54,545 bases of DNA from a virus. Shown piece after piece: positions 1 to 54,545 of this stretch (position 1 is the first letter of the stretch; the number at the start of each line of letters is the position of its first letter). The notes beneath the pieces were generated by a model that was given only the letters and a program-made list of their open reading frames with translations, made no database searches and was not told the DNA's origin. The position numbers and the translations under genes were made by a program. The stretch spans positions 1 to 54,545 of IMG/VR virus record IMGVR_UViG_3300019881_000003, one strand, 5' to 3'.

Positions 1-42
1 CTGGTGGCTACCATGTCGGCGCCTTCCTTGGATGGGAGGTGG

Positions 43-86
43 CCCGGCCCGGCGGCTTATCCCTCGTAGGTGACCGCCGGGCCGGG
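43..86 (-). terminator. Terminator hairpin ending the left early operon
   Basis: A perfect 13-bp inverted repeat (arms 43-55 and 74-86, CCCGGCCCGGCGG and its complement) encloses an 18-nt loop immediately downstream of the last leftward gene, which stops at 92. There is no U-tract, which is common for actinobacterial intrinsic terminators. Its place at the edge of the window fits the end of an early transcript at a genome terminus. Confidence 0.6.
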
Positions 87-91
87 GCGTG

Positions 92-451
92 TCAGGCGGT
101 CGCCTTGGTCTTCCGGCCCTTGCGGCTCGGCTCGGGCGCCCAGTTGTTGGCCTTGGCCTTGGCGTTCGCCTTGGCCTTGGCCTTGGACTGGAAGAAGACG
201 CCGAGCCAGAGGACGCCGCTCGCCAGCGCGACGTAGACGACCCCCAGCAGGGTGACGCCGTCGTCGGTGTACGTGATGTACGCGAGCCCGGCGAACGTGA
301 GCGCGAACAGCGTGGCCGCCTTGAGCTTGAAAATGCCGACCAGCAGGACGATGGCGGCCAGGGCACCCGCCATGACGAGCAGCTTGGTCTCGGTGGGGAT
401 GGCGACGATGTCGGCGACGGTGGTCGGGTCGAGGGTGGCTTTCACGTTCAC
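92..451 (-). CDS. Small membrane protein with Lys/Ala-rich cytoplasmic tail
   Basis: 119 aa, family not recognised. Three hydrophobic segments are visible (about residues 22-40, 43-60 and 66-86), followed by a very basic tail with repeated AKAKA units (residues 88-119) that should stay cytoplasmic and could contact nucleic acid or acidic lipids. GTG start at 451, preceded by a GAGAGG Shine-Dalgarno 7 nt upstream. It is the last gene of the left operon, followed by a strong hairpin. It belongs to a run of small membrane proteins around a secreted peptidoglycan hydrolase (1409-1927), so an envelope role is inferred from context only. Confidence 0.75.
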   Translation of the reverse strand: MNVKATLDPTTVADIVAIPTETKLLVMAGALAAIVLLVGIFKLKAATLFALTFAGLAYITYTDDGVTLLGVVYVALASGVLWLGVFFQSKAKAKANAKAKANNWAPEPSRKGRKTKATA

Positions 452-526
452 GATGGAACCTCTCAGTTGCGGTTGGGTGATCTCTTTCTGTCCCGTCCCC
501 AGTCGGTGGCGGGGGGTCTTGGGTGG

Positions 527-739
527 CTAGCAGGCGGTGCAGTGCTTGCTGCCGTTCTTCGGGCAGCGCCCGGTTCCGGTGACCGGGCAGTAGGGGCTCT
601 GGCTGCGGCGACTGAAACGCCGGACGATCACGGCGACCGCAGCCACACCGGCACCAGCCAGGGTCACGGTGACGTTGCTGGCCGCGAAACCTGCGACGGT
701 GACCGCGATGCCCACGAGGGCGGCGAGGACCATCCACAT
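527..739 (-). CDS. Small membrane protein with C-terminal Cys motif
   Basis: 70 aa, no recognised family. Two hydrophobic helices (about residues 2-20 and 23-39) are followed by a basic stretch (RRFSRRS) and a cysteine-bearing tail (YCPVTGTGRCPKNG...HCTAC) with four Cys and one His, which looks like a small metal site or disulfide-bonded tail. ATG at 739 with a GGAAG Shine-Dalgarno. The next gene upstream (765-998) has the same design, so the pair may be an old duplication. Confidence 0.7.
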   Translation of the reverse strand: MWMVLAALVGIAVTVAGFAASNVTVTLAGAGVAAVAVIVRRFSRRSQSPYCPVTGTGRCPKNGSKHCTAC

Positions 740-764
740 GGTGGGGCTTCCTTTCGGGGAGGGA

Positions 765-998
765 CTATCGGAGGGAGCCGCAGCCAGGCATCCGGCACCG
801 ACGAGAACCGCCGGGGCTGGAATGGCCGTTCTTGCAGGTCCACCGCCCGTCGCTACCGACCGTGTGGGGGCGGCGAACCCACCCCACCCACAGCGTCAAC
901 GCGACCAGGGCCACACCGCCCAGCACTGCGAGCGGGTTGCCGGCCTGGTAGCCGACGACAGCGGTCCCGGCGCCGCCGAGCATGAACAGAACAAACAT
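765..998 (-). CDS. Small membrane protein with CxxGH/Cys tail
   Basis: 77 aa, family unknown. Two transmembrane segments (about residues 2-20 and 24-42) precede a polar tail containing W-T-C-K-N-G-H and R-C-R-M-P-G-C-G, a zinc-finger-like spacing of Cys/His residues. The arrangement matches the neighbouring gene at 527-739. Start ATG at 998, 12 nt downstream of the preceding gene's stop. Function unknown; the envelope module context is the only clue. Confidence 0.7.
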   Translation of the reverse strand: MFVLFMLGGAGTAVVGYQAGNPLAVLGGVALVALTLWVGWVRRPHTVGSDGRWTCKNGHSSPGGSRRCRMPGCGSLR

Positions 999-1010
999 GG
1001 GATCGGCCTT

Positions 1011-1196
1011 TCAGGCGGTGGGTCGTTTGTCGGCGGCCTTGACGGTCAGTCCGACCAGGCACAGCACGAACAGCAGCCCGTAGAGCACCGCGCCGCCGGT
1101 GTCGCCACGGTGGACGGCGATACCGAGGAAGAGCCCGGTGAAGCCGACACCGAGGAGCATCGCCCGGTGAAGCCAGAACAGCAGGAACGCGATCAT
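1011..1196 (-). CDS. Small two-helix membrane protein
   Basis: 61 aa, essentially two hydrophobic helices (about residues 2-24 and 33-53) separated by a short charged turn and ending in a basic tail. The ATG at 1196 overlaps the stop of the upstream gene in a TGATG arrangement and has an AGGAGG Shine-Dalgarno, so translation is probably coupled. No family recognised. A holin-like fold is possible by size and topology but there is no adjacent cytoplasmic endolysin here. Confidence 0.7.
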   Translation of the reverse strand: MIAFLLFWLHRAMLLGVGFTGLFLGIAVHRGDTGGAVLYGLLFVLCLVGLTVKAADKRPTA

Positions 1197-1405
1197 CAGT
1201 GCCTCCTGCTGGCGCGGCCCATGCGACCGAGCGGGTCGTGGTCCCGGACGTGAATCCAGTAGGCCCGCCGACGGGCGCGTCGCTGCGTGGCCACAGCGAT
1301 GACACCGAAGACGGTGACGACGATGCCGAGACCGATCACTATGGCGCTGCCCTGCGCCACTCCGAGACCGATGCCGGCCATGCCGGACAGAACGAGGACG
1401 ATCAT
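1196..1405 (-). CDS. Small membrane protein with basic C-terminus
   Basis: 69 aa. Two closely spaced hydrophobic stretches (about residues 2-17 and 20-39) are followed by an Arg-rich cytoplasmic tail (QRRARRRAYWIHVRDHDP). It starts just after the secreted transglycosylase-like gene and overlaps the next gene by TGATG, so the three are co-translated. Not recognised as a known family. Confidence 0.7.
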   Translation of the reverse strand: MIVLVLSGMAGIGLGVAQGSAIVIGLGIVVTVFGVIAVATQRRARRRAYWIHVRDHDPLGRMGRASRRH

Positions 1406-1408
1406 GGG

Positions 1409-1927
1409 TCATGCCTTTCCGTGAGTGCGGAGCCAGTTGAGGTGCAGCGCGCGCCCGGTGGCCATCCGCTGGCGGGCGAGGGCTTCGTGGGCGTCGTACT
1501 TCTCCGGGCAGCACGAGACCTGCACGGCCTGCGCGAGCAGTCCGGAAGTCGGGCAGCAGTGCTCCCGCTGGATGGCGCGGGAGAAGAACTGGCGCGCCGC
1601 GTACTGCACGTCGGTCACCTGGTTGTAGGAGCCCCAGTTCATGCTCGGCCGCTGTTGGAATGCGCCGGCGCTGTCGCGGTCGCCGTCCGGGAGGTTGCGG
1701 CAGCCGGATTCGACGACGCAGGTTTCGAACGCGGCGAGCAGAACCTTGGGCGACGCGCCGTGGTTGGAGCCGACCGCGTAGATGATGCGCAGCACGTCGG
1801 GGTCCGGGTTGGTCGATACCGGCGCAGACGCTGAGCCGACCCCGGTACCGCTGGCCACGGCGGTCCCGCCAGACGCGGCGCCGACGAGCGCCACGAAGAC
1901 GAGGCACTTGAACTTGGTGATCCTCAT
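1409..1927 (-). CDS. Secreted lytic-transglycosylase-like peptidoglycan hydrolase
   Basis: 172 aa with an N-terminal signal sequence (basic start, hydrophobic core residues 8-25). The mature part matches the common actinobacterial domain recalled as AAFETGLVESGMRNL...GDRDSLGVFQQRPS...GW. Here it reads LLAAFETCVVESGCRNL, then DRDSAGAFQQRPSMNWGS and an ...AQAVQ.S..PEKYD ending. E in the VESG motif is the expected catalytic acid. Unusually it carries six cysteines, several replacing conserved positions, suggesting disulfides outside the membrane. Encoded in an early operon rather than with the lysis genes and flanked by small membrane proteins, so a role in local cell-wall remodelling (DNA entry, exclusion or host envelope change) is inferred, not shown. 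Confidence 0.75.
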   Translation of the reverse strand: MRITKFKCLVFVALVGAASGGTAVASGTGVGSASAPVSTNPDPDVLRIIYAVGSNHGASPKVLLAAFETCVVESGCRNLPDGDRDSAGAFQQRPSMNWGSYNQVTDVQYAARQFFSRAIQREHCCPTSGLLAQAVQVSCCPEKYDAHEALARQRMATGRALHLNWLRTHGKA

Positions 1928-1934
1928 CGCGCGA

Positions 1935-2078
1935 TCACCCGAACAGGTTTCGGAGGAAGCCGATGACGGTCGCGGCGCCGTCCTTGAGACTGCCGAGGAC
2001 CGTCGTCACGGCGTCAACGGCTACGGTCGGCTGGGTGATCACGTAGAACAGCACCAGCGCGACCATCACCAGCAACAT
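1935..2078 (-). CDS. 47-aa single-pass membrane protein
   Basis: ATG at 2078 gives 47 residues: one N-terminal hydrophobic helix (residues 1-14, MLLVMVALVLFYVI) and a small amphipathic remainder ending GFLRNLFG. It stops 7 nt before the signal-peptide gene at 1927, in the same operon. An overlapping frame starting at 2094 has a better Shine-Dalgarno (GGAGAG) but encodes only a polar 26-residue peptide, so I prefer the membrane reading. Confidence 0.5.
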   Translation of the reverse strand: MLLVMVALVLFYVITQPTVAVDAVTTVLGSLKDGAATVIGFLRNLFG

Positions 2079-2190
2079 GGCCTTTGCCTACCATCAGGGT
2101 CTCTCCACTTCCTTCGAGGTGGTTGGGAGCCCCGGGCCCGGTGGTTGAGTCTTGGCGGAGTTGGCCACCGGCCTGGGGAGATTTCGTTTG

Positions 2191-2412
2191 CTAGGCGCGG
2201 GCCGCCGTGATCCAGGGGGTACCGTCGAGCAGCCAGACCGGCAGGTCGTAGTTGTCGTCCAGGTGGTGAAGGACTGCCTTGTCGACCGTGTCGACAAGGG
2301 GCCCGCCAGGGCCGTCGAAGACGGCCCAGCGGTCGCCGTTGGGCGCCACAGCGACCTCCTCGCACGCGTCGTAGAGGTAGGCCGCCTGGTCTTGGATGGC
2401 CTGCGTGGTCAT
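2191..2412 (-). CDS. Hypothetical acidic protein, 73 aa
   Basis: 73 aa, acidic, no membrane segment, Cys only once. It contains a WAVFDGPGGPLVDTVDKA stretch that looks like a small beta-rich domain, but I do not recognise a family. ATG at 2412 overlaps the upstream stop (ATGA), so it is translationally coupled to the HTH protein at 2409-2720. Confidence 0.65.
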   Translation of the reverse strand: MTTQAIQDQAAYLYDACEEVAVAPNGDRWAVFDGPGGPLVDTVDKAVLHHLDDNYDLPVWLLDGTPWITAARA

Positions 2413-2720
2413 TCGGTGTGCTCCTTATCGAGGAAGGGCTTCGCCCAGCGACGGAGGGTCGAGGGGGCGAGCTCGTAGCGGGCCGCGATCTTCCGCAGCG
2501 AGTTGTTGAGCGGGTCACGCCGATGCAACTCGGCGGCGATCTTGCCCATCACGACCGGCAGGTCTTGGTGGGTGACAGCGGCGTAGGTCATGGCGGCATC
2601 CAAGTCCTCGGGGGACAAGGTGTTGAGGTCGTTTCGCGGTATTCCGCGTGCAATTTTTGCGGCGGTCGCTTTGGCGATGTCGTCACGGCCCATGCACCAC
2701 ACTGAACCACACTGCGCCAT
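2409..2720 (-). CDS. Small HTH DNA-binding protein
   Basis: 103 aa from ATG 2720 (94 aa if ATG 2693 is used). The C-terminal part reads as a helix-turn-helix of the transposase/terminase-small type: SLRKIAARYELAPSTLRRWA (about residues 75-94), with the helix, the turn near YELA and a recognition helix. First gene of a leftward sub-operon. The ATG at 2720 lies inside the palindrome TGCGCCA-TCG-TGGCGCA, suggesting autoregulation. Could be an excisionase-like or regulatory protein. Confidence 0.65.
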   Translation of the reverse strand: MAQCGSVWCMGRDDIAKATAAKIARGIPRNDLNTLSPEDLDAAMTYAAVTHQDLPVVMGKIAAELHRRDPLNNSLRKIAARYELAPSTLRRWAKPFLDKEHTE

Positions 2721-2729
2721 CGTGGCGCA
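2713..2729. promoter_or_regulatory. Palindrome overlapping a start codon
   Basis: TGCGCCA (2713-2719), 3-nt spacer, TGGCGCA (2723-2729). The ATG of the HTH gene (2720, minus strand) is within it, the layout of an operator at a leaderless or short-leader start. The binding protein is unknown; the HTH protein itself is the obvious candidate. Confidence 0.4.
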
Positions 2730-2864
2730 ACCCGACGCGCACGTCTAGCCGAAGTTTGAGAGACAGTTTGAGGGGCCTACCGGGTTCGGCGGCGATGCGG
2801 ACCAGACGGGCCCGCATCGTGCAATGCGCACCCCGCCGGGATCCGCTCAATTGTTGAGGCGCAT

Positions 2865-3008
2865 TCAACGATCGATGGCCAGGACTGTGATCAACAGGTT
2901 GCCGTCCGGCTGCGCGACCCGCCGCCGGTACGGGGCGATGTCGGTGTCGCCGGGCCGCGCCGAGGTGATCGGGTGCGCGAGCGCGTACGCCTGCCGCTCG
3001 GTGCTCAC
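2865..3008 (-). CDS. Hypothetical 47-aa protein
   Basis: GTG at 3008 overlaps the upstream stop codon (GTGA), giving 47 residues ending NLLITVLAIDR. No motif recognised. Coupling and codon bias support it. The longer in-frame ORF upstream is Gly-rich shadow sequence and was not used. Confidence 0.5.
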   Translation of the reverse strand: MSTERQAYALAHPITSARPGDTDIAPYRRRVAQPDGNLLITVLAIDR

Positions 3009-3322
3009 TCGGCCTCCACCGCCGCCGGGATGCCAGCCATCCGGTCGACCAGGGCACGCAGACGCTCCGGGGTTGCCGCCAACACCGCCGGATCCCACTC
3101 GGCGAGCGGATCACCAGCCTCCGCCAGACGCACATGATCAAAGACATCCAGGTTGGATGCAGCCACAGTCCACGCCAATGTGCCCACCACCGTCTCCACA
3201 TACAACACCCAACCACCCGGCCGCCCCGGATCGTTCTGCGCCAACACCGCCGCATCCCGATAGACAGCAGCCACAAACGCCTCCAGTTGGGCAGCGCGGC
3301 GGGCACCCGACATCGGGCTCAC
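3005..3322 (-). CDS. Hypothetical protein after the C5 methyltransferase
   Basis: 105 aa from GTG 3322, which overlaps the methyltransferase stop (GTGA). Mostly alpha-helical, with a hydrophobic centre (GWVLYVETVVGTLAWTVAA) and an acidic end. Not recognised. Tight coupling to the methyltransferase suggests expression at the same level, but no functional link can be claimed. Confidence 0.65.
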   Translation of the reverse strand: MSPMSGARRAAQLEAFVAAVYRDAAVLAQNDPGRPGGWVLYVETVVGTLAWTVAASNLDVFDHVRLAEAGDPLAEWDPAVLAATPERLRALVDRMAGIPAAVEAE

Positions 3323-4011
3323 AACTGCTCCAAGATCTGCCGGCCGACATGCTCGGTGTAGGCGGGCGGGATGGCCTCGCAGATCGCCACGATGCCCGCC
3401 TTTGGGTTCACCTTCTGGCCAATCCACGGCGCCCCCATCACCTCAGCCGCCGCGCGTTGCCACGCCTTGGAGTGCTTCCCGCCGTGAATCGACATGAACG
3501 GCCGCTCGGCGGTGGGCAGGTAGCCGTTACGGGTGCACAGGCACGGGTGGTAGGGCCGCGGCTCCGGCGGCGCGACCAGCCCGAGATTGGACTCGAACTT
3601 GCGGTGCCGGTACAGCTTCAACCCCAACATGTGCCCACAGAGGACAATCGGGTCGATGAGATCCGCCTCAGGTACGTTCTCGATCACGTACGGGCCACCG
3701 ACCGCGAGCAGAGCGTCGCGGGTCTCGCCGATGAGGTCGGCGAACTTGGCCTCGTAGGCGGCCATCTTCTCCGGGGTGTCGTTGTAATGCCGCAGCCGAG
3801 AGTTGCGTTGGCAAGGCGGGGACGCGGCACGCACAGCGAACTCGTGGCCGCGCTCCTTGATGAACTCGATGGCGTCGGCCTGGTAGAACTCGAACGGGTA
3901 GTCGGGTTGCGCCACGATGTCGACCCCGGCGACCTCGAACCCGGCCAAGTGGTAGCCCCAACTAGCCGCACCGGCGCCGCAGTAGGCGTCCAGCAGTTTC
4001 GGCCGGCTCAC
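3319..4011 (-). CDS. C5-cytosine DNA methyltransferase-like protein
   Basis: 230 aa. Motif I-like DAYCGAGAASWG near residue 8 binds S-adenosylmethionine. Motif IV SPPCQRNS (about residues 64-71) carries the PCQ catalytic cysteine, and motif VI appears as VIENVPEA (about residues 108-115). This is shorter than host Dcm-type enzymes (over 300 aa) but matches the compact C5 methyltransferases common in actinophages, which have a reduced target-recognition domain. No restriction endonuclease is next to it, so protection of phage DNA from host restriction is the likely role. GTG start at 4011 overlaps the upstream stop. Confidence 0.85.
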   Translation of the reverse strand: MSRPKLLDAYCGAGAASWGYHLAGFEVAGVDIVAQPDYPFEFYQADAIEFIKERGHEFAVRAASPPCQRNSRLRHYNDTPEKMAAYEAKFADLIGETRDALLAVGGPYVIENVPEADLIDPIVLCGHMLGLKLYRHRKFESNLGLVAPPEPRPYHPCLCTRNGYLPTAERPFMSIHGGKHSKAWQRAAAEVMGAPWIGQKVNPKAGIVAICEAIPPAYTEHVGRQILEQL

Positions 4012-4178
4012 GACGGCTCCCCCGACGGATCGGGTGGGGCCGGCAGAAGCCCCAGAATGTCCAGCAGCCGCTCGCAGTCGACGGCGTCGATGGCGTGCCG
4101 GGCCACCGCGCGGCGGGCACGCTCCAGCTTGGCCTCACCCAAGTCCGGACCGCCCACATGGACCGTCAAGTCGCTCAC
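4008..4178 (-). CDS. Hypothetical 56-aa protein
   Basis: GTG at 4178 overlaps the upstream stop (GTGA), and its own stop overlaps the methyltransferase start. Short helical protein (KLERARRAVARHAIDAVDCE) with a Pro-rich end. No recognised family. Confidence 0.55.
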   Translation of the reverse strand: MSDLTVHVGGPDLGEAKLERARRAVARHAIDAVDCERLLDILGLLPAPPDPSGEPS

Positions 4179-4582
4179 GCCGCCGTCCCCCTCGTCAAAA
4201 CATCCCAGTCGACGTGCTCCGCCCCGAACGGCACCAAAGCCAGCGTCAACGCCAGGAACCCGGCCACCGCAGCCGCAGGTAGCCACAGCACAGAGTCACC
4301 GGCGCGGCCACGCAGATCCAGCCGCACCGTCGCGCCCTCCCGACAGACCTGCACATCGCCGCACTCGACGTCGAACACACCCGCCACCTCGCCACCCAAC
4401 GCCAGCCGCAGCCAGTCACGGGGCAGGTCCCGGCAGCCGAGGACCCGGACCCAGAACGGCCGGGTCGTGTCGTACAGCAGCTGAAACGCCGGGTGATAGG
4501 TCGGCGCGGTGGCCCTGGTTTGGAAGTCGCGGCGGGTGTCGCGGCACCACCAGCCCGGGGTGTACGCCCTGATCTCAGGCAC
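4175..4582 (-). CDS. Hypothetical protein with C-terminal hydrophobic segment
   Basis: 135 aa from GTG 4582. The first 90 residues are soluble-looking, with many aromatic residues (GWWCRD near the start, PFWVRVLG). Residues about 100-118 (AAAVAGFLALTLALVPFG) form one possible membrane helix near the C-terminus. Unknown family. The start codon overlaps the stop of the short ORF at 4575-4670. Confidence 0.6.
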   Translation of the reverse strand: MPEIRAYTPGWWCRDTRRDFQTRATAPTYHPAFQLLYDTTRPFWVRVLGCRDLPRDWLRLALGGEVAGVFDVECGDVQVCREGATVRLDLRGRAGDSVLWLPAAAVAGFLALTLALVPFGAEHVDWDVLTRGTAA

Positions 4583-4670
4583 GGGGCGCCTCCGGGTTGG
4601 AGGGGCACGCCCGCCGCGGTGCAGCCACGCCGCGAGCGCGCCCAGCTTCGGTTTCGGTGACGGAGCCCAT
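4575..4670 (-). CDS. Possible 31-aa coupled micro-ORF
   Basis: ATG at 4670 sits in a TGATG overlap with the stop of the 213-aa gene. The ORF ends in GTGCCTGA, overlapping the next start. It encodes 31 polar residues with no motif. The double overlap suggests it is translated, if only to carry ribosomes across the gap. Confidence 0.35.
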   Translation of the reverse strand: MGSVTETEAGRARGVAAPRRACPSNPEAPRA

Positions 4671-5311
4671 CAGCCCGCCACATCGACGACGGTGACCGGG
4701 ACGTAGCCGAGACGGCCCGCGTTTGCGTCGTGGGGCGCACCCTCGGGCGTGGACCAGTCCCACCGCGACGGCGCCTTGCCCGACCCGTCGCTGTCGCAGT
4801 GGTCGCAGCCGTCGCAGGTGCGGTAGTGCTCGACGTACTCGCACGACGAGCAGTCCGCGAACGCACGCCAGTGCTGTCCCAGCCACCGCAACCGGCGCGG
4901 CACCGGCGGCCGGTCGAGTGGGTCCTGACCGCGCCGCCACACGCGCCACACCAGCCGGAACACCCGCCACCTCGCCCAGTCGACCGGGCGGATCACCCCA
5001 TGCCGCACCCACCAGGGAAGCCAACGGTGCCGGGGGCAGCCGTAGACCTCGCGCGCCCACGTCTCCGCCGGTGCCAGCACGTCGGTCTCGACGTGCTCGT
5101 CGTCGGCGAGTTCGGTGTAGAAGTCGAGGATCCGCCCAAACCCGGCATGCCGGATCGTGTCGTGAACGCGGGCCTCGTCGAGGTCGTGCCCGTAGATCAG
5201 CAGTTCTTCGGCGCCCTCCGCGCCGAGCACCACGTACCGCACGTAGGCGGGTACGGGGCCGATCGTCCACGGCCCGTCAGTGACCGGTGGTCGGTTGGTC
5301 TGGTCGGTCAT
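4670..5311 (-). CDS. Hypothetical Trp/Cys-rich protein, 213 aa
   Basis: 213 aa. A central basic and aromatic stretch (HRWLPWWVRHG...RWRVFRLVWRVWRR, about residues 95-127) is followed by a cysteine cluster C-x2-C...C-x2-C-x2-C (CSSCEY, TCDGCDHC; about residues 154-172) likely to bind zinc. No family recognised. ATG 5311 overlaps the MazG-like gene's stop. Probably soluble and nucleic-acid- or membrane-surface-binding, judging by charge. Confidence 0.65.
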   Translation of the reverse strand: MTDQTNRPPVTDGPWTIGPVPAYVRYVVLGAEGAEELLIYGHDLDEARVHDTIRHAGFGRILDFYTELADDEHVETDVLAPAETWAREVYGCPRHRWLPWWVRHGVIRPVDWARWRVFRLVWRVWRRGQDPLDRPPVPRRLRWLGQHWRAFADCSSCEYVEHYRTCDGCDHCDSDGSGKAPSRWDWSTPEGAPHDANAGRLGYVPVTVVDVAG

Positions 5312-5700
5312 CGCGCGTCGCCGCCCTTGGAGGACTCAGCAGCGAGGGCCGAAGACATGTCAGGCGCTCGGTAGTTCGGCCCCTTCAGAACCTTCCCGTC
5401 GGCGCGCATCACCGGCTTCCCATCGTCGCCGAGCTTCGACATGTTGGATGCGTGGACCAGCCCGATGGCCCGGTCCAGGTCGATGCCCATCGTGAGCGCG
5501 GCTCCGTAGACCACGATCGCCAGATCGGCCAGCTCCTTCGCGATCTGCGGCAGCGGCTCGAACTCCACCGCGTCTGCCGCCTCGTCGGCTTCCTCGCGGA
5601 TCAGGCCAGCGCGCAGCTCGTTGTGTGTCCGGGTCGAGTCGCCAATCGGCAGGTCGAACGCCTCGTGGAACTCGCGGACCATGCCCGCCGCGGTGGTCAT
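5308..5700 (-). CDS. MazG-like nucleotide pyrophosphohydrolase
   Basis: 130 aa from ATG 5700 (TGATG overlap with the HIT gene). Contains the all-alpha NTP-PPase signature: EE-x2-E in LIREEADEAADAV (about residues 33-45) and LADLAIVVYGAALTMGID (about residues 58-75) with the acidic metal ligands. The HisE/MazG superfamily hydrolyses nucleoside triphosphates to monophosphate and pyrophosphate. In phages it may adjust nucleotide pools or alarmone levels. Located next to a HIT-like hydrolase, making a small nucleotide-metabolism pair. Confidence 0.8.
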   Translation of the reverse strand: MTTAAGMVREFHEAFDLPIGDSTRTHNELRAGLIREEADEAADAVEFEPLPQIAKELADLAIVVYGAALTMGIDLDRAIGLVHASNMSKLGDDGKPVMRADGKVLKGPNYRAPDMSSALAAESSKGGDAR

Positions 5701-6257
5701 CAGGCACCGCCCTTTGCGATTTGGCCGGTCCACGGCAGGTGCAGACCGTCGCCCTCACAGCGCGGCACCAGGTGGCCGTGCATGTGCTCCGTCTCCGACT
5801 GCGTCGCCGCCCGGCCGTCAGAATCGATGTAGTTCGACGACCCAAGCTCAAGCTCCGACTGCAGCTCGGCGGCCCGCACACGCACCAGCCCGGCGACCGC
5901 CCAGTCCTCCCGCGCGTTACGGACATGGGCGCGCGGAATCACCACCACATGCCCACCCACCGCCGGGGTCGGGCGCGGGGTGACCGCGACCGCGTCCGGC
6001 CACTCCCGGACCAGGACGCGGGTCACGCTGCCGGCGACAAGCATGCACAGGTGACACGGCACCTGCGCGGCCGGAACCTCGAAGCCCCCGCCGAGGTTCG
6101 AGTTGCGGAAGTCGTCGACGCCCTCGAACACGGTGGGCGCCCACAGGCCGTCGTCCGACACCCGCACCTGGCGGTCCGGCTTTGCGTCCGGGTCAACGCG
6201 GTAGTAGACGGCGTCACCAGGCCCGCGCCACTGGCGGAAAAACTGGAACTCACTCAT
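5700..6257 (-). CDS. HIT-family (histidine triad) protein
   Basis: 185 aa. The HxHxH triad is visible as HMHGHLVPR (about residues 158-166), followed by a Trp-containing end. A CxxC (PCHLCML, about residues 67-73), typical of zinc-binding HIT hydrolases, lies upstream, with VGGHVVVIPRAHV in between, matching the usual GH.LVIPK.H segment. HIT enzymes hydrolyse or transfer nucleotidyl groups. The N-terminal 60 residues are extra. In a phage a role in nucleotide or dinucleotide-signal metabolism is plausible; the substrate is unknown. Confidence 0.8.
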   Translation of the reverse strand: MSEFQFFRQWRGPGDAVYYRVDPDAKPDRQVRVSDDGLWAPTVFEGVDDFRNSNLGGGFEVPAAQVPCHLCMLVAGSVTRVLVREWPDAVAVTPRPTPAVGGHVVVIPRAHVRNAREDWAVAGLVRVRAAELQSELELGSSNYIDSDGRAATQSETEHMHGHLVPRCEGDGLHLPWTGQIAKGGA

Positions 6258-6709
6258 GTCGACGACCCCGCAGTCCTCGGCTCCACATTGCGGAGATGCG
6301 TCGAATGGCTACGGGCGGCGGCCAGGCGAGCCGACAGCAAGTTCACCGCCGGCAGCACCTCCGACAGCGCGGCCACCAGATCACGACCGGTCTCGGCGCC
6401 CATCCACGCGTCGTCGTCGGCAGCCCCGCGGTCATCGCGCAGCACACCTGCCGCCACCTGCCCGGCGATCGACCGCTCCAACTGGGCTAGCAGCTGCGGC
6501 AGGCGACCGGCCGCCTCGTGCAGGCAGGACAGGACCCTGTCCACGTCGCCCGCGTACGGAAGGGTGGCGCTGGCGTTGCCGGGTCCGGTCGCGTTGTTGA
6601 TGTACCGCAGCAGGCTGGGGACCGTCTCGGCAGCAGTGCTCACCGTCTCGCGGTCGTGGGGGCCGTCGTAAGGCCAGTGCTCGGCGAGGATCTCGGCAGG
6701 ATCAGGCAT
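6254..6709 (-). CDS. Hypothetical helical protein, 151 aa
   Basis: 151 aa, predominantly alpha-helical, no Cys-rich or membrane features apart from one Cys. Resembles small actinophage proteins found in early operons with many Leu/Ala heptads (LSCLHEAAGRLPQLLAQLERS). Family not recognised. ATGA overlap with the HIT gene. Confidence 0.65.
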   Translation of the reverse strand: MPDPAEILAEHWPYDGPHDRETVSTAAETVPSLLRYINNATGPGNASATLPYAGDVDRVLSCLHEAAGRLPQLLAQLERSIAGQVAAGVLRDDRGAADDDAWMGAETGRDLVAALSEVLPAVNLLSARLAAARSHSTHLRNVEPRTAGSST

Positions 6710-6730
6710 GAGTGTGTCCTTCCAGGACGG

Positions 6731-7225
6731 TCAGATGAGGGCGGTGCAGAGGGCCGCGACGAACAGCCAGGACACGTGGAATGACTGGTCCAAGGCGTAC
6801 GCGCCGGTCCCGAGCGACGGGTTGTCGTGGGGCACTGTCGCGCCGATCGTGCCGCCCGGGTCGGAGACCTCAGGTAGATCCGGACGCGGCATACCGAGCC
6901 AGTAGAAGTCGGCCTTACCAGCCAGCTTGGCAAGCCACCGCAGTGTGGTGCGGTGGTCCGCCCAGTAGTGCGTCGCACCGGACACGACCTGCCCGACCGC
7001 GACCCCGGCGAGCGACACCGGCAGATCCAGCAGCGGGGCGACAACAGCGAGGAGTACGAGCGCAGTCACCACGTAGGTGACGACGTGCGCAGCGCACGCG
7101 GCCCGGCCCGGCCACCCGGGGAGCCCTTTCGTGGCGGCCTGATGCCCGGTCTGCACCCAGTGGTCAGCGACCTGATGGGCGACCCACAACGTCACGAACA
7201 CGGCAGCGAACGCCGCGGCGGTCAT
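6731..7225 (-). CDS. DUF3307-like membrane protein
   Basis: 164 aa from ATG 7225. The start FVTLWVAHQVADHWVQTGHQ (about residues 8-27) fits the DUF3307 pattern of a membrane helix bearing AH.x.D..x.Q. Three or four hydrophobic helices follow, then a Pro-rich loop (about residues 115-145) and a last helix (SWLFVAALCTALI). DUF3307 proteins are small integral membrane proteins of unknown function found in hosts and phages. ATG overlaps the upstream stop (ATGA). Confidence 0.7.
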   Translation of the reverse strand: MTAAAFAAVFVTLWVAHQVADHWVQTGHQAATKGLPGWPGRAACAAHVVTYVVTALVLLAVVAPLLDLPVSLAGVAVGQVVSGATHYWADHRTTLRWLAKLAGKADFYWLGMPRPDLPEVSDPGGTIGATVPHDNPSLGTGAYALDQSFHVSWLFVAALCTALI

Positions 7226-7407
7226 GACCGGGCCACCGCGACGAACACGACCACGAACCCCGCGAACCACAAGACCTGCTGGATCGCGCTCGGGATGCGG
7301 TCATCGTGCGGCACCAGCACCCACGCCAGCACCTTCCCAGTCGCTGTGGTGACCGGGCCGGTGCGCTGCGGTCGGGCCGCGTGCCGGGCACTCAGACGCA
7401 TCGCCAT
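7222..7407 (-). CDS. Small membrane protein, 61 aa
   Basis: ATG at 7407 (TGATG overlap). Basic N-terminus and a C-terminal membrane helix (VLWFAGFVVVFVAVARS, residues 44-61). Possibly a partner of the DUF3307-like protein that follows with an ATGA overlap. Not recognised. Confidence 0.6.
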   Translation of the reverse strand: MAMRLSARHAARPQRTGPVTTATGKVLAWVLVPHDDRIPSAIQQVLWFAGFVVVFVAVARS

Positions 7408-7739
7408 CACGCCACCGCCTTCGCCGTCGCGCACCGTCGACATGAGCAGTCGCCGGAGTGCCGGACGGGCAGCGCGCACGGCACATCGCCGCAGCAGAAC
7501 CCCGAGCACGCCCCCGTATCCAGGCCCGCCGACGAGTCACGCTCGTAGGCACACGCCACGCACTCCGTGAGGCTCACCGGGTGGCCCGAGTTGTTCGCGT
7601 CGTCGTCGGGAAACGCGACGTGCCGCAGGTAGCGGTGGCCCGCCGCGATGGTCGGTACGCCACGCAGGCTTACAGTCCAGTGGCAGCTGTCGCACAGGTG
7701 CGGGATGCGGGCGGTGAGCGCCTTGACCGTCGCCGCCAT
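7407..7739 (-). CDS. Cys-rich zinc-binding protein, 110 aa
   Basis: Starts at ATG 7739 (TGATG overlap). Eleven cysteines and several His: HLCDSCHW near residue 15, ECVACAYE, CSGFCCGDVPC, HSGDCSCRRC. This implies two or three zinc sites. Small Cys-rich proteins like this are frequent in actinophage early operons; none has an assigned function here. Confidence 0.7.
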   Translation of the reverse strand: MAATVKALTARIPHLCDSCHWTVSLRGVPTIAAGHRYLRHVAFPDDDANNSGHPVSLTECVACAYERDSSAGLDTGACSGFCCGDVPCALPVRHSGDCSCRRCATAKAVA

Positions 7740-8023
7740 CACGCCACCGCCTTCGGGTCGGCGGCGGTGCGCTTGACGTGCTCGTCGAGGATCTGCTGGG
7801 CACGCCACCGCAACGACGTCGCGAACGCGCGGGCACACTTGCTCGCCGAACCCACCCGACCGTGGTCCTGCCCGTCCGGCATCTGAGCGAACCCGGCGGC
7901 GTTGCGGTCAGCCTGGTCGGCGATCGAATGCAGCTCGGCCGCCCACGCCAGGACAACCGGCTCGCCGGCGTCGAGAATCACCTCGAGCGCGCCGTTGGTG
8001 GGGACGCGCAGGGTGCGGCTCAT
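7739..8023 (-). CDS. Hypothetical protein, 94 aa
   Basis: 94 aa, soluble, with a beta-rich start (TLRVPTNGALEVILDAGEP) and helical rest (LRWRAQQILDEHVKRTAADP). No recognised family. Translationally coupled to genes on both sides (ATGA upstream, TGATG downstream). Confidence 0.65.
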   Translation of the reverse strand: MSRTLRVPTNGALEVILDAGEPVVLAWAAELHSIADQADRNAAGFAQMPDGQDHGRVGSASKCARAFATSLRWRAQQILDEHVKRTAADPKAVA

Positions 8024-8217
8024 GACGTCGCCTCGTCCTCGAGAAGCGCCCTGGCCTCGTCAAGGTGCGCTCCGTGGGGCTGCTTGCCGATCACGTGGAT
8101 CAGCGGCTTGCGGCCGAATCGGGTGCGGATGTCGTCGATCACGGCCTGCACCTCGGCCTCGGTCAGCGGGGTGACGGTGAAGGTGAACCGGAACGTGTCG
8201 GGTTCGGTGTTGGTCAT
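8020..8217 (-). CDS. First gene of the left early operon, 65 aa
   Basis: 65 aa from ATG 8217, with GGGAG Shine-Dalgarno upstream. Alternating beta/alpha pattern (FRFTFTVTPLTEAEVQAVIDDIRTRF), suggesting a ferredoxin-like fold. Unknown function. It is the first gene after the promoter at 8249-8284, whose -10/operator is repeated at 15.2 kb. Confidence 0.65.
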   Translation of the reverse strand: MTNTEPDTFRFTFTVTPLTEAEVQAVIDDIRTRFGRKPLIHVIGKQPHGAHLDEARALLEDEATS

Positions 8218-8248
8218 TGGGGGGCTCCCATCGTGGTGGGGCTGTTCG

Positions 8249-8284
8249 CGTGTCCAACATATGCCAACACGTGGCCATTCGCAA
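8249..8284 (-). promoter_or_regulatory. Early promoter with paired GTTGG operator (left copy)
   Basis: On the minus strand: -35 TTGCGA (8284-8279), 17-nt spacer, -10 TATGTT (8261-8256). GTTGG direct repeats 10 bp apart (plus-strand CCAAC at 8254-8258 and 8264-8268) flank and overlap the -10. The same arrangement, including -35 and spacing, occurs at 15192-15226. Two operons sharing promoter plus repeat argue for co-repression. The rest of the 230-bp gap (8285-8447) shows no gene or convincing hairpin. Confidence 0.75.
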
Positions 8285-8447
8285 GACACCCGACGTGATC
8301 CTTTGCGTAGTGCCCGTGGGCTGGAGCGGCAGAACCGGCCCAAACGACCGGCCCCTGACGCCGCCTGAGGTCCAACGGGGGCGCGGTGGCGGTCGCTAGC
8401 CACGAGACGCCCCAGACGCTCTGAGAGCCGTACAGCGGCACGGATGG

Positions 8448-9782
8448 CTACACCGCCCGCAGCGGAGCCGGGGGCGGGGCCAGGGAGCGCATCCGGGCGT
8501 AATTCGGGGACCACTTCAACGACACATCCCCCACCGGGCCCTGCCGGTTCTTCGCCACCACCACCTGCCGCTCCCCTGGACGATCCGGGTCATCCCACAG
8601 CAGCAGCACCACATCCGGGTCCTGCTCAAGCGCACCCGACTCACGAAGATCGGCCAACACCGGGCGGGGACTCGAGCGTTTCTCCACCTCGCGGTTCAAC
8701 TGCGACATGCCCACCACCGGCACGTGCAGCTCCTTGCCCAACAGCTTCAGGCCGCGGGACAGTTCGGCGACCTGCTCCTGGCGCTGCACCTTGCTGTCCG
8801 CCGGCCGCATCAACTGCACGTAGTCGGCCGCCACCAGGCCCAGGCCACCCGACGCGCGGGTACGGTCCCGGGCCAGCGAACGCAGCCGGGCCAGCGACAG
8901 GTACGGGGTGTCCTCGATCCGCAACGGCACATCCCGCAACTGCATCGCCCAAAACCGCACCCGCTCCCAATCCTGGTCGGTCAGCTCGTGACGGGTCAGG
9001 TGGTCAAGCTCGACCGTCGCCAGGTCGGCGAGGATGCGGTCCATCACCTCGTCGCGGTGCATCTCCATCGACGCGAACAAGGCGCCCGTGCCAGCGCGGG
9101 CCACGTGCGTCACCCAGTTGATACCCATGACCGACTTGCCAACGGCGGGGCGGGCGGCGACCAGGCAGAAGTTGCCGGGCTTCAACCCGCCGGACAGCAT
9201 CCTGTCCAAGTCATGCCAGCCCGACGGCAGACCGGGCGCCACCGGCTCGGCGTAGCGCTCCAACGCCGCCGCCGCCAAGTCGGCGGCATCGGCACCCTCA
9301 TCGTTGCTGCGGTTGCGGTAGCCGGCGGTCGCGTCGTCGACCCACTTCCGCGCCTGGTCCAGCGCCTCGTCGAGATCCTCGCTACCGACCCCCGAATGGG
9401 CCAACTGGTGCAGCCGCGGTGCCATCGCCGCGACCTTCCGCAGCGCCGCTTTCCCGGAGATGATCCGTGCGTAGTGCTCGGCGTTGGTTGCGGTCGCGAC
9501 GCCGCTGTACAGGCCGTCAATCGCCTGGGTGCCGCCCGCCCGCTCGAACTGGCCGCGCTGCAGCAGCAGGTCGCCGACACTCACCGGGTCCGCCGCGATG
9601 CCATCCCGGTGCAGGGCGACGATCGCCGTGTAGATCACCTGGTGAGCCGGCCGGTAGAACACGTCGCCGTCGCCGAGCATGTCGACCACGTCGGCGATCG
9701 CATCAGCTGACCACAGCATCGCGCCCAGCACGGCGCGCTCGGCGGCGAGATCCTGCGGGGGCTGCCTGTCGTCGTCGGTCAC
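8448..9782 (-). CDS. dnaB: Replicative DNA helicase, DnaB family
   Basis: 444 aa from GTG 9782, which overlaps the initiator's stop (GTGA). The N-terminal helical domain (residues 8-110) begins with the typical PQDLAAERAVLGAML. RecA-like ATPase: Walker A AARPAVGKS (209-217), SMEM motif (238-241), Walker B-type VAADYVQL (317-324), VVGMSQLNREVE with the arginine-bearing segment (357-368), and LADLRESGALEQDPD (377-390). Length matches phage DnaB (about 440-480). It unwinds DNA at the fork. Encoded directly downstream of the iteron-containing initiator, like lambda O and P or P22 genes 18 and 12. Confidence 0.95.
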   Translation of the reverse strand: MTDDDRQPPQDLAAERAVLGAMLWSADAIADVVDMLGDGDVFYRPAHQVIYTAIVALHRDGIAADPVSVGDLLLQRGQFERAGGTQAIDGLYSGVATATNAEHYARIISGKAALRKVAAMAPRLHQLAHSGVGSEDLDEALDQARKWVDDATAGYRNRSNDEGADAADLAAAALERYAEPVAPGLPSGWHDLDRMLSGGLKPGNFCLVAARPAVGKSVMGINWVTHVARAGTGALFASMEMHRDEVMDRILADLATVELDHLTRHELTDQDWERVRFWAMQLRDVPLRIEDTPYLSLARLRSLARDRTRASGGLGLVAADYVQLMRPADSKVQRQEQVAELSRGLKLLGKELHVPVVGMSQLNREVEKRSSPRPVLADLRESGALEQDPDVVLLLWDDPDRPGERQVVVAKNRQGPVGDVSLKWSPNYARMRSLAPPPAPLRAV

Positions 9783-10873
9783 GCCGAACCTGCTCTCTGC
9801 TGTTGACGTGCCAGTTGGGCCCGGGCCGCGTCGCGCCGCTCGACGAGACGCTGGGCGGTGGCCGACGCCTGCCACTCACGCCACGTCTGAAGGTCGCCGT
9901 CTTCCACCTCGGGTGTTGGCCGCGGCGGCGACATGTCGGGGCCGAGGAGTTCTTCGAGGACGCGGCGGGTCAGCATCTCGTCGGTGATCTGCGCAACCGG
10001 CATCGAACACGAGCCGTCCCGCTGGATTAGTGGGGTGACCACGCCGTTACGCCTGCGTCGTAGCGCGTCGTCGCACAGGTCGGGCAGCAGTCCGGGGGCG
10101 GCGTTGTCGCGGCGGTCCCATTCGACGAGCGCCTCGGACACCACATCGGCGGCCCAGCCGCCGGCGAGGAGCTTGGTGACGACCTTCCCGACCCGGATGT
10201 ATCGGTTCGGGGTGTAGGGGCGCTCGCCGTGGGTGGCCCGCCAGTGGCCGACGAGGACGTAGGCATCCTTCGATACGCCGGCCGAATCGGCGAGCTCCTG
10301 GATCTGGTCCCGGCCGTTGTTGTTGATGTTCCCTCGCGCGGGTGCACGCGTGTCCCGCGCGGGTGCGGGTGCGCGTACAGAGCCGCCGCCGTTCTTTATC
10401 TCTTGTTCAAGGGGTCCATCAGGCGGACGGGTACCGGTCCGCTCATCGGACTGGTCAGCGTTTTCGCTGGTCAGACTGGTCCGCTCATCGGACCGGTGGT
10501 ACCCGTCCGCTGGTCGGACCGGTCCGCTGGTCGGACGGGTACCGGTCCGCTGGTCGGACGGGTACCGGTCCGCTGGTCGGACGGGTCGGGCAACGTCTTC
10601 GGCCCACAGCAACTGGTAGTCGTTGGGTCGCTGGGAGCCGTTCTCACGGTGCTGCTTGCGGACCTCGACGTAGCCGCGGTCGACGAGCTTTTGGAGCGTG
10701 AGGTGAACGGTGGAGCGAGCGAGCTTCGCTTCGCGGGCGAGGGTCGCCCACGACGGCCCGGGTGAGATGAGGCCGTCGCGGTCCGCATGGGCGCCGGCGA
10801 GGATGCACAGCAACGCCCGTTCAGCTGTGCTGTCGACTTCGGTTTGGGCGGCCCACCGACTGAGCTTGCTCAC
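9779..10873 (-). CDS. Replication initiator with internal iterons
   Basis: 364 aa from GTG 10873. N-terminal winged-helix (about residues 15-75: SWATLAREAKLARSTVHLTL is the HTH, followed by LVDRGYVEVRKQ as the wing), a low-complexity Arg/Asp/Thr linker (about 97-150), then a helical C-terminal domain (PNRYIRVGKVVTKLLAGGW). Same plan as lambda O or DnaD-like phage initiators: origin-binding head, flexible linker, helicase-loading tail. The linker is encoded by six GTCCG-N5-CGGAC iterons, so origin and gene coincide. It precedes dnaB with a 4-nt overlap. No separate helicase loader is visible, so this protein may deliver DnaB itself. Confidence 0.8.
   Translation of the reverse strand: MSKLSRWAAQTEVDSTAERALLCILAGAHADRDGLISPGPSWATLAREAKLARSTVHLTLQKLVDRGYVEVRKQHRENGSQRPNDYQLLWAEDVARPVRPADRYPSDQRTGTRPTSGPVRPADGYHRSDERTSLTSENADQSDERTGTRPPDGPLEQEIKNGGGSVRAPAPARDTRAPARGNINNNGRDQIQELADSAGVSKDAYVLVGHWRATHGERPYTPNRYIRVGKVVTKLLAGGWAADVVSEALVEWDRRDNAAPGLLPDLCDDALRRRRNGVVTPLIQRDGSCSMPVAQITDEMLTRRVLEELLGPDMSPPRPTPEVEDGDLQTWREWQASATAQRLVERRDAARAQLARQQQRAGSA
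10391..10582. other. Probable replication origin: iteron array inside initiator gene
   Basis: Six copies of a 15-bp unit GTCCG-CTSRT-CGGAC begin at 10437, 10479, 10505, 10522, 10545 and 10568 (intervals 42, 26, 17, 23 and 23 bp). A half-site lies at 10424 and a small hairpin (CAGCG-TTTT-CGCTG) at 10456-10469. Next to them, 10391-10412 is the most A/T-rich piece nearby (TTCTTTATCTCTTGTTCAA), a candidate unwinding element. In the gene's own direction the order is iterons then A/T-rich DNA, as in the lambda O gene. Confidence 0.75.
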
Positions 10874-10926
10874 GGGTCGGTCACGCTCCTTTCGATGGGT
10901 GGCCAAGCGGGTGGTCTGCGTGGGGC

Positions 10927-11136
10927 TTACGCGGCGGTCCGTCGGCGCCGCCCGCTGCGGTTCCAGGCGTGAAGCTGGTTCGCGTAGCGTTCGTTGGCGC
11001 CGGTGCGTCGTCGTTGGTTGCGGCGGTTGTGGTCGCGGTGCCGGCCGGGCGTCTGGTTGCCGCGGTTCGCGACCACGGTCCCGCCGAGGACGCCGAGCGC
11101 CACCGTGACGGTCACCTCGACGACGGCTGCGATCAC
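10927..11136 (-). CDS. Small membrane protein with basic tail
   Basis: 69 aa from GTG 11136 (GTGA overlap). One hydrophobic helix at residues 1-24 and a strongly basic Asn/Arg/His-rich tail (HRDHNRRNQRRR). Unknown. Coupled to the next small membrane gene, between a methyltransferase and the replication initiator. Confidence 0.6.
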   Translation of the reverse strand: MIAAVVEVTVTVALGVLGGTVVANRGNQTPGRHRDHNRRNQRRRTGANERYANQLHAWNRSGRRRRTAA

Positions 11137-11294
11137 GACGCCCCACCTTGCCGCTCCCGCTGGGCGCTGATGGGCGGGAGGGAGGTTTGCTCGGCGAGGA
11201 TGCGGTCGATCCGGCGGTTGGCTTGCCGGAGTGACGCAATGCTGTAGCCGATGGCCACACCCGCGGAGAGGGCGGCGAGGATGAGCCAGGCCAT
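11133..11294 (-). CDS. Small membrane protein, 53 aa
   Basis: ATG 11294 in a TGATG overlap with the methyltransferase stop. N-terminal membrane helix (AWLILAALSAGVAIGYSIA) then a short coiled-coil-like segment (LRQANRRIDRILAEQ). Not recognised. Confidence 0.6.
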   Translation of the reverse strand: MAWLILAALSAGVAIGYSIASLRQANRRIDRILAEQTSLPPISAQRERQGGAS

Positions 11295-12061
11295 CAGGCG
11301 GCACCCCCGAACAGGTCCGGAACCGAAAGACGTCGGGCGGCTGCTTCACATCTGGCCTCGTCGGCTTCGATGGCGACCGACCGACGCCCAAGCTGACGGC
11401 CCGCCAGCGAGATTGAGCACGAACCAGCGAACGGGTCCAACAGGACACCACCGGGCGGGACCGCGTACTCGATCAGCGGGGCGATGACGGGGACCGGCTT
11501 CTGCGTGGCGTGGATACCACCCCGGATGCTCTGGTGCTTGATCACCGAGCGGACCATCCGCCGCCCGTCGTCCTCGTAGTGGTGCCCGCCTATTGCCCCC
11601 GTGTGCGGGGTCCTCGAGTCACGGGCGCGGGCGTGCTTGTCCGGGCCGTGGTACGCCTCGCGCGGCGCCTCGTGGTAGATGTCTGACCAGCGACCCTGGT
11701 AGAAGTGCGCACCCAGTTCGTGGACACACTTCAACCGGTCGCTGGCGAATCCGGTGCCGTTGTGCTTCTCCCACACCATCGTGTCGACCTCGAACTGGCC
11801 CACCATGTCGTGGGAGAGCTTCCAGCCCTTGAAGTCTTCGGCGTGATCCATGAACATGCGCAGCGCCCCGAAGCACCACAGGCCGTTGGTGTGCCCGGCG
11901 ACGAGCAGCGGCCAACCGTCGACCCATCGGTCCCAGTCGAGCGCGGTGACTCCGTAGGGTGGGTCGGTGATGCAGGCGTCGAACTCCCCGAGACCGACCA
12001 ACGCGTCTTCCATGCGCCCGTGGTAGAGCGTCACGAACGTGTCGGAGTAGTAGGGCGCCAT
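11294..12061 (-). CDS. DNA methyltransferase (DPPY type, beta class)
   Basis: 255 aa from ATG 12061. Catalytic motif IV DPPY (about residues 34-37, ITDPPYGVTALDW) comes first, and the SAM-binding motif I LDPFAGSCSISLA is near residue 215, after HATQKPVPVIAPLI (motif X-like, about residues 191-204). That order is the beta class of N6-adenine or N4-cytosine DNA methyltransferases. No endonuclease partner, so an orphan phage enzyme: protection or regulation. Located in the replication operon, expected to act early on replicating DNA. Confidence 0.88.
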   Translation of the reverse strand: MAPYYSDTFVTLYHGRMEDALVGLGEFDACITDPPYGVTALDWDRWVDGWPLLVAGHTNGLWCFGALRMFMDHAEDFKGWKLSHDMVGQFEVDTMVWEKHNGTGFASDRLKCVHELGAHFYQGRWSDIYHEAPREAYHGPDKHARARDSRTPHTGAIGGHHYEDDGRRMVRSVIKHQSIRGGIHATQKPVPVIAPLIEYAVPPGGVLLDPFAGSCSISLAGRQLGRRSVAIEADEARCEAAARRLSVPDLFGGAA

Positions 12062-12062
12062 T

Positions 12063-12260
12063 TCACGCCACCTCGATGAGGTCGTAGCGGTTGTGGAGTT
12101 CGGTCCAGGTGGCGTGGTGCCAGCCGTCGGTGGTGTGGTAGCGGCAGTCGTCGCCGGGGCACCACACGCGCATCTGGTCGTCGCGAACGGTGGGCATGTC
12201 GCGGGGGTCGGGTGCGTTGCCGAGTCCGGCAACCAGCCACACCCGCACGTCGCCGCTCAC
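12063..12260 (-). CDS. Hypothetical small Cys/His protein, 65 aa
   Basis: GTG 12260 overlaps the upstream stop (GTGA). Contains WCPGDDCRYHTTDGWHHATW, a possible C-C-H-H zinc site. Unknown function. Stops 2 nt before the methyltransferase start. Confidence 0.6.
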   Translation of the reverse strand: MSGDVRVWLVAGLGNAPDPRDMPTVRDDQMRVWCPGDDCRYHTTDGWHHATWTELHNRYDLIEVA

Positions 12261-12400
12261 CGCGGCACCTCTACGTTCATGCGGGTCCAGAATTCGGCGT
12301 CCGCGTGCTTGAATGGAACGCTGTTGATGTCCATCTGCCACAGGTCGAACAGGGCCAGCAACTGGTCGGGCGTCAGTCGGTCGTCCTCATCGCCGTTCAC
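12257..12400 (-). CDS. Hypothetical 47-aa protein
   Basis: GTG 12400 overlaps the stop of the clamp-like gene (GTGA). Acidic N-terminus, then a helical segment (LTPDQLLALFDLWQMDIN). No known family, but overlaps on both sides support translation. Confidence 0.5.
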   Translation of the reverse strand: MNGDEDDRLTPDQLLALFDLWQMDINSVPFKHADAEFWTRMNVEVPR

Positions 12401-12858
12401 GTCGGCTCGCCGCTGTCGGGGAACGGGTCGAACACGGGCGGGATCGAAGTGACCTTCTTGTCGTGGTCGAACCTGGGCATGACGAGGACACGCGCCATGT
12501 TGCCGATGTAGGCGGCGAGCGGCTCACGGGGCTCGGAGAGTCCGATGCGGACGGAGCCGCAGCCGAGGTGTTTGGCGATCTTGTACCGGTCGGTGGCGGT
12601 GGCGACGAGTACGGGCTCGCCGTTGTGATGCCGGCGATGGCGACTTCGACGGCGTCGGTGGGCAGGAACACGGGCCTTGGGAGGTGGCCGTGTGCCCGGA
12701 GGTGGATCTGCGCGAGCATGGGTGTCGCCGTGCAGCAGGACACCCATCAGGCCGGGGTGATTGTACTCGTCGGCGGCCACGAGGGCGCCGCGGAGGACGG
12801 ATCGCAGCACCTCGGCGGGGGCGCTGATCGTGGCGACGGGGAGTTCGGTAGTGGTCAT
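12397..12858 (-). CDS. DnaN-like sliding-clamp fragment with an internal frame switch
   Basis: 153 aa as an open frame. Outer parts resemble the DNA polymerase beta clamp: VLRGALVAADEYNHPGLMGV near the start and VATATDRYKIAKHL (about residues 85-98) with the ATDRY signature. The middle (about 12613-12725) is Pro/Arg/His-rich with roughly half A/T third positions, whereas the next frame over the same bases reads LRAHGHLPRPVFLPTDAVEV with almost all G/C third positions. Coding bias therefore leaves the frame and returns, implying two compensating indels or a recoding event. ATG 12858 overlaps the RecT stop. Far shorter than a full clamp (about 370 aa). Confidence 0.6.
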   Translation of the reverse strand: MTTTELPVATISAPAEVLRSVLRGALVAADEYNHPGLMGVLLHGDTHARADPPPGTRPPPKARVPAHRRRRSRHRRHHNGEPVLVATATDRYKIAKHLGCGSVRIGLSEPREPLAAYIGNMARVLVMPRFDHDKKVTSIPPVFDPFPDSGEPT

Positions 12859-13742
12859 GACTTCTCCTCGGACTGCAGGTCGGCGGGAGCGTCGTTGTCG
12901 TGGGCGAGCTCACCGTCGAGGTCGGGGTGTTCGCCGTGCAGCATGCCGTCGGTGTCGGGGGACAGGTCCACCCGCACGGTCTCGTCAGCTTCGATCGCCG
13001 AGGCGATCTCGGTGGACTTGGGCATCCACTTCGCCAGCCGCAGGAACGTAGTTTTTACGGCCATGGCATCGAAGTCGTCGCGCCACGGGCCGACGAGCTT
13101 GCCTTCGCGGGTCTTGGCCATCGCGAACCGGTCGCGGTGCAACTCGACCTCGGCTTTGGACATGTGCCAGAACGCGTGCCCGCCCGACGTGTATTTGACG
13201 ATCGAGTAGTAGCCGACCGGCTCGCCGCGGTCGCCGTCGAGGCGCGGCTTGTGGACGAGGTTGTCGGCGAGGCCGTAGTCGACGTCGAACGTGTCGTTCT
13301 TGTGGACGGCGCGGCCGATGAGGGTGTCGATGAGTCCGGAGCGGTGGGCGAGTTCGCGGTAGCCCTGGTAGCCGATGATCAGCTGGGCGCGGTAGCCGCC
13401 GGTGCGGTTCTTGCCGTCGACGACGGTGGGCAGGTTCTTGTCCCAGAACGGCAGCAGCCACGCGTGGCCTAGGACGCCGGGTCGCAGCCCGAGTTGGGCG
13501 CAGGTCATGAGCCCGCCGAGGACGGAGGCGCGGTCGCAGGTGGCGAGGTTGCGGGTGGTGCGCAGCGCGGTGATCGCGTCCCGCACCAGCTGCGCGGCTT
13601 CCATCCCTCGGGGCATCGCCAGCTTGAACTGGTCTTGCATGGCCTGGATGGAGCCGGCGAGGGTGGGTGCGGGCCGGTCGATGTCGGTGCCGGGGACGGT
13701 GGTGTTGGCGGCGGCGACTCTGTCTGCCAGGTTGTTGCCCAT
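12855..13742 (-). CDS. recT: RecT-family single-strand annealing protein
   Basis: 295 aa. Diagnostic RecT features: early helical region (ALRTTRNLATCDRASVLGGL), LGLRPG...GHAWLLPFWDKN, the core LIIGYQGYRELAHRSGLID (about residues 119-137) and VGYYSIVKYTSGGHAFWHMS. The protein anneals complementary strands and works with a 5'-3' exonuclease, here the YqaJ-type gene just upstream (13759-14808), giving a Red-like recombination pair. Length is normal for RecT (about 270-320). The acidic C-terminal tail is typical. Confidence 0.92.
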   Translation of the reverse strand: MGNNLADRVAAANTTVPGTDIDRPAPTLAGSIQAMQDQFKLAMPRGMEAAQLVRDAITALRTTRNLATCDRASVLGGLMTCAQLGLRPGVLGHAWLLPFWDKNLPTVVDGKNRTGGYRAQLIIGYQGYRELAHRSGLIDTLIGRAVHKNDTFDVDYGLADNLVHKPRLDGDRGEPVGYYSIVKYTSGGHAFWHMSKAEVELHRDRFAMAKTREGKLVGPWRDDFDAMAVKTTFLRLAKWMPKSTEIASAIEADETVRVDLSPDTDGMLHGEHPDLDGELAHDNDAPADLQSEEKS

Positions 13743-13758
13743 GGGGGTCCGCGCTCTC

Positions 13759-14808
13759 TTACTGGAAGTGGAGGCGCCGTTGCCGGTACGCCTTGTAGAT
13801 GTCGGGCTGCTCGACGCGGAACGCGTCGACGTTGAACTCGTCGGTCTTGACGGGCACCGTGTACTGCTCGACGAGGTCGGGGTGGTCGGCGGTGAGCCGG
13901 CCCATGTTGAGGGCTTCGATGTGGGTCCAGGTGGCGACGACCCGTTCCCCGGCGACGAGTCGTTCCCCGGATCCGATGAGCTGCCGCGCCCGGTTCTTGA
14001 TCTGCTCGTGTTCGCGGCGCGCCGTCTTCTCGGCGTTCGCGGCGCGTGTCTTCGCGTCGGCCAACTGGTCCGCGGTCTCGTCGTTGACCTGTATCTCGAC
14101 GCCGGGCTCGGGTTGGGGGTAGCGGGCGTTGAGGATGTCGGTGCATGCGGCGGTGCCGTCGGCGTCGGGTTCGATGCGTGGCTGGACGTGCCGGGTCCAG
14201 AACCGGTCGCTGATGGCGACGAGCTCGCCGATCAGGGTGTTGTCGCGGTCGACGTGCCGGTAGGTGTTGCGTTGGCCGCCGATGAGGACGGCGACCCACC
14301 AGCCGGCCAGGCCGGTGACGGCCATGCCCCATTGGGCTTGTAGTTCGGCGTGGTCGGCGGTTTGGCCGTGTGCCCATTCGTGGGCTTGCCACATGGAGCA
14401 GGTTTTGCCTTCGTAGCCGTCGCCGTCGGAGCACATGCCGTCGGGGTTGGCGAGCATCCACGGCCACCGTGTTGAGCGGAGTGTCCCGGCGGGTGTGACG
14501 GTGAGGTGTTGGGCGCGGGCGAACCGGTCGCGGACGACGGGTTCGAGTAGGAGCCCCATTTCGGCGGCTTCGGATTGTTCGTCGACGAGGGGGAGTTGCC
14601 CGGTTTTGTCGAGCCACAGTTCGTAGCGGGATGACCAACGGTTGAGGCCGACGAGGGTGGAGATGTCGCTGCCGCCGATGCCGGTGCGGCGGGCGGCGAG
14701 CCACAGTTGCCGGTTGGCGCGGGCTACGCCGGGCGGCAGGATCTGCACGGCGTTAGCGGGGTCGATCCCAGCGACTGGTGTGCCTGTGTCGGTGATGGTG
14801 GGGGCCAT
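13759..14808 (-). CDS. YqaJ-type phage exonuclease
   Basis: 349 aa. Lambda-exonuclease/YqaJ fold signs: RTGIGGSDISTLVGLN (about residues 41-56, the GGSD motif), LLLEPVVRDRFA (Glu motif, about 86-97), WMLANPDGMCSD (Asp motif, about 116-127), YEGKTC (E-x-K, about 132-137) and HAELQAQWGMAVTG (about 153-166), which follows the usual WYxQxQ-type helix. The C-terminal 120 residues include a coiled-coil-like stretch (TRAANAEKTARREHEQIKN). Resects double-stranded DNA 5'-3' and hands single strands to RecT downstream. Confidence 0.92.
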   Translation of the reverse strand: MAPTITDTGTPVAGIDPANAVQILPPGVARANRQLWLAARRTGIGGSDISTLVGLNRWSSRYELWLDKTGQLPLVDEQSEAAEMGLLLEPVVRDRFARAQHLTVTPAGTLRSTRWPWMLANPDGMCSDGDGYEGKTCSMWQAHEWAHGQTADHAELQAQWGMAVTGLAGWWVAVLIGGQRNTYRHVDRDNTLIGELVAISDRFWTRHVQPRIEPDADGTAACTDILNARYPQPEPGVEIQVNDETADQLADAKTRAANAEKTARREHEQIKNRARQLIGSGERLVAGERVVATWTHIEALNMGRLTADHPDLVEQYTVPVKTDEFNVDAFRVEQPDIYKAYRQRRLHFQ

Positions 14809-14811
14809 CGG

Positions 14812-14907
14812 TCAGGCCGCTTCGGGTCGCTGGTGCCAGGCTCGGAGCGGCACGGCGTCGGTCTTGGCGGTGGCGTGGAGGGCGAGGCAGTCGCGGCAGT
14901 CGCACAT
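14812..14907 (-). CDS. 31-aa CxCxxC micro-protein
   Basis: ATG 14907 overlaps the preceding stop region (TGATCATG). Begins MCDCRDCLALHATAK: three closely spaced Cys plus His suggest metal binding. Stops 4 nt before the exonuclease start. Probably real by position, function unknown. Confidence 0.45.
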   Translation of the reverse strand: MCDCRDCLALHATAKTDAVPLRAWHQRPEAA

Positions 14908-14909
14908 GA

Positions 14910-15191
14910 TCACGCCGCACCGCTCTCGTCGTTGTCGCCCTCGTCGGTGGCGGTGTCGGCGTCACGGGGGGACGGCATGAGCACCGAGTAGGGGACACGC
15001 ATGGCGTCTGCCAACCGGCGGATGGAGTCCGTTGTTGGGTTGCGGCGACCGATTTCGTAGAGTCGCAGGGTCTCGGGGTTGAGCCCGGCGGCGTCCGCTA
15101 GCTTGGCGCGTGACCAGCCGTCGCGCTCGCGGAAGTGGATGAGTTCGAGCCAGCCGTGCGGCTCGGGGATGTCGGGTGTGGACGTCGGCAT
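14910..15191 (-). CDS. XRE-family regulator (Cro-like arm of the switch)
   Basis: 93 aa from ATG 15191, 6 nt after the -10 box, so probably leaderless. One XRE helix-turn-helix (about residues 12-70): RAKLADAAGLNPETLRLYEI with PYSVLMPSPR at its end, then an acidic tail. The HTH is about 68% identical (45 of 66 positions by eye) to the second HTH of the divergent gene at 15296. First gene of the recombination/replication operon and directly under the GTTGG operator. By position it is the Cro-like or early regulator. Confidence 0.85.
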   Translation of the reverse strand: MPTSTPDIPEPHGWLELIHFRERDGWSRAKLADAAGLNPETLRLYEIGRRNPTTDSIRRLADAMRVPYSVLMPSPRDADTATDEGDNDESGAA

Positions 15192-15226
15192 GTGCCCAAC
15201 ATAATCCAACGGCGCGCGCCTGGCAA
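15192..15226 (-). promoter_or_regulatory. Early promoter with paired GTTGG operator (right copy)
   Basis: Minus strand: -35 TTGCCA (15226-15221), 17-nt spacer, -10 TATGTT (15203-15198), then 6 nt to the ATG. GTTGG repeats 10 bp apart (plus-strand CCAAC 15196-15200 and 15206-15210) flank and overlap the -10, identical in layout to 8249-8284. It drives exonuclease, RecT, replication genes and methyltransferase leftward. Confidence 0.8.
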
Positions 15227-15282
15227 GACGGGTGTTGGTGTGGCGTGTCGCCGGGGGAGCCCCGCCGGTAACGTTCGTCTGT

Positions 15283-15295
15283 CACAATCCGATCC
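15283..15295 (+). promoter_or_regulatory. Divergent leaderless promoter for the double-HTH regulator
   Basis: CACAAT at 15283-15288 is followed by 7 nt and the ATG at 15296, the spacing seen at other leaderless starts here. No clear -35 is visible. The 57-bp gap to the facing -35 (15226) is GC-rich without a perfect GTTGG pair. Confidence 0.4.
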
Positions 15296-15961
15296 ATGGC
15301 GGAGCGGGACGTTGCGTGGCCTCTTGGTGAACTGATTCAGGAGGCCCGCAAAGCGCTGGGGTTGGGTGTCCGGCGCGCGGCGACCCGGGCCGGGATCGCC
15401 CCCACGACGTGGACCGCGATCGAGACCGGCAAGCGGATCAAAAAGGGCGGGGGGGCCCCGGAGCCCGCCGACCTGTCGAAACCGAGTGTGATCGCGGCGG
15501 CCCTGGTGGTCGGCGTCGACTACAAGCTGGCGCTGCAGCTGGCCGGGCTTGAGCCGCTGGGCGACGCAACCCAGCCGCCGGCGCCCGAACCCGAGCCCGT
15601 GGGCTGGCTCGAGTTGAAGACGATCCGCGAGCGTGACGGTTGGACTCGTGTGGCGCTCGCCGAGGCGGCCGGTCTGCATCCGGAGACGCTGCGCCTGTAT
15701 GAAAACGGGCAGCGGAACCCGGCGGCGGCGACGGTCCGCAAGATCGCGGACGTGCTGCGTGTGCCGTATTCGGTGTTGGAGCCTTCGCCGCGCGGGGCGG
15801 CGCCGGTGGAGGCGCCTGTCGTGCCGCCGCGGCGGCGTGCGCGCATGAGCGCTCCGAGCGCCGGGCGCCGGCACGCGGTGATGTCTCACGAGTCCAGGCA
15901 TGACGAAGAGGCCGCGACCCCGGTGGTCCCGGAGTCGCGGCGCGCGGAGAGCCGAACCTAG
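15296..15961 (+). CDS. Two-headed XRE regulator (probable lysogeny repressor)
   Basis: 221 aa. Residues about 10-80 form one HTH (ELIQEARKALGLGVRRAATR, IAPTTWTAIETGKRI) with an inserted GAPEPADL loop. Residues about 101-165 form a second, ordinary XRE HTH nearly duplicating the facing 93-aa protein (TRVALAEAAGLHPETLRLYE, VPYSVLEPSP). A basic disordered tail follows. No peptidase or dimerisation domain of the CI/LexA type is seen, so induction by RecA-type self-cleavage is unlikely. Divergent placement against the early operon makes it the best candidate immunity repressor. Its stop abuts the stop of the next gene. Confidence 0.85.
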   Translation: MAERDVAWPLGELIQEARKALGLGVRRAATRAGIAPTTWTAIETGKRIKKGGGAPEPADLSKPSVIAAALVVGVDYKLALQLAGLEPLGDATQPPAPEPEPVGWLELKTIRERDGWTRVALAEAAGLHPETLRLYENGQRNPAAATVRKIADVLRVPYSVLEPSPRGAAPVEAPVVPPRRRARMSAPSAGRRHAVMSHESRHDEEAATPVVPESRRAESRT

Positions 15962-16213
15962 TTATTTGCCGCGGTGGATGTCCCGCCACGCCTTGTTGAT
16001 CAACCCGAGTTCGAGGGTGGGGGAGATGCCGGTGACGGGGTAGGCCCTGCCATCATTGTGGTCGATCTTGCCGTCGCGGCGTAGCCGTTCGGTGCAGAAC
16101 ACGAGTACGGCGCCGGTGACGACTTCGTCGGGGTCGAGCCCGGCGTCGGCGGCGAGCCACCGGAGGAGCTGCGCGCGGAATGTGTCGATGGCGCTTCGGT
16201 CGGTGTCGGCCAT
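15962..16213 (-). CDS. Hypothetical protein, 83 aa
   Basis: ATG 16213 with an AGGGG Shine-Dalgarno 7 nt upstream; TAA stop directly abuts the regulator's TAG on the other strand. Small helical protein (SAIDTFRAQLLRWLAADAGL, FCTERLRRDGKIDH). Divergent from the DUF6879/DUF5753 cassette, and the shared intergenic region carries the bipartite operator. Unknown function. Confidence 0.65.
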   Translation of the reverse strand: MADTDRSAIDTFRAQLLRWLAADAGLDPDEVVTGAVLVFCTERLRRDGKIDHNDGRAYPVTGISPTLELGLINKAWRDIHRGK

Positions 16214-16403
16214 GGTCGTTCCCCTCAGTCGAAGCCCTGTGCGGCGTGGGCTCGGGTCGTGATCGACTGTTAGCGCCAAACGATCTAACGACGTAATTCG
16301 TCGGCGGTAACGTGCGCATCTGGGTGAACGGTCGCTAGACCTCTATCACCGAGAGTTTGCCCAGTGCGCAATCGGCGGGTTTCGCAGCGCGGGCTTGTGC
16401 GGT

Positions 16404-16441
16404 GGCTAGTCACATGCTTACTGTCAACAGACTGACTAGCC
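16404..16441. promoter_or_regulatory. Bipartite operator CTAGTCA...TGACTAG (left copy)
   Basis: GGCTAGTCA (16404-16412) and its inverted partner TGACTAGCC (16433-16441); the two CTAG cores are exactly 30 bp apart. A plausible plus-strand promoter lies across it (TTGTGC 16395-16400, 18-nt spacer, TACTGT 16419-16424). Same half-sites and same 30-bp spacing recur at 18068-18103. Both ends of the cassette are therefore marked. The encoded DUF5753 protein is the likely binder. Confidence 0.7.
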
Positions 16442-16455
16442 CCCTGGAGGCTGCC

Positions 16456-16644
16456 GTGAAGCATCGCTTGTCTGTTGCCGCCGACTGCAAGAACGAGAAC
16501 TGCCCGGCCGTGTGGGCCGACACCGAGGACCCCGAGCACCTGACCATCGTCGGCGTACCCGCGCCGGACGCCGCTGGTGTCGGATCCGGCGAGATCGCCA
16601 TCCGCGTCCCGCGTCAGGTCATCGCCGACGCCCACATCGCCTGA
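16456..16644 (+). CDS. Small protein opening the DUF6879/DUF5753 cassette
   Basis: 62 aa from GTG 16456, preceded by GGAGG 5 nt upstream. Contains ADCKNENCPAVW, a C-x4-C, and a beta-rich remainder. Analogous short ORFs accompany DUF6879 and DUF5753 genes in actinomycete chromosomes. It may be the small partner protein of the system, like DUF397 proteins next to DUF5753 regulators, but is not itself a recognisable DUF397. Confidence 0.65.
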   Translation: MKHRLSVAADCKNENCPAVWADTEDPEHLTIVGVPAPDAAGVGSGEIAIRVPRQVIADAHIA

Positions 16645-16664
16645 CCCGGAGAGGACGCAGCACC

Positions 16665-17183
16665 ATGGGCGCCACCATCGACATCGGACGGCTCGCCGAC
16701 CGTGCCGCCACCATGTTCCGGCTCGAAACCCTGCCTACCTACCTGGTGGAGGAGGAGGCCGCGGACTTCGCCGCGTGGCGTGCCGGCGACCGCATCCTCA
16801 CTTCCGAGGCGGATGCGTGGCTACAGAAGATCCGGGTCACCACGGCGGCTGGCGCTCGCTGGTCCCGCGTGAGAATCCTGGACTACCCGCTCACCGAGTA
16901 CAGCGAGTTCGAGCTGTACGGCTACCAGGCCAACCAGCGCGCAGGTGAACGCATCTATGTCGCCGACCGCGCCTGGTCCCCCGAGCTCGAGAGCCTGCGC
17001 GACGACTTCTGGATTGTCGACCACGTCGTCATCCGCATGGTGTACGACCCGGTTGGGCGGTTCGTGCGCGCCGAGGAGCCGCCCGACCCCGAGCGCTTCC
17101 ACGGAGTGCGCGCGGTCGTCCTGCGCCACTCCGTGCCGTTGGCCGAGTTTCTGGCCGACCGCGAGCCGCGGTTGATCGCATGA
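16665..17183 (+). CDS. DUF6879-family protein
   Basis: 172 aa. Recognised by RLETLPTYLVEEEAADFAAW near the start, the central RVRILDYPLTEYSEFELYGY and the end (FWIVDHVVIRMVYDPVGRF, AVPLAEFLADRE-like finish). DUF6879 genes sit next to DUF5753 HTH genes in many actinomycetes. They are thought to be toxin-like or signalling partners, but no activity is established to my knowledge. ATG 16665 has GGAGAGG upstream; its stop overlaps the next start (ATGA), so both are made together. Confidence 0.85.
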   Translation: MGATIDIGRLADRAATMFRLETLPTYLVEEEAADFAAWRAGDRILTSEADAWLQKIRVTTAAGARWSRVRILDYPLTEYSEFELYGYQANQRAGERIYVADRAWSPELESLRDDFWIVDHVVIRMVYDPVGRFVRAEEPPDPERFHGVRAVVLRHSVPLAEFLADREPRLIA

Positions 17184-18055
17184 CCGGGCCCGCACCGCAG
17201 ACCCCGGAGCGCCACGAGCTCGAGGTCGCGCTCCGGGGTCTGCGGGTCGATGCCGACCTGTCCACCACGAAGCTCGCGAAGCGGCTGGGCTGGTCGCAGT
17301 CCCGCGTGTCGCACATCGAGAACGGCCGCACCTTGCCGTCCCCCGACGACGTGGACCAGTGGGCGCAGGAGACCGGCGCGTCCCCCGACACCCGGAGGCA
17401 TCTCGTGGCCCTGGCAGAGCAGTCCCGCACCCAGTTCACGCTGTGGCGCCGCAGGTTCGCCGGGGCCAACGGCCGTCGCCGCGTCCAGAAGGAGATCGCG
17501 CAGCTCGAGGATGCCGCGTCGGTGATCCGCGTGTTCAGCGCCGACACCATGCCGGGCCTGGCCCAGACCCGCAAATACGCGGAGCGCATGTTCCTGCTGG
17601 GCCGACCGGATGTCACCGACGAGCCCGAGGATCTGGACGCGGTCGTGGATGCCCGCCTGGCTCGTCAGGGCGTGTTGGACTCCGGCAAGCAGATCCGGCT
17701 GTTGATGTCGGAGTTCGCCCTGCGCCGGCAGCTGGTGCCCGGCGGCGATCAGCTCGACCAGATCCACCGTCTGATCGGTCTGGTCGCCCGGCCGAACGTG
17801 GACGTGGGGGTGATTCCGTTCGCCGCCGATGAGGTCGCGCACCAGTATCACGCCTACGCGATCTTGGGCGACCTCGAAGCCGACGCGGGGGCCATCGTGA
17901 TGGCCGAGACGTTGACCCGCAGCTTGACGGTGCGGGACGCCGAGGAGGTCGCCCGGTATGTCGAGCATTTTGAGCGGCTGGATTCGACGGCTTTGCACGG
18001 CGACGACCTGCGCGCGTTTCTGCGGGAGGCTGCCGCGTCGGTGACCTGGTCTTAA
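17180..18055 (+). CDS. HTH regulator with DUF5753 (Scr1-type antitoxin-like)
   Basis: 291 aa. XRE HTH at residues about 12-66 (LSTTKLAKRLGWSQSRVSHI, ENGRTLPSPDDV), then the DUF5753 domain from about 95: FSADTMPGLAQTRKYAERMF, MSEFALRRQLVPGG..., ...VDVGVIPFAADEVAHQ, RSLTVRDAEEVARYVEHFERL. DUF5753 proteins are described as Scr1-family toxin-antitoxin-like regulators, usually chromosomal. Four-base ATGA overlap with DUF6879. The matching operators on both sides of the cassette suggest autoregulation. Confidence 0.88.
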   Translation: MTGPAPQTPERHELEVALRGLRVDADLSTTKLAKRLGWSQSRVSHIENGRTLPSPDDVDQWAQETGASPDTRRHLVALAEQSRTQFTLWRRRFAGANGRRRVQKEIAQLEDAASVIRVFSADTMPGLAQTRKYAERMFLLGRPDVTDEPEDLDAVVDARLARQGVLDSGKQIRLLMSEFALRRQLVPGGDQLDQIHRLIGLVARPNVDVGVIPFAADEVAHQYHAYAILGDLEADAGAIVMAETLTRSLTVRDAEEVARYVEHFERLDSTALHGDDLRAFLREAAASVTWS

Positions 18056-18067
18056 CTCATGCCCGAT

Positions 18068-18103
18068 GCTAGTCAGTGTGTTGTGTCGAACGAGATGACT
18101 AGG
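18068..18103. promoter_or_regulatory. Bipartite operator CTAGTCA...TGACTAG (right copy)
   Basis: GCTAGTCA (18068-18075) and TGACTAGG (18096-18103); CTAG cores at 18069 and 18099, again 30 bp apart. It lies 13 bp after the DUF5753 stop and upstream of the 18130 gene, so the regulator can control genes on both sides. Confidence 0.7.
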
Positions 18104-18129
18104 CCGTGGTCCTGGTCTTGGAGGCAGCG

Positions 18130-18294
18130 ATGAGCGCTGGCGAGATCCTGGTGGAACGTCTGCTGGCCCAGGTCACCGCGGCGTGGGGCGAGCTCGCCGA
18201 GCAGCACCGCGTGTCGTGTCGCCGTTGTGCCCGCCGCGGCCCGTGCCCAACCGCCCGGCTCGCGGACCGGCAACGCGCGCACGCCTCTGTCTGA
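18130..18294 (+). CDS. Small Cys-containing protein downstream of right operator
   Basis: 54 aa, ATG 18130 with GGAGG Shine-Dalgarno (18119-18123). Helical start (AGEILVERLLAQVTAAWGEL) and C-x2-C...C (SCRRCARRGPC), a possible metal site. Unknown function; expected to be co-regulated with the DUF5753 cassette. Confidence 0.6.
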   Translation: MSAGEILVERLLAQVTAAWGELAEQHRVSCRRCARRGPCPTARLADRQRAHASV

Positions 18295-18316
18295 CCTGCC
18301 TGCGATACTGCCGGGC

Positions 18317-18436
18317 GTGGATGATGGGGCCACGGACTGGGATGCGGTTGTCGCCGGCATCGAACAGCGGCTCGACGAGCTACGAAAGCTGGTCGAGGAC
18401 TATGTGATCGGCGAGTACGAAGCCGACTTCGACTGA
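18317..18436 (+). CDS. 39-aa acidic micro-protein
   Basis: GTG 18317, with TACTGC ending 5 nt before it, the same leaderless geometry as the 18542 gene. Acidic amphipathic helix (AVVAGIEQRLDELRKLVEDY). Followed by a terminator hairpin at 18484. Function unknown. Confidence 0.5.
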   Translation: MDDGATDWDAVVAGIEQRLDELRKLVEDYVIGEYEADFD

Positions 18437-18483
18437 TCGTCGAGCGTCGTGCGCTAGCCTGCCCCTGCCAGGTGGGGGCCTGA

Positions 18484-18518
18484 CGCCCCCCGATCCTTGA
18501 GGCCAGGGTCGGGGGGCG
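18484..18518 (+). terminator. Rho-independent terminator
   Basis: CGCCCCCCGA (18484-18493) pairs perfectly with TCGGGGGGCG (18509-18518) around a 15-nt loop, followed by AACCTTTTGCC. It separates the cassette from the next plus-strand gene. Confidence 0.8.
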
Positions 18519-18541
18519 AACCTTTTGCCATACTGTCCAGC

Positions 18542-18982
18542 GTGGGCAACGAGACGTGGATGCACGGCGACGCGGTAGTCGCATGCGCCGACCTCGTGGA
18601 CCGAACCGGTGCGGCCGGGTTCGAGATCGGCTACGTCAACGACGACGTGCCGGTGGAAGAGGCGGGCTGGTACGCCCACGCGAGTTTCCGGGGTGCCCGC
18701 ATCATGACCGAGAACCATCGGTCGCCGTCGTCGGCCGCGCTTGCTCTCGGCGAGCGGCTGCTGGCGGGCGGCATGTGCCGCTGCGGCCAGCTGGTGACGC
18801 TGGCCGATGACCAGGCGGGGTGTCGTTGGCGGCTGATGGGGAAGCGGTGGGAGCCGGGCTGCGACGCGGAGCCGATCCACATGTCGGAGGGAACACGTGG
18901 CGACCTGGGTGCGATGCAGGCGGCGATGGCTAACCGGGCCACCCGCCGAGCAGCAGCCCGGGAGCAGCGGCGCAGGCGCTAG
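18542..18982 (+). CDS. Hypothetical protein with zinc-like Cys motif, 146 aa
   Basis: 146 aa from GTG 18542; TACTGT at 18531-18536 ends 5 nt before it, so probably leaderless. Residues about 78-100 include GGMCRCGQLVTLAD and a later Cys pair (GCRWRLMGKRWEPGC), suggesting a zinc-ribbon. Ends in a basic helix (NRATRRAAAREQRRRR). The pattern resembles small actinophage zinc proteins. It is in a lysogeny-side region, between immunity and integrase. Confidence 0.65.
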   Translation: MGNETWMHGDAVVACADLVDRTGAAGFEIGYVNDDVPVEEAGWYAHASFRGARIMTENHRSPSSAALALGERLLAGGMCRCGQLVTLADDQAGCRWRLMGKRWEPGCDAEPIHMSEGTRGDLGAMQAAMANRATRRAAAREQRRRR

Positions 18983-19035
18983 CCCTGGCGGGGTTCCCAG
19001 ATCTTTCCATCTCAGCGTGCGTCGAGCAGGCGTCG

Positions 19036-19236
19036 TCAGTTGCCACAGGTCTCCATGTCGCAGCCCCAGAGCGACCCGAAGGCGTAGACCCACCACGGGC
19101 TGGCGATAAGAACCCACGCTAGACAGCCGACCAGCCAGGCGACAGCGGCCGGTGTGCTGTCTCGCGTGCAGGCAAGACCGAACATCAGGGCGAAGCCGCT
19201 GAGGATGACACCCACGAGCAGGACAGCCAGGGTCAT
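19036..19236 (-). CDS. Small two-helix membrane protein after SLOG gene
   Basis: 66 aa from ATG 19236 (ATGA overlap). Two membrane helices (residues 2-20 and 29-48), then an extracytoplasmic-looking tail with two Cys (GCDMETCGN). Last gene of the integrase operon. Pairing of a SLOG-domain protein with a small membrane protein recalls sensor/effector pairs in defence systems, but this is only a positional analogy. Confidence 0.65.
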   Translation of the reverse strand: MTLAVLLVGVILSGFALMFGLACTRDSTPAAVAWLVGCLAWVLIASPWWVYAFGSLWGCDMETCGN

Positions 19237-19604
19237 GGCCGGGCCTCCGTGCTGGTGTCCACCCCGAAGTCGAACACCGGGATGCCTGCCTTCCGAGCCA
19301 TCCGCGCGCACATGCCGGTCCCCGACGCCCACGACGTCGCGAACGCCAGACACACATCCGCGCCCAGGTCCACCATGTGCTGGTTGCGGTGACGCGGCGA
19401 CGGGAAGTCAGCGGCTGGGTACGGCTCGGGCTGGCACCCAGTCATGCGGGCGTAGCGGTCGGCCATCGTGTCCGCGCCCGGCGCCGCGCCGTGCACGATG
19501 ACGGTGCGGTCGTCATCGACGATGATCTCCCGGAACATGGCGAGCCGCAGCTTGCCCTGATCGGTCCAGGCGCGGGAGCCGGTGACCAGGATCCGCCGCG
19601 TCAC
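19233..19604 (-). CDS. SLOG-domain protein (DUF2493/YspA-like)
   Basis: 123 aa. Rossmann-like start RRILVTGSRAWTDQGKLRLA (residues 3-22), the PGADTMADRYAR segment (about 42-53) and HRNQHMV...CLAF motif identify the DUF2493 (YspA, cpYpsA-related SLOG) family, thought to bind nucleotides or nucleotide-derived ligands. GTG 19604 overlaps the integrase stop with GGAGG upstream, so it is co-expressed with integrase. Followed by a small two-helix membrane protein. Confidence 0.85.
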   Translation of the reverse strand: MTRRILVTGSRAWTDQGKLRLAMFREIIVDDDRTVIVHGAAPGADTMADRYARMTGCQPEPYPAADFPSPRHRNQHMVDLGADVCLAFATSWASGTGMCARMARKAGIPVFDFGVDTSTEARP

Positions 19605-20818
19605 GTCTCCTCCTGCTTCGGCCGGTGCGCGGCGTCGATGACGTCCAACCCGGTCGGGTTAGGCAGGCCGCGCGCCACATACACCTCACTCGATCGCACA
19701 CTCGAATGCCGTAGCTGGTCGGCGATCTGCCGCGCCGTCTGCCCTTCCTGCGCCAGCAGGGTGGCCACGGTGTGGCGTCCGACGTGGGTGGAGAACCCCT
19801 CATGCCCGATCCGCTTGCACATCCGTTGGATGGAGCGTTGCACGTCGGTGGGTCGCCGCCACCCCCCGCTGCTGGACGGGAACACGGGCTGGTCAGCCCC
19901 GACCCCGCCGGCTACCAGTGCGGGCGCCCGGTCGAGCAGCAGGGCGTGCAGGAAGCTGGGGAGTCCGACAACACCGGTGGACGCCACCGTCTTACCGTGG
20001 TGCCGGACAACGCCTTTGCCTTTGACGATCACTAGGTTGCCGTTGAACCACACCGAGCGGGGCTTCAGCTTCTCCTGCCGGCCGTTGTCGGGGTTGACCG
20101 CGCGGACGGGCTGGTCGGTGAGGTTGAGGTCGGACCAGCGCAGTCCGATGGCTTCGCCGAATCGGCAGCCGGTGCCGAACAGGACGCGCAGCAGGTCGGG
20201 GAGGTCGCTGGCTTTGGCTTGCGGGTCGGCGTCGACTTTGGCGAGGAATTCGAGGATCTGCTCGGCGTCGTAGGCGGGGGCGGCGCGCACGGTGCCGCCG
20301 CGGATGGGGCGGGCGGCGGTGGTGGGGTTGTGGGCGAGGAGCCCGTGTTCGATGGCGGTGTTCATGAGCCCGGAGATGCAGTGGCGGATGCCGCGGAGGG
20401 TGCCGGGGGCGATGCCGGGGTTGTGGGCGCGGACGGCTGCGAAGACGCCGTTGATGCGGACGGGGGTGACTTCGCGGACCAGCAGGTCGCCCATGTGTGG
20501 GAGGACGTGGTTGCGGATGCGGCTCTCGTAGCGGTCGTAGGTGGTGTCGGCTTGTTCGTCGCGGACGTGTCCGAGGTAGTGGGGGACGAGGTCGCGGACG
20601 TGGGTGTCGCCGTGGTTGAGGATGGCGGCGTCGGCGGTGCGTTCGGTGAGGTACGCCTCGAGGTTGCGGGTGGCTTTTGCCTTGGTGTCGCCGCTGCGTT
20701 GGATCTGCCGGGTCTTGCCGTCGTAGTCGCGGATGAGGGTGGTGGCCTTCCATCGGCCGTCATTGTGTGGGTAGTGGCGGATCTTCCCCCAGCTACCGAG
20801 GGCCAGTCGCCCAGGCAT
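19601..20818 (-). CDS. int: Tyrosine integrase
   Basis: 405 aa. Arm-binding and SAM-like N-terminal domain, then the catalytic domain with R219 (FGTGCRFGEAIGL), K near 267-269 (VKGKG), H345-x2-R348 (THVGRHT), H371 (LRHSS) and nucleophile Y380 (SSEVYV). All residues of a working phage integrase are present and the length is typical for actinophages. It mediates site-specific recombination between attP and attB. No tRNA 3' end or obvious attP core is recognisable next to it. TGATG overlap with the upstream gene. Confidence 0.95.
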   Translation of the reverse strand: MPGRLALGSWGKIRHYPHNDGRWKATTLIRDYDGKTRQIQRSGDTKAKATRNLEAYLTERTADAAILNHGDTHVRDLVPHYLGHVRDEQADTTYDRYESRIRNHVLPHMGDLLVREVTPVRINGVFAAVRAHNPGIAPGTLRGIRHCISGLMNTAIEHGLLAHNPTTAARPIRGGTVRAAPAYDAEQILEFLAKVDADPQAKASDLPDLLRVLFGTGCRFGEAIGLRWSDLNLTDQPVRAVNPDNGRQEKLKPRSVWFNGNLVIVKGKGVVRHHGKTVASTGVVGLPSFLHALLLDRAPALVAGGVGADQPVFPSSSGGWRRPTDVQRSIQRMCKRIGHEGFSTHVGRHTVATLLAQEGQTARQIADQLRHSSVRSSEVYVARGLPNPTGLDVIDAAHRPKQEET

Positions 20819-21363
20819 CAGGTCGTGGCCTTGGCGCGTTCCGTCGCGGCCTCGTGCAGGGCGTAGAACTCGCTGCGCTTCATCGGCTCGAGCGCAGCAG
20901 GAACGGGAGAATATTCGCGGCCGATGTAGACCACGACGTTCGAGCCATCGGGGGTGTCGCTACGGGCGTCGAGGTCCATCCAGTTCGCCATGTGCAGCAC
21001 GCCCACGCCGAGCACGTCGTAGGGCACGCCGAATTCGCGTAGCACCTTGTCGTACTGGGGTGCCTCGTTGAACTTGGCCTTGCGGTCCCGCCAGATGTCG
21101 CCTGGCTTGCCCGGCTTCGGGATCAGGTGGGTCCGTGTCTGCGCCCGGCTCAGACCGTCGGGCGGGGGGTTGTCGCTGTCGTCGTTGTCAGCGAACCCGA
21201 CGCATGTCGCGCCCCCGACGCGCGTCCAGACCGGTGGGTTGTTCGGGTGCTCCCGCTCGTACGGCGTGACGTGCTCTGCCCAGAACGCGTCCCGGGCGGC
21301 ATCGCATGCTCGCAGCGCCGCCGCGAGCGCGGGGTTGGCTCGGTAGAAGAACCAGTCGCTCAT
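20818..21363 (-). CDS. Hypothetical protein upstream of integrase, 181 aa
   Basis: 181 aa, hydrophilic, aromatic-rich N-terminus (MSDWFFYRANPALAAALRAC). No recognised domain. Ends in an RxxFYALHEAATERAKATT helix. TGATG coupling to integrase means both are made at similar levels. Could be a phage-specific regulator of integration, but no HTH is visible. Confidence 0.65.
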   Translation of the reverse strand: MSDWFFYRANPALAAALRACDAARDAFWAEHVTPYEREHPNNPPVWTRVGGATCVGFADNDDSDNPPPDGLSRAQTRTHLIPKPGKPGDIWRDRKAKFNEAPQYDKVLREFGVPYDVLGVGVLHMANWMDLDARSDTPDGSNVVVYIGREYSPVPAALEPMKRSEFYALHEAATERAKATT

Positions 21364-21446
21364 CGGGCACCACCCGAGGCGTTGGCGGTGTCATACTCGA
21401 GTAGGTTGTCGGCGGGTTGAGCGGCAGGTGTCAGAGCGTCGTTCAC
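21360..21446 (-). CDS. Possible 28-aa leader peptide of integrase operon
   Basis: GTG 21446 with TGGAGA upstream; stop overlaps the next ATG (CGATGAG). 28 polar residues. The overlap favours translation, but no other support exists. Confidence 0.35.
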   Translation of the reverse strand: MNDALTPAAQPADNLLEYDTANASGGAR

Positions 21447-21600
21447 GCGGTCTCCAGGGGTACCAGTTCCATGGCTATTCCATGGCATGCCCCCAGTCTA
21501 TCCCGCTGAACTGTGACGCTGTGTCCTTCTGACCAGCGTGTCGAGGCGACGTCTCCCCAGAGTGCCAGGGTTTGAGTACATGTACCTGCCGGATGGACCG

Positions 21601-21639
21601 TGTAGACACGTCTACATTGTGAGTGTAGAGTGGTCTACA
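21601..21639 (+). promoter_or_regulatory. Leaderless promoter with tandem TGTAGA-N4-TCTACA operators (locus 1)
   Basis: Operator 1 TGTAGA-CACG-TCTACA at 21601-21616 contains the -35 TAGACA (21603-21608). After a 17-nt spacer, the -10 TAGAGT (21626-21631) lies in operator 2 TGTAGA-GTGG-TCTACA at 21624-21639. The final A of operator 2 is the A of the ATG. Copies at 41244 and 44441 have the same 23-bp spacing. Binding to either copy would block transcription. Nearby upstream, GTACATGTAC (21575-21584) is another palindrome. Confidence 0.85.
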
Positions 21640-22001
21640 TGAACCGCAACCAGCTGCCGCAGGCCGTGATCGACGAGGCTTGGTCGGAGTTCGTCTACCC
21701 GCGCGCCGCCGTCGGCGACCTCGCCCGCCCAGCCCAGATGGGCGGGTTCACCCGGGCCATGCGCGTCGTCGCCCAGTGGGCCGACCGGCACGTGGCCGCC
21801 GAACTGGAAGCACTTGCCGTCGAGATGGACGATCGGCCCGGAAACCTGCCGGTCACGGCTGAGGACGTCCGCGCCCGCGCCGCGCAGCTTCGAGGTGAAG
21901 ACACCTGGTGCAACTGCCAGGCCGTTCGCGGCACGGCGAACTACCCCGGCCCGTGGCACCCGAAGGGCGACCCGACCTGCGTCTCGGCGAGCGCCCGGTG
22001 A
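21639..22001 (+). CDS. First gene of the TGTAGA-controlled accessory operon
   Basis: 120 aa from ATG 21639, which is inside operator 2 (leaderless). Helical first half (GGFTRAMRVVAQWADRHVAAELEALA) and a short Cys/His end (TWCNCQAVRGTANYPGPWHP...CVSA). This C-x-C...H...C pattern is seen in several actinophage moron proteins, but the family function is unknown. Overlaps the next start (GTGA). Confidence 0.75.
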   Translation: MNRNQLPQAVIDEAWSEFVYPRAAVGDLARPAQMGGFTRAMRVVAQWADRHVAAELEALAVEMDDRPGNLPVTAEDVRARAAQLRGEDTWCNCQAVRGTANYPGPWHPKGDPTCVSASAR

Positions 22002-22417
22002 GGCCGCCTGCTGTCCGGCCGTGTGGGTCGTGCCCGTACCGGCGTGACGTGCCCTCCGGGATATGGCACCCCGACGAGTACGCCAAACTCCCCCGCTTCG
22101 ACGCCGACACCGCCGAACAGCCGCCAGCCGTGTTCCTGTGCCATCAGCAGGACGGCCGGGTGTGCGCCGGCTGGGCTGGCTGCCACGACATGGATGCGTC
22201 GCTGGGCCTGCGGATCGCGGCGGCGACGGGAGCTCTCACCGGCGACGAGGTGGATGCGGTGCTCGACTTCGTGTCGCCGGTGCCGCTGTTCGCGCGGGGC
22301 GCGGAGGCTGCGGCGCACGGACTGGCCGAGTTGGAGGCGCCCGGGGTGGCAGCGCATCGGGCGATGGAGAAGGTCGCGCAGCGAAGGACACGACACCAGA
22401 CCGAGGAGACGCGATGA
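21998..22417 (+). CDS. DUF6283-family Cys-rich protein
   Basis: 139 aa from GTG 21998. Signature CGSCPYRRDVPSGIW at the N-terminus, FLCHQQDGRVCAGWAGCHD in the middle and a helical C-terminus. Conserved Cys and His suggest a metal or iron-sulfur site. DUF6283 proteins are widespread in actinophages and actinomycetes with unknown role. Second gene of the operon, coupled on both sides. Confidence 0.85.
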   Translation: MRPPAVRPCGSCPYRRDVPSGIWHPDEYAKLPRFDADTAEQPPAVFLCHQQDGRVCAGWAGCHDMDASLGLRIAAATGALTGDEVDAVLDFVSPVPLFARGAEAAAHGLAELEAPGVAAHRAMEKVAQRRTRHQTEETR

Positions 22418-22662
22418 GCACCAGAGCGCGGAAGCTGCCGTTGACGCAGGGGCTGCCGCAGTACACCAGGGCGCTCACCGAGCGCCTCGATGAGGCGCTC
22501 GGGGACGCCGACCGCAACTCGGACATGCCTGCCTTGCGGTCGTACTACGACGGCAATGTGCGTGCGTACCGGCTGGCGTTGTCCTACCCGCACATCTGGA
22601 CCGACGGCCGCTACGGCACCTCACTGGAAGCCCAGCCCACCGACACCACCGAGGAGACCTGA
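22414..22662 (+). CDS. Hypothetical protein, 82 aa
   Basis: ATG 22414 overlaps the DUF6283 stop (ATGA). Basic start (TRARKLPLTQGLPQYTRALT) and an aromatic region (SYYDGNVRAYRLALSYPHIW). Unknown family. Confidence 0.65.
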   Translation: MSTRARKLPLTQGLPQYTRALTERLDEALGDADRNSDMPALRSYYDGNVRAYRLALSYPHIWTDGRYGTSLEAQPTDTTEET

Positions 22663-22664
22663 CC

Positions 22665-23060
22665 ATGTGTGCTGTTGAGGACTGCCCTCCGTGGGACGTC
22701 TACAACGAGACCAACCCGACCGCTGTGCTGCAGCACCGCTGCACCGAGTGCGCGCGCACCATCCGCCGCGGTGAGCGGTACCGACGCTGTGAGGGCCGCT
22801 GCGACGGCGTGTGGTGGACGCACAAGATCTGCGCCCACTGCGACGCGGCCTCCGCCTGGATGATGACGGTGTGCAACGGCTGGGTGTTCGAGAACTTGTA
22901 CACCGAGCTGCTGGATCACTGGTTCGAGGGCTACCGCTCGCCTGGGATGTTCCGCCTGATCATCGGTATCCGGCGGGGTTGGCACGGCGGGCGGGATCCG
23001 GTGCCGTCGGGCGTGTCGGATCTGGCTCGGTCGATGATGACGAGGCAGGTGGCGGCATGA
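22665..23060 (+). CDS. Cys-rich zinc-binding protein, 131 aa
   Basis: 131 aa, ATG 22665 two bases after the previous stop with GAGGAG upstream. Cys pairs HRCTECARTIRRGERYRRCE and HKICAHCDAA look like a split zinc-ribbon, similar to a family of phage proteins with RRGE.Y motifs. C-terminal part helical with Arg/Gly (IIGIRRGWHGGRDP). Function unknown. Confidence 0.7.
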   Translation: MCAVEDCPPWDVYNETNPTAVLQHRCTECARTIRRGERYRRCEGRCDGVWWTHKICAHCDAASAWMMTVCNGWVFENLYTELLDHWFEGYRSPGMFRLIIGIRRGWHGGRDPVPSGVSDLARSMMTRQVAA

Positions 23061-23458
23061 CGAAGGCGAAGGCGCAGCAGCGGGGTGAGGTAGAGGTGTG
23101 GCTGGGTGACGACCACGGCCTCGACGACGGGCAGGTCGCCGAGCTGCGGCGGCAGGCCAGCCTGATCGCGGCCCGCTACCCCGACCCGGGCGACGCGTCG
23201 GAGCGGGAGGCGGCTCTGTCCGCAGCCCGCGAGGTGTTGACGGCCGACGACCCGGGGACGGTGGTCGCGGGGATGGGCGACGAGTTGGGGCAGGCCCGGT
23301 CGTCGCAGCGGATGGCGTTGGTGCGGATTGAGCAGGCGGCGGCGATGTTGGTGGAGCCGCCCGAGTCGAAGCCAAAGGGTGTGCGGTCACAGTCGGGGTT
23401 CGCGAAGACGGCCGGGGTGGATCGGATGACGGTCCTCAAATGGCTGGGGCTGCGATGA
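23057..23458 (+). CDS. Hypothetical protein with C-terminal HTH-like segment
   Basis: 133 aa from ATG 23057 (ATGA overlap). Acidic helical body, then SGFAKTAGVDRMTVLKWLG at the end, a plausible helix-turn-helix. A DNA-binding role is inferred, which would make it a candidate for controlling this operon or the TGTAGA sites. Confidence 0.65.
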   Translation: MTKAKAQQRGEVEVWLGDDHGLDDGQVAELRRQASLIAARYPDPGDASEREAALSAAREVLTADDPGTVVAGMGDELGQARSSQRMALVRIEQAAAMLVEPPESKPKGVRSQSGFAKTAGVDRMTVLKWLGLR

Positions 23459-23709
23459 GCGACCCACTGCCCTGGACCCTGCTGCGGCATCGGGTTCTCA
23501 ACGCGGTGCGAGACGGCAAGGTCTCGGTGAGCGGTGACGGGCCGTGGCTGTTCTCCCGGCCCGTGTCCACCCAAGCGCAGATGGCTCGCGCCATGAACGG
23601 GCTCTGGCACGGCGACTACGTCCACGTCAACACCTGGCGCGGCGTCGAACTGACCCCACGAGGCAAGCGGCTGCTGGCTCGCTGGTCCGAGCGTCGGGAG
23701 GTGGTCTAG
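23455..23709 (+). CDS. Small winged-helix-like protein, 84 aa
   Basis: 84 aa from ATG 23455 (ATGA overlap). Pattern of helix, QAQMARAMNGLWHGDYVHV, and GVELTPRGKRLLARW, as in MarR/PadR-type winged helices where LTPxGxxL precedes the last helix. Another regulator candidate in the accessory operon. Confidence 0.65.
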   Translation: MSDPLPWTLLRHRVLNAVRDGKVSVSGDGPWLFSRPVSTQAQMARAMNGLWHGDYVHVNTWRGVELTPRGKRLLARWSERREVV

Positions 23710-24015
23710 GTGACTGATCTGGACGCGAAGGTCGTGGCGGCTGTGGTCAACGCCGACAGCGAGCACCTGCGGGCGGCGCTCACCGCCATGCTCGACCTGC
23801 ACCGCGAGCACGAGGTGAAGGACCAGGCCGGCACCTACCTGTATTCGATCTGTTGGGACTGCTGCACGAACGATGAGGACGACAGCCAGTCCGCAGTGTG
23901 CAGGGACGGCCACGAGCACTTCGGGCCGCTGTCGGGCCGGTGTTGGCCGTGCACGACGTGGCATGTGGCGGCGCGGGCGCTGCGGGTGAAGGCCCCCGAG
24001 TTGGGGTTGATGTGA
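23710..24015 (+). CDS. Cys/His-rich protein, 101 aa
   Basis: 101 aa from GTG 23710, directly after the previous TAG. Three Cys groups (ICWDCC, VCRDGHEHF, RCWPCTTWH) imply bound metal. The CWPC-TTWH block recalls other small actinophage proteins. Last gene of the seven-gene operon. Confidence 0.7.
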   Translation: MTDLDAKVVAAVVNADSEHLRAALTAMLDLHREHEVKDQAGTYLYSICWDCCTNDEDDSQSAVCRDGHEHFGPLSGRCWPCTTWHVAARALRVKAPELGLM

Positions 24016-24108
24016 TGGTGGACGTGGGGCGGGGGAGCACTCTGTGCGAACAGACCCACCAGCCCCACGTCCGTCGCCCATCCTGCCGTACGGGTCGCCC
24101 GACTGGGT

Positions 24109-24156
24109 GCTAGATATCTAGCGGGCCGGGGGTTACGCTCCCCAACGGCTGTAACC
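24109..24156 (+). promoter_or_regulatory. GCTAGA-N2-TCTAGC palindrome upstream of MTHN peptide gene
   Basis: Perfect 14-bp palindrome GCTAGATATCTAGC (24109-24122), matching the arms of the palindromes in front of both PadR-like genes at 26391 and 26704. A second inverted repeat GGTTAC-N14-GTAACC (24131-24136/24151-24156) lies in the 5' leader, between the operator and the GGGAGG Shine-Dalgarno. Confidence 0.6.
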
Positions 24157-24179
24157 ACCAGTACTGGGAGGATCACGTT

Positions 24180-24431
24180 ATGAAGCGCGGCATTCTTGTG
24201 GCGGCCGTCGCCGTCGCAGCGTTCGGGTTCGCTGGTGCCGGTACCGCGTCGGCGACTGGCGACATGACCCACAACGACTTCCCCGGCATGACGCACAACG
24301 CGTATCCCGGCATGACGCACAACGACTACCCGGGTATGACGCACAACAGCATCCCGGGCATGACGCACAACGAGTACTCGGGTGCCGCGGCTGGCCAGGC
24401 TGGGGCGGCTGTCTTCGCCCTCGCCGCCTGA
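24180..24431 (+). CDS. Secreted peptide with five MTHN repeats
   Basis: 83 aa. N-terminal signal peptide (MKRGILVAAVAVAAF core, AxA site near residue 25), then five consecutive 8-residue units: MTHNDFPG, MTHNAYPG, MTHNDYPG, MTHNSIPG, MTHNEYSG, and a short hydrophobic tail (AGQAGAAVFALAA). No Cys, no known bacteriocin or lanthipeptide signature. Regular Met/His/Asn suggest metal binding or a repeated ligand; tail and repeats could also assemble in the envelope. Single gene with its own leader, strong Shine-Dalgarno (GGGAGG, 8-nt spacing) and a strong terminator. I know of no named family. Confidence 0.85.
   Translation: MKRGILVAAVAVAAFGFAGAGTASATGDMTHNDFPGMTHNAYPGMTHNDYPGMTHNSIPGMTHNEYSGAAAGQAGAAVFALAA
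24264..24383 (+). repeat. Five tandem 24-bp repeats (MTHNxxPG)
   Basis: Units at 24264, 24288, 24312, 24336 and 24360, each starting ATGACSCACAAC. The first 12 bases are nearly invariant, while the codons for residues 5-6 vary, indicating selection on the MTHN motif and turn rather than a recent duplication only. Confidence 0.9.
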
Positions 24432-24471
24432 CCCAACAAAAACAACTGCTCGACCTCGGTTCTCCACAACT

Positions 24472-24507
24472 ACGGCCCGCAGGATCCCCCACCTGCGGGC
24501 CGTTCCT
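24472..24507 (+). terminator. Rho-independent terminator after MTHN gene
   Basis: A perfect 12-bp stem (ACGGCCCGCAGG 24472-24483 with its complement 24492-24503), 8-nt loop, then TTCCT. A second shorter hairpin (GGTCCCCC/GGGGGGTC, 24516-24535) follows. Confidence 0.9.
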
Positions 24508-24601
24508 CATGTCTGGGTCCCCCGTTTGGGGGGTCGTTCTCTAGCGCAGCTGCGCGTTAGCCTGCACGTGCAAATGCACTATGCATGGCGGGAGTGACGT
24601 G

Positions 24602-24847
24602 ATGTCGGCCGGTGACCCGGTGGAGTGGCTGGTGCCGCCACTGAACGATCGAAGCCACGCTTTCGGCGACATGGGTGGGGAGACGGCCCGCGCGGTGTGC
24701 GCCCTGTCGGCACCCTCGCAGCGGCTGTCGGAGCCGACGGAGGACAACCCGCGGTGCCTGGTGTGCCTGGTGACTGTCGGCCGGGAGCTCGCCGGCCTGC
24801 ATGGTCGTGTCGACGGCGGTGTCGCCGTGTGGACCCCCGTGACATGA
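24602..24847 (+). CDS. Small CxxC protein, 81 aa
   Basis: 81 aa from ATG 24602. A CLVCLVTVGRELAG segment holds two Cys. Preceded by a 12-bp palindrome GCGCAGCTGCGC (24544-24555) and a TAGCCT -10-like box (24558-24563), so it probably has its own promoter. Unknown function. Confidence 0.55.
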   Translation: MSAGDPVEWLVPPLNDRSHAFGDMGGETARAVCALSAPSQRLSEPTEDNPRCLVCLVTVGRELAGLHGRVDGGVAVWTPVT

Positions 24848-24850
24848 AGC

Positions 24851-24893
24851 GACCGGGGCGCCCCCAACTGTTTGTGTTGGGAACGCCCCGGTC
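24851..24893. terminator. Bidirectional terminator between convergent genes
   Basis: Nested stems: outer GACCGGGGCG/CGCCCCGGTC (24851-24860/24884-24893) and inner CCCAAC/GTTGGG, with a 7-nt loop. It lies between the plus-strand 81-aa gene and the leftward lsr2-like gene. Confidence 0.85.
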
Positions 24894-24917
24894 CAGCGAC
24901 CCCGCCGGGCTGCGAGC

Positions 24918-25355
24918 CTACCGCGCGCTCTGGGACGCGGCGATGTACCGGTCGGTGACGTGCTTGGGGATGCGTCCGCGCGGCTTGAGTTCGATGCGCT
25001 GGCTTTCGGCCCAGGCCCGGACGCTGGCGGCGTCGGGGCGCAGGGAGGTGCGTTTCGCCCTGCCGGTGGTGGGTTCGGAGAACTGCGGTAGCGGCGCCGG
25101 GGGCTTGCCGCGCCCCCGCTTGGGGCGCTGCTGGCCAGCCTCGATGTTGGCGGCGAGGAGTTTCAGGTTGGGCCGCGGGCCGGCGACGTGCCGGGCTTCG
25201 AGGATGTAGGGGGCGAGGGCTTCGCGGAGCCGGGCGGCGTGGTTGTCGTTGAGGTCGATTTCGAGTGGCTGCCCGTCGAGTGAGAAGATCACGGTTTGGT
25301 CGGCGGGTCCGCCGTCGATGTCGTCGACGAGGGCGGTGATCACGTTCTGCGCCAT
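24918..25355 (-). CDS. lsr2: Lsr2-like nucleoid-associated protein
   Basis: 145 aa from ATG 25355. N-terminal dimerisation domain MAQNVITALVDDIDGG (residues 1-16) and TVIFSLDGQPLEIDLNDNHA (about 21-40) match Lsr2. The C-terminal DNA-binding domain carries ASVRAWAESQRIELKPRGRI (about 111-130), with the RGR hook that inserts in the minor groove of A/T-rich DNA. A basic linker of about 40 residues separates them, longer than in host Lsr2 (112 aa). Host Lsr2 silences foreign A/T-rich DNA. A phage copy may compete with or imitate it. Terminated by the 24851 hairpin. Confidence 0.92.
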   Translation of the reverse strand: MAQNVITALVDDIDGGPADQTVIFSLDGQPLEIDLNDNHAARLREALAPYILEARHVAGPRPNLKLLAANIEAGQQRPKRGRGKPPAPLPQFSEPTTGRAKRTSLRPDAASVRAWAESQRIELKPRGRIPKHVTDRYIAASQSAR

Positions 25356-25407
25356 GCCAGGGGTCCTCACTGTCGCGGTGAGCGGTCGTGCACAGGGTGC
25401 CACGCTG

Positions 25408-25575
25408 TCACCATCCGGTGATCCATGGCACGCCGAACGGCGCGGGCTGGTGGACGGGCAGTTCGGCGGTCGGGTGCCCGGCGATGCGGGGCGCGTGCAG
25501 CAGGCTGCCGTACTGGCCGACGACTGCAGCGAGTAGCCCGGCCGCGGCGAGCACGGCGACGATGCGCATGCTCAT
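25408..25575 (-). CDS. Small membrane or secreted protein, 55 aa
   Basis: ATG 25575 overlaps the preceding stop (ATGA). Hydrophobic N-terminus (RIVAVLAAAGLLAAVVGQY), then a Pro/His-rich tail. Probably membrane-anchored. Located between the three-helix membrane protein and lsr2. Confidence 0.55.
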   Translation of the reverse strand: MSMRIVAVLAAAGLLAAVVGQYGSLLHAPRIAGHPTAELPVHQPAPFGVPWITGW

Positions 25576-26108
25576 TGGACGGCGTCCGCCCGGCTCGACG
25601 TGCTCGGGAGCAGCCGCTCGGTTCTGGTCGCCTCAACCACCAGCGCCGCGGCGCCCGGCGGCCGTTGAGGCTTCGGCCAGGGCCCGCTGCCGGTCGGCGC
25701 CGGTCGCTGCACGGGCAGCTGGTGCCCGTTGGTGGCGGGGCTGCCGCCGAGCGGGGCCGCGTCGCCGGGGGGCTTGCTGTTGCCGTCCAGTTCGCCCGCA
25801 GCGTCGGCCGGGTCGCGGTGCTTGCGAAGTCCCAGGGCCATGCGGGTGGCGGTGTACAGGCCGAACAGCATGAACCCGACGTTGGCGATGTAGAAGCCTT
25901 CGAGGGACAGGATGGTGCCGACTACGAGGAAGATCGAGTGGCCGATGAGCAGCAGCACACCAGACCACAGGAACATCCACATGGATCGGCGGTCGTCGGT
26001 GACGGCGACGTTGCGGGCGCGGAATGCGAGCCAGAAGCTGAGGAGCAGCAGGACGCTGACGCCGGCGGTGTAGGCGTCGCGCCAGTCGAGGTAGACGGTG
26101 ACGGTCAT
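25572..26108 (-). CDS. Three-helix membrane protein with Pro-rich tail
   Basis: 178 aa from ATG 26108. Three membrane segments (about residues 12-30, 45-65 and 70-90), then a long Pro/Ala-rich cytoplasmic tail (about 95-178). Many actinophages have similar proteins near the lysogeny region with unknown roles; exclusion of other phages is possible. Overlaps neighbours at both ends. Confidence 0.65.
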   Translation of the reverse strand: MTVTVYLDWRDAYTAGVSVLLLLSFWLAFRARNVAVTDDRRSMWMFLWSGVLLLIGHSIFLVVGTILSLEGFYIANVGFMLFGLYTATRMALGLRKHRDPADAAGELDGNSKPPGDAAPLGGSPATNGHQLPVQRPAPTGSGPWPKPQRPPGAAALVVEATRTERLLPSTSSRADAVQ

Positions 26109-26335
26109 GCTGCCCACCCGCTGGTGTGGGCGGGCCGGATGCCGAGTTCGGTGAGCCGGGCGTGGAGGGCTGCGAGGTTGTGGCGTTGCGCGTAGGTGCC
26201 GATGAGCATGTAGGTGCCGCCGGGCCGCAGGTCTTCGACGACGAGGATGAGGCGGTAGGGCTGGTGGGTGGTGGCGTACCAGTCGAGTGCTTCGGTGACG
26301 GTGCCGGGCACAACCTGCACAGGAAGGTGACTCAT
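26105..26335 (-). CDS. Hypothetical protein, 76 aa
   Basis: 76 aa from ATG 26335. Compact beta-alpha protein (VTEALDWYATTHQPYRLILV, GGTYMLIGTYAQRHNLAALH). Similar short proteins are encoded next to phage membrane proteins; not recognised. Divergent from the PadR-like genes. Confidence 0.6.
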   Translation of the reverse strand: MSHLPVQVVPGTVTEALDWYATTHQPYRLILVVEDLRPGGTYMLIGTYAQRHNLAALHARLTELGIRPAHTSGWAA

Positions 26336-26390
26336 CGTAAGTTCCCAGGTACTCTGAGGTGCGTTTCCGGCCCGGGACGCTACCACTCCC

Positions 26391-26426
26391 GCCGCTAGAG
26401 TTCTAGCGGCATCCTAGGGTTTTACT
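26391..26426 (+). promoter_or_regulatory. Leaderless promoter with 20-bp GCTAGA palindrome
   Basis: GCCGCTAGA-GT-TCTAGCGGC (26391-26410) covers the -35 region; -10 TAGGGT (26415-26420) is 6 nt before the GTG start at 26427. Core arms GCTAGA/TCTAGC match the palindrome at 24109. Confidence 0.75.
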
Positions 26427-26708
26427 GTGCGTCTGACCCTCGCTACCGTGCAGGTGGCCCGCGCCTTGCTCTCACCAGCGGAGCCCCGGCAGTGGCTGCG
26501 TGACATCAGCCGTCGCGCCGAGGTGGAGTCGGGGGTTGCGCACCCGATCCTGCAACGCATGCTCGGCGAGGGGTGGTTGGAGGCGTGGCGGGAGGACGGC
26601 CGCCGCTACTACCAGGTGACCCCGGTGGGTCGCACCGAGTTGGAGGGTCTGATGGTGCGGGCGCATGAGGATCCACGGTTCAAGCACCTGTTCAGCGGCG
26701 AGCGCTAG
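26427..26708 (+). CDS. PadR-like winged-helix regulator 1
   Basis: 93 aa from GTG 26427. PadR-family pattern: LTLATVQVARALL, DISRRAEVESGVAHPILQRM (recognition helix, about residues 31-50), GWLEAWREDGRRYYQVTPVG (wing, about 54-73), then RTELEGL. Tandem with a close paralogue that starts 9 nt downstream. Likely dimeric repressor; palindromes before both genes suggest autoregulation. Confidence 0.85.
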   Translation: MRLTLATVQVARALLSPAEPRQWLRDISRRAEVESGVAHPILQRMLGEGWLEAWREDGRRYYQVTPVGRTELEGLMVRAHEDPRFKHLFSGER

Positions 26709-26717
26709 AGTTCTACC
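26704..26717 (+). promoter_or_regulatory. Third GCTAGA-type operator, over the -10 of PadR-like gene 2
   Basis: GCTAGA-GT-TCTACC (26704-26717), one base off a perfect palindrome. The -10 TAGAGT (26706-26711) is inside, and the GTG start follows after 6 nt. Confidence 0.6.
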
Positions 26718-27059
26718 GTGCATCTGACCTTGCCGACAGTCCGGGTCGCCATCTTCCTGGTGGACCACGCGGCCGATCGGCATTGGTTGCAGGACGTCTG
26801 TCGGCGAACGGGGCTGCAGTCGGGGGCGGTGCACCCGATCCTGGGGCGCATGCTCAAGGCTGGGTGGTTGGAGGACGAGTGGGAGGGTGACGATCCTCGG
26901 CCGCCGGCCCGCCGCTACTACCGGTTGACCGGCGATGGGCGGCGGGCGCTTGAGGGGTTGCTGGCGCGGGCGCGCGGCGATGCCCGGTTCACGCACCTGT
27001 TCACGAAGCCGCCGATCCCCACGTTTCAGCCGCCAAGCGGCGGGAGGAGACATGAGTAG
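26718..27059 (+). CDS. PadR-like winged-helix regulator 2
   Basis: 113 aa from GTG 26718. Clearly paralogous to regulator 1: LTLPTVRVAIFLV, TGLQSGAVHPILGRML, GWLED...ARRYYRLTGDGRRALEG (wing). Has an extra acidic loop (EWEGDDPRPP) and a Pro-rich tail. The recognition-helix region keeps SG-V-HPIL-RML in both, so the two may bind related operators or form heterodimers. Confidence 0.85.
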   Translation: MHLTLPTVRVAIFLVDHAADRHWLQDVCRRTGLQSGAVHPILGRMLKAGWLEDEWEGDDPRPPARRYYRLTGDGRRALEGLLARARGDARFTHLFTKPPIPTFQPPSGGRRHE

Positions 27060-27073
27060 ACACATGATCGTGC

Positions 27074-27152
27074 TGACGCTGAGACCCCCAGGCTTGAACT
27101 GGCGACCTCTGGGTTATGAGCCCAGCGAGCTACCGAACTGCTCCACAGCGCC
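27074..27152 (-). tRNA. tRNA-fMet(CAU)-like gene with lengthened T arm
   Basis: Minus strand. Acceptor GGCGCTG (27152-27146) pairs with CAGCGTC (27081-27075, one G-U). D arm GAGC...GCTC, and anticodon arm CTGGG-CTCATAA-CCCAG with the GGG/CCC pairs of initiator tRNA; most of the body equals actinobacterial tRNA-fMet as I recall it. T loop TTCAAGC. But five extra bases (GGTCT) lie between T stem and acceptor; they can pair with the variable-loop AGGTC, giving a 10-bp T arm with one G-G mismatch. No encoded CCA. May be functional, decayed, or a mimic. Confidence 0.7.
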
Positions 27153-27160
27153 AGCCCAGC

Positions 27161-27433
27161 CTACCGCCGTTGGACGTGGATGCGGATGACCCTCTCCTCG
27201 GTGCGGTCCTGGTTCGTGACGATCCGGTTGGTGACCTCGTAGCGTTCCCACAAGGCGCCGCCCGACAGCCACACGGTCGCCGACGTGGTGTCGTTGGTGT
27301 CGTCGTCGATGACGATGCCCGTGTCGGCGGTGATCGTGGACGTGACGATCTCCTCGCCGGCGGCGAGCCAGTCGTCGTCGTTCCAGTCGAACCGGTATTC
27401 GAGAACGCTGTTCGGTCCCTTGACGAACGCCAT
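27161..27433 (-). CDS. Phage fibre-tail adaptor-like protein
   Basis: 90 aa, all-beta, Ig-like: FVKGPNSVLEYRFDWNDDDW, then ITADTGIVI, ATVWLSGGALWERYEVTNRI and TEERVIRIHV. Matches the family annotated as phage fibre-tail adaptor proteins (a DPDA-LDY.WDW start and AWLSGG.xG..Y.VT.R.T motif). It would join a fibre to the tail tip. Last protein gene of the late operon before the tRNA-like gene. Confidence 0.75.
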   Translation of the reverse strand: MAFVKGPNSVLEYRFDWNDDDWLAAGEEIVTSTITADTGIVIDDDTNDTTSATVWLSGGALWERYEVTNRIVTNQDRTEERVIRIHVQRR

Positions 27434-27452
27434 GGCGATCCCTCCTGCGCCT

Positions 27453-29333
27453 CTACAGACGGGGTGCGGTGGTCCGGTGGTCGGCGCCGATGGGATAGCC
27501 CCGGTCGTCGACCGACCGGGTGATGCGCAGGTCGGCGGGGATCGCGGCGGTGCGGGCGAGCGGGGTGAGCGTACCTGTCGGCAGCCCGCCGACGGCGGCC
27601 GCTGTCAGGCTGCCAAAGATCGCTGATGCCGTCCCGAGCAGGGTGCGCCCGCCGGCTGCTGTGGCAGCAAGTGCCCCGAACGGCGCTGTCGTTGCGGCGG
27701 CAGCCGACACGGTGCCTGCCGCGGTGGCGGACAGCGGCCCGAGCGGTGCCGCGACAACCCCCGGCCCGGTCCGCGTCCCCGTGGCGGCCGCGGCGAGCGG
27801 CCCGAGCGGGGCGGTCGCTGTCCCGGCGCGGGTGACCAGCCCGACTGCGGCGGCGAGCAGTGTCCCCAACGGCGCGGTCGCGATACCCGACCCGGTGACC
27901 AGGCCCGCAGCGGTCGCGGTGAGCGGCCCGAGTGCGGCGAGCGCGGTGCCCCCACCGGGTGGTGTCACGGTGCCGGCTGCGGTGCCGGTGAGGGCGCCGA
28001 AGGTCGCGGCGGCAGCCGCGGGGACGGTGACCGTTGCGGCGATGTTCGCGGTGAGCGCCCCGAACACGGCTGCTGCGGTCGCGGCGACGGCGGTCCCGCC
28101 GGTCGCGGTGGCTGCCAGTTCGCCGAGTGGTGCCGTCGCGACGCCGGGCACCGTGGCCAGTCCGCTGGCGGTCGCGGTGAGCCCACCGAGGACGGCCGTC
28201 GCGGTGCCGGCCCAGACGGACGCGCCCGCCGCGGTCGCGGCGAGCGCCCCGAGCGGAGCGGTCGCGGTTCCGGAAACCGTAATGGTGCCAGCGGCTGTTG
28301 CCGTCAACCCGCCGAAGACTGCAGCAGTCGACCCGGGGACGGCGACGGTTGCGGTGGCTGATGCGGCCAGCGCGCCCAACGGTGCTGTCGCGGTGCCGGC
28401 CAGCAGCAGCACGCCGGCGGCCTGCGCCGCGAGATGGCCGAGGGGCGCCGCCGCAGTTGCGGTGACCGTCGCGATGCCGTTCGCGGTGGCGGCCAACGCC
28501 CCGAAGGTGGCCGCGGCCGAGCCCGGCACCGTCAACGTACCTGCGGCTGCGGCGGTGAGCGCACCGAGCGGGGCCGACGCCGTGCCGGTCACGGTGGGTG
28601 TGCCGGCCGCGGATGCAACCAGCGCACCGAGCGGGGCGCTCGCGGTGCCCGGTACGGTGGCCCCGCCGGGTGCGGGCAGGACCCGCCGGGGCGCCGGGGT
28701 CCGCCACAGGATCGGTGGGTCGTCTTCGTAGGCGACACCGGAGCCGCCGCCGAGCGCCCGCCCGTTCCCCGACCAGTCCAGCGGGTCGGGGCGGCGCAGC
28801 GGATAGTAGGCCGCCAGGTTTGCTGTGCGGGCCGGATACGCCTGTTCCGCTTCGGCGAGCACCTCGGCGCGGGTGAGGGTGGCGCCGGCCCAGATCTTCA
28901 GGGCGGTAACGTCGCCGTTCAGCCATTCGGTGCCGAACACGGATTCGCCGATGAGCAGGTTGGTGGCGGTCACGCTGGCCGACAGCCCCGACAGGGCGAC
29001 CGCCGTGAGACCCGCCTGACCCGCAGGCCGGTAGTAGGCGGTGCCTGCGGTGCCGGTCCGGCAGATCGCGAAGAAGTACCAGACGCCCACTGTCATCGCC
29101 GCGATGTCGGTGGCGGGTGACACGTCGGCGTAGATGCCCATGGTGGTGCCGTCGGCACCGGCCTGCAGGACTTCGGTGTCGTTGATGTTCCCGGCGTCCA
29201 TGTTCCAGAGCGTCGAGTAGGTGTTGCGGTCGACAGCGATCCGTCCCCAGCAGGTGACGGTGTAGGCGGTGAGTGTGCCGAGGCTGATCGCCCGGTTGTA
29301 GTCCTGCCCGTCCGCGCTGAACCGGACTGCCAT
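27453..29333 (-). CDS. Tail fibre: LamG-like head plus 17 tandem 21-aa repeats
   Basis: 626 aa. Residues 1-205 look like a concanavalin/LamG jelly roll (VRFSADGQDYNRAI, YTVTCWGRI, GVWYFFAICR, LNGDVTALKIWAGATLTRAE), common in actinophage receptor-binding proteins. Residues about 220-580 are 17 Ala/Gly/Thr-rich repeats of 21 aa with consensus GTATAPLGALAATAAGTVTVP (20-residue core underlined by APLG.L.A.A.G), probably an extended spacer or trimeric fibre. A short domain follows (ITRSVDDRGYPIG). Likely host adhesion fibre. Confidence 0.85.
   Translation of the reverse strand: MAVRFSADGQDYNRAISLGTLTAYTVTCWGRIAVDRNTYSTLWNMDAGNINDTEVLQAGADGTTMGIYADVSPATDIAAMTVGVWYFFAICRTGTAGTAYYRPAGQAGLTAVALSGLSASVTATNLLIGESVFGTEWLNGDVTALKIWAGATLTRAEVLAEAEQAYPARTANLAAYYPLRRPDPLDWSGNGRALGGGSGVAYEDDPPILWRTPAPRRVLPAPGGATVPGTASAPLGALVASAAGTPTVTGTASAPLGALTAAAAGTLTVPGSAAATFGALAATANGIATVTATAAAPLGHLAAQAAGVLLLAGTATAPLGALAASATATVAVPGSTAAVFGGLTATAAGTITVSGTATAPLGALAATAAGASVWAGTATAVLGGLTATASGLATVPGVATAPLGELAATATGGTAVAATAAAVFGALTANIAATVTVPAAAAATFGALTGTAAGTVTPPGGGTALAALGPLTATAAGLVTGSGIATAPLGTLLAAAVGLVTRAGTATAPLGPLAAAATGTRTGPGVVAAPLGPLSATAAGTVSAAAATTAPFGALAATAAGGRTLLGTASAIFGSLTAAAVGGLPTGTLTPLARTAAIPADLRITRSVDDRGYPIGADHRTTAPRL
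27600..28680 (-). repeat. 63-bp coding repeats of the fibre gene
   Basis: About 17 in-frame units of 63 bp encoding the 21-aa fibre repeat; boundaries are approximate. Units are diverged from each other at the DNA level, so the array is old. Such arrays are prone to unequal recombination, and repeat number may vary between relatives. Confidence 0.8.
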
Positions 29334-29336
29334 CGG

Positions 29337-29765
29337 TCAGGCGACGTCGTACTTGATGCCGGCGTACTCGACTTCGTGGCTGCCGCCTGTCGCGTCGAGG
29401 GCGGCGCCGGAATTGTTGAGGACGGCGATCTTCCAGTGGGTTCCGATCGGTCCGATCGGCTCGGTGGAGAAGGTGCGCGCGTAGGTGGTGGCGTTCGCGA
29501 TCGTGGGGAGCGCGCCCAGGAACGTGCTGGTGTTGTCGTCGTAGTCGGTGCCGCCGTCGGTGGAGCGCACCAGGAACACCGAGCATGACCCGGCGGCGGA
29601 GGTGCCCGCCGCGTTGGTTTTGATCTTGACCCGCACGTTCGCGGACAGGAACTTGTTTGTGCTGTTGTCGATCGCGCTGGCCACCGCGCTGGACCCGTTG
29701 GCCAGCGACGCCAGGGTTATCGTCACGCTCTGCGTGTTGGTGGCGTTGAGCGTCGCAGTGGCCAC
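29337..29765 (-). CDS. Virion protein, tail-fibre region, 142 aa
   Basis: 142 aa from GTG 29765 (AGGGGGG upstream). Beta-rich with N-terminal ATLNATNTQSVTITLASLAN and jelly-roll-like alternation (RTFSTEPIGPIGTHWKIAVL). Positioned between fibre and a small virion gene, so a tail-tip/fibre accessory is likely. Not a recognised family. Confidence 0.65.
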   Translation of the reverse strand: MATATLNATNTQSVTITLASLANGSSAVASAIDNSTNKFLSANVRVKIKTNAAGTSAAGSCSVFLVRSTDGGTDYDDNTSTFLGALPTIANATTYARTFSTEPIGPIGTHWKIAVLNNSGAALDATGGSHEVEYAGIKYDVA

Positions 29766-29776
29766 AGCCGGCCCCC

Positions 29777-30193
29777 CTAGCTGTTGCGGGCGATCGCCAC
29801 GTCGGCATCGCTGATGTTGGTGTTCTCCCCGAACAGGATTTCTGACCGGGACGCCGCGCGGGACGCCGCGGCGGTCAGGTTGGTGCGGCTGGTGGTGCCC
29901 GCCGCGAACAGCTGCCCGACCTGCGCGCGCAGGGTCGCGTCCCCGGTCTTCACTTTGGTGCTGGAGAACACCATGTCGAGGTAGGTTTTCGCGGCACTGG
30001 CGAGCGCGTCGTATTCGGCTCGGACGATGCACGCCACCAGGTCTTCTACTGGCGTGTATGACCGGAACATGGTTTCGCCGGACCCGCCTGGGGTGTTCAT
30101 CAGAACGGCGACCTCGTAGTCCGATTTGCCGGTGTAGCCGAGTGTTTTCGGGTCGGTGATGATCTCGGTTTTCAGGGCCTGGTAGTCAGTCAA
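29777..30193 (-). CDS. Hypothetical virion-region protein, 138 aa (TTG start)
   Basis: 138 aa; the only sensible start is TTG 30193 with a GGGGGG Shine-Dalgarno 8 nt upstream. Begins MTDYQALKTEIITDPKTLGY, characteristic of a short protein encoded next to tail genes in several siphophages; the rest is helical (VGQLFAAGTTSRTNLTAAAS). Function unknown. Confidence 0.7.
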   Translation of the reverse strand: MTDYQALKTEIITDPKTLGYTGKSDYEVAVLMNTPGGSGETMFRSYTPVEDLVACIVRAEYDALASAAKTYLDMVFSSTKVKTGDATLRAQVGQLFAAGTTSRTNLTAAASRAASRSEILFGENTNISDADVAIARNS

Positions 30194-30217
30194 CGCGGTT
30201 TCCCCCCACTGGGCGTG

Positions 30218-30586
30218 TCAGGACGCGACCGTGAACGCCGCTGTGAGCGCACCGGAGGCGATGGTGAACGTGTCCCCGGCGGTGACCGGGTTGGCGGTGA
30301 TGCCACCGGTCCATCCGCAGGTGCCGGCGGTGGATGCGGTGAATCCGCCGAACGCGGTGTAGTCCTCGGATGCGGCGACTGATGTCCAGGTCAGCGCGCC
30401 AGCGGTGGCCTTGGATCCGCCGGACGCCGCGGCGGGTGAGGTGATCTGCTTGCGGGTGGTTTCGGTGGCGGCGTTGGCGGTGCCGATGGCGGTGGCGCCG
30501 ACGAACAGCTTGACCCACGGGTAGGACACCCACAGCTCGTCGAGGTAGGTGTTCGCGGCGACGGGCGCGAGCCCTTCAGCTGCCAT
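30218..30586 (-). CDS. Phage tail fibre protein (gp80-like)
   Basis: 122 aa. Starts EGLAPVAANTYLDELWVSYP, then VKLFVGATAIGTANAATETT and TWTSVAASEDYTAFGGFTAS, the pattern of the small tail-fibre family typified by mycobacteriophage gp80-like proteins. Hydroxyl-rich beta structure. Probably a virion appendage subunit. Confidence 0.75.
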   Translation of the reverse strand: MAAEGLAPVAANTYLDELWVSYPWVKLFVGATAIGTANAATETTRKQITSPAAASGGSKATAGALTWTSVAASEDYTAFGGFTASTAGTCGWTGGITANPVTAGDTFTIASGALTAAFTVAS

Positions 30587-30794
30587 CAGCGTTCTCCCTC
30601 AGTGCGATGAGGTGGCCGCGGAGCTTGTCGCCCTGCTTGCCCTTGGCGTCGGCGATCTGCTGTTTGCAGGTGTCGCAGCCGTTGTTGCCGTGGCAGTCCA
30701 TGTGGAAGAACAGCGACTCGGTGGGGGTCATCGCGATGACGTGCCGCGGGTGGTCGTCTTCCTTGCCGCATGCGGCGCAAGGCCGGACGTGCAT
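30576..30794 (-). CDS. Small zinc-binding protein, 72 aa
   Basis: 72 aa: CAACGKEDDHPRHV at the N-terminus and HMDCHGNNGCDTC provide Cys/His ligands, then a basic helix (KGKQGDKLRGHLIAL). Reads as a compact treble-clef-like domain. It overlaps neighbours at both ends. Function unknown; similar proteins lie next to lysis genes in other actinophages. Confidence 0.65.
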   Translation of the reverse strand: MHVRPCAACGKEDDHPRHVIAMTPTESLFFHMDCHGNNGCDTCKQQIADAKGKQGDKLRGHLIALRENADGS

Positions 30795-31186
30795 CAGATG
30801 CCCTCAGCAGGCGTGACGAGTCCGCCCGTGGCGTAGCGGGTGATGGGGCGCGTCGCGGCCCCCACCTTGGCTTCGACGTTCTGGCGGACGAAGAACGCGC
30901 CGATGGCGGTGACAATGGCGAGGATCCCGACCTGGGTGGTGTCGGGGAAGTCGACGCCGAACGCGAGGACGACGGCGAACACGGCCTTGAGCAGGCCGAC
31001 GAGGGCGGGGAGCGCGGCATCGACGGATACCCACGCGGCGGTGAGGAACCCGGCGGCGGCGAGGGTCGCGGCGTTGATCACGCCGTGCACCTCATCCGAC
31101 CATGGGGCGAGCAGAAACAGGGCTTGGGCGAGGGTGGCGGCGAGCGCCCAGAACACGGCAGGCTCTCGCCCGAAGATCTGCTTCAT
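30794..31186 (-). CDS. Holin
   Basis: 130 aa from ATG 31186, 2 nt after the endolysin stop. Four hydrophobic helices (about residues 9-25, 32-52, 56-76 and 84-102) and an Arg/Thr tail. Position directly after the amidase and topology fit a membrane pore protein releasing the endolysin. Several other small membrane proteins nearby (32156, 32948) may tune timing. Confidence 0.75.
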   Translation of the reverse strand: MKQIFGREPAVFWALAATLAQALFLLAPWSDEVHGVINAATLAAAGFLTAAWVSVDAALPALVGLLKAVFAVVLAFGVDFPDTTQVGILAIVTAIGAFFVRQNVEAKVGAATRPITRYATGGLVTPAEGI

Positions 31187-31188
31187 GG

Positions 31189-31947
31189 CTACTTCTCCTT
31201 GGGGAGCTTGGCGATGGCGGCTTCGATGGCGGCGAGCCGCTTGTCGAACCCGGCGACCGTGGTTTTGAGCCCGTTGACGAGCTGGTTGGTGTTGAGCCAG
31301 GTGTGCCCCCACCGGTTGGGGCCGGGGTCTTTCACGGGGTCGGTGGGCTGCATGTCGGTCTCCTTGGGCGGGGTGCGGATGACGGTGGCCGCGGTGCGGA
31401 ACGCGGGCATGTTGATGGTTCGGCCGGGCGCGTCACCGGGATCCCATTTGCCGGTGATCGACGTTTCGGCGTGGGCGCGGATCCGCTGGATGTTGCCGTA
31501 GCCGAGGACGTCGGCGACGATCCGCGACCAGATCAGGGCCGTGCGGTATTGGGCGTCTCGCATGGGCACCGTGCCGGGGTAGACGATCTCGAGGCCCATG
31601 ACGCGGGGGTTGAACAGGCGAGTCGTCGGGAGGGGTCCCATCGACCGGCCGCCGCTGGCCCCGGCGTGGTTGGCGGGGAATGCGGCGATGAACGTGAGCG
31701 TCCCGTCGTCGTTGCCCGCGTAGTTGCACAGCGGCCCGGACAGGTCGGAGCGCCCGTCGGCGAGGAGCTTGCCGGCGCTTGTGGTGGGGAGCGCGACGCC
31801 GAACGCCGATGCGGTGTGGTGGTCGATCCCGCCTTCGTAGGCGGGGGATAGCCCGTTGCCGCGTGTCCAGCAGCCGGGGTATTCGTGGACGATGATGCCG
31901 GCGGCGCGGAGCCGGGCGTTGATTTCGCGGCAGCGTGCGACGCTCAC
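31189..31947 (-). CDS. lysA: Endolysin: N-acetylmuramoyl-L-alanine amidase
   Basis: 252 aa from GTG 31947 (GTGA overlap). Amidase_2/PGRP-type: first zinc His in GGIDHHTAS (about residues 39-47), HAGASGG (about 94-100), then AHAETSITGKWDPGDAP (about 159-175) with the second His, the catalytic Lys and the Asp/Cys-position ligand. The C-terminal part (about 190-252) is a linker plus helical segment (LNTNQLVNGLKTTVAGFDKR), not a typical wall-binding domain. Cleaves the bond between muramic acid and the stem peptide. No LysB-type mycolyl esterase is present, arguing against a mycobacterial-type host envelope. Confidence 0.88.
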   Translation of the reverse strand: MSVARCREINARLRAAGIIVHEYPGCWTRGNGLSPAYEGGIDHHTASAFGVALPTTSAGKLLADGRSDLSGPLCNYAGNDDGTLTFIAAFPANHAGASGGRSMGPLPTTRLFNPRVMGLEIVYPGTVPMRDAQYRTALIWSRIVADVLGYGNIQRIRAHAETSITGKWDPGDAPGRTINMPAFRTAATVIRTPPKETDMQPTDPVKDPGPNRWGHTWLNTNQLVNGLKTTVAGFDKRLAAIEAAIAKLPKEK

Positions 31948-32159
31948 GTCAGGGCCTGCACGTCGTGGCATTCGCACAGGCAGCCGAGCCCGCCGTTCAT
32001 GGCGGCGCCGAGCCCGAGGCAGGTGCTGTGATGTCCGACCGGCTGCGACACGCATGTCAGCGACCGGCCTAGGAGCTTGGCCCGTTCGACGGCGTCGTCG
32101 ATCAGTTGCTGTCGTCGCGCTTTGCGGGCGTGCAGCAGTGTCCCGGCGGCGACGCTCAC
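31944..32159 (-). CDS. Small Cys-rich protein, 71 aa
   Basis: GTG 32159 and GTGA overlaps on both sides. Basic helical start and the end MNGGLGCLCECHDVQ, with C-L-C-E-C-H. Unknown; located between a small membrane gene and the endolysin. Confidence 0.6.
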   Translation of the reverse strand: MSVAAGTLLHARKARRQQLIDDAVERAKLLGRSLTCVSQPVGHHSTCLGLGAAMNGGLGCLCECHDVQALT

Positions 32160-32308
32160 GACGACCTCACCTTCCGAAACGAGTGCGCGATCTGCTGGAT
32201 CTCGTGCACCGGCATCCGGGTGAGGCGGCGGAAGATCCGCCGCTTCAGCCGGTAGTGGCCAGCGGCGAACCCCACAACGAACGCGGCTATGACCGCCAGG
32301 CAGATCAC
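32156..32308 (-). CDS. Small single-pass membrane protein near lysis genes
   Basis: 50 aa from GTG 32308 (GTGA overlap): an N-terminal membrane helix (ICLAVIAAFVVGFAAGHY) and a basic cytoplasmic tail (RLKRRIFRRLTRM). Size, topology and position suggest an accessory holin, antiholin or spanin-like component, not provable here. Confidence 0.6.
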   Translation of the reverse strand: MICLAVIAAFVVGFAAGHYRLKRRIFRRLTRMPVHEIQQIAHSFRKVRSS

Positions 32309-32580
32309 GACGTCGCCTCGATGGAGGGGACGGTCAGCGGGTTGGCTGCGGCCTCGACGTCGGGGTCGAAGCCGTCGCGCAGGTAGGCGGCGACCGGCGC
32401 CCGGTTGATTGCGCCGGTGATCAGCATCCCGCCGTCCTGTTCGCGCACATCGGTGTCGACTTCCCCGGCGTAGATGTCGGGGTCGTCGTCGAGGGATGTG
32501 ACGGCGGACAGGTGTGCCCGCACATGGTCAACAACGGTGGGGACCTGGTCGAACGGGGTCCAGCGGGAGTAGCGCAGCAC
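32305..32580 (-). CDS. Hypothetical late protein, 91 aa
   Basis: 91 aa from GTG 32580 with GGAGG 7 nt upstream. Begins VLRYSRWTPFDQVPTVVDHV and is acidic in the middle. Starts a new segment of the late operon, facing the plus-strand gene at 32619; their 38-bp gap must hold both translation starts. Confidence 0.6.
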   Translation of the reverse strand: MLRYSRWTPFDQVPTVVDHVRAHLSAVTSLDDDPDIYAGEVDTDVREQDGGMLITGAINRAPVAAYLRDGFDPDVEAAANPLTVPSIEATS

Positions 32581-32618
32581 GTGGAGACCTCCTTGCAGGG
32601 GGTGGGAGGATCGGGGGC

Positions 32619-32930
32619 GTGACCGACCAAAACGAAACGTGGGCGACGGCAGGGTTCGAATCACGGCCGCGCCCGCAGGTGTTCGTTCAGTGGAAGAACA
32701 CCGAGGTCTGCCTGGACTTCCGCTGCCCGTGTGGGTACGACGGCCACTTCGATGGCATGTTCGCCTACGGTCTGCGGTGCGCGCAGTGCGGCGCCGAGTT
32801 CGCCATGCCGCACACCTTTGGCCTGCTCCCCGACCCAGACGGTGTAGTCCAAGACGCCACGGCCGCGCCGCACCAGGATGGGGCAGCGACTGAGGTTGCG
32901 TATGCCGAGGTGACCGACTCGGACGACTAG
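32619..32930 (+). CDS. Plus-strand moron: zinc-ribbon protein, 103 aa
   Basis: 103 aa from GTG 32619. Central treble-clef-like motif DFRCPCGYDGHFDGMFAYGL followed by RCAQCGAEFAMP (C-x-C...C-x2-C). Encoded against the direction of the late genes, so expressed independently, possibly in the lysogen. Not under the TGTAGA operator. Unknown function, but this architecture recurs in actinophages. Confidence 0.7.
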   Translation: MTDQNETWATAGFESRPRPQVFVQWKNTEVCLDFRCPCGYDGHFDGMFAYGLRCAQCGAEFAMPHTFGLLPDPDGVVQDATAAPHQDGAATEVAYAEVTDSDD

Positions 32931-32947
32931 TTGCCGGGGGTGGGCGG

Positions 32948-33199
32948 CTAGTGCGTGTCGGGCTCGTCGTCCAACTTGCTTTGGTCTTCGGGTACCGGGA
33001 GCCCGGCGTCAACCAGCGCTTTGATCAGGGTGCGTTGGAACCGCAGCATGTCGGTGCGCTGCTGGTTGACGATGGTGTGCGTCTGCTTGTTCACCCGGAA
33101 GTTCGGGATCATGACCTTGAGGGTGACGATCGTGCCGCCGACGGCGGTGAGCATCGTGGCCATGGCGGTGATCGTCCCGGCCAGCGTTCCCCATTGCAT
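32948..33199 (-). CDS. Membrane-anchored small protein (possible second holin)
   Basis: 83 aa. One membrane helix (about residues 8-30, ITAMATMLTAVGGTIVTLKV), then a polar helical tail (QQRTDMLRFQRTLIKALVDA). Similar single-pass proteins in siphophages sit in lysis cassettes. A spanin-like or holin accessory role is inferred from position. Confidence 0.6.
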   Translation of the reverse strand: MQWGTLAGTITAMATMLTAVGGTIVTLKVMIPNFRVNKQTHTIVNQQRTDMLRFQRTLIKALVDAGLPVPEDQSKLDDEPDTH

Positions 33200-33216
33200 G
33201 TGGTCAGTCCTCGTCG

Positions 33217-33507
33217 TCAGTCGGCGGTGATGGTGAACGAGGTGAGGCCCGGACCGGGGGCCGCCTGGACCCGTTCGGTGGTGAGCGGATCAACGTCCCA
33301 GCTGTCGTCGTAGGTGAACCAGGTGCCGACCGGCAGCTCACCGTCGAACTCGCCGTACTCGCTGCGGGCGTGCAGCGAGGTGTCCAGGTTCACCTCAAAC
33401 GTCCATTCGGGCCACTCGGCTTCGAGCTCGGCGAGGTTGTCGCCCGTCCACTTCGTGTACTTGCGGAGGATCGGCCGGCGGGTGGTCCACTGAACGTTGT
33501 CAGTCAT
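33217..33507 (-). CDS. Hypothetical tail-region protein, 96 aa
   Basis: 96 aa from ATG 33507. Trp-rich (VQWTTRRPILRKYTKWTGDN, WPEWTFEVNL). Small beta-rich domain; not recognised. Located between tail-tip proteins and lysis genes. Confidence 0.6.
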   Translation of the reverse strand: MTDNVQWTTRRPILRKYTKWTGDNLAELEAEWPEWTFEVNLDTSLHARSEYGEFDGELPVGTWFTYDDSWDVDPLTTERVQAAPGPGLTSFTITAD

Positions 33508-33532
33508 GTGCAGCCCCAAGCGTGTTGTGTGG

Positions 33533-34021
33533 TCAGGAGAGGCGTCGGAGGATCCCCCACGAGCCTTGGAGTACGGAGGTGGTGACGGCGGTGGCGGCGA
33601 ACTGGCCGAACGTCAACACGACTCCACCGGCGATGTCGCCGGTGAGGATGGTCCCGGAGGCCCGCGCGATCTTGGCGGTGGTGCCGTCGGAGCCGCCGAA
33701 GCTGGTGGTGCCGGCCAGCGGGTTGGCGTTGCCGAAGTTTTGGTGCGCCGACGCGATGCTCATGCCGGTGCCGTTCCAGCTCATGGCCGCGTCGTCGGGG
33801 AGGGAGAACCCAAACCTTATGTCGGCGGCGTCGGTGGTGATGTACACGATGTCGAGCCGGATCACATAGAGGGCGTGGGCGTCGAGGTCCCAGATGAGGC
33901 TTTCGTCGGTGGCCTGCACCAGCGTGTTGGTGACCGACTGGTCGATCTCCTTGTAGGCCACGACGCCGCGCGCCCGGTTGAGTGCGGGTGCTCGCAGGTC
34001 GTCGTTGGTGTTGAACAGCAT
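33533..34021 (-). CDS. Jelly-roll tail-tip protein B
   Basis: 162 aa from ATG 34021. Beta-sandwich pattern (YVIRLDIVYITTDAADIRFG, MSWNGTG, AGGVVLTFGQFAATAVTTSV). Paralogous to the next gene: both have DQSVTNTLV-like, W-DLDAHALY and MSW.G motifs. Probably receptor-binding or tip decoration, encoded straight after the large minor tail protein. Confidence 0.7.
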   Translation of the reverse strand: MLFNTNDDLRAPALNRARGVVAYKEIDQSVTNTLVQATDESLIWDLDAHALYVIRLDIVYITTDAADIRFGFSLPDDAAMSWNGTGMSIASAHQNFGNANPLAGTTSFGGSDGTTAKIARASGTILTGDIAGGVVLTFGQFAATAVTTSVLQGSWGILRRLS

Positions 34022-34023
34022 CG

Positions 34024-34509
34024 CTACGCCCGGTACACCACGCCGAAGGATCCGGCGCGCATCGTGGTGGCGGTGCCGTTGCTGGTTGCTTGCGCGAAGC
34101 GCAGCACGAAGTTTCCGGCGGTGGAGTCGACGTGCAGGTATCCCGACACCTGCACGATCCGGCCGATCGCCGCGCCCGCGGTGCCGTAGGCGCTCGCAGT
34201 CGCGGCGGCCAGGTTGCCCACGTTTTTGTAGCCCAGGCTTGTGTCGAGGCCGGTCGCCGACCAGGACATGATGGCGCCAGAGGGGACGGCCCAGCCGATG
34301 TTGAGGTTCCCCGCGCCGTTGGCCCCCGTATAGACGAGGTCCATGTCGAACACATAGTTGACGTTGGCGTCGACCGGCCACGTTAGTTCGGCGTCGCTGA
34401 CGAGGGTGGTGGACGAGGTGACGGACTGGTCGGAGTTTTTGCGGATCCCCCAGCCGAGCTCCTCGTTGACCCTCTTCGAGTTGGCGTCTTCGCCGGCCAG
34501 GAACGTCAT
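34024..34509 (-). CDS. Jelly-roll tail-tip protein A
   Basis: 161 aa. Motifs DQSVTSSTTLVSDAELTWPV, YVFDMDLVYTGANGAGNLNI, IMSWSATG and YLHVDSTAGNFVLRFAQATS indicate a beta-sandwich. Homologous to the gene 3 nt downstream (shared DQSVT..., DA..NY...D.VY, MSW..TG), so a tandem duplication that has diverged, perhaps giving a hetero-oligomeric tip. Confidence 0.7.
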   Translation of the reverse strand: MTFLAGEDANSKRVNEELGWGIRKNSDQSVTSSTTLVSDAELTWPVDANVNYVFDMDLVYTGANGAGNLNIGWAVPSGAIMSWSATGLDTSLGYKNVGNLAAATASAYGTAGAAIGRIVQVSGYLHVDSTAGNFVLRFAQATSNGTATTMRAGSFGVVYRA

Positions 34510-34534
34510 CCGGCAACCCCCCTCTCTGGCCTGG

Positions 34535-36625
34535 TCACAGCCCGAGCGTCGCGCGGTCGACGAGCGTGACCGCGGCGCCGGCGAGGTGGCTGGATGGGTA
34601 GCCGTTGACCCCGCGGATGACGGTGAACGTTTGCGGCGAGCTGGCCCCGGAGATGGCGGTGACCGACATGACTTCGCCGTCGACCCGGATGGGGATGGGC
34701 ATCTGCGCGGAGCTGGTGGTCCACGGCCACCGCCCGGACGCGCTTTCGACGGACATGGTGGTCGCGGTTTCGGTGATGCCCGAGGCGAGCTGGGAGTCGA
34801 ACGGCGAGAACTTCTTGACCGGCCCGGAGTCGAGGCGCACCACCTGGTAGGGCCGCCACGGTGTGCAGTTGTAGACCACCCGCCAGGTCTTGGCGTCGAG
34901 GTTTTCGGTGTAGCCCTGCGCCATCAATTCGATGTCGTCGGGGGGTAGCCACGGCGGCGGGTTGAGCAGGGTGATGCGGTGTCCCATGTCGACGGCGCAC
35001 ACCTGGCCGGCGAGGTCGGGGTTGCGGGTGAGGGACACGGTGAGTTGCGGGATGCGGGTTTCGTTCCAGGTGCCGAGGTGGGCTTGCCACCCGGAGATCT
35101 GTTCGGCGTCGAGGTCGGCTTCGGGGTTGACGGTGCCGCCGCCACGTTTGCGCCCGATCGTGTCGACACCCATCGGCCCGTCGTCGATGGTGGTGCGGAA
35201 CGTCGCCCCGCCTTGGCGGGTGACGGTGACGTCGTTGGCGAGCAGCTGGTCGTCGTCGGTGGGTTCGAACGGCAACCCCACCTGGCCTTCGTTCACGTCG
35301 AGTTCGAGGGTGGTGGCGGCGTTGTACAGGTCGGCCAGCCCGCGGTAGCCGAGTCCGGGTGTGGTGCCGGACGGCATTTCGAGGGGTTCGTGGAGGATCC
35401 CGCCGTCGGCTTCGGCGCATTCGGTGAGCAGTTGCAGCAGCGTGTTGCGGCCTTGGGTGCCCATCCGCATGGTGTCGTCGAGGTCGCCGACCCCGGCGAA
35501 CGCAACGCCCTCTTCGAGGCAGAGCCGTTCGATGCGGCGCCCGGCGGTTTCGCCGGCGTGCGCGCGGACCGCTTCGAGCAGGATGTCGTCATCGACGGTG
35601 CCGGTGAACAGGGCGGCGTGCCCGATGGCGGTGTCACCGAGGTTGCCGTTGGACCCGAAGGTGAGCCGGTTGATGCGGTTGTAGGAGCGGCCGGACACGG
35701 TGCCCGAGTCGGTGGAGGCGGCGGTGCGCCCGACGTTCAGCACCCGCAGGGACCAGTCGACGTCGGACCCGTTGGTGGTGAGTTCGAGCAGCAGGATCGC
35801 GCCTTCGGGGGCGAGCGTGAACGGGGTGTCGACGCTGCTGAGGATGGTGCCGCCGGAGGCGTCGGTGACGAGGATGTTGACGGTGCGGTTGATGTTGCCG
35901 CGTACCCGCCAGTAGCGTGCGCTGCCGGTCGTGTTGGCCACCATGATCGGGGTGCCGTTGGCGGCGAGCCCACTGTCGGGGATGTGCACGAGGCACATGG
36001 CGGTCATGGTGGCGTTGGGTGTGTGCGGTGCGATGTCGGCGTAGAACTGCCGGTTGTTGGAGACGGGGATGGGTGCGCTCGCTGCGATGCCGCTGTACCC
36101 GGCGACCTGCACTTGGCTGTCGACGCGGATGGGCGTGTTGCGGGGCACCGCCGAGTAGAGACGCAGGGTCCCGGATTCTTCTTCCATCGGCCAGTAGGCG
36201 ACGGGTGTTTGCAGGCCGCCGGGTTGCATCATGGTGCGGTACAGCACCGAGCGGAGCGGGTCGATGTCGCTGCTGGACAGGCGGCGCAGGACCCCGGCGG
36301 CTTCGATGGGCACGTACCGGTCGGGTTCGGCGCGTTGCGGCCACTCGGAGACTTCGCCGTGAAAACGGCACTCGCCGTCCATGAAGATCTTGATGGGCGT
36401 GTTGCGGCCCAATGTCCCGAACCACGGGCTGGCGGGGTGTCGCGGCGACCAACGGCCGTTCGGGTTCTTCAACGACATGGTGGCGCGGGAGGGCTGGACT
36501 TGGCTGGACCAGTCGGACCGCCCGCGGACGATGGTGAGGCTGTCGCGGGCCAGGACGTCGTTGTCGGTGATGTCGATCCACGCCCCGCCGAGCCACAGTT
36601 GCACGGAGGGCGCGAAGGTCGGCAC
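34535..36625 (-). CDS. Minor tail protein (tail tip), 696 aa
   Basis: 696 aa from GTG 36625. N-terminal Dit/Tal-like region (VQLWLGGAWIDITDNDVLAR, LKNPNGRWSPRHPASPWFG), a LamG-like insertion (about residues 170-340, VSNNRQFYADIAPHTPNATM), then a tail-hub-like section ending TVIRGVNGYPSSHLAGAAVT. This combination is typical of the large minor tail protein that follows the tape measure in actinophages. Forms part of the tail tip and host interaction complex. Confidence 0.8.
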   Translation of the reverse strand: MPTFAPSVQLWLGGAWIDITDNDVLARDSLTIVRGRSDWSSQVQPSRATMSLKNPNGRWSPRHPASPWFGTLGRNTPIKIFMDGECRFHGEVSEWPQRAEPDRYVPIEAAGVLRRLSSSDIDPLRSVLYRTMMQPGGLQTPVAYWPMEEESGTLRLYSAVPRNTPIRVDSQVQVAGYSGIAASAPIPVSNNRQFYADIAPHTPNATMTAMCLVHIPDSGLAANGTPIMVANTTGSARYWRVRGNINRTVNILVTDASGGTILSSVDTPFTLAPEGAILLLELTTNGSDVDWSLRVLNVGRTAASTDSGTVSGRSYNRINRLTFGSNGNLGDTAIGHAALFTGTVDDDILLEAVRAHAGETAGRRIERLCLEEGVAFAGVGDLDDTMRMGTQGRNTLLQLLTECAEADGGILHEPLEMPSGTTPGLGYRGLADLYNAATTLELDVNEGQVGLPFEPTDDDQLLANDVTVTRQGGATFRTTIDDGPMGVDTIGRKRGGGTVNPEADLDAEQISGWQAHLGTWNETRIPQLTVSLTRNPDLAGQVCAVDMGHRITLLNPPPWLPPDDIELMAQGYTENLDAKTWRVVYNCTPWRPYQVVRLDSGPVKKFSPFDSQLASGITETATTMSVESASGRWPWTTSSAQMPIPIRVDGEVMSVTAISGASSPQTFTVIRGVNGYPSSHLAGAAVTLVDRATLGL

Positions 36626-36627
36626 CG

Positions 36628-39600
36628 CTACCGCCCGGCCTTGACGTGCACCCGCCCGGTGTCCTGCGCTTTGTGGAAAGCATCCACAACGAAGTCGGCG
36701 GCTTTGGTGCCGTCACCACGGACGGTGATGTGCACGTCGACCGCCCGGTTCTGTCCGGCGGCGGTGACTCTCTCGCCGCGGTGCAGCTGGTACATGCCGT
36801 CCATCGGGACCCGGTCGGTGCCGCGCCGGTAGCTGCCGCGCATGAAATCGGCGAGTCCCACCAGCCCCGCGCCGTCGCCGCCCTTGACCAGGCCGCCGAG
36901 TGCGTAGCCGCCGGGCTTGTTCATGGCGTAGGCGAGCGAGCCGTAGCGGTGGATGGCGTAGTTGAGCCCGGCGTAGATGTTGGCGAACGGGTCGGTGATG
37001 CCCCGGCCGGCGAACCGTCCGGCGTAGGCCGCGAACGTGCCGGGGATGGTCTGCATCAGGCCCTGGCTGGGGTACCCGCGTTGGGCGTTGATGTCGGTGA
37101 GGTTGATGGCGTTGGGGTTGCCGCCCGATTCCTGGTTCATGCGGCGGAGCACGAGCGGCAGCAGCGCCGACGACTGGCCGAGCATGGCCAGCGCTTGGAG
37201 GACGAGCGGCGCCCACCGCTGCACGTTGCCGCCGCCACCGCTCATGGCCGGGATGAACTCGGGGATCTTCGTCTTGGAGACGTCGACCTTGAACGGCCAC
37301 ACCATGCCGCCGCGCTGGTAGCCGAGCGCGGGCACGTCGTCCTGGCGTTGCGCCAGCGTCTTGGGGAACCGCTTCGAGTTGACGGCCTCCATGAACCCGA
37401 CGCCGTAGTAGCGGGTCGCGGACGCCGACTGCATGAACTCGTCGCGTGACCCCCACAGGGGGATGCTGTCGGAGGTGGGGGTGCCGGGCCCGCGCAGCAA
37501 ACCACCGGACGCGTAGCCGCCGGAGCGCTGCCGGTTCTTCTCCTTGTTGATGGCCCCCAGGTTGCTGGCCGTGATCGGCAGACCCTTGGCCAGCAGCGTT
37601 TGTTTCGCCGACAGGGACATCATCTTGTTGTTGGCGTCGGTGTACCCCAGCACGGTGATCTGGGTGCGGACGTTCTTCGGGACCCTGCCGTAGGTGTCGA
37701 TCAGGTGCCGGGCGTTGGAGTTCGCGCCGAACGTCTTGTCGGCTTCCCTCTTCAACGCGGCGATCCGGTCGTTGTGCCGTTGCAGCGCCTGGTTCATCGG
37801 CACGCCGCTGTCGATGTCGGCCTGCATCAGGTCGCGCGACTTCGCCGCCACATCCTCGAGAGCATCCCGGTTCTTCCGCCCGGCCTCGGTGTGGATGTCG
37901 AGCGTTCTCTTGTTCTCCTTGACTGACGCGGTCAGGGCGTCCTGCGCCGCCTCGTAGCCCTCGAGGGTGTCCATCTGCGTGATCTGCTGTTTGGTGAGCA
38001 GGTCGATGGCGGTGCGCAGCTTGTCGGCGTCGGTGGCGGCCTTGTCGTACTCCTCGCCGGCACCTTCGATCGCGGACTGCAGGAACCCGGTCGCCGAGAT
38101 GACGCCGGCGTGGGATGTCGTGAGCTGTCCCGCCGCGTCGACCTGGCGCTTGCTTGCCGCGGAGTCGCTGTCCCTGCCGCCGACCAGGGCGTTCAGGTCG
38201 TCCAGCAGTTTCTGTGCGCCGAGGCCCTCGCCCTCGAGCGCGCCGGTCCACCCGACCTGGCCTGTCACCTCGTCGGTGGCGTACACCTTGTGGGCGTCGA
38301 TGACGCCCTGCAACTTGGTGCGCAGTCCGTCGAGCGCGCCGCCCTGCCCGGTGATCGCGTCGGTGACGGTGGGCAGCGCGATCCCCAGATCCTGCGCCGA
38401 CTTCAGCAGGCCCTGGTCTTCGGCGTCTTTGGCTGCGGCGGCGCGAACAGTGTCGTTGACCACGCCGTTCTGTTCACGCAGCACCTCGGCGACGTGCTTG
38501 CCCGCGTCGGCGAGTCCTTGTTGCCGGGCCGACGCCGCCGCCGTCTGGCTTGTCAGGAACGTCAGACCGACGACGGCGCCGGCGAGCGCCAGGCCCCACG
38601 GCCCGCCAAGCACGCCCATCAGCCCGCCGGCCGCGGACTTGAGGCCGGTGACCCCGGCGACGGCGACACCCTTGAGCGTGGAGCCGAACCCGCCAGCCTC
38701 GCCCTTGGCGGTGCGGAACGCGTCGCCCATCTTGCCGAGCGCGGGAACCTTCGTTTCGAGCACGGCCAGACCCGCGCCGAACCGGCCGACCTCTTGCCCA
38801 GCCACAGACGCCAGGCCCTGCTGCAGCTGCATCTCGTCGCGGAAGTTCTTCAACGGCCCCGCGGTGCGGGTGAAGAACCCGGTGACCTTGTCGCCCGCGA
38901 GCGCCCAGCCGGCCAGTGCGATCGCGCCGGCCTGGAGGGGGCCGGGCAGCGACTGCCAGAACCCGACCACACCGGAGCCCGCGGTGACCAGCGCGTGGAA
39001 TGCGGGGGTGACCACGTTGCCGACGGTGTTGGCGACGTCGCCGAGCGCGGGGATGCCGGTGTGTAGCGCCCAGTCGGAGATGGCGTTGACGGCGGGCATG
39101 ACCTTCAAGCCGACGGCCTCGGCGAAATTCTTCCACGACACCTCGGCCTTGCCGACCGAGTCCGCGGTCGCCCCCGCCATCCCGCCGAACTCTGAGGTGA
39201 GTTCGGACAGGATCATCTTCTGCGCGCCCATGATGTCGCCCTGCTCGACGAGCGACTTGATCTGCGCCTTCTGCTGGGCGGTGAACGTGACGCCGACGCG
39301 GGTGAGCGCGGAGATCCCGGCGATCGGATCGTTGAGCGCCTTACCCAGCCGCACGCTGTTGGACTGCAGCCCCTCGGACGCGTCTCCGGATTCGGACAGG
39401 GCGGCCGACATGTCGAGGGCGACGGCGGTGGTCTGGTTGAAAATGTCGTTGCCGCGCCCGGCTTCGTTGCGAATATTCTTGAACGTGAGCAGCACGTTTT
39501 CGCCGTGCGCGACAACCTCGTCGTCGACCGCCGTCTTGGCCGACAGCTTGTCGGCGAGGCCGGACACCTGGTCGGCGGTGACGTGCGCCGCCCCGCCAGT

Positions 39601-39954
39601 CGACTTGATGACGGCCTCGGTTTGGCGGGTGGTGCGTTCCGCCTCGCGGGCCTCGTCGATGACCGACTTGAACATGGACACCGCGCCGAGCCCGACACCG
39701 AGCGCTGCGATGCCCTTCAGTGACGCGCCGACCCCGCCGAGACGGCTGTTGAGCCCGGTGACCGATGTGGTGGCGGTGGTGGCGCCCTTGGCGACCGCGG
39801 TGCCAACACCCTTGCCGGCGGTCCCGGCCCGGGTCATGGCCGCGCCGGACTTGTCGGCGGCGGTGGCGATGCCCTTGAACGAACTCTCCGCCGTCTTGGC
39901 GTTGGCCCGGTCGACCGCGATCTGTAGCCGTACGGAGATGACGCGGTCAGTCAC
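36628..39954 (-). CDS. Tape measure protein with C-terminal SLT domain
   Basis: 1108 aa, GTG 39954. N-terminal coiled coils (TDRVISVRLQIAVDRANAKT), a TMP core around residues 30-330 (DKLSAKTAVDDEVVAHGENV), several membrane-active hydrophobic stretches (about 335-355 and 440-465), and near 925-1040 a lytic transglycosylase domain: MNQESGGNPNAINLTD (catalytic Glu in QESGGN), SQGLMQTIPGTFAAYA, NIYAGLNYAIHRYGS. It sets tail length, and the SLT domain would open peptidoglycan during DNA entry. By the usual scaling the gene predicts a tail near 165 nm, as inference. Confidence 0.92.
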   Translation of the reverse strand: MTDRVISVRLQIAVDRANAKTAESSFKGIATAADKSGAAMTRAGTAGKGVGTAVAKGATTATTSVTGLNSRLGGVGASLKGIAALGVGLGAVSMFKSVIDEAREAERTTRQTEAVIKSTGGAAHVTADQVSGLADKLSAKTAVDDEVVAHGENVLLTFKNIRNEAGRGNDIFNQTTAVALDMSAALSESGDASEGLQSNSVRLGKALNDPIAGISALTRVGVTFTAQQKAQIKSLVEQGDIMGAQKMILSELTSEFGGMAGATADSVGKAEVSWKNFAEAVGLKVMPAVNAISDWALHTGIPALGDVANTVGNVVTPAFHALVTAGSGVVGFWQSLPGPLQAGAIALAGWALAGDKVTGFFTRTAGPLKNFRDEMQLQQGLASVAGQEVGRFGAGLAVLETKVPALGKMGDAFRTAKGEAGGFGSTLKGVAVAGVTGLKSAAGGLMGVLGGPWGLALAGAVVGLTFLTSQTAAASARQQGLADAGKHVAEVLREQNGVVNDTVRAAAAKDAEDQGLLKSAQDLGIALPTVTDAITGQGGALDGLRTKLQGVIDAHKVYATDEVTGQVGWTGALEGEGLGAQKLLDDLNALVGGRDSDSAASKRQVDAAGQLTTSHAGVISATGFLQSAIEGAGEEYDKAATDADKLRTAIDLLTKQQITQMDTLEGYEAAQDALTASVKENKRTLDIHTEAGRKNRDALEDVAAKSRDLMQADIDSGVPMNQALQRHNDRIAALKREADKTFGANSNARHLIDTYGRVPKNVRTQITVLGYTDANNKMMSLSAKQTLLAKGLPITASNLGAINKEKNRQRSGGYASGGLLRGPGTPTSDSIPLWGSRDEFMQSASATRYYGVGFMEAVNSKRFPKTLAQRQDDVPALGYQRGGMVWPFKVDVSKTKIPEFIPAMSGGGGNVQRWAPLVLQALAMLGQSSALLPLVLRRMNQESGGNPNAINLTDINAQRGYPSQGLMQTIPGTFAAYAGRFAGRGITDPFANIYAGLNYAIHRYGSLAYAMNKPGGYALGGLVKGGDGAGLVGLADFMRGSYRRGTDRVPMDGMYQLHRGERVTAAGQNRAVDVHITVRGDGTKAADFVVDAFHKAQDTGRVHVKAGR

Positions 39955-39988
39955 CGACCCACCCCCGGCCTGATGTAGTCGGGTGGGC

Positions 39989-40368
39989 CTAGTCGGGGAT
40001 CCACGGCAGCAGTGCGACGTCGGGCGGCCGGTCGTCGATCACCGACAGTTTCAGCGCGTGGTCGTCGCCTTCGTGGCCCTTCAGTTCGGCGGCCACCGCG
40101 GCGCACCCTGCGCATGTCGACGTCCGCGTCGAGTACCAGCCCTCAGCGTCCGGGTTGTACGCCTCATGTTTGGGCTGGCCACAGTCGGGACACGCCATGT
40201 CGCCGGCCAGCACGTGCGCCGCGGCGAGGATCCGGTCGACGGCCGTCCAGCGTTTGCCGCCCCCGCCACGCAGGATGGTCAGCGGCCGGACGCCCCACGC
40301 CTTCGCGGTGCGCAGCTGCAGGTCTATGTCACGCCACCCCGGCCGGATGAGGAGCCCTGCAACAAAGG
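39989..40368 (-). CDS. Tail assembly chaperone, -1 frameshift extension (GT-like)
   Basis: Open in the -1 frame from the slippery site to 39989, about 126 codons with no start needed. Reads DIDLQLRTAKAWGVRPLTIL, RWTAVDRILAAAHVLAGDM, then a zinc-like CPDCGQPKHE...CAGC. This resembles T-type extensions of actinophage tail chaperones (DIDL..., ...CP.CG.P). Expected only as the C-terminal part of the fusion with 40324-40956. An internal GTG at 40213 gives a 74-aa ORF, which I take to be part of the extension. Confidence 0.8.
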
Positions 40369-40956
40369 GACGGTCACCGTTGGGGCTGCCAGCGTCGCCT
40401 CACGGAACGCGCGCAGTGCGTCGTACAGGCCGCTGTCCCCCAGCCGGTCCTTGATTTCCCGCAGCTTGGCTGGCGGGAACCCGTCGGGGAACTCCTTGAC
40501 GACACCACCCGGGAGTTCGACCTTGACGATCGCGTCGGCGAGCTTGTGCAGCAGGATCGTCGTGTCGTCGTCAGGCGTGTCCGGGTCCAGTTTGTCGCGC
40601 TTCACCAGCCGGTCCTGGATGGCGCGCCGCCGTTCCTCGGTGCGGTCTTGGACGTGCACAACCATCGCCGACTGCACGAGCTGGGTCGCGGCGGTCTCCC
40701 ATTCGGCGTGGATCGTGTCGGGTGTCCGGTCCGCGACGCCGCGCTGCTCGGGCGGGATCCTCTCGGCGTCGCCGTGTTCCTGCTTGAGCCGGTCGACTTC
40801 GGCGAACAGGTCGCCGCGCTGGTAGATGGTGGCGCGGCGGGTGATGCCGCAGGTGCCGCCGATCCACCCGTCCAAATCGAAGCTGTCGGGGCGGCCCGCA
40901 GATGCGGGCAGGGTGGCCGGGTCGGTCACGGCGCGCTCGGTGGCGTCGAGGTCCAT
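40324..40956 (-). CDS. Tail assembly chaperone (G-like)
   Basis: 210 aa from ATG 40956. Acidic helical protein between tail tube and tape measure genes, where siphophages encode the tape-measure chaperone. Near its end the mRNA has CCCTTTG in the correct frame, so a minor fraction of ribosomes should shift -1 and add the downstream extension (total about 320 aa). Otherwise translation ends at 40324. TGATG overlap with the gene upstream. Confidence 0.8.
   Translation of the reverse strand: MDLDATERAVTDPATLPASAGRPDSFDLDGWIGGTCGITRRATIYQRGDLFAEVDRLKQEHGDAERIPPEQRGVADRTPDTIHAEWETAATQLVQSAMVVHVQDRTEERRRAIQDRLVKRDKLDPDTPDDDTTILLHKLADAIVKVELPGGVVKEFPDGFPPAKLREIKDRLGDSGLYDALRAFREATLAAPTVTVPLLQGSSSGRGGVT
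40363..40369 (-). other. Programmed -1 frameshift site CCCTTTG
   Basis: Minus-strand heptamer C-CCT-TTG fits X-XXY-YYZ with zero-frame codons CCT TTG. After slipping to CCC TTT the -1 frame stays open to 39989. Downstream GGGCTCCTCATCCGGCCGGGG can form a GC-rich stem as stimulator. Confidence 0.85.
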
Positions 40957-41207
40957 CACACACGCTCCGGCCAGTGCCAGGTGCCGCCGCTGCGACCGGA
41001 CGGGCCGACCTCGAGCTTGGCTTCGATCTCCTCGTGAGCCACCCGCCAGTTGAAAAACTGGCCCGACGGGTTGAACACCGTCAGCGCGACCTCGTCGCCG
41101 TCGTGGATCTCGGTGATGATCGCCGCCCGACATTCCTTGCTGTACTCGCCGCCCGGTGTGCCGTACGACGTGTAGTGCACGATCCGGCCGATACTCGGCT
41201 CCTGCAT
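40956..41207 (-). CDS. Conserved phage small protein, 83 aa
   Basis: 83 aa from ATG 41207 (GGAGAG upstream). QEPSIGRIVHYTSYGTPGGE and ECRAAIITEIHDGDEVALTV match a short all-beta (SH3-like) protein very common in actinophages and actinomycete prophages, function unknown. Upstream end of the tail chaperone segment, directly left of a TGTAGA promoter facing away. Confidence 0.75.
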   Translation of the reverse strand: MQEPSIGRIVHYTSYGTPGGEYSKECRAAIITEIHDGDEVALTVFNPSGQFFNWRVAHEEIEAKLEVGPSGRSGGTWHWPERV

Positions 41208-41243
41208 GCTTCTCTCCAGGGGTTGGTTTCCAGGGGTCACAGA

Positions 41244-41282
41244 TGTAGACGTGTCTACATCTGGCGTGTAGAGTGGTCTACA
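41244..41282 (+). promoter_or_regulatory. Leaderless promoter with tandem TGTAGA operators (locus 2)
   Basis: TGTAGA-CGTG-TCTACA (41244-41259) and TGTAGA-GTGG-TCTACA (41267-41282), 23 bp apart. -35 TAGACG (41246-41251), 17-nt spacer, -10 TAGAGT (41269-41274), ATG at 41282 using the last operator base. Nearly base-for-base the same as loci 1 and 3. Confidence 0.88.
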
Positions 41283-41542
41283 TGACGAGGTCGACGATCT
41301 GCGAAGGTGACTGGTGGTACAGCAAGCCGGTTTGGTTCGGCACGTTCACCGTCCGCAACGCCGTCACCGGCGAGTCCTACGACACCGGCGCCTGCGAGCT
41401 GGTCGACGCCCGCAGCTTCGTCGCCGCGCTCGCGCCAGCCGAGCAGGTGTCGGTCGTGGCGGCCACGTACACGATCGCCTCGGGCCCCCAGCGTTCCCGC
41501 GGCGGGCACCAGCGTTTCCCGGGCGCCAACCACTTCGAATGA
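41282..41542 (+). CDS. Plus-strand moron 1 of locus 2, 86 aa
   Basis: 86 aa from ATG 41282, leaderless. WWYSKPVWFGTFTVRNAVTG and a beta-rich remainder; not recognised. Coupled to the second gene by a short gap with GAGGAGA. It lies between tail tube and chaperone genes on the opposite strand, so must be expressed separately from late genes. Confidence 0.75.
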   Translation: MTRSTICEGDWWYSKPVWFGTFTVRNAVTGESYDTGACELVDARSFVAALAPAEQVSVVAATYTIASGPQRSRGGHQRFPGANHFE

Positions 41543-41552
41543 GGAGACCGTT

Positions 41553-41798
41553 ATGAGTGAGATCAGCGCAACCTTTGAGGTCAATGCCGGTCACTCGATC
41601 GACGTCACTGCCGACACCAAGGGCCTCACTCTGGACCAGATCGCGGAGATGCTCTACGAGCGCGACCCTGGCATCTCGCTGTGCCACGAGTGCGCCCACG
41701 AGATCAACGAACCCGAATCGGGTGACCTCATCGGCTTCACCGTCGACGGTGTCGCGTACGAGCCGGATGGCGACGGCTGGAAGGTCGCCCCGAACTGA
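41553..41798 (+). CDS. Plus-strand moron 2 of locus 2, 81 aa
   Basis: 81 aa from ATG 41553 with GAGGAGA Shine-Dalgarno. Acidic, containing SLCHECAHEINEPES (C-x2-C-x-H, metal-like). No known family. Co-transcribed with moron 1. The following 55 bp to the convergent tail gene contain only a weak GC-rich hairpin. Confidence 0.7.
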   Translation: MSEISATFEVNAGHSIDVTADTKGLTLDQIAEMLYERDPGISLCHECAHEINEPESGDLIGFTVDGVAYEPDGDGWKVAPN

Positions 41799-41853
41799 GG
41801 TGGGAGCCGGGCCGGGCGACCCCTGGCAGAAACACCCGACCCGACGACTGTGA

Positions 41854-42360
41854 TCAGGCCGCGACGATGGCCTTGATGTCGAACGTTCCCTGCTGCAGCA
41901 GCGGCACCGTGGCCTTCAGGTAGCCCTCGCCGGTACCGCCTGTGGGCTGGGGGACGTCGGACATGAACTTGTAGACCTCGACCTGGTCATTCGCCGCCCA
42001 TGCCGTGTCGAACGCGGCGCCGAGCCGGCGCACGAACCAGCCGATCACCCCGAACTCGAACACGTTGAGCGGATCGCTGGTTTCGGGGACGAACGTGGAG
42101 GCGTTGATCTGCCGGAACAGGATCAGGTTGCCCATGTAGTTCTTGATCGTCGGCGCGACGACGTTGGCCTCTTCACACACGGCGCGTTCGTTGGTGGTGT
42201 CGGAGGCGTCGGCGCGGACCTCGTAGGTCGACACCATCACGCAGGTGAGGTCCACTCCAGCGTTGAGCTGAGCGACGGTGGGCGCGGACACGTCGGTGAT
42301 CCCGATGTCACCCTCCACCCAGGACAGCCTGGTGACGGCGTTGTCGACAAACCTGGGCAC
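41854..42360 (-). CDS. Major tail tube protein
   Basis: 168 aa from GTG 42360, with GGAGG 5 nt upstream. FVDNAVTRLSWVEGDIGITD, then mixed beta strands and FEFGVIGWFVRRLGAAFDTA, ending GYLKATVPLLQQGTFDIKAI. Size, beta content and position before the tail chaperones identify the tube subunit. Expected as one of the most abundant virion proteins. Confidence 0.8.
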   Translation of the reverse strand: MPRFVDNAVTRLSWVEGDIGITDVSAPTVAQLNAGVDLTCVMVSTYEVRADASDTTNERAVCEEANVVAPTIKNYMGNLILFRQINASTFVPETSDPLNVFEFGVIGWFVRRLGAAFDTAWAANDQVEVYKFMSDVPQPTGGTGEGYLKATVPLLQQGTFDIKAIVAA

Positions 42361-42423
42361 AGCGGCCTCCAAGGGGGCGTAGCCCCTGCCATGGGGCGGT
42401 GAGTGGGACGCCAGGGGTTGAAC

Positions 42424-42816
42424 TCAGGTGCGGGCGGCGAGCAGGTCGTACAGGTCGACCTGGTAGACCACCGGCCGTTCGGCGACAGCCTCGTCGTGCT
42501 GCGGCAGCTGCGCGTAGCTGTGGCAGACCAGCCCACACGCCCAGCCCGCCACGACCGGGCGGACATCGACGGTGGCATCCCGGACCGCGACAGCCAGCCA
42601 CGCCGCCCGCTCCCGGTCGGGCCCCACGGAGGTGACCTGCCAGCGGAACGTCGCGGAGTCGGACTGCCCGCACACGGCGAGCGCTTTGACGGTGCCCGGG
42701 TCGGGGTACACGACGACGTACCGGTCGTCGGGGGTCGGACCGACCCGCCCGTCGAACACCGTCACGCCAGGTACCGCGGCGGCTATCAACGCGAGGATCT
42801 CGTCGGGGACGGTCAC
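42424..42816 (-). CDS. Tail terminator-like protein
   Basis: 130 aa. VPDEILALIAAAVPGVTVFD and DDRYVVVYPDPGTVKALA followed by WQVTSVGPDRERAAWLAVAV resemble the alpha/beta tail terminator (gpU/gp17-like) that caps the tube and meets the head. Position between the gp10-like and tail tube genes agrees. Confidence 0.75.
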   Translation of the reverse strand: MTVPDEILALIAAAVPGVTVFDGRVGPTPDDRYVVVYPDPGTVKALAVCGQSDSATFRWQVTSVGPDRERAAWLAVAVRDATVDVRPVVAGWACGLVCHSYAQLPQHDEAVAERPVVYQVDLYDLLAART

Positions 42817-43193
42817 CGCAGGCCCCGCGCGAACACCGCGCCGGCCTGCTCGCCGAGCCTAAGTTCTTCGTCGTCGGCGGCGGGCAGCATGTGCGGGATC
42901 GGCCCGGTGTTCGACGATCCGAATTCGATGCCCCGTCCCATGCCGCCCTGCGGTTTGGATGAGTCGGGTCCGATTTCGGCGGCGAGCGGGCCGTGCATGT
43001 CGTAGGTGATGGCTTTGGGGTAGTGCGGCAGGTGGTTGCCGGAGGTGAGTTCGTCGAACCGCTGGCGTGCACCGGTCTGGATGTGGCGGGCACTGAGCTC
43101 GACGACCTTCGTAAACGACGGCGTGGTGCGCTCGATGACGGTCGCGACGTGCCGCCCGTAGGCCAGGAGCTCAGAAAGGTCAGCGGTCGCCAT
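42813..43193 (-). CDS. HK97-gp10-like neck or tail completion protein
   Basis: 126 aa from ATG 43193. Starts with helices (ELLAYGRHVATVIERTTPSF, VVELSARHIQTGARQRF), then HLPHYPKAITYDMHGPLAAE and EFGSSNTGPIPHMLPAADDE, the usual pattern of HK97 gp10 family members that join head and tail. GTGA overlap with the next gene. Confidence 0.8.
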   Translation of the reverse strand: MATADLSELLAYGRHVATVIERTTPSFTKVVELSARHIQTGARQRFDELTSGNHLPHYPKAITYDMHGPLAAEIGPDSSKPQGGMGRGIEFGSSNTGPIPHMLPAADDEELRLGEQAGAVFARGLR

Positions 43194-43398
43194 ACCTGCG
43201 CTCCCAGTCGTAGACGTGCACACAGTCCATGTCCCACTGGCCGTTTGCGAGCACCGTGTGGAGGTGGCGTCCGCACGCGAGCCACCTGCCGATGGGCTGC
43301 ATGTCGTCGCCCTCGACGTTGCAGATCGACCAGCGTGCGTGCGCGTCGCAGCGGTCACACTTGAGACCGTCGCGCTCCGAGGTGGGGGTGCGCGTCAT
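43180..43398 (-). CDS. Small Cys/His protein in connector region, 72 aa
   Basis: 72 aa from ATG 43398. KCDRCDAHARWSI and CGRHLHTVLANG resemble a zinc-binding motif common in small actinophage proteins (CDRC.A.A.). Overlaps both neighbours. Probably not structural. Confidence 0.65.
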   Translation of the reverse strand: MTRTPTSERDGLKCDRCDAHARWSICNVEGDDMQPIGRWLACGRHLHTVLANGQWDMDCVHVYDWERRYGDR

Positions 43399-43793
43399 TC
43401 GGTGACTTCGTCTACGGCGATGCGGTTCGCGGTCGCCATGCTCTTGTGCAGGAACCCGGCGACCCGGTAGCGGCGGCCCACCAGGTGTGCATCCAACGCC
43501 GACTCGGTGATGGTGACCATGCAGTCCACCGACACCTGCACCGTCGCCGGCAGGTGGATCGACTCGCGTTGCACCGTCCATACGTGCTGGCCGCTGGCGG
43601 GGGTTGACGCCTGCGCCTCGTAGGTCTGGACCTTGCATTTGCCGGTGTAGACGACCGCGCCCAACGTCTCCGTCTTGACGCCGGTGTCGGGGTCCATGGC
43701 GCCGTACGTGGAGCGCGCCCGGATGGTGCACCGGTCGACCATCAGCGACTCGGCCCGGCGGCGGCCCCGCAGCGTCAGGGCGAGCACGGCCAT
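43395..43793 (-). CDS. Head closure protein, DUF6093-like
   Basis: 132 aa. AVLALTLRGRRRAESLMVD-R-CTIRAR at the start, VYTGKCKVQTYEAQASTPAS in the centre and VTITESALDAHLVGRRYRVA are features of the DUF6093 head closure/connector proteins. Sits in the neck between head and tail terminator. Confidence 0.8.
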   Translation of the reverse strand: MAVLALTLRGRRRAESLMVDRCTIRARSTYGAMDPDTGVKTETLGAVVYTGKCKVQTYEAQASTPASGQHVWTVQRESIHLPATVQVSVDCMVTITESALDAHLVGRRYRVAGFLHKSMATANRIAVDEVTE

Positions 43794-44123
43794 CTAGAGG
43801 CTCATGACGTAGCGGGTCACGTTCGTCGTCGCCGAGTAGGTGATCACCACCTGTCCGGACGTGGCCGGGTCGGCGTACTCGGGGAGCAGCGGGATCGTCA
43901 ACTCCCCGGTCAGCGCGGCGATCGTGTACACCTTGTCGGGGATCGCATCCCCAGACGGCAGCGTCCCGGGGTACTTGATGGTGATGTCGCGGGTCGCCGC
44001 GTTGGTGTTCTTCACCATCATCACCGCGTGCTTGCCGGGCCGGGCCGTGTCCCCGGCCGCGGCGGCGGAGTAGGTCGGCGCGGTGCCGACCACCGTTGGG
44101 GTGAACGTTGCGATGAGCGCCAT
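43794..44123 (-). CDS. Small beta-rich virion protein, 109 aa
   Basis: 109 aa. FTPTVVGTAPTYSAAAAGDT, HAVMMVKNTNAATRDITIKY and LTIPLLPEYADPATSGQVVI look like a jelly-roll or decoration-type protein common between head and tail genes of actinophages. I cannot assign it further. Confidence 0.65.
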   Translation of the reverse strand: MALIATFTPTVVGTAPTYSAAAAGDTARPGKHAVMMVKNTNAATRDITIKYPGTLPSGDAIPDKVYTIAALTGELTIPLLPEYADPATSGQVVITYSATTNVTRYVMSL

Positions 44124-44428
44124 CAGTTGCTCCTAGGTGCGCGCGGCTCTGGGGCGGGCCGCTCGACGGCGCCCGTGTTTTCGCTGGTCACGTCGGGTGA
44201 TGCTTGCTCGCGTCGCTGCGCCTTCCGCCAGTCCTTGGCGGGCTGCTCGCCGACGATGCGGTTCTCGTCGTCGAACTCGCCGATCAAGATCCCGTCCACG
44301 AACGGGCGGTCGGCGAGCTTGTGGGCTTGTTCGACGGTGACGCGGGCGCGGCCCTGCCGGAACCGGACCCCGGCCTCGATGTCGTAGATGGCGGGGTATC
44401 TGGGGCTACGCGCAGAAAGCACACCCAC
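44123..44428 (-). CDS. Hypothetical capsid-region protein, 101 aa
   Basis: 101 aa. YPAIYDIEAGVRFRQGRARV and HKLADRPFVDGILIGEFDDE followed by a polar disordered tail. First gene left of locus-3 promoter. Unknown, possibly a neck or head-associated protein. Confidence 0.6.
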   Translation of the reverse strand: MGVLSARSPRYPAIYDIEAGVRFRQGRARVTVEQAHKLADRPFVDGILIGEFDDENRIVGEQPAKDWRKAQRREQASPDVTSENTGAVERPAPEPRAPRSN

Positions 44429-44440
44429 TCCTCACGATGG

Positions 44441-44479
44441 TGTAGACGTGTCTACATTGGGCGTGTAGAGTGGTCTACA
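44441..44479 (+). promoter_or_regulatory. Leaderless promoter with tandem TGTAGA operators (locus 3)
   Basis: TGTAGA-CGTG-TCTACA (44441-44456) and TGTAGA-GTGG-TCTACA (44464-44479), spacing 23 bp. -35 TAGACG (44443-44448), -10 TAGAGT (44466-44471), ATG 44479. Same 41-bp organisation as loci 1 and 2. Confidence 0.88.
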
Positions 44480-44838
44480 TGATGATGACCACAGTCGAAC
44501 TGGCCGAGATGCTCACGACCGCTGCCGACCGCATCCGCGACCTCGCGGCAGGCACGTCCGCCGCGCCGTGGGCGGAGCCCTACTACGACGACCACCCGGC
44601 CGAACAAGGCTGGTGGGTCCTCAACGGCCGCGAGGGCATGCGACAGCACGCCGTGTGCTCGACGTTCGCCTTGAACAAGCAGGACGAAGCCGACGCCCGA
44701 TGGATCGCCGCCCTGTCCCCGGCGGTGGCCCCGATGATCGAGGCGTGGCTGCGCGAAGCCGCCGAGATGTGCGGCGAGTGGGAAGACCAGATGACCGAGT
44801 CGGCCATCGCCCTGGCCAAGGTGCTGCTCACGCGGTGA
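44479..44838 (+). CDS. Plus-strand moron of locus 3, 119 aa
   Basis: 119 aa from ATG 44479 (leaderless; two further in-frame ATGs follow at once). Helical VELAEMLTTAADRIRDLAAG, then NKQDEADARWIAALSPAVAP-MIEAWL, a motif shared with Ea22/ead-like phage accessory proteins (DAR.IAA..PA...AL...L). Function unknown. Encoded opposite to the capsid connector genes. Confidence 0.75.
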   Translation: MMMTTVELAEMLTTAADRIRDLAAGTSAAPWAEPYYDDHPAEQGWWVLNGREGMRQHAVCSTFALNKQDEADARWIAALSPAVAPMIEAWLREAAEMCGEWEDQMTESAIALAKVLLTR

Positions 44839-44861
44839 CGGCCGAGGCGTTTCCCGTTTCC

Positions 44862-45446
44862 TCAGGAGCGGGTGGCGACCATCGCTGCCGAGCCGCCGAA
44901 CATCGACGCCAGCCACGCACGAGTCGCAGGCGGGATCTCCATCACCGACTGCACCGCCTCCGCGCCCTGCGCATACGTCACCGAGTAGTCGTCGATCCGC
45001 TCCGCCACCACACCCGCGTGAGTCGCGTAGCCGTCCGCGGCAGCGGCCATGCCCGCCGACGCATACGAACACGCCAGATCCACGATGTCGGCCGGCACGA
45101 CCGGCAGGCCGTGAACCTGAGTGACATCCACCGGGCAAGGCCCGCCGTCGACACCCCACCCACACGCCCGCCACAACCGGCCATCACCCGACAGGCGCCA
45201 GTCGGTGACCGCCGTCCCGTCCACCACCACCGACGCCACCGCCGTCACCGGCGGGCCGAACAGACGCAGATACCGGTCGGCGCGGTAGCCGTCGTAGCGG
45301 ATCGTTGAGGTGACCTCGCTGATCGGGGAACCCGCCGCCCCGCGGATCGACGCCGACGCCGCCGCCAGCATCGTCGCCGCGAGACCGCCGTCGGTGACCG
45401 CGATGTTGCGGTCCCCCAAATCCAGCAGCGACGCCAGCGCTTCCAC
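44862..45446 (-). CDS. Head-to-tail adaptor
   Basis: 194 aa from GTG 45446. Helical with VTSTIRYDGYRADRYLRLFG, PVTAVASVVVDGTAVTDWRL and PADIVDLACSYASAGMAAAA. Such proteins (gp15/gp6-like) form the ring below the portal. Position after capsid and before closure protein fits. Confidence 0.75.
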   Translation of the reverse strand: MEALASLLDLGDRNIAVTDGGLAATMLAAASASIRGAAGSPISEVTSTIRYDGYRADRYLRLFGPPVTAVASVVVDGTAVTDWRLSGDGRLWRACGWGVDGGPCPVDVTQVHGLPVVPADIVDLACSYASAGMAAAADGYATHAGVVAERIDDYSVTYAQGAEAVQSVMEIPPATRAWLASMFGGSAAMVATRS

Positions 45447-45454
45447 GACAGCGG

Positions 45455-46045
45455 CTACGTGGCCACGACGCGCGGGATGAAGTTCTTGATCGCCGGACTG
45501 GCGACCGTCGCGGGCGCCGTGGTGGTGAGGCCCGTCTCCGACGACTGCGACACGTTGTGCTCGCCCGTGACGACCGGCCGGGCACCGACCGCGCCGATCA
45601 GCGAGGGCGTCGTACCGGCGGTGACGTTGATCGCCGCCCAGTGCACACCGGTCTTCACCACCCGGTATGCGGTGGCCAGGGCGAGAGTCTTCACCGTGTT
45701 CGCGCCCCACGCCGTGTTCGTCTGGTCTGCGGATTGGGCGATCAGCGCGGGCACCGTCTGCGTGTCGTACAACGCCACCCAGTACGCGGTCGGTGTGGCT
45801 GCGGCGGTCGCACCGGACACGAACGACAGGTTCGTGACCAGGTCACCAGCGACCAGGAACAGCGGCACGCTGGTCATCACGCCAGTCGCCAGCGCCACAT
45901 TGCCGCTGTCGCCAGCGCTGTCGGCGAGCCCCAGGCGTGGGAGGTTGGTGCGGTAGAACGTGTCCGGGGACGCCGGGTCTGTCGCCACCGCGTAGCCCAG
46001 CAGGTCACGCACGTTGCGGTTGTAGAGACCGAGCTGCTCACTCAT
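45455..46045 (-). CDS. Beta-rich virion protein, head decoration or fibre, 196 aa
   Basis: 196 aa: QLGLYNRNVRDLLGYAVATD then repeated beta strands (VPLFLVAGDLVTNLSFVSGA, AYWVALYDTQTVPALIAQSA, YRVVKTGVHWAAINVTAGTT). Resembles surface proteins with jelly-roll folds found near capsid genes in actinophages. Probably capsid decoration. Confidence 0.65.
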   Translation of the reverse strand: MSEQLGLYNRNVRDLLGYAVATDPASPDTFYRTNLPRLGLADSAGDSGNVALATGVMTSVPLFLVAGDLVTNLSFVSGATAAATPTAYWVALYDTQTVPALIAQSADQTNTAWGANTVKTLALATAYRVVKTGVHWAAINVTAGTTPSLIGAVGARPVVTGEHNVSQSSETGLTTTAPATVASPAIKNFIPRVVAT

Positions 46046-46358
46046 CGGAAGATCCCTTCGTGCCGTACTTGGCGACCAGGTCGGCCTTCGTCATCGCGTC
46101 GGCATCGTCCTCAGTGGCGCCCTGCTTCACCGCGTACGCGACCCAGTCGGCCTTCACGTCGGTCGTCTTCGGCCGGTCGTCGTCGATGGTCTGACTGCCC
46201 TCGACCGGTTCGACGCCGTAGCCGTGGCGCCGGCAGTACGCCAGCGCCCGCGCATCCGACCTGCTGTCCGCGGTCGCCTTACCATCCCGGAACACCAGAG
46301 CGGCCACATCACCGTTGAACGTGGCGACCGGGGCCGTCACCGTGAACTTCTCAGACAT
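46038..46358 (-). CDS. Small capsid-associated protein, 106 aa
   Basis: 106 aa. First part beta (EKFTVTAPVATFNGDVAALV), then helical KADLVAKYGT, which recalls the lysine-rich e3-binding/LysM-like HeH domains (TKADLVAKYG) found in head proteins. Overlaps the decoration gene. Role uncertain. Confidence 0.6.
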   Translation of the reverse strand: MSEKFTVTAPVATFNGDVAALVFRDGKATADSRSDARALAYCRRHGYGVEPVEGSQTIDDDRPKTTDVKADWVAYAVKQGATEDDADAMTKADLVAKYGTKGSSDE

Positions 46359-46362
46359 GCGG

Positions 46363-47427
46363 TCACCGAACCTTGATGTTGCGGAACACGCCGCAGCAGC
46401 GTGTGTTGCGGAGAACCATCCCGATCGGACCCATCTCCACCTCGCCGGTTTTCACCGCACCCGACGTGGTGTAGTCGGGCATCCATGTCTGCAGGATCGG
46501 GATGCCGGCCACGGACGCGCCGTGTAGTGCGTCCATCCCGAAACACACCGCATACAGGTCGGTGAGACCGGTGATGTTGCCGCCCGCCCCGCCACCGTCG
46601 GCGTCGCGGGTTTCGATGGGCACGATCGGCCCCACGCCGGTGGCGTTGTCGCCGACGTCCATCAACACCCAGTCGCCGTAGAACTCGATGTGGCGGCCCA
46701 GGTCGTCCTTCGACTGGGTGTAGATCCCGGCCCAGCGGGCGAGCGCCCGCACACGGGTGATCGACTGGGTGTTCCCGAGGATCGCCTTCACACCCGGGGG
46801 GAGTGCGCCCGGCGTACCCAGGTCCCCGCCGCCTGTGGTGGACGGCACCAGACGGGACAGGAAGTCGTCGAGCTTGTCCAGCGCGGCCATCGCCAGCGCC
46901 TGCGTGTTGACGGTGCCCGGCGTCCAGTCCACGTAGCCCAGGGTGACGCCCTCATCGTTGGGGTCGTACTCGGTCGACGCGCCGGTCAGGGTCTTGTCGA
47001 GACCGTTGAAGCCGGTCGCGTCAACCGCCGTGTCCCCGTTCACCAACTCGTCCTGGAACTTGTTCCGGACGCTGGTGAGGAGCTGCTGCATCTGGAACCC
47101 GAGCTCGGCAGAACTCGCCTCACCCAGGCGGGCGAGGGTGCGGTCGATGTCGAACGCCCCACCCAGCGGATGCAGCTCGACAGTCAACCGCTCGCGGGTC
47201 GCCTGGCCGGGCGTGTACTCCTGGTTGAACCCGCGGAACGCGGCAGCGCGGGCCTGGAGCAGACGGGTGTAGCCGTAGACCAGCGACCCGCCGCCCGTAC
47301 CAGGCGTGACGGTGTCATCGAACACGATCTGGTCGAACAGCCACGAGTAGCGGCGAATGTTGTCGATCACCGCATAGTCGATGTCGACCGACGTGTTGAG
47401 CTGCGCCTGAGCGAGCGTGGTGGGCAT
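46363..47427 (-). CDS. Major capsid protein (HK97-like)
   Basis: 354 aa. TLAQAQLNTSVDIDYAVIDN (N-arm), YGYTRLLQARAAAFRGFNQE, SSAELGFQMQQLLTSVRNKF (spine helix), then P-domain and A-domain strands and the end EMGPIGMVLRNTRCCGVFRN. Length typical of HK97-fold capsids in actinophages without a separate protease. Follows the scaffold gene. Should be the most abundant virion protein. Confidence 0.88.
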   Translation of the reverse strand: MPTTLAQAQLNTSVDIDYAVIDNIRRYSWLFDQIVFDDTVTPGTGGGSLVYGYTRLLQARAAAFRGFNQEYTPGQATRERLTVELHPLGGAFDIDRTLARLGEASSAELGFQMQQLLTSVRNKFQDELVNGDTAVDATGFNGLDKTLTGASTEYDPNDEGVTLGYVDWTPGTVNTQALAMAALDKLDDFLSRLVPSTTGGGDLGTPGALPPGVKAILGNTQSITRVRALARWAGIYTQSKDDLGRHIEFYGDWVLMDVGDNATGVGPIVPIETRDADGGGAGGNITGLTDLYAVCFGMDALHGASVAGIPILQTWMPDYTTSGAVKTGEVEMGPIGMVLRNTRCCGVFRNIKVR

Positions 47428-47444
47428 GAGTCACTCCCCGTGCT

Positions 47445-48131
47445 TTAGTGCGGAGCGAGGCTCCGGCGGATGGCCTCATCGAGGCTCTTGGGACGTGCAG
47501 GCTTCGCAGGCTTTGCGCCCGCGTCCGCGCTGCCCTTGAACCGGGGCGTGCCGCCTTGCGCGGGACTGGCCGACAGGTAGGGCTTCTGCTCCAAGAGTTC
47601 CGTGAGGGCCTCTTGGATGGCCTCGACGTCGGGTGAGCCCTTGTCGAGGAAGTCGTCGATCTTGTGGTCGCGCATCACCAGGGCCACCGCGTCGGCCGGG
47701 TCCGCGAATCCGCGCGCCGCCTTCGCCTCGATGGTGGTGAGAACCTGCGCGCGCGAGTGCTTTTCGTTCAGCTCGGCCTCGACCTGCCGGCGGATCTCAT
47801 CCGGGTCGGGTGCGGGTTCGGTCGGCTGGTCGGCGGGCTTGTCGGTCTTCGCCGCGGGCGGCTTCGGCTTGGGCTTGCGCGCTTCCGCGAGATCCGTCTC
47901 GGCGGTGATCCGCCGTTCCCGCTCGCGCTTCAAGCGGGCCTTCATCGAGTCGAGCGCCTTCTTGCCGGGGTCTTCGAGCGCGTCCGCGCCCTCGGGGTCC
48001 GGTTCGCCGTCCGTCGCGTCAGCGGCGTTCTCGGCGCCATCCCCGGCGGGGTCCTGCGTGTCGTCCGGCCCGGTGTCGGGCGGGTCTGTTGGCGGCGTGG
48101 ACGCAGGCTGGGCAGGCTTGGGCGCGGTCAT
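47445..48131 (-). CDS. Scaffolding protein
   Basis: 228 aa from ATG 48131 with GGAGAG upstream. Highly charged: Pro/Asp-rich start (PPTDPPDTGPDDTQDPAGDG), long coiled coil (MKARLKRERERRITAETDLA) and a C-terminal basic helix (ARPKSLDEAIRRSLAP). This is the usual scaffold build. It directs procapsid assembly and leaves before or during DNA packaging. Confidence 0.85.
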   Translation of the reverse strand: MTAPKPAQPASTPPTDPPDTGPDDTQDPAGDGAENAADATDGEPDPEGADALEDPGKKALDSMKARLKRERERRITAETDLAEARKPKPKPPAAKTDKPADQPTEPAPDPDEIRRQVEAELNEKHSRAQVLTTIEAKAARGFADPADAVALVMRDHKIDDFLDKGSPDVEAIQEALTELLEQKPYLSASPAQGGTPRFKGSADAGAKPAKPARPKSLDEAIRRSLAPH

Positions 48132-48261
48132 GTCTCTCCTTGCGAGAGGGGATGAGATCCCGCCGTTGCGGCAGGGAGGGATGCCGAACCGTGACCTGAA
48201 CAGGCGAAGGATTCGGCGGTGAACAGCACTTACAAGGCCAGCGGCTAGAACCACCCGCCGG

Positions 48262-48465
48262 TCACGAGGGTGGGTACCACCAGTGCTCGTCGGTGCGGAC
48301 CCGATCCGGATGCCGACCCGGCGGCAGACCCATCGCCAGCCGGTCCGCGTCCGTGATGTGCGGCACCGTGAACGCGCCGTCCTCGACAGTGACGGTGGCC
48401 TGGTCGTGGGAATCAACCCGGATCCGGTCGTGGAACCGCACCGGGATCACGTCGAACACCGTCAC
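48262..48465 (-). CDS. Small protein between portal and scaffold, 67 aa
   Basis: 67 aa from GTG 48465 (GTGA overlap). VFDVIPVRFHDRIRVDSHDQ and DADRLAMGLPPGRHPDRVRT. Beta-rich; not recognised. The 130-bp gap to the scaffold gene shows no hairpin of note. Confidence 0.6.
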   Translation of the reverse strand: MTVFDVIPVRFHDRIRVDSHDQATVTVEDGAFTVPHITDADRLAMGLPPGRHPDRVRTDEHWWYPPS

Positions 48466-48737
48466 GGGCCGGGCTCGTCCACGGTGATCTTCACCAGCGC
48501 GTCGACCGATGCCCCGAGCTCGGCGAGACCGTCGAGGATCGCGCCAGCCGCTGCACGGTTGATGTCCTTCGACGACTCCGACAGCTGCTCGTACGGGACC
48601 ATCACCTCTTCGCCGGACTCGCTGAGCCGCGAGGTCGTACCCCCGGCCCGCTTGCCGGCCAGGTAGCCCTCGTGCGACTTGGCGGCGAGCAGCTCCACCA
48701 ACTCGTCGCGGGTTGCGTAGCGGCGGCGCTGCGGCAT
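48462..48737 (-). CDS. Hypothetical protein after portal, 91 aa
   Basis: 91 aa from ATG 48737. Basic start and helical LVELLAAKSHEGYLAGKRAG, VPYEQLSESSKDINRAAAGA. Located where many phages have a MuF-like or head protease gene; it has neither. Possibly a small head accessory. Confidence 0.6.
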   Translation of the reverse strand: MPQRRRYATRDELVELLAAKSHEGYLAGKRAGGTTSRLSESGEEVMVPYEQLSESSKDINRAAAGAILDGLAELGASVDALVKITVDEPGP

Positions 48738-48750
48738 GACGGGTCTCCAA

Positions 48751-50541
48751 TCAGCGGGACGGCGACGTCTTGCTCGCCGGGGGCTTTGCGGCAGGCGCCG
48801 CGTTGTCCGCTGGCGGCGTCGCACCAGGCGGACCGGCCGGAGGCTTACCGAACGCTGGTGCCGCGCCAGGCGGGGTGATCACCGGGGCCACCGGCTCCGG
48901 GGTGCCCGCCGTTGCCTTCTCCTCCGACTGCAAGGTGATCGGCAACAGACCCGTGTGCTCGATGTCCGGCAGACCCACAGCCTTGAGCAGGGCAGCCGGT
49001 TCGAACCCTGACCGGAAGCCGGTGCCCACGAAGTTCATGGCCGTGTTCAGCTGATCCACCGGATCCGGGCCCTCGGCGGCGGCCTCGTCAGGCTGCTCGT
49101 CCTGGCCCTCCGCGGCGCGCATCTTCACCACACGCTCCACCTCGAGCGGGTTCAAACCGTACTGCTCGGCGATCCACTCGAACGGAAACCCCATCGTGTG
49201 CAGCTTCGTCAAGGCGTCAACCTTCTGGCCCAGGGCGCGGTACTGGAAGTCATCCCAGACGACGGTGCCCGAGCGGACGGCCTTGGCCTTCTTCTCGTCG
49301 CCCATCGCCAGGGCGATCAGCCGGTACACCGAGCGCAACCCGGGGGACAGGTAGGTGGTGCGCTCCCGCGTCTTCGCCACCAGGCCCGTCTCCGCCGCGG
49401 TCAAGGCCTCGGCCGACAGGTTTGCGACCTTGCCGATCAGATAGTGGGGCGGCGTGCGGGTCTGGGCGGCGATGTGCTCCACCGCCCGCTCGATCACCGC
49501 CGAGAACACGTCCAGCGAGGCAGTGGACCATTCGGCGATCTTCGCGTTCTGACCCGGCACCCACAGGATCCGTTCCTTGATCAGGGTGTCCAGCTCGAGC
49601 GGCCGGTGCCCGACGACCTGGCCCTCGTCGTTCAACACGGGGATCTTGGGGATCTCGGCGCCGGTCACCACCCGCTGCGGCAAGCTCGCGTAGTCGAGGG
49701 CGTTCATCAGGTACGCCCAGACCAGGTTGATGCAGTCCTGCATGGCGATCACACCGTCGATGTCCGACAGCGGATTGTCGCGGTCCAGGAGGTCGTTGTT
49801 CGGGAGCTCCACCATCGCCACTTCACCCAGCGGGTTCGGCAACGGCCACGGCTCACCCGGTACTTCGCGCGGGGTCCAGCCGCCCGGCGCCATCGACGGC
49901 ACCACCAGACCCGAGCGCAGCCTGCCGTCCCGTAGGGCGGCGTTGCGCTGGAACTTCCACAGGTGCCCGCCGTCATCCAGCACCGTGTACTCGAGCTTGT
50001 CGTCGCGCCACAGACGCATCCCGGCGACACGCTGCCCGCGGTCCCCATATTCGATGATCGCCTGGTCGGGGCGTTCGAACGTCACCTCGGGGGTGTCGTC
50101 GTTGTCCTCATTCCACACCGACGCGAACGACCGGGCCGCCGCGATCGACAGGACGAAGGCTTTGGACGCGCCGGCGTCGCCGTCGTTCGCGCGCCACACG
50201 CGTTCGAGCTCGGAGTCGACGCCGCGCTGCTCGCCGTCCAACCGGACCCCGAGCGGGTTCATCCGCTCGGCTGGCGCGTTCACCACGCTGCTGCACCAGT
50301 TGTCGTTGAAGCCCTTGAACCGGGCGCCGAAGTAGGAGGCAAACTCGTCGGACGCGTACCGGAGGGGGTGTTCTCCGGTGTAGTAGTCGAGGCGCTTCTT
50401 GACCAGCTTCTCGCGCTCAACCAGCTCGAACGCCAACCGGTTCAGCTTGTCGACCACGACACGCGTGTCGGCGGTCATCTGCGGGCCGGACGTGGTGGTG
50501 GCCAGCGGGTCGGGCATCGCGGCGAGTTCGAGCGACGTCAC
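48751..50541 (-). CDS. Portal protein (SPP1 gp6-like)
   Basis: 596 aa from GTG 50541 (or ATG 50517). KLNRLAFELVEREKLVKKRL, YYTGEHPLRYASDEF, VVNAPAERMNPLGVRLDG and IERAVEHIAAQTRTPPHYLI with LSAEALTAAETGLVAKTRER are characteristic of phage portal clips and stems. A Pro/Ala-rich C-terminal tail (about residues 520-596) is extra and probably lies inside the head. It forms the dodecameric DNA channel. Confidence 0.9.
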   Translation of the reverse strand: MTSLELAAMPDPLATTTSGPQMTADTRVVVDKLNRLAFELVEREKLVKKRLDYYTGEHPLRYASDEFASYFGARFKGFNDNWCSSVVNAPAERMNPLGVRLDGEQRGVDSELERVWRANDGDAGASKAFVLSIAAARSFASVWNEDNDDTPEVTFERPDQAIIEYGDRGQRVAGMRLWRDDKLEYTVLDDGGHLWKFQRNAALRDGRLRSGLVVPSMAPGGWTPREVPGEPWPLPNPLGEVAMVELPNNDLLDRDNPLSDIDGVIAMQDCINLVWAYLMNALDYASLPQRVVTGAEIPKIPVLNDEGQVVGHRPLELDTLIKERILWVPGQNAKIAEWSTASLDVFSAVIERAVEHIAAQTRTPPHYLIGKVANLSAEALTAAETGLVAKTRERTTYLSPGLRSVYRLIALAMGDEKKAKAVRSGTVVWDDFQYRALGQKVDALTKLHTMGFPFEWIAEQYGLNPLEVERVVKMRAAEGQDEQPDEAAAEGPDPVDQLNTAMNFVGTGFRSGFEPAALLKAVGLPDIEHTGLLPITLQSEEKATAGTPEPVAPVITPPGAAPAFGKPPAGPPGATPPADNAAPAAKPPASKTSPSR

Positions 50542-50567
50542 GCACACCCCCGACCTACGCTGCAGGG

Positions 50568-51008
50568 ATGACCGAACCGCTGGAGCCTGGGACCGTTGTC
50601 CGCTCGGCGATGGCCTCGCAGAGCATCTGGGTGAAGACCAACCACGGCTGGGTGTGGATCGACCGGTACACGGGCGATGTCCAAACCACCCTGGATCACT
50701 GCGCCATGACCGATGCCGAGGCACTCTACGGGCCTGAGTTCTGGGTGCAGGCGTGGGACGGTCGGACGGTCAAGCAGTGGGATCGCGTTGGTGGCGGCTC
50801 TGCCGCCGACCCTGACGCCTTCGGCGTCGTACCCGCGAGCTCGAAGCGCGACGGCCCCACGGACATGTGGGCAGTCACCTACCGGGGCCAGACACTCGGC
50901 CGGTTCGATCACCTAGCCGACGCGGAAGCGGACATGCTCGACCGCCACCAGCGCGCGATCCGAGACGTCCAGGCTCACCCTCGGCCGGACGTTGACGACG
51001 CCGTGTAG
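50568..51008 (+). CDS. Plus-strand moron between portal and terminase, 146 aa
   Basis: 146 aa from ATG 50568. A TACGCT -10 (50556-50561) ends 6 nt before the start, so leaderless. Trp-rich first half (IWVKTNHGWVWIDRYTGDVQ), then TYRGQTLGRFDHLADAEADM. Its end overlaps the terminase 3' end by 34 bp. No TGTAGA sites here. Unknown function. Confidence 0.7.
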   Translation: MTEPLEPGTVVRSAMASQSIWVKTNHGWVWIDRYTGDVQTTLDHCAMTDAEALYGPEFWVQAWDGRTVKQWDRVGGGSAADPDAFGVVPASSKRDGPTDMWAVTYRGQTLGRFDHLADAEADMLDRHQRAIRDVQAHPRPDVDDAV

Positions 51009-52651
51009 ATCACCGAATCCGGTAGCCACAGGTCGGCGGCCGTTGCGTCACACGCCGCCTCATGCGCCAACACCGACGCCACCGACGCATCAATCTTCTG
51101 CGGCGGCGAGGCTTTCACCAGCACATACCGCTCCGACGGACGCGGAGCACGCCGGGCGTTCGCGATGTGATCCGCCGTGATCGGGCAGCCGTCGTGGCTG
51201 AACCCGGAGTCCCGCTTCACCACATCGGTCAGCAGGCGCTCGCAGGCGGCGTGCATCTGAACGATCCGATACGTCGCGAACCTCAACACGATCTGATCAC
51301 CCAACACGGCGGCCCAGCCGTCGATCTCCGACTCCCAATACGGCGGATCGATATACGCCCTGATCACCCTGAACCGGGAGAACAACTCGTCGACCGCCGC
51401 CGCGACCTCAAGGCGCGGGACCTGCCCGCCGTAGTCCGCCGGATTCCAGATCGTCGCCGTATCATCCGGCCCAAACGTCGGGGTGAACTGGAACCCGTCC
51501 TGCGTTTCCGCCCGGATCGCCGTCCAGTCATCCACATCCGAGCCGTCCATACCCAGCGTGACCTGCGTGTCATAGCCCGGCACGCGCGGCTTGGTGACCG
51601 TCCGCTTCGCCCACTTCACGCTGTCACACCAATGGCCCGCGCCCGCGACACTGCGGTTACCGAAAAACCTCTCGGCCTGACCCGGGTCCAGCTCCATCAG
51701 CTCGAGCGCTTCGGCCTCGATCGAATCGAGGTCGATGTGGCCGCCGCGCTCCCGCAACGACGAGGCGTACACATGGCGCATGATCTTGCGACGCTCACGC
51801 TTGTCCCGAAACGACAGGTGCTTCGGGGCCTGCGGGAAAAACCGGAACACGTCCCTGGCCGCCGACTTGAGCGTCCGCAACGCGACGCTGTCCTCGGTTG
51901 GGTCCGGGGCGTTCGTCGTCTCTTCCGCGCGGCCACCCATGCCGGCCAGACCACGGCGCTGCGTCTCCGCAACTTTGATCATCTTGTTCTGCTCGGTCCA
52001 AATACCCGTCTCGTCCATCGGGACGTACGTGACGCGCTGACCCAGCCGGGACTGCGCCGACGACGTGACCGCGTCGATGCGGCCGCCGTTCGGCAGGCGG
52101 ATGAACTCCTCACCCGTCTTCGGGATGATCTCGTGCAACGGCCCGTCGTCGATCATCGGGCGGAGTGCGTCGTAGATGTTGTCGGTCTGCTCCTGCGAAA
52201 ACGCCGTGATCTGAATCAGCGGCGTCGGCCACGGCATACCCATCGGCTCGCCCGGCTCGTACTCGTAGACCCAGCCGCAACCGCAGCCATGATCGCGGCA
52301 GGCGTACGTCTCGCCGCCCTTGGCCCACCCGGCGAACAGCGCCGGGCCCACACCCTGCAGGCAGATCTGGGTAGCCGTGTAGGGCGCTTTACCCATCTTC
52401 TGCGGCAGAATGACCTGTGACCTGCGGTTATGGAACGCGGGCGCCAGGACCGGATTGTCCGGCACCCACTTCGCATCCGGCTTCACCCGGTAGAAGTTGA
52501 GCAGACACCACGCCTGCCACTCATACAGCTCGAACCGCCGGCCCTTACGGAACTGATCCGGGACGATGCAATGCTGCGGCACCCAATCCACCGCGACGAA
52601 CAGGGTCGGCCAGGCGACTACAAACTCGGGTTGCTGCTCACGCCCCGCCAT
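50975..52651 (-). CDS. terL: Terminase large subunit
   Basis: 558 aa. ATPase: Walker A-like VILPQKMGKAPYTATQ (about residues 79-94), Walker B YVPMDETGIW (about 210-219). The nuclease domain starts near 366 with GMDGSDVDDWTAIRAETQDG (metal Asp) and continues with IDPPYWESEIDGW (about 436-448). Length is normal. Cuts and pumps DNA through the portal. Overlaps the small subunit gene by 14 bp. Confidence 0.93.
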   Translation of the reverse strand: MAGREQQPEFVVAWPTLFVAVDWVPQHCIVPDQFRKGRRFELYEWQAWCLLNFYRVKPDAKWVPDNPVLAPAFHNRRSQVILPQKMGKAPYTATQICLQGVGPALFAGWAKGGETYACRDHGCGCGWVYEYEPGEPMGMPWPTPLIQITAFSQEQTDNIYDALRPMIDDGPLHEIIPKTGEEFIRLPNGGRIDAVTSSAQSRLGQRVTYVPMDETGIWTEQNKMIKVAETQRRGLAGMGGRAEETTNAPDPTEDSVALRTLKSAARDVFRFFPQAPKHLSFRDKRERRKIMRHVYASSLRERGGHIDLDSIEAEALELMELDPGQAERFFGNRSVAGAGHWCDSVKWAKRTVTKPRVPGYDTQVTLGMDGSDVDDWTAIRAETQDGFQFTPTFGPDDTATIWNPADYGGQVPRLEVAAAVDELFSRFRVIRAYIDPPYWESEIDGWAAVLGDQIVLRFATYRIVQMHAACERLLTDVVKRDSGFSHDGCPITADHIANARRAPRPSERYVLVKASPPQKIDASVASVLAHEAACDATAADLWLPDSVIYTASSTSGRG

Positions 52652-53261
52652 CGCGGACGACCTTGAACCGGTCCCGCGCCGACGACCCCACCGCTACCGG
52701 GGTCGGCCCGTCACGACGAGCACCCACCTCGTCAGGCGCGATCCGCCACCGGTTGCGCAGCATCGCCGCCGGATTCAAGCCCAGACGGTCCGACCACTGC
52801 CGGGCCTCTTTCGCGTCGTTCAACGACCCGAGCTCGCCCAGCACCTTGTGCCGCACATACTGGGCCACATCCCGCGACCAGCCCTGACACACCCACACCG
52901 CGGCCTGCGGAGTCCGCCACAACTCGCCCCACACCGTGCCCTCAAGATCCCGCTGCGCATCCAACTGCCGATCCAACACCGCGATCCGCAGGTTCGCCGA
53001 CTCCAACTGCTTCCGCAGCTTCACCCGATCCCGGTCCTCCGCGGCAGCCAGATCATCGGTCAAGCGCTGCGCCCGATCCAAAGCCACGTCACGGTCAGCC
53101 GACAGGGACACGTCATCCAACAACGGCCACGCTGGCACCGTGCCCGCATAGCCGCCGGCCGGCAGCAGCGTCCAACCATCCCTATCCGACGGGCGGTCAC
53201 GACGCAACGCATTCGGATCCGGCGGCGGACCAGAGTTGATCCGCGCCCCACCCTTAGGCAC
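52638..53261 (-). CDS. terS: Terminase small subunit-like protein
   Basis: 207 aa from GTG 53261. Begins PKGGARINSGPPPDPNALRR, typical of actinophage small terminases, with long helices (LRKQLESANLRIAVLDRQLD) and WSRDVAQYVRHKVLGELGSL. No clear HTH by eye. It overlaps terL and lies 860 bp from the palindrome-rich right end, the likely recognition site. Confidence 0.75.
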   Translation of the reverse strand: MPKGGARINSGPPPDPNALRRDRPSDRDGWTLLPAGGYAGTVPAWPLLDDVSLSADRDVALDRAQRLTDDLAAAEDRDRVKLRKQLESANLRIAVLDRQLDAQRDLEGTVWGELWRTPQAAVWVCQGWSRDVAQYVRHKVLGELGSLNDAKEARQWSDRLGLNPAAMLRNRWRIAPDEVGARRDGPTPVAVGSSARDRFKVVRDGGA

Positions 53262-53553
53262 CGGGCACCCCCGGCTCACGCAGGTCAGCCGGGATGTCAC
53301 GCAGCAGCGTCACGTCGATATCGCCGACGAACACGACCACCTCGGCGAGCGACGGCAAGACATCCTTCAACCTGGCCAACACCCGTTCCATCGCCGTCGG
53401 CGGCACGTCCCCCGCGTTGCCGATCAACAGCACGTCACCCGGCTGCACATGCAGCACCTGCAGCCGACGTTCACTCTCCCCGACCGAACTAACGGAATCG
53501 GCCGTTCGCGTTACATTCGCGTCGGGGCCCCCCGCTTCCGGCCCGCTAGACAC
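53254..53553 (-). CDS. Hypothetical protein beside terminase, 99 aa
   Basis: 99 aa from GTG 53553. Beta/alpha protein: LQVLHVQPGDVLLIGNAGDV, VLARLKDVLPSLAEVVVFVG, ending DLREPGV. Coupled at both ends. A similar short protein (QPGDVLV... DIDV) is often encoded near phage terminases, function unknown. Confidence 0.65.
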   Translation of the reverse strand: MSSGPEAGGPDANVTRTADSVSSVGESERRLQVLHVQPGDVLLIGNAGDVPPTAMERVLARLKDVLPSLAEVVVFVGDIDVTLLRDIPADLREPGVPGA

Positions 53554-53767
53554 CGGGCACCACCCGCAAGGCGTCCACGATCCGCTGACCCCAGTGCAGA
53601 TAGCACTCCTGCGCGGCGATGTGCTGCTCGCCGTTGCCATCGGCGATGACCATGTACAGCTGGGTGGCCTTGCCGTCGTCCTGCTCAGTGAGCCAGTAGT
53701 GCCAACCGCTGGCGCTCGCGAGGACCTGCGCACCGGGCCACTGGTACTCGGGCGGAATCTTGGACAT
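53546..53767 (-). CDS. First late gene, 73 aa
   Basis: 73 aa from ATG 53767 with AAGGAG Shine-Dalgarno. YQWPGAQVLASASGWHYWLT and ATQLYMVIADGNGEQ: a small beta protein, not recognised. Opens the leftward late operon, so the late promoter should lie in 53768-53832. Confidence 0.65.
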   Translation of the reverse strand: MSKIPPEYQWPGAQVLASASGWHYWLTEQDDGKATQLYMVIADGNGEQHIAAQECYLHWGQRIVDALRVVPGV

Positions 53768-53785
53768 GGTCAACTCCTTCGCGCT

Positions 53786-53817
53786 GCATTGCGCAGCACA
53801 CACCCACCGCATTGCGC
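53786..53817. promoter_or_regulatory. Two GCATTGCGC repeats in the divergent late/moron promoter
   Basis: GCATTGCGC at 53786-53794 and 53809-53817, 23 bp apart, between the first late gene (minus) and the DUF6221 gene (plus). A candidate activator or repressor site for the late promoter. Confidence 0.45.
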
Positions 53818-53832
53818 GGCCGGGATGACACG

Positions 53833-54135
53833 ATGAAACACATGACCGACCTGGCCACCTGGCTACTCGCCCAGATCGCGAGGGATGCGCAAGGTGCCCG
53901 CGCGCTGCCCCACGCCATCGGCAACATCCAGTCCCTTTGGTCGCCAGACCGCCTGCTCGCCAAGGCCGACGCCACACGACGGATCATCGAGTTGCATCGA
54001 GCCGAACCAGGTCAGCACCCAGACGTCTGCGGCCACGACCTGCACGAACTCCCGTGCCCGACGCTGCGTCTCGAATGCCTGCCCTACGCCGACAAGCGCG
54101 GATACCGCGAGGAGTGGCGCCCCGATTTGTCGTGA
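53833..54135 (+). CDS. DUF6221-family protein
   Basis: 100 aa from ATG 53833 (ATG 53842 possible). MTDLATWLLAQIARDAQGAR at the start, LLAKADATRRIIELHRAEPG, Cys-His segment and LECLPYADKRGYREEWRPD at the end: the DUF6221 pattern (D..LAxxxAKRxI...H, LxLPYAxHPDYREEWRP). Common as accessory genes in actinophages and actinomycetes; no function known. Confidence 0.85.
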   Translation: MKHMTDLATWLLAQIARDAQGARALPHAIGNIQSLWSPDRLLAKADATRRIIELHRAEPGQHPDVCGHDLHELPCPTLRLECLPYADKRGYREEWRPDLS

Positions 54136-54545
54136 CGAAACGGCGGCGCGCTAGTCATCACAAATGCTGATGAGGCGGCGGCGTCACGACAAATTCTGGT
54201 GACGGAACGTCCGGGAAACCGTCACCAGAAACCCTGATGAACCAGACGGGCAGGCACCAGGCGGTAGCGGCTCTCGTGAACGGTTCACCGGGACACCGGA
54301 CCGCGTTCACCGTTGGTGACCCACCCACCCCGACGGCGGTTCGTTGGTGACCGCAGAAGGGGGTAAACGCACACTTCGGTCGGGACCGAACCGGCGCCCC
54401 AGGACGACCGGGGCTGAGAGGCCGCCAGGCCAGCCGCCGGGACCCAGGCAGGGGCCTACGCCCCCCAGGCCAGCAGGGGCGCCGTGAGGGGGCTAGAAGG
54501 GCAGGCAGGGCCGCCGGTGTGAACCCGACCGACCGGCGAGAAACT
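54125..54545. other. Non-coding palindrome-rich end: probable cos/packaging region
   Basis: No gene in 54136-54545. Inverted repeats: 13-bp ATTTGTCGTGACG (54125-54137) with its complement 54182-54194, enclosing TCATCA/TGATGA; 12-bp TTCTGGTGACGG (54194-54205) with 54219-54230; GTGAACGGTTCAC (54276-54288); TCACC-GTT-GGTGA (54307-54319). CGTTGGTGACC occurs twice (54311 and 54342, 31 bp apart). Dense symmetric sites next to terS resemble terminase-binding R sites of cos phages. The last ~150 bp are GC-rich with no further structure I can support. Confidence 0.5.

Follow-up and report, generated by a model that had tools for sequence, protein, structure and literature searches.

Repressor and Cro are textbook opponents in phage genetics, and the locus analyzed here raises the question of whether a pair of divergent genes whose products share a helix-turn-helix (HTH) forms a switch of this known type or one of a new class. 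The pair lies in a 54,545-nucleotide stretch of DNA (the window), an IMG/VR virus record of an uncultivated phage. The tyrosine integrase encoded in the window indicates that the phage is temperate, and its host is probably an actinobacterium, since the relatives of the proteins of the window were found mostly in phages of actinobacteria. The two genes, which we call L and R after the direction in which they are read, are open, divergent, and coding-like, and L opens a leftward early block that contains RecE, RecT, and replication genes (Table 1).

A preliminary description of this DNA had noted an HTH shared by the two proteins at about 45 of 66 positions, a different HTH at the N-terminus of R, and no CI-type cleavage domain. 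These three points were borne out. The identity between L and residues 103–168 of R was reproduced exactly (45/66 residues; BLASTP E about 1e-33), Pfam placed HTH_19/HTH_31 at residues 11–57 and HTH_3/HTH_31 at residues 106–159 of R, and neither Peptidase_S24 (CI/LexA cleavage) nor Peptidase_M78 was found in a six-frame Pfam search of the whole record.

Table 1. Features of the divergent locus and its surroundings. Positions are those of the window; R_N and R_C denote the N-terminal and the C-terminal HTH domains of R.
Feature	Positions	Strand	Evidence
L, Cro-type protein of 93 aa, opening the leftward early operon (then RecE, RecT)	14910..15191	(-)	Cro profile
R, 221-aa repressor-Cro fusion	15296..15961	(+)	HTH comparison, Pfam, BLASTP, profiles
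R residues 1-88, repressor-type HTH domain (R_N)	15296..15559	(+)	repressor profile; match to Jace gp28; PHROG 2838 weakly; AlphaFold pLDDT about 95
R residues 89-103, Pro-rich linker (GDATQPPAPEPEPVG)	15560..15604	(+)	sequence; low pLDDT
R residues 104-165, Cro-type HTH, sister of L (R_C)	15605..15790	(+)	Cro profile; identity with L; tree
R residues 166-221, tail, probably disordered	15791..15958	(+)	no Pfam match beyond the HTHs; model without helix, low confidence
Candidate operator and promoter of L, GTCTTGC-N12-GTTGG-N2-TATGTTGG	15196..15229	(-)	-35 TTGCCA 15226-15221; -10 TATGTT 15203-15198; start 15191 likely leaderless
Second copy of the candidate operator/promoter, before the next leftward gene block (8217 and below)	8254..8287	(-)	same motif; TTGCGA/TATGTT
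RecE-like exonuclease, downstream of L	13759..14808	(-)	PHROG 434, 1e-80
RecT-like annealing protein	12855..13742	(-)	PHROG 148, 1e-75
HTH-DUF5753 regulator, rival candidate for the lysogeny regulator	17180..18055	(+)	Pfam DUF5753 7e-34
Tyrosine integrase	19601..20818	(-)	PHROG 1, 2e-50; Pfam Phage_integrase

The origin of the two halves of R was analyzed with profiles built from IMG/VR relatives, without R or L. R_N reached 42.5 bits as a repressor and near zero as a Cro protein, and the Cro profile gave 61.5 bits for R_C and 51 bits for L, while generic or unrelated XRE proteins did not exceed about 10 bits with the repressor profile and about 30 bits with the Cro profile. In a maximum-likelihood tree, R_C joined L (98/98), and R_N fell within the clade of the F1 and Jace repressors (98/96). 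The first 98 residues of R matched the immunity repressor gp28 of Rhodococcus phage Jace (37.5%), and the Cro proteins of F1 mycobacteriophages and of TinyDot were matched in tblastn by residues 104–162 of R only; L itself is 41–44% identical to these Cro proteins. For the F1 phage Madiba, the repressor gp41 aligned with residues 8–112 of R (30% over 113 aa), and the Cro protein gp42 showed 46% identity to residues 104–162 of R and 43% to L. The same split into repressor and Cro was observed in TinyDot, Squiddly, Taj, and the prophage prophiGD54-1, the last of which had a direct match to R on the Cro side only. An alignment of repressors only was too diverse for scanning, and mixed repressor and Cro alignments, in which N-terminal domains were misaligned onto R_C, were left out of the results.

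These comparisons show that R_N belongs to the repressor family of cluster F1 mycobacteriophages and phage Jace, and that the HTH shared by R_C and L is that of the facing Cro proteins. The proposal that the locus differs from CI/Cro was thus not upheld, since one half of R is of the repressor family and the other half, like L, of the Cro family, and the gene order is that of Jace. The HTH duplication proposed in the preliminary description agrees with the sister position of R_C and L, but R can be called a paralogue of L for its C-terminal half only, and not as a whole, its N-terminal half being of the repressor type.

An AlphaFold model computed from a 13-row alignment supports two XRE folds in R, the second half having been modelled without alignment depth: the N-terminal domain folds well, the C-terminal domain has no support from the alignment, and the arrangement of the arms is undefined. 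Folding of R from its single sequence was uninformative (pLDDT 45). A Foldseek search returned XRE-fold matches only, and several viral predicted proteins aligned across both domains; there was also a weak fecal-phage match (E 0.5). As tandem XRE proteins exist in phages, the double-HTH layout by itself is not novel. The search for proteins of the same layout, suggested beforehand, succeeded for tandem XRE proteins but returned no second repressor–Cro fusion from IMG/VR, phage, or plasmid records, and the fusion is known from one contig.

Among 80 IMG/VR virus loci with a Cro relative, a repressor of the R_N family was encoded on the opposite strand in 76, and both domains were found in one ORF in none. 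These loci include many near-identical F1 phages; at 90% similarity, they reduce to 12 distinct Cro domains and 15 distinct repressor domains. The 15 repressors differ greatly in their tails, which in no case contain a Cro domain (best score 8.7 bits), so that R looks like a usual repressor in which an old, conserved Cro copy has taken the place of the variable, swappable tail. Given that the genes are divergent, this copy would have had to be inverted. No close relatives emerged from IMG/VR when L, or an alignment of L and R, served as the query; a scan of a genome collection with R detected just a generic XRE protein in a Mediterraneibacter MAG, and in plasmid records R was unmatched and L matched generic HTH proteins only. 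Literature searches with the terms used returned no paper on repressor–Cro fusions or on repressors with tandem XRE domains. At one of the IMG/VR loci (L013, 2549–3510), a Cro relative with 43% identity to R_C stands opposite an unrelated 201-aa HTH protein, from which it appears that Cro and repressor can be exchanged independently.

L and R_C are identical at 131 of 198 DNA positions, and their third codon positions are alike in just 25 of 66 codons. The duplication is thus old and the protein conserved under selection, as the silent positions are near saturation while the protein sequence was kept. These data also bear on whether the fusion arose through misassembly or is a decayed gene of a defective phage, as might be supposed from a single contig for which no relative with the fusion was found. 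We give this explanation hardly any credit: the frame is open over both domains, the coding statistics are normal, and the two Cro copies differ at one third of their DNA positions, which argues against a misassembled repeat.

A promoter scan of positions 14900–16400 found one promoter-like site, at L, and none for R. Both this candidate promoter and its second copy have a spacer of 17 bp between the −35 and −10 sequences. The two DNA stretches that had been paired in the preliminary description (15192–15226 and 8249–8284) do belong together: they have in common CCAACATANNCCAAC, a part of the candidate operator motif of Table 1, which occurs in exactly two copies in the 54.5 kb, at 8254 and 15196, and three times when two mismatches are allowed. 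At both leftward promoters, GTTGG-N5-GTTGG forms two half-sites that are 10 bp apart and flank the −10 sequence. On the R side, the intergenic region holds a single GTTGG (15234–15238). In several relatives, by contrast, the repressor side also carries repeats. No IMG/VR contig other than the window contained the exact operator pattern.

The spacing of 10 bp recurs in the relatives. When 11 lytic promoter regions were compared (nine from relatives and the two of the window), 25 exact 5-mer repeats were counted at lag 10 versus at most six at any other lag, and a lag-10 repeat was present in eight of the 11 regions versus 0.9 expected in shuffles. Examples are GTTCGCACTTGTTCGCA (locus L015) and CTACGCACATCTACGCA (L077). 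The repeat flanks the −10 sequence in the window and lies in the −35/−10 spacer in most relatives. Direct repeats spaced by 10 bp were observed in the lytic promoters of L015, L016, L077, L081, L083, L092, and L008, which are F1-like and Jace-like phages. These sequences suggest that direct repeats exactly 10 bp apart are a family-wide operator style, and such repeats within the lytic promoter may be an under-described operator style across F1-like actinophages; for the F1/Jace-type repressor family, they were not found in the literature searches made.

Two motif copies and two arms could also mean that R bridges the distant operators at 8254 and 15196, 7 kb apart, with one arm on each, thereby looping the early region, a bridging role having been considered in the preliminary description. 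We regard this as very improbable. The arms belong to different families, whereas the two sites are near-identical, so that two identical arms, as in any oligomer, would suffice for looping; moreover, the 10-bp repeat within each site offers a nearer partner. It would be geometrically simpler for R to clamp the two half-sites of a single operator, 10 bp apart, than to bridge two sites, and both arms of R may touch one operator.

The locus is thus, in our judgment, probably a lysis–lysogeny switch built on the F1/Jace-type repressor/Cro plan, with L as Cro and R as an immunity repressor that has a Cro HTH as its tail, both acting on the same half-sites. In a lysogen, R would keep both leftward promoters off. 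In the lytic cycle, L would be produced first, from its own promoter, occupy the same half-sites and, by the logic of lambda, limit its own operon and counter R. A common half-site, GTTGG, would be expected for R_C and L because they share the core of the recognition helix, PETLRLYE. The least certain step is the contribution of the second arm, through which a single chain may gain an additional hold on head-to-tail half-sites: either one chain spans both half-sites, or the repressor arm lands next to them. R_N may read the adjacent half-site, the GTCTTGC element, or another sequence. That R is a covalent repressor–Cro hybrid, placing two arms of different origin on the half-sites of one operator and leaving Cro to compete with a copy of itself, is a tentative reading that we hold possible but doubtful. 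If true, such a hybrid would represent a new way for a temperate phage to change its immunity type, through capture of the DNA-binding domain of its antagonist.

XRE domains often dimerise, and R might accordingly be a repressor in which only one arm reads DNA and the Cro-type half mainly pairs with L or another R. The tail helix motif (D/E)(D/E)xLLxE(V/I)xRR, present in five of the 15 distinct relatives, is missing from R, and the Cro-type domain could fill that role. However, the recognition helix of R_C is nearly identical to that of L despite the saturated third codon positions, which suggests that DNA reading is under selection, and we consider pairing as the main function of this half unlikely.

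Compared with known systems, the locus is a repressor/Cro switch of known type with a new twist, so far known from a single sequence, and does not define a new class. In the F1 switch (Cheoctovirus; Madiba gp41/gp42), a repressor and a Cro protein homologous to R_N and to R_C/L, respectively, are likewise divergent, and several F1 phages carry repeats with the same 10-bp spacing at the Cro promoter; in contrast to the window, the two proteins are separate and have one HTH each, the tail of the repressor is unrelated, and the half-sites are TTCGCA/TTTGCA-like instead of GTTGG. Immunity is attributed to the F1 repressors by annotation, the clusters listed in 2022 as experimentally validated being A, G, K, I, N, P, and Q, without F (PMC9283540). 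Jace shares with the window the order of repressor, facing regulator, RecE, and RecT as well as the 10-bp repeats, but its gp28 has one HTH in 131 aa, and the facing gp29 is an excisionase-type regulator and not an XRE Cro protein. F1/Jace-type repressors carry a variable tail without a Cro domain, and R departs from them in this respect. In lambda, CI and Cro are also divergent and share operators (candidate ones in the window), but they are unfused, the operators are palindromic, and CI has a cleavable S24 domain of a kind absent from the record. Switches with integration-dependent immunity (BPs/Brujita type) have the integrase gene directly beside the repressor gene and attP within the latter; the integrase gene of the window is separated from R by 3.6 kb that include other genes.

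A repressor with two DNA-binding domains has a precedent in actinophages. The repressor of TipsytheTRex is a monomer whose two linked DNA-binding domains are both needed at an asymmetric site (PMC9283540). Like R, these cluster A (L5/TipsytheTRex) repressors combine two DNA-binding domains and a linker in one chain, and by analogy the two-arm mode of R is plausible, without implying kinship, of which no sign was found among PDB sequence matches. Cluster A genomes have more than twenty stoperator/operator copies, whereas the window has two copies of the motif and no stoperator network. Direct repeats one helical turn apart at early promoters are bound by Apl/Cox proteins (PMC7498355); unlike R and L, Apl of phage 186 and Cox of P2 are excisionase-type proteins and not XRE repressors. 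A repressor that has absorbed the DNA-reading domain of Cro would show how new immunity specificities may arise, since repressor and Cro, with the same reading head in both, could shift to a new half-site together.

The neighbourhood holds another candidate for the regulator of lysogeny. A DUF6879 protein and then the HTH-DUF5753 regulator are encoded at 16665–18055, and it could be argued that the latter, or another gene, keeps lysogeny and that R and L are an accessory pair. The HTH-DUF5753 protein is a complete regulator with an adjoining DUF6879 partner and lies closer to the integrase, which is 3.6 kb away from R with other genes intervening. On the other hand, its phage relatives are few (seven records, all Streptomyces phages, 27–31%), and R sits, by position and homology, where relatives keep their immunity repressor, facing Cro and RecE/RecT. 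We therefore find an accessory role for R and L quite unlikely and retain R as the candidate immunity repressor.

Exchange around the switch was observed elsewhere: an 84-kb contig (L004) encodes at 5998–7041 a relative of the RecE-like protein with 55% identity, and its immunity region is unrelated to that of the window, which points to a mosaic immunity region. Further along the window, a short ORF at 24180–24431 probably encodes a signal peptide and contains MTHN-x-x-PG repeats in tandem, and a phage-encoded Lsr2-like nucleoid protein lies at 24918–25355. Finally, three rightward, likely leaderless short genes have in common a paired palindrome (21601–21641, 41244–41284, and 44441–44481), in which TGTAGAC-NN-GTCTACA is followed 23 bp on by TGTAGAGTGGTCTACATG, whose end is the start codon. 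The window contains six near-palindromes in total, with seven matches at up to three mismatches versus 0.7 expected, and from their sequences these genes appear to form a small regulon under an operator of their own.
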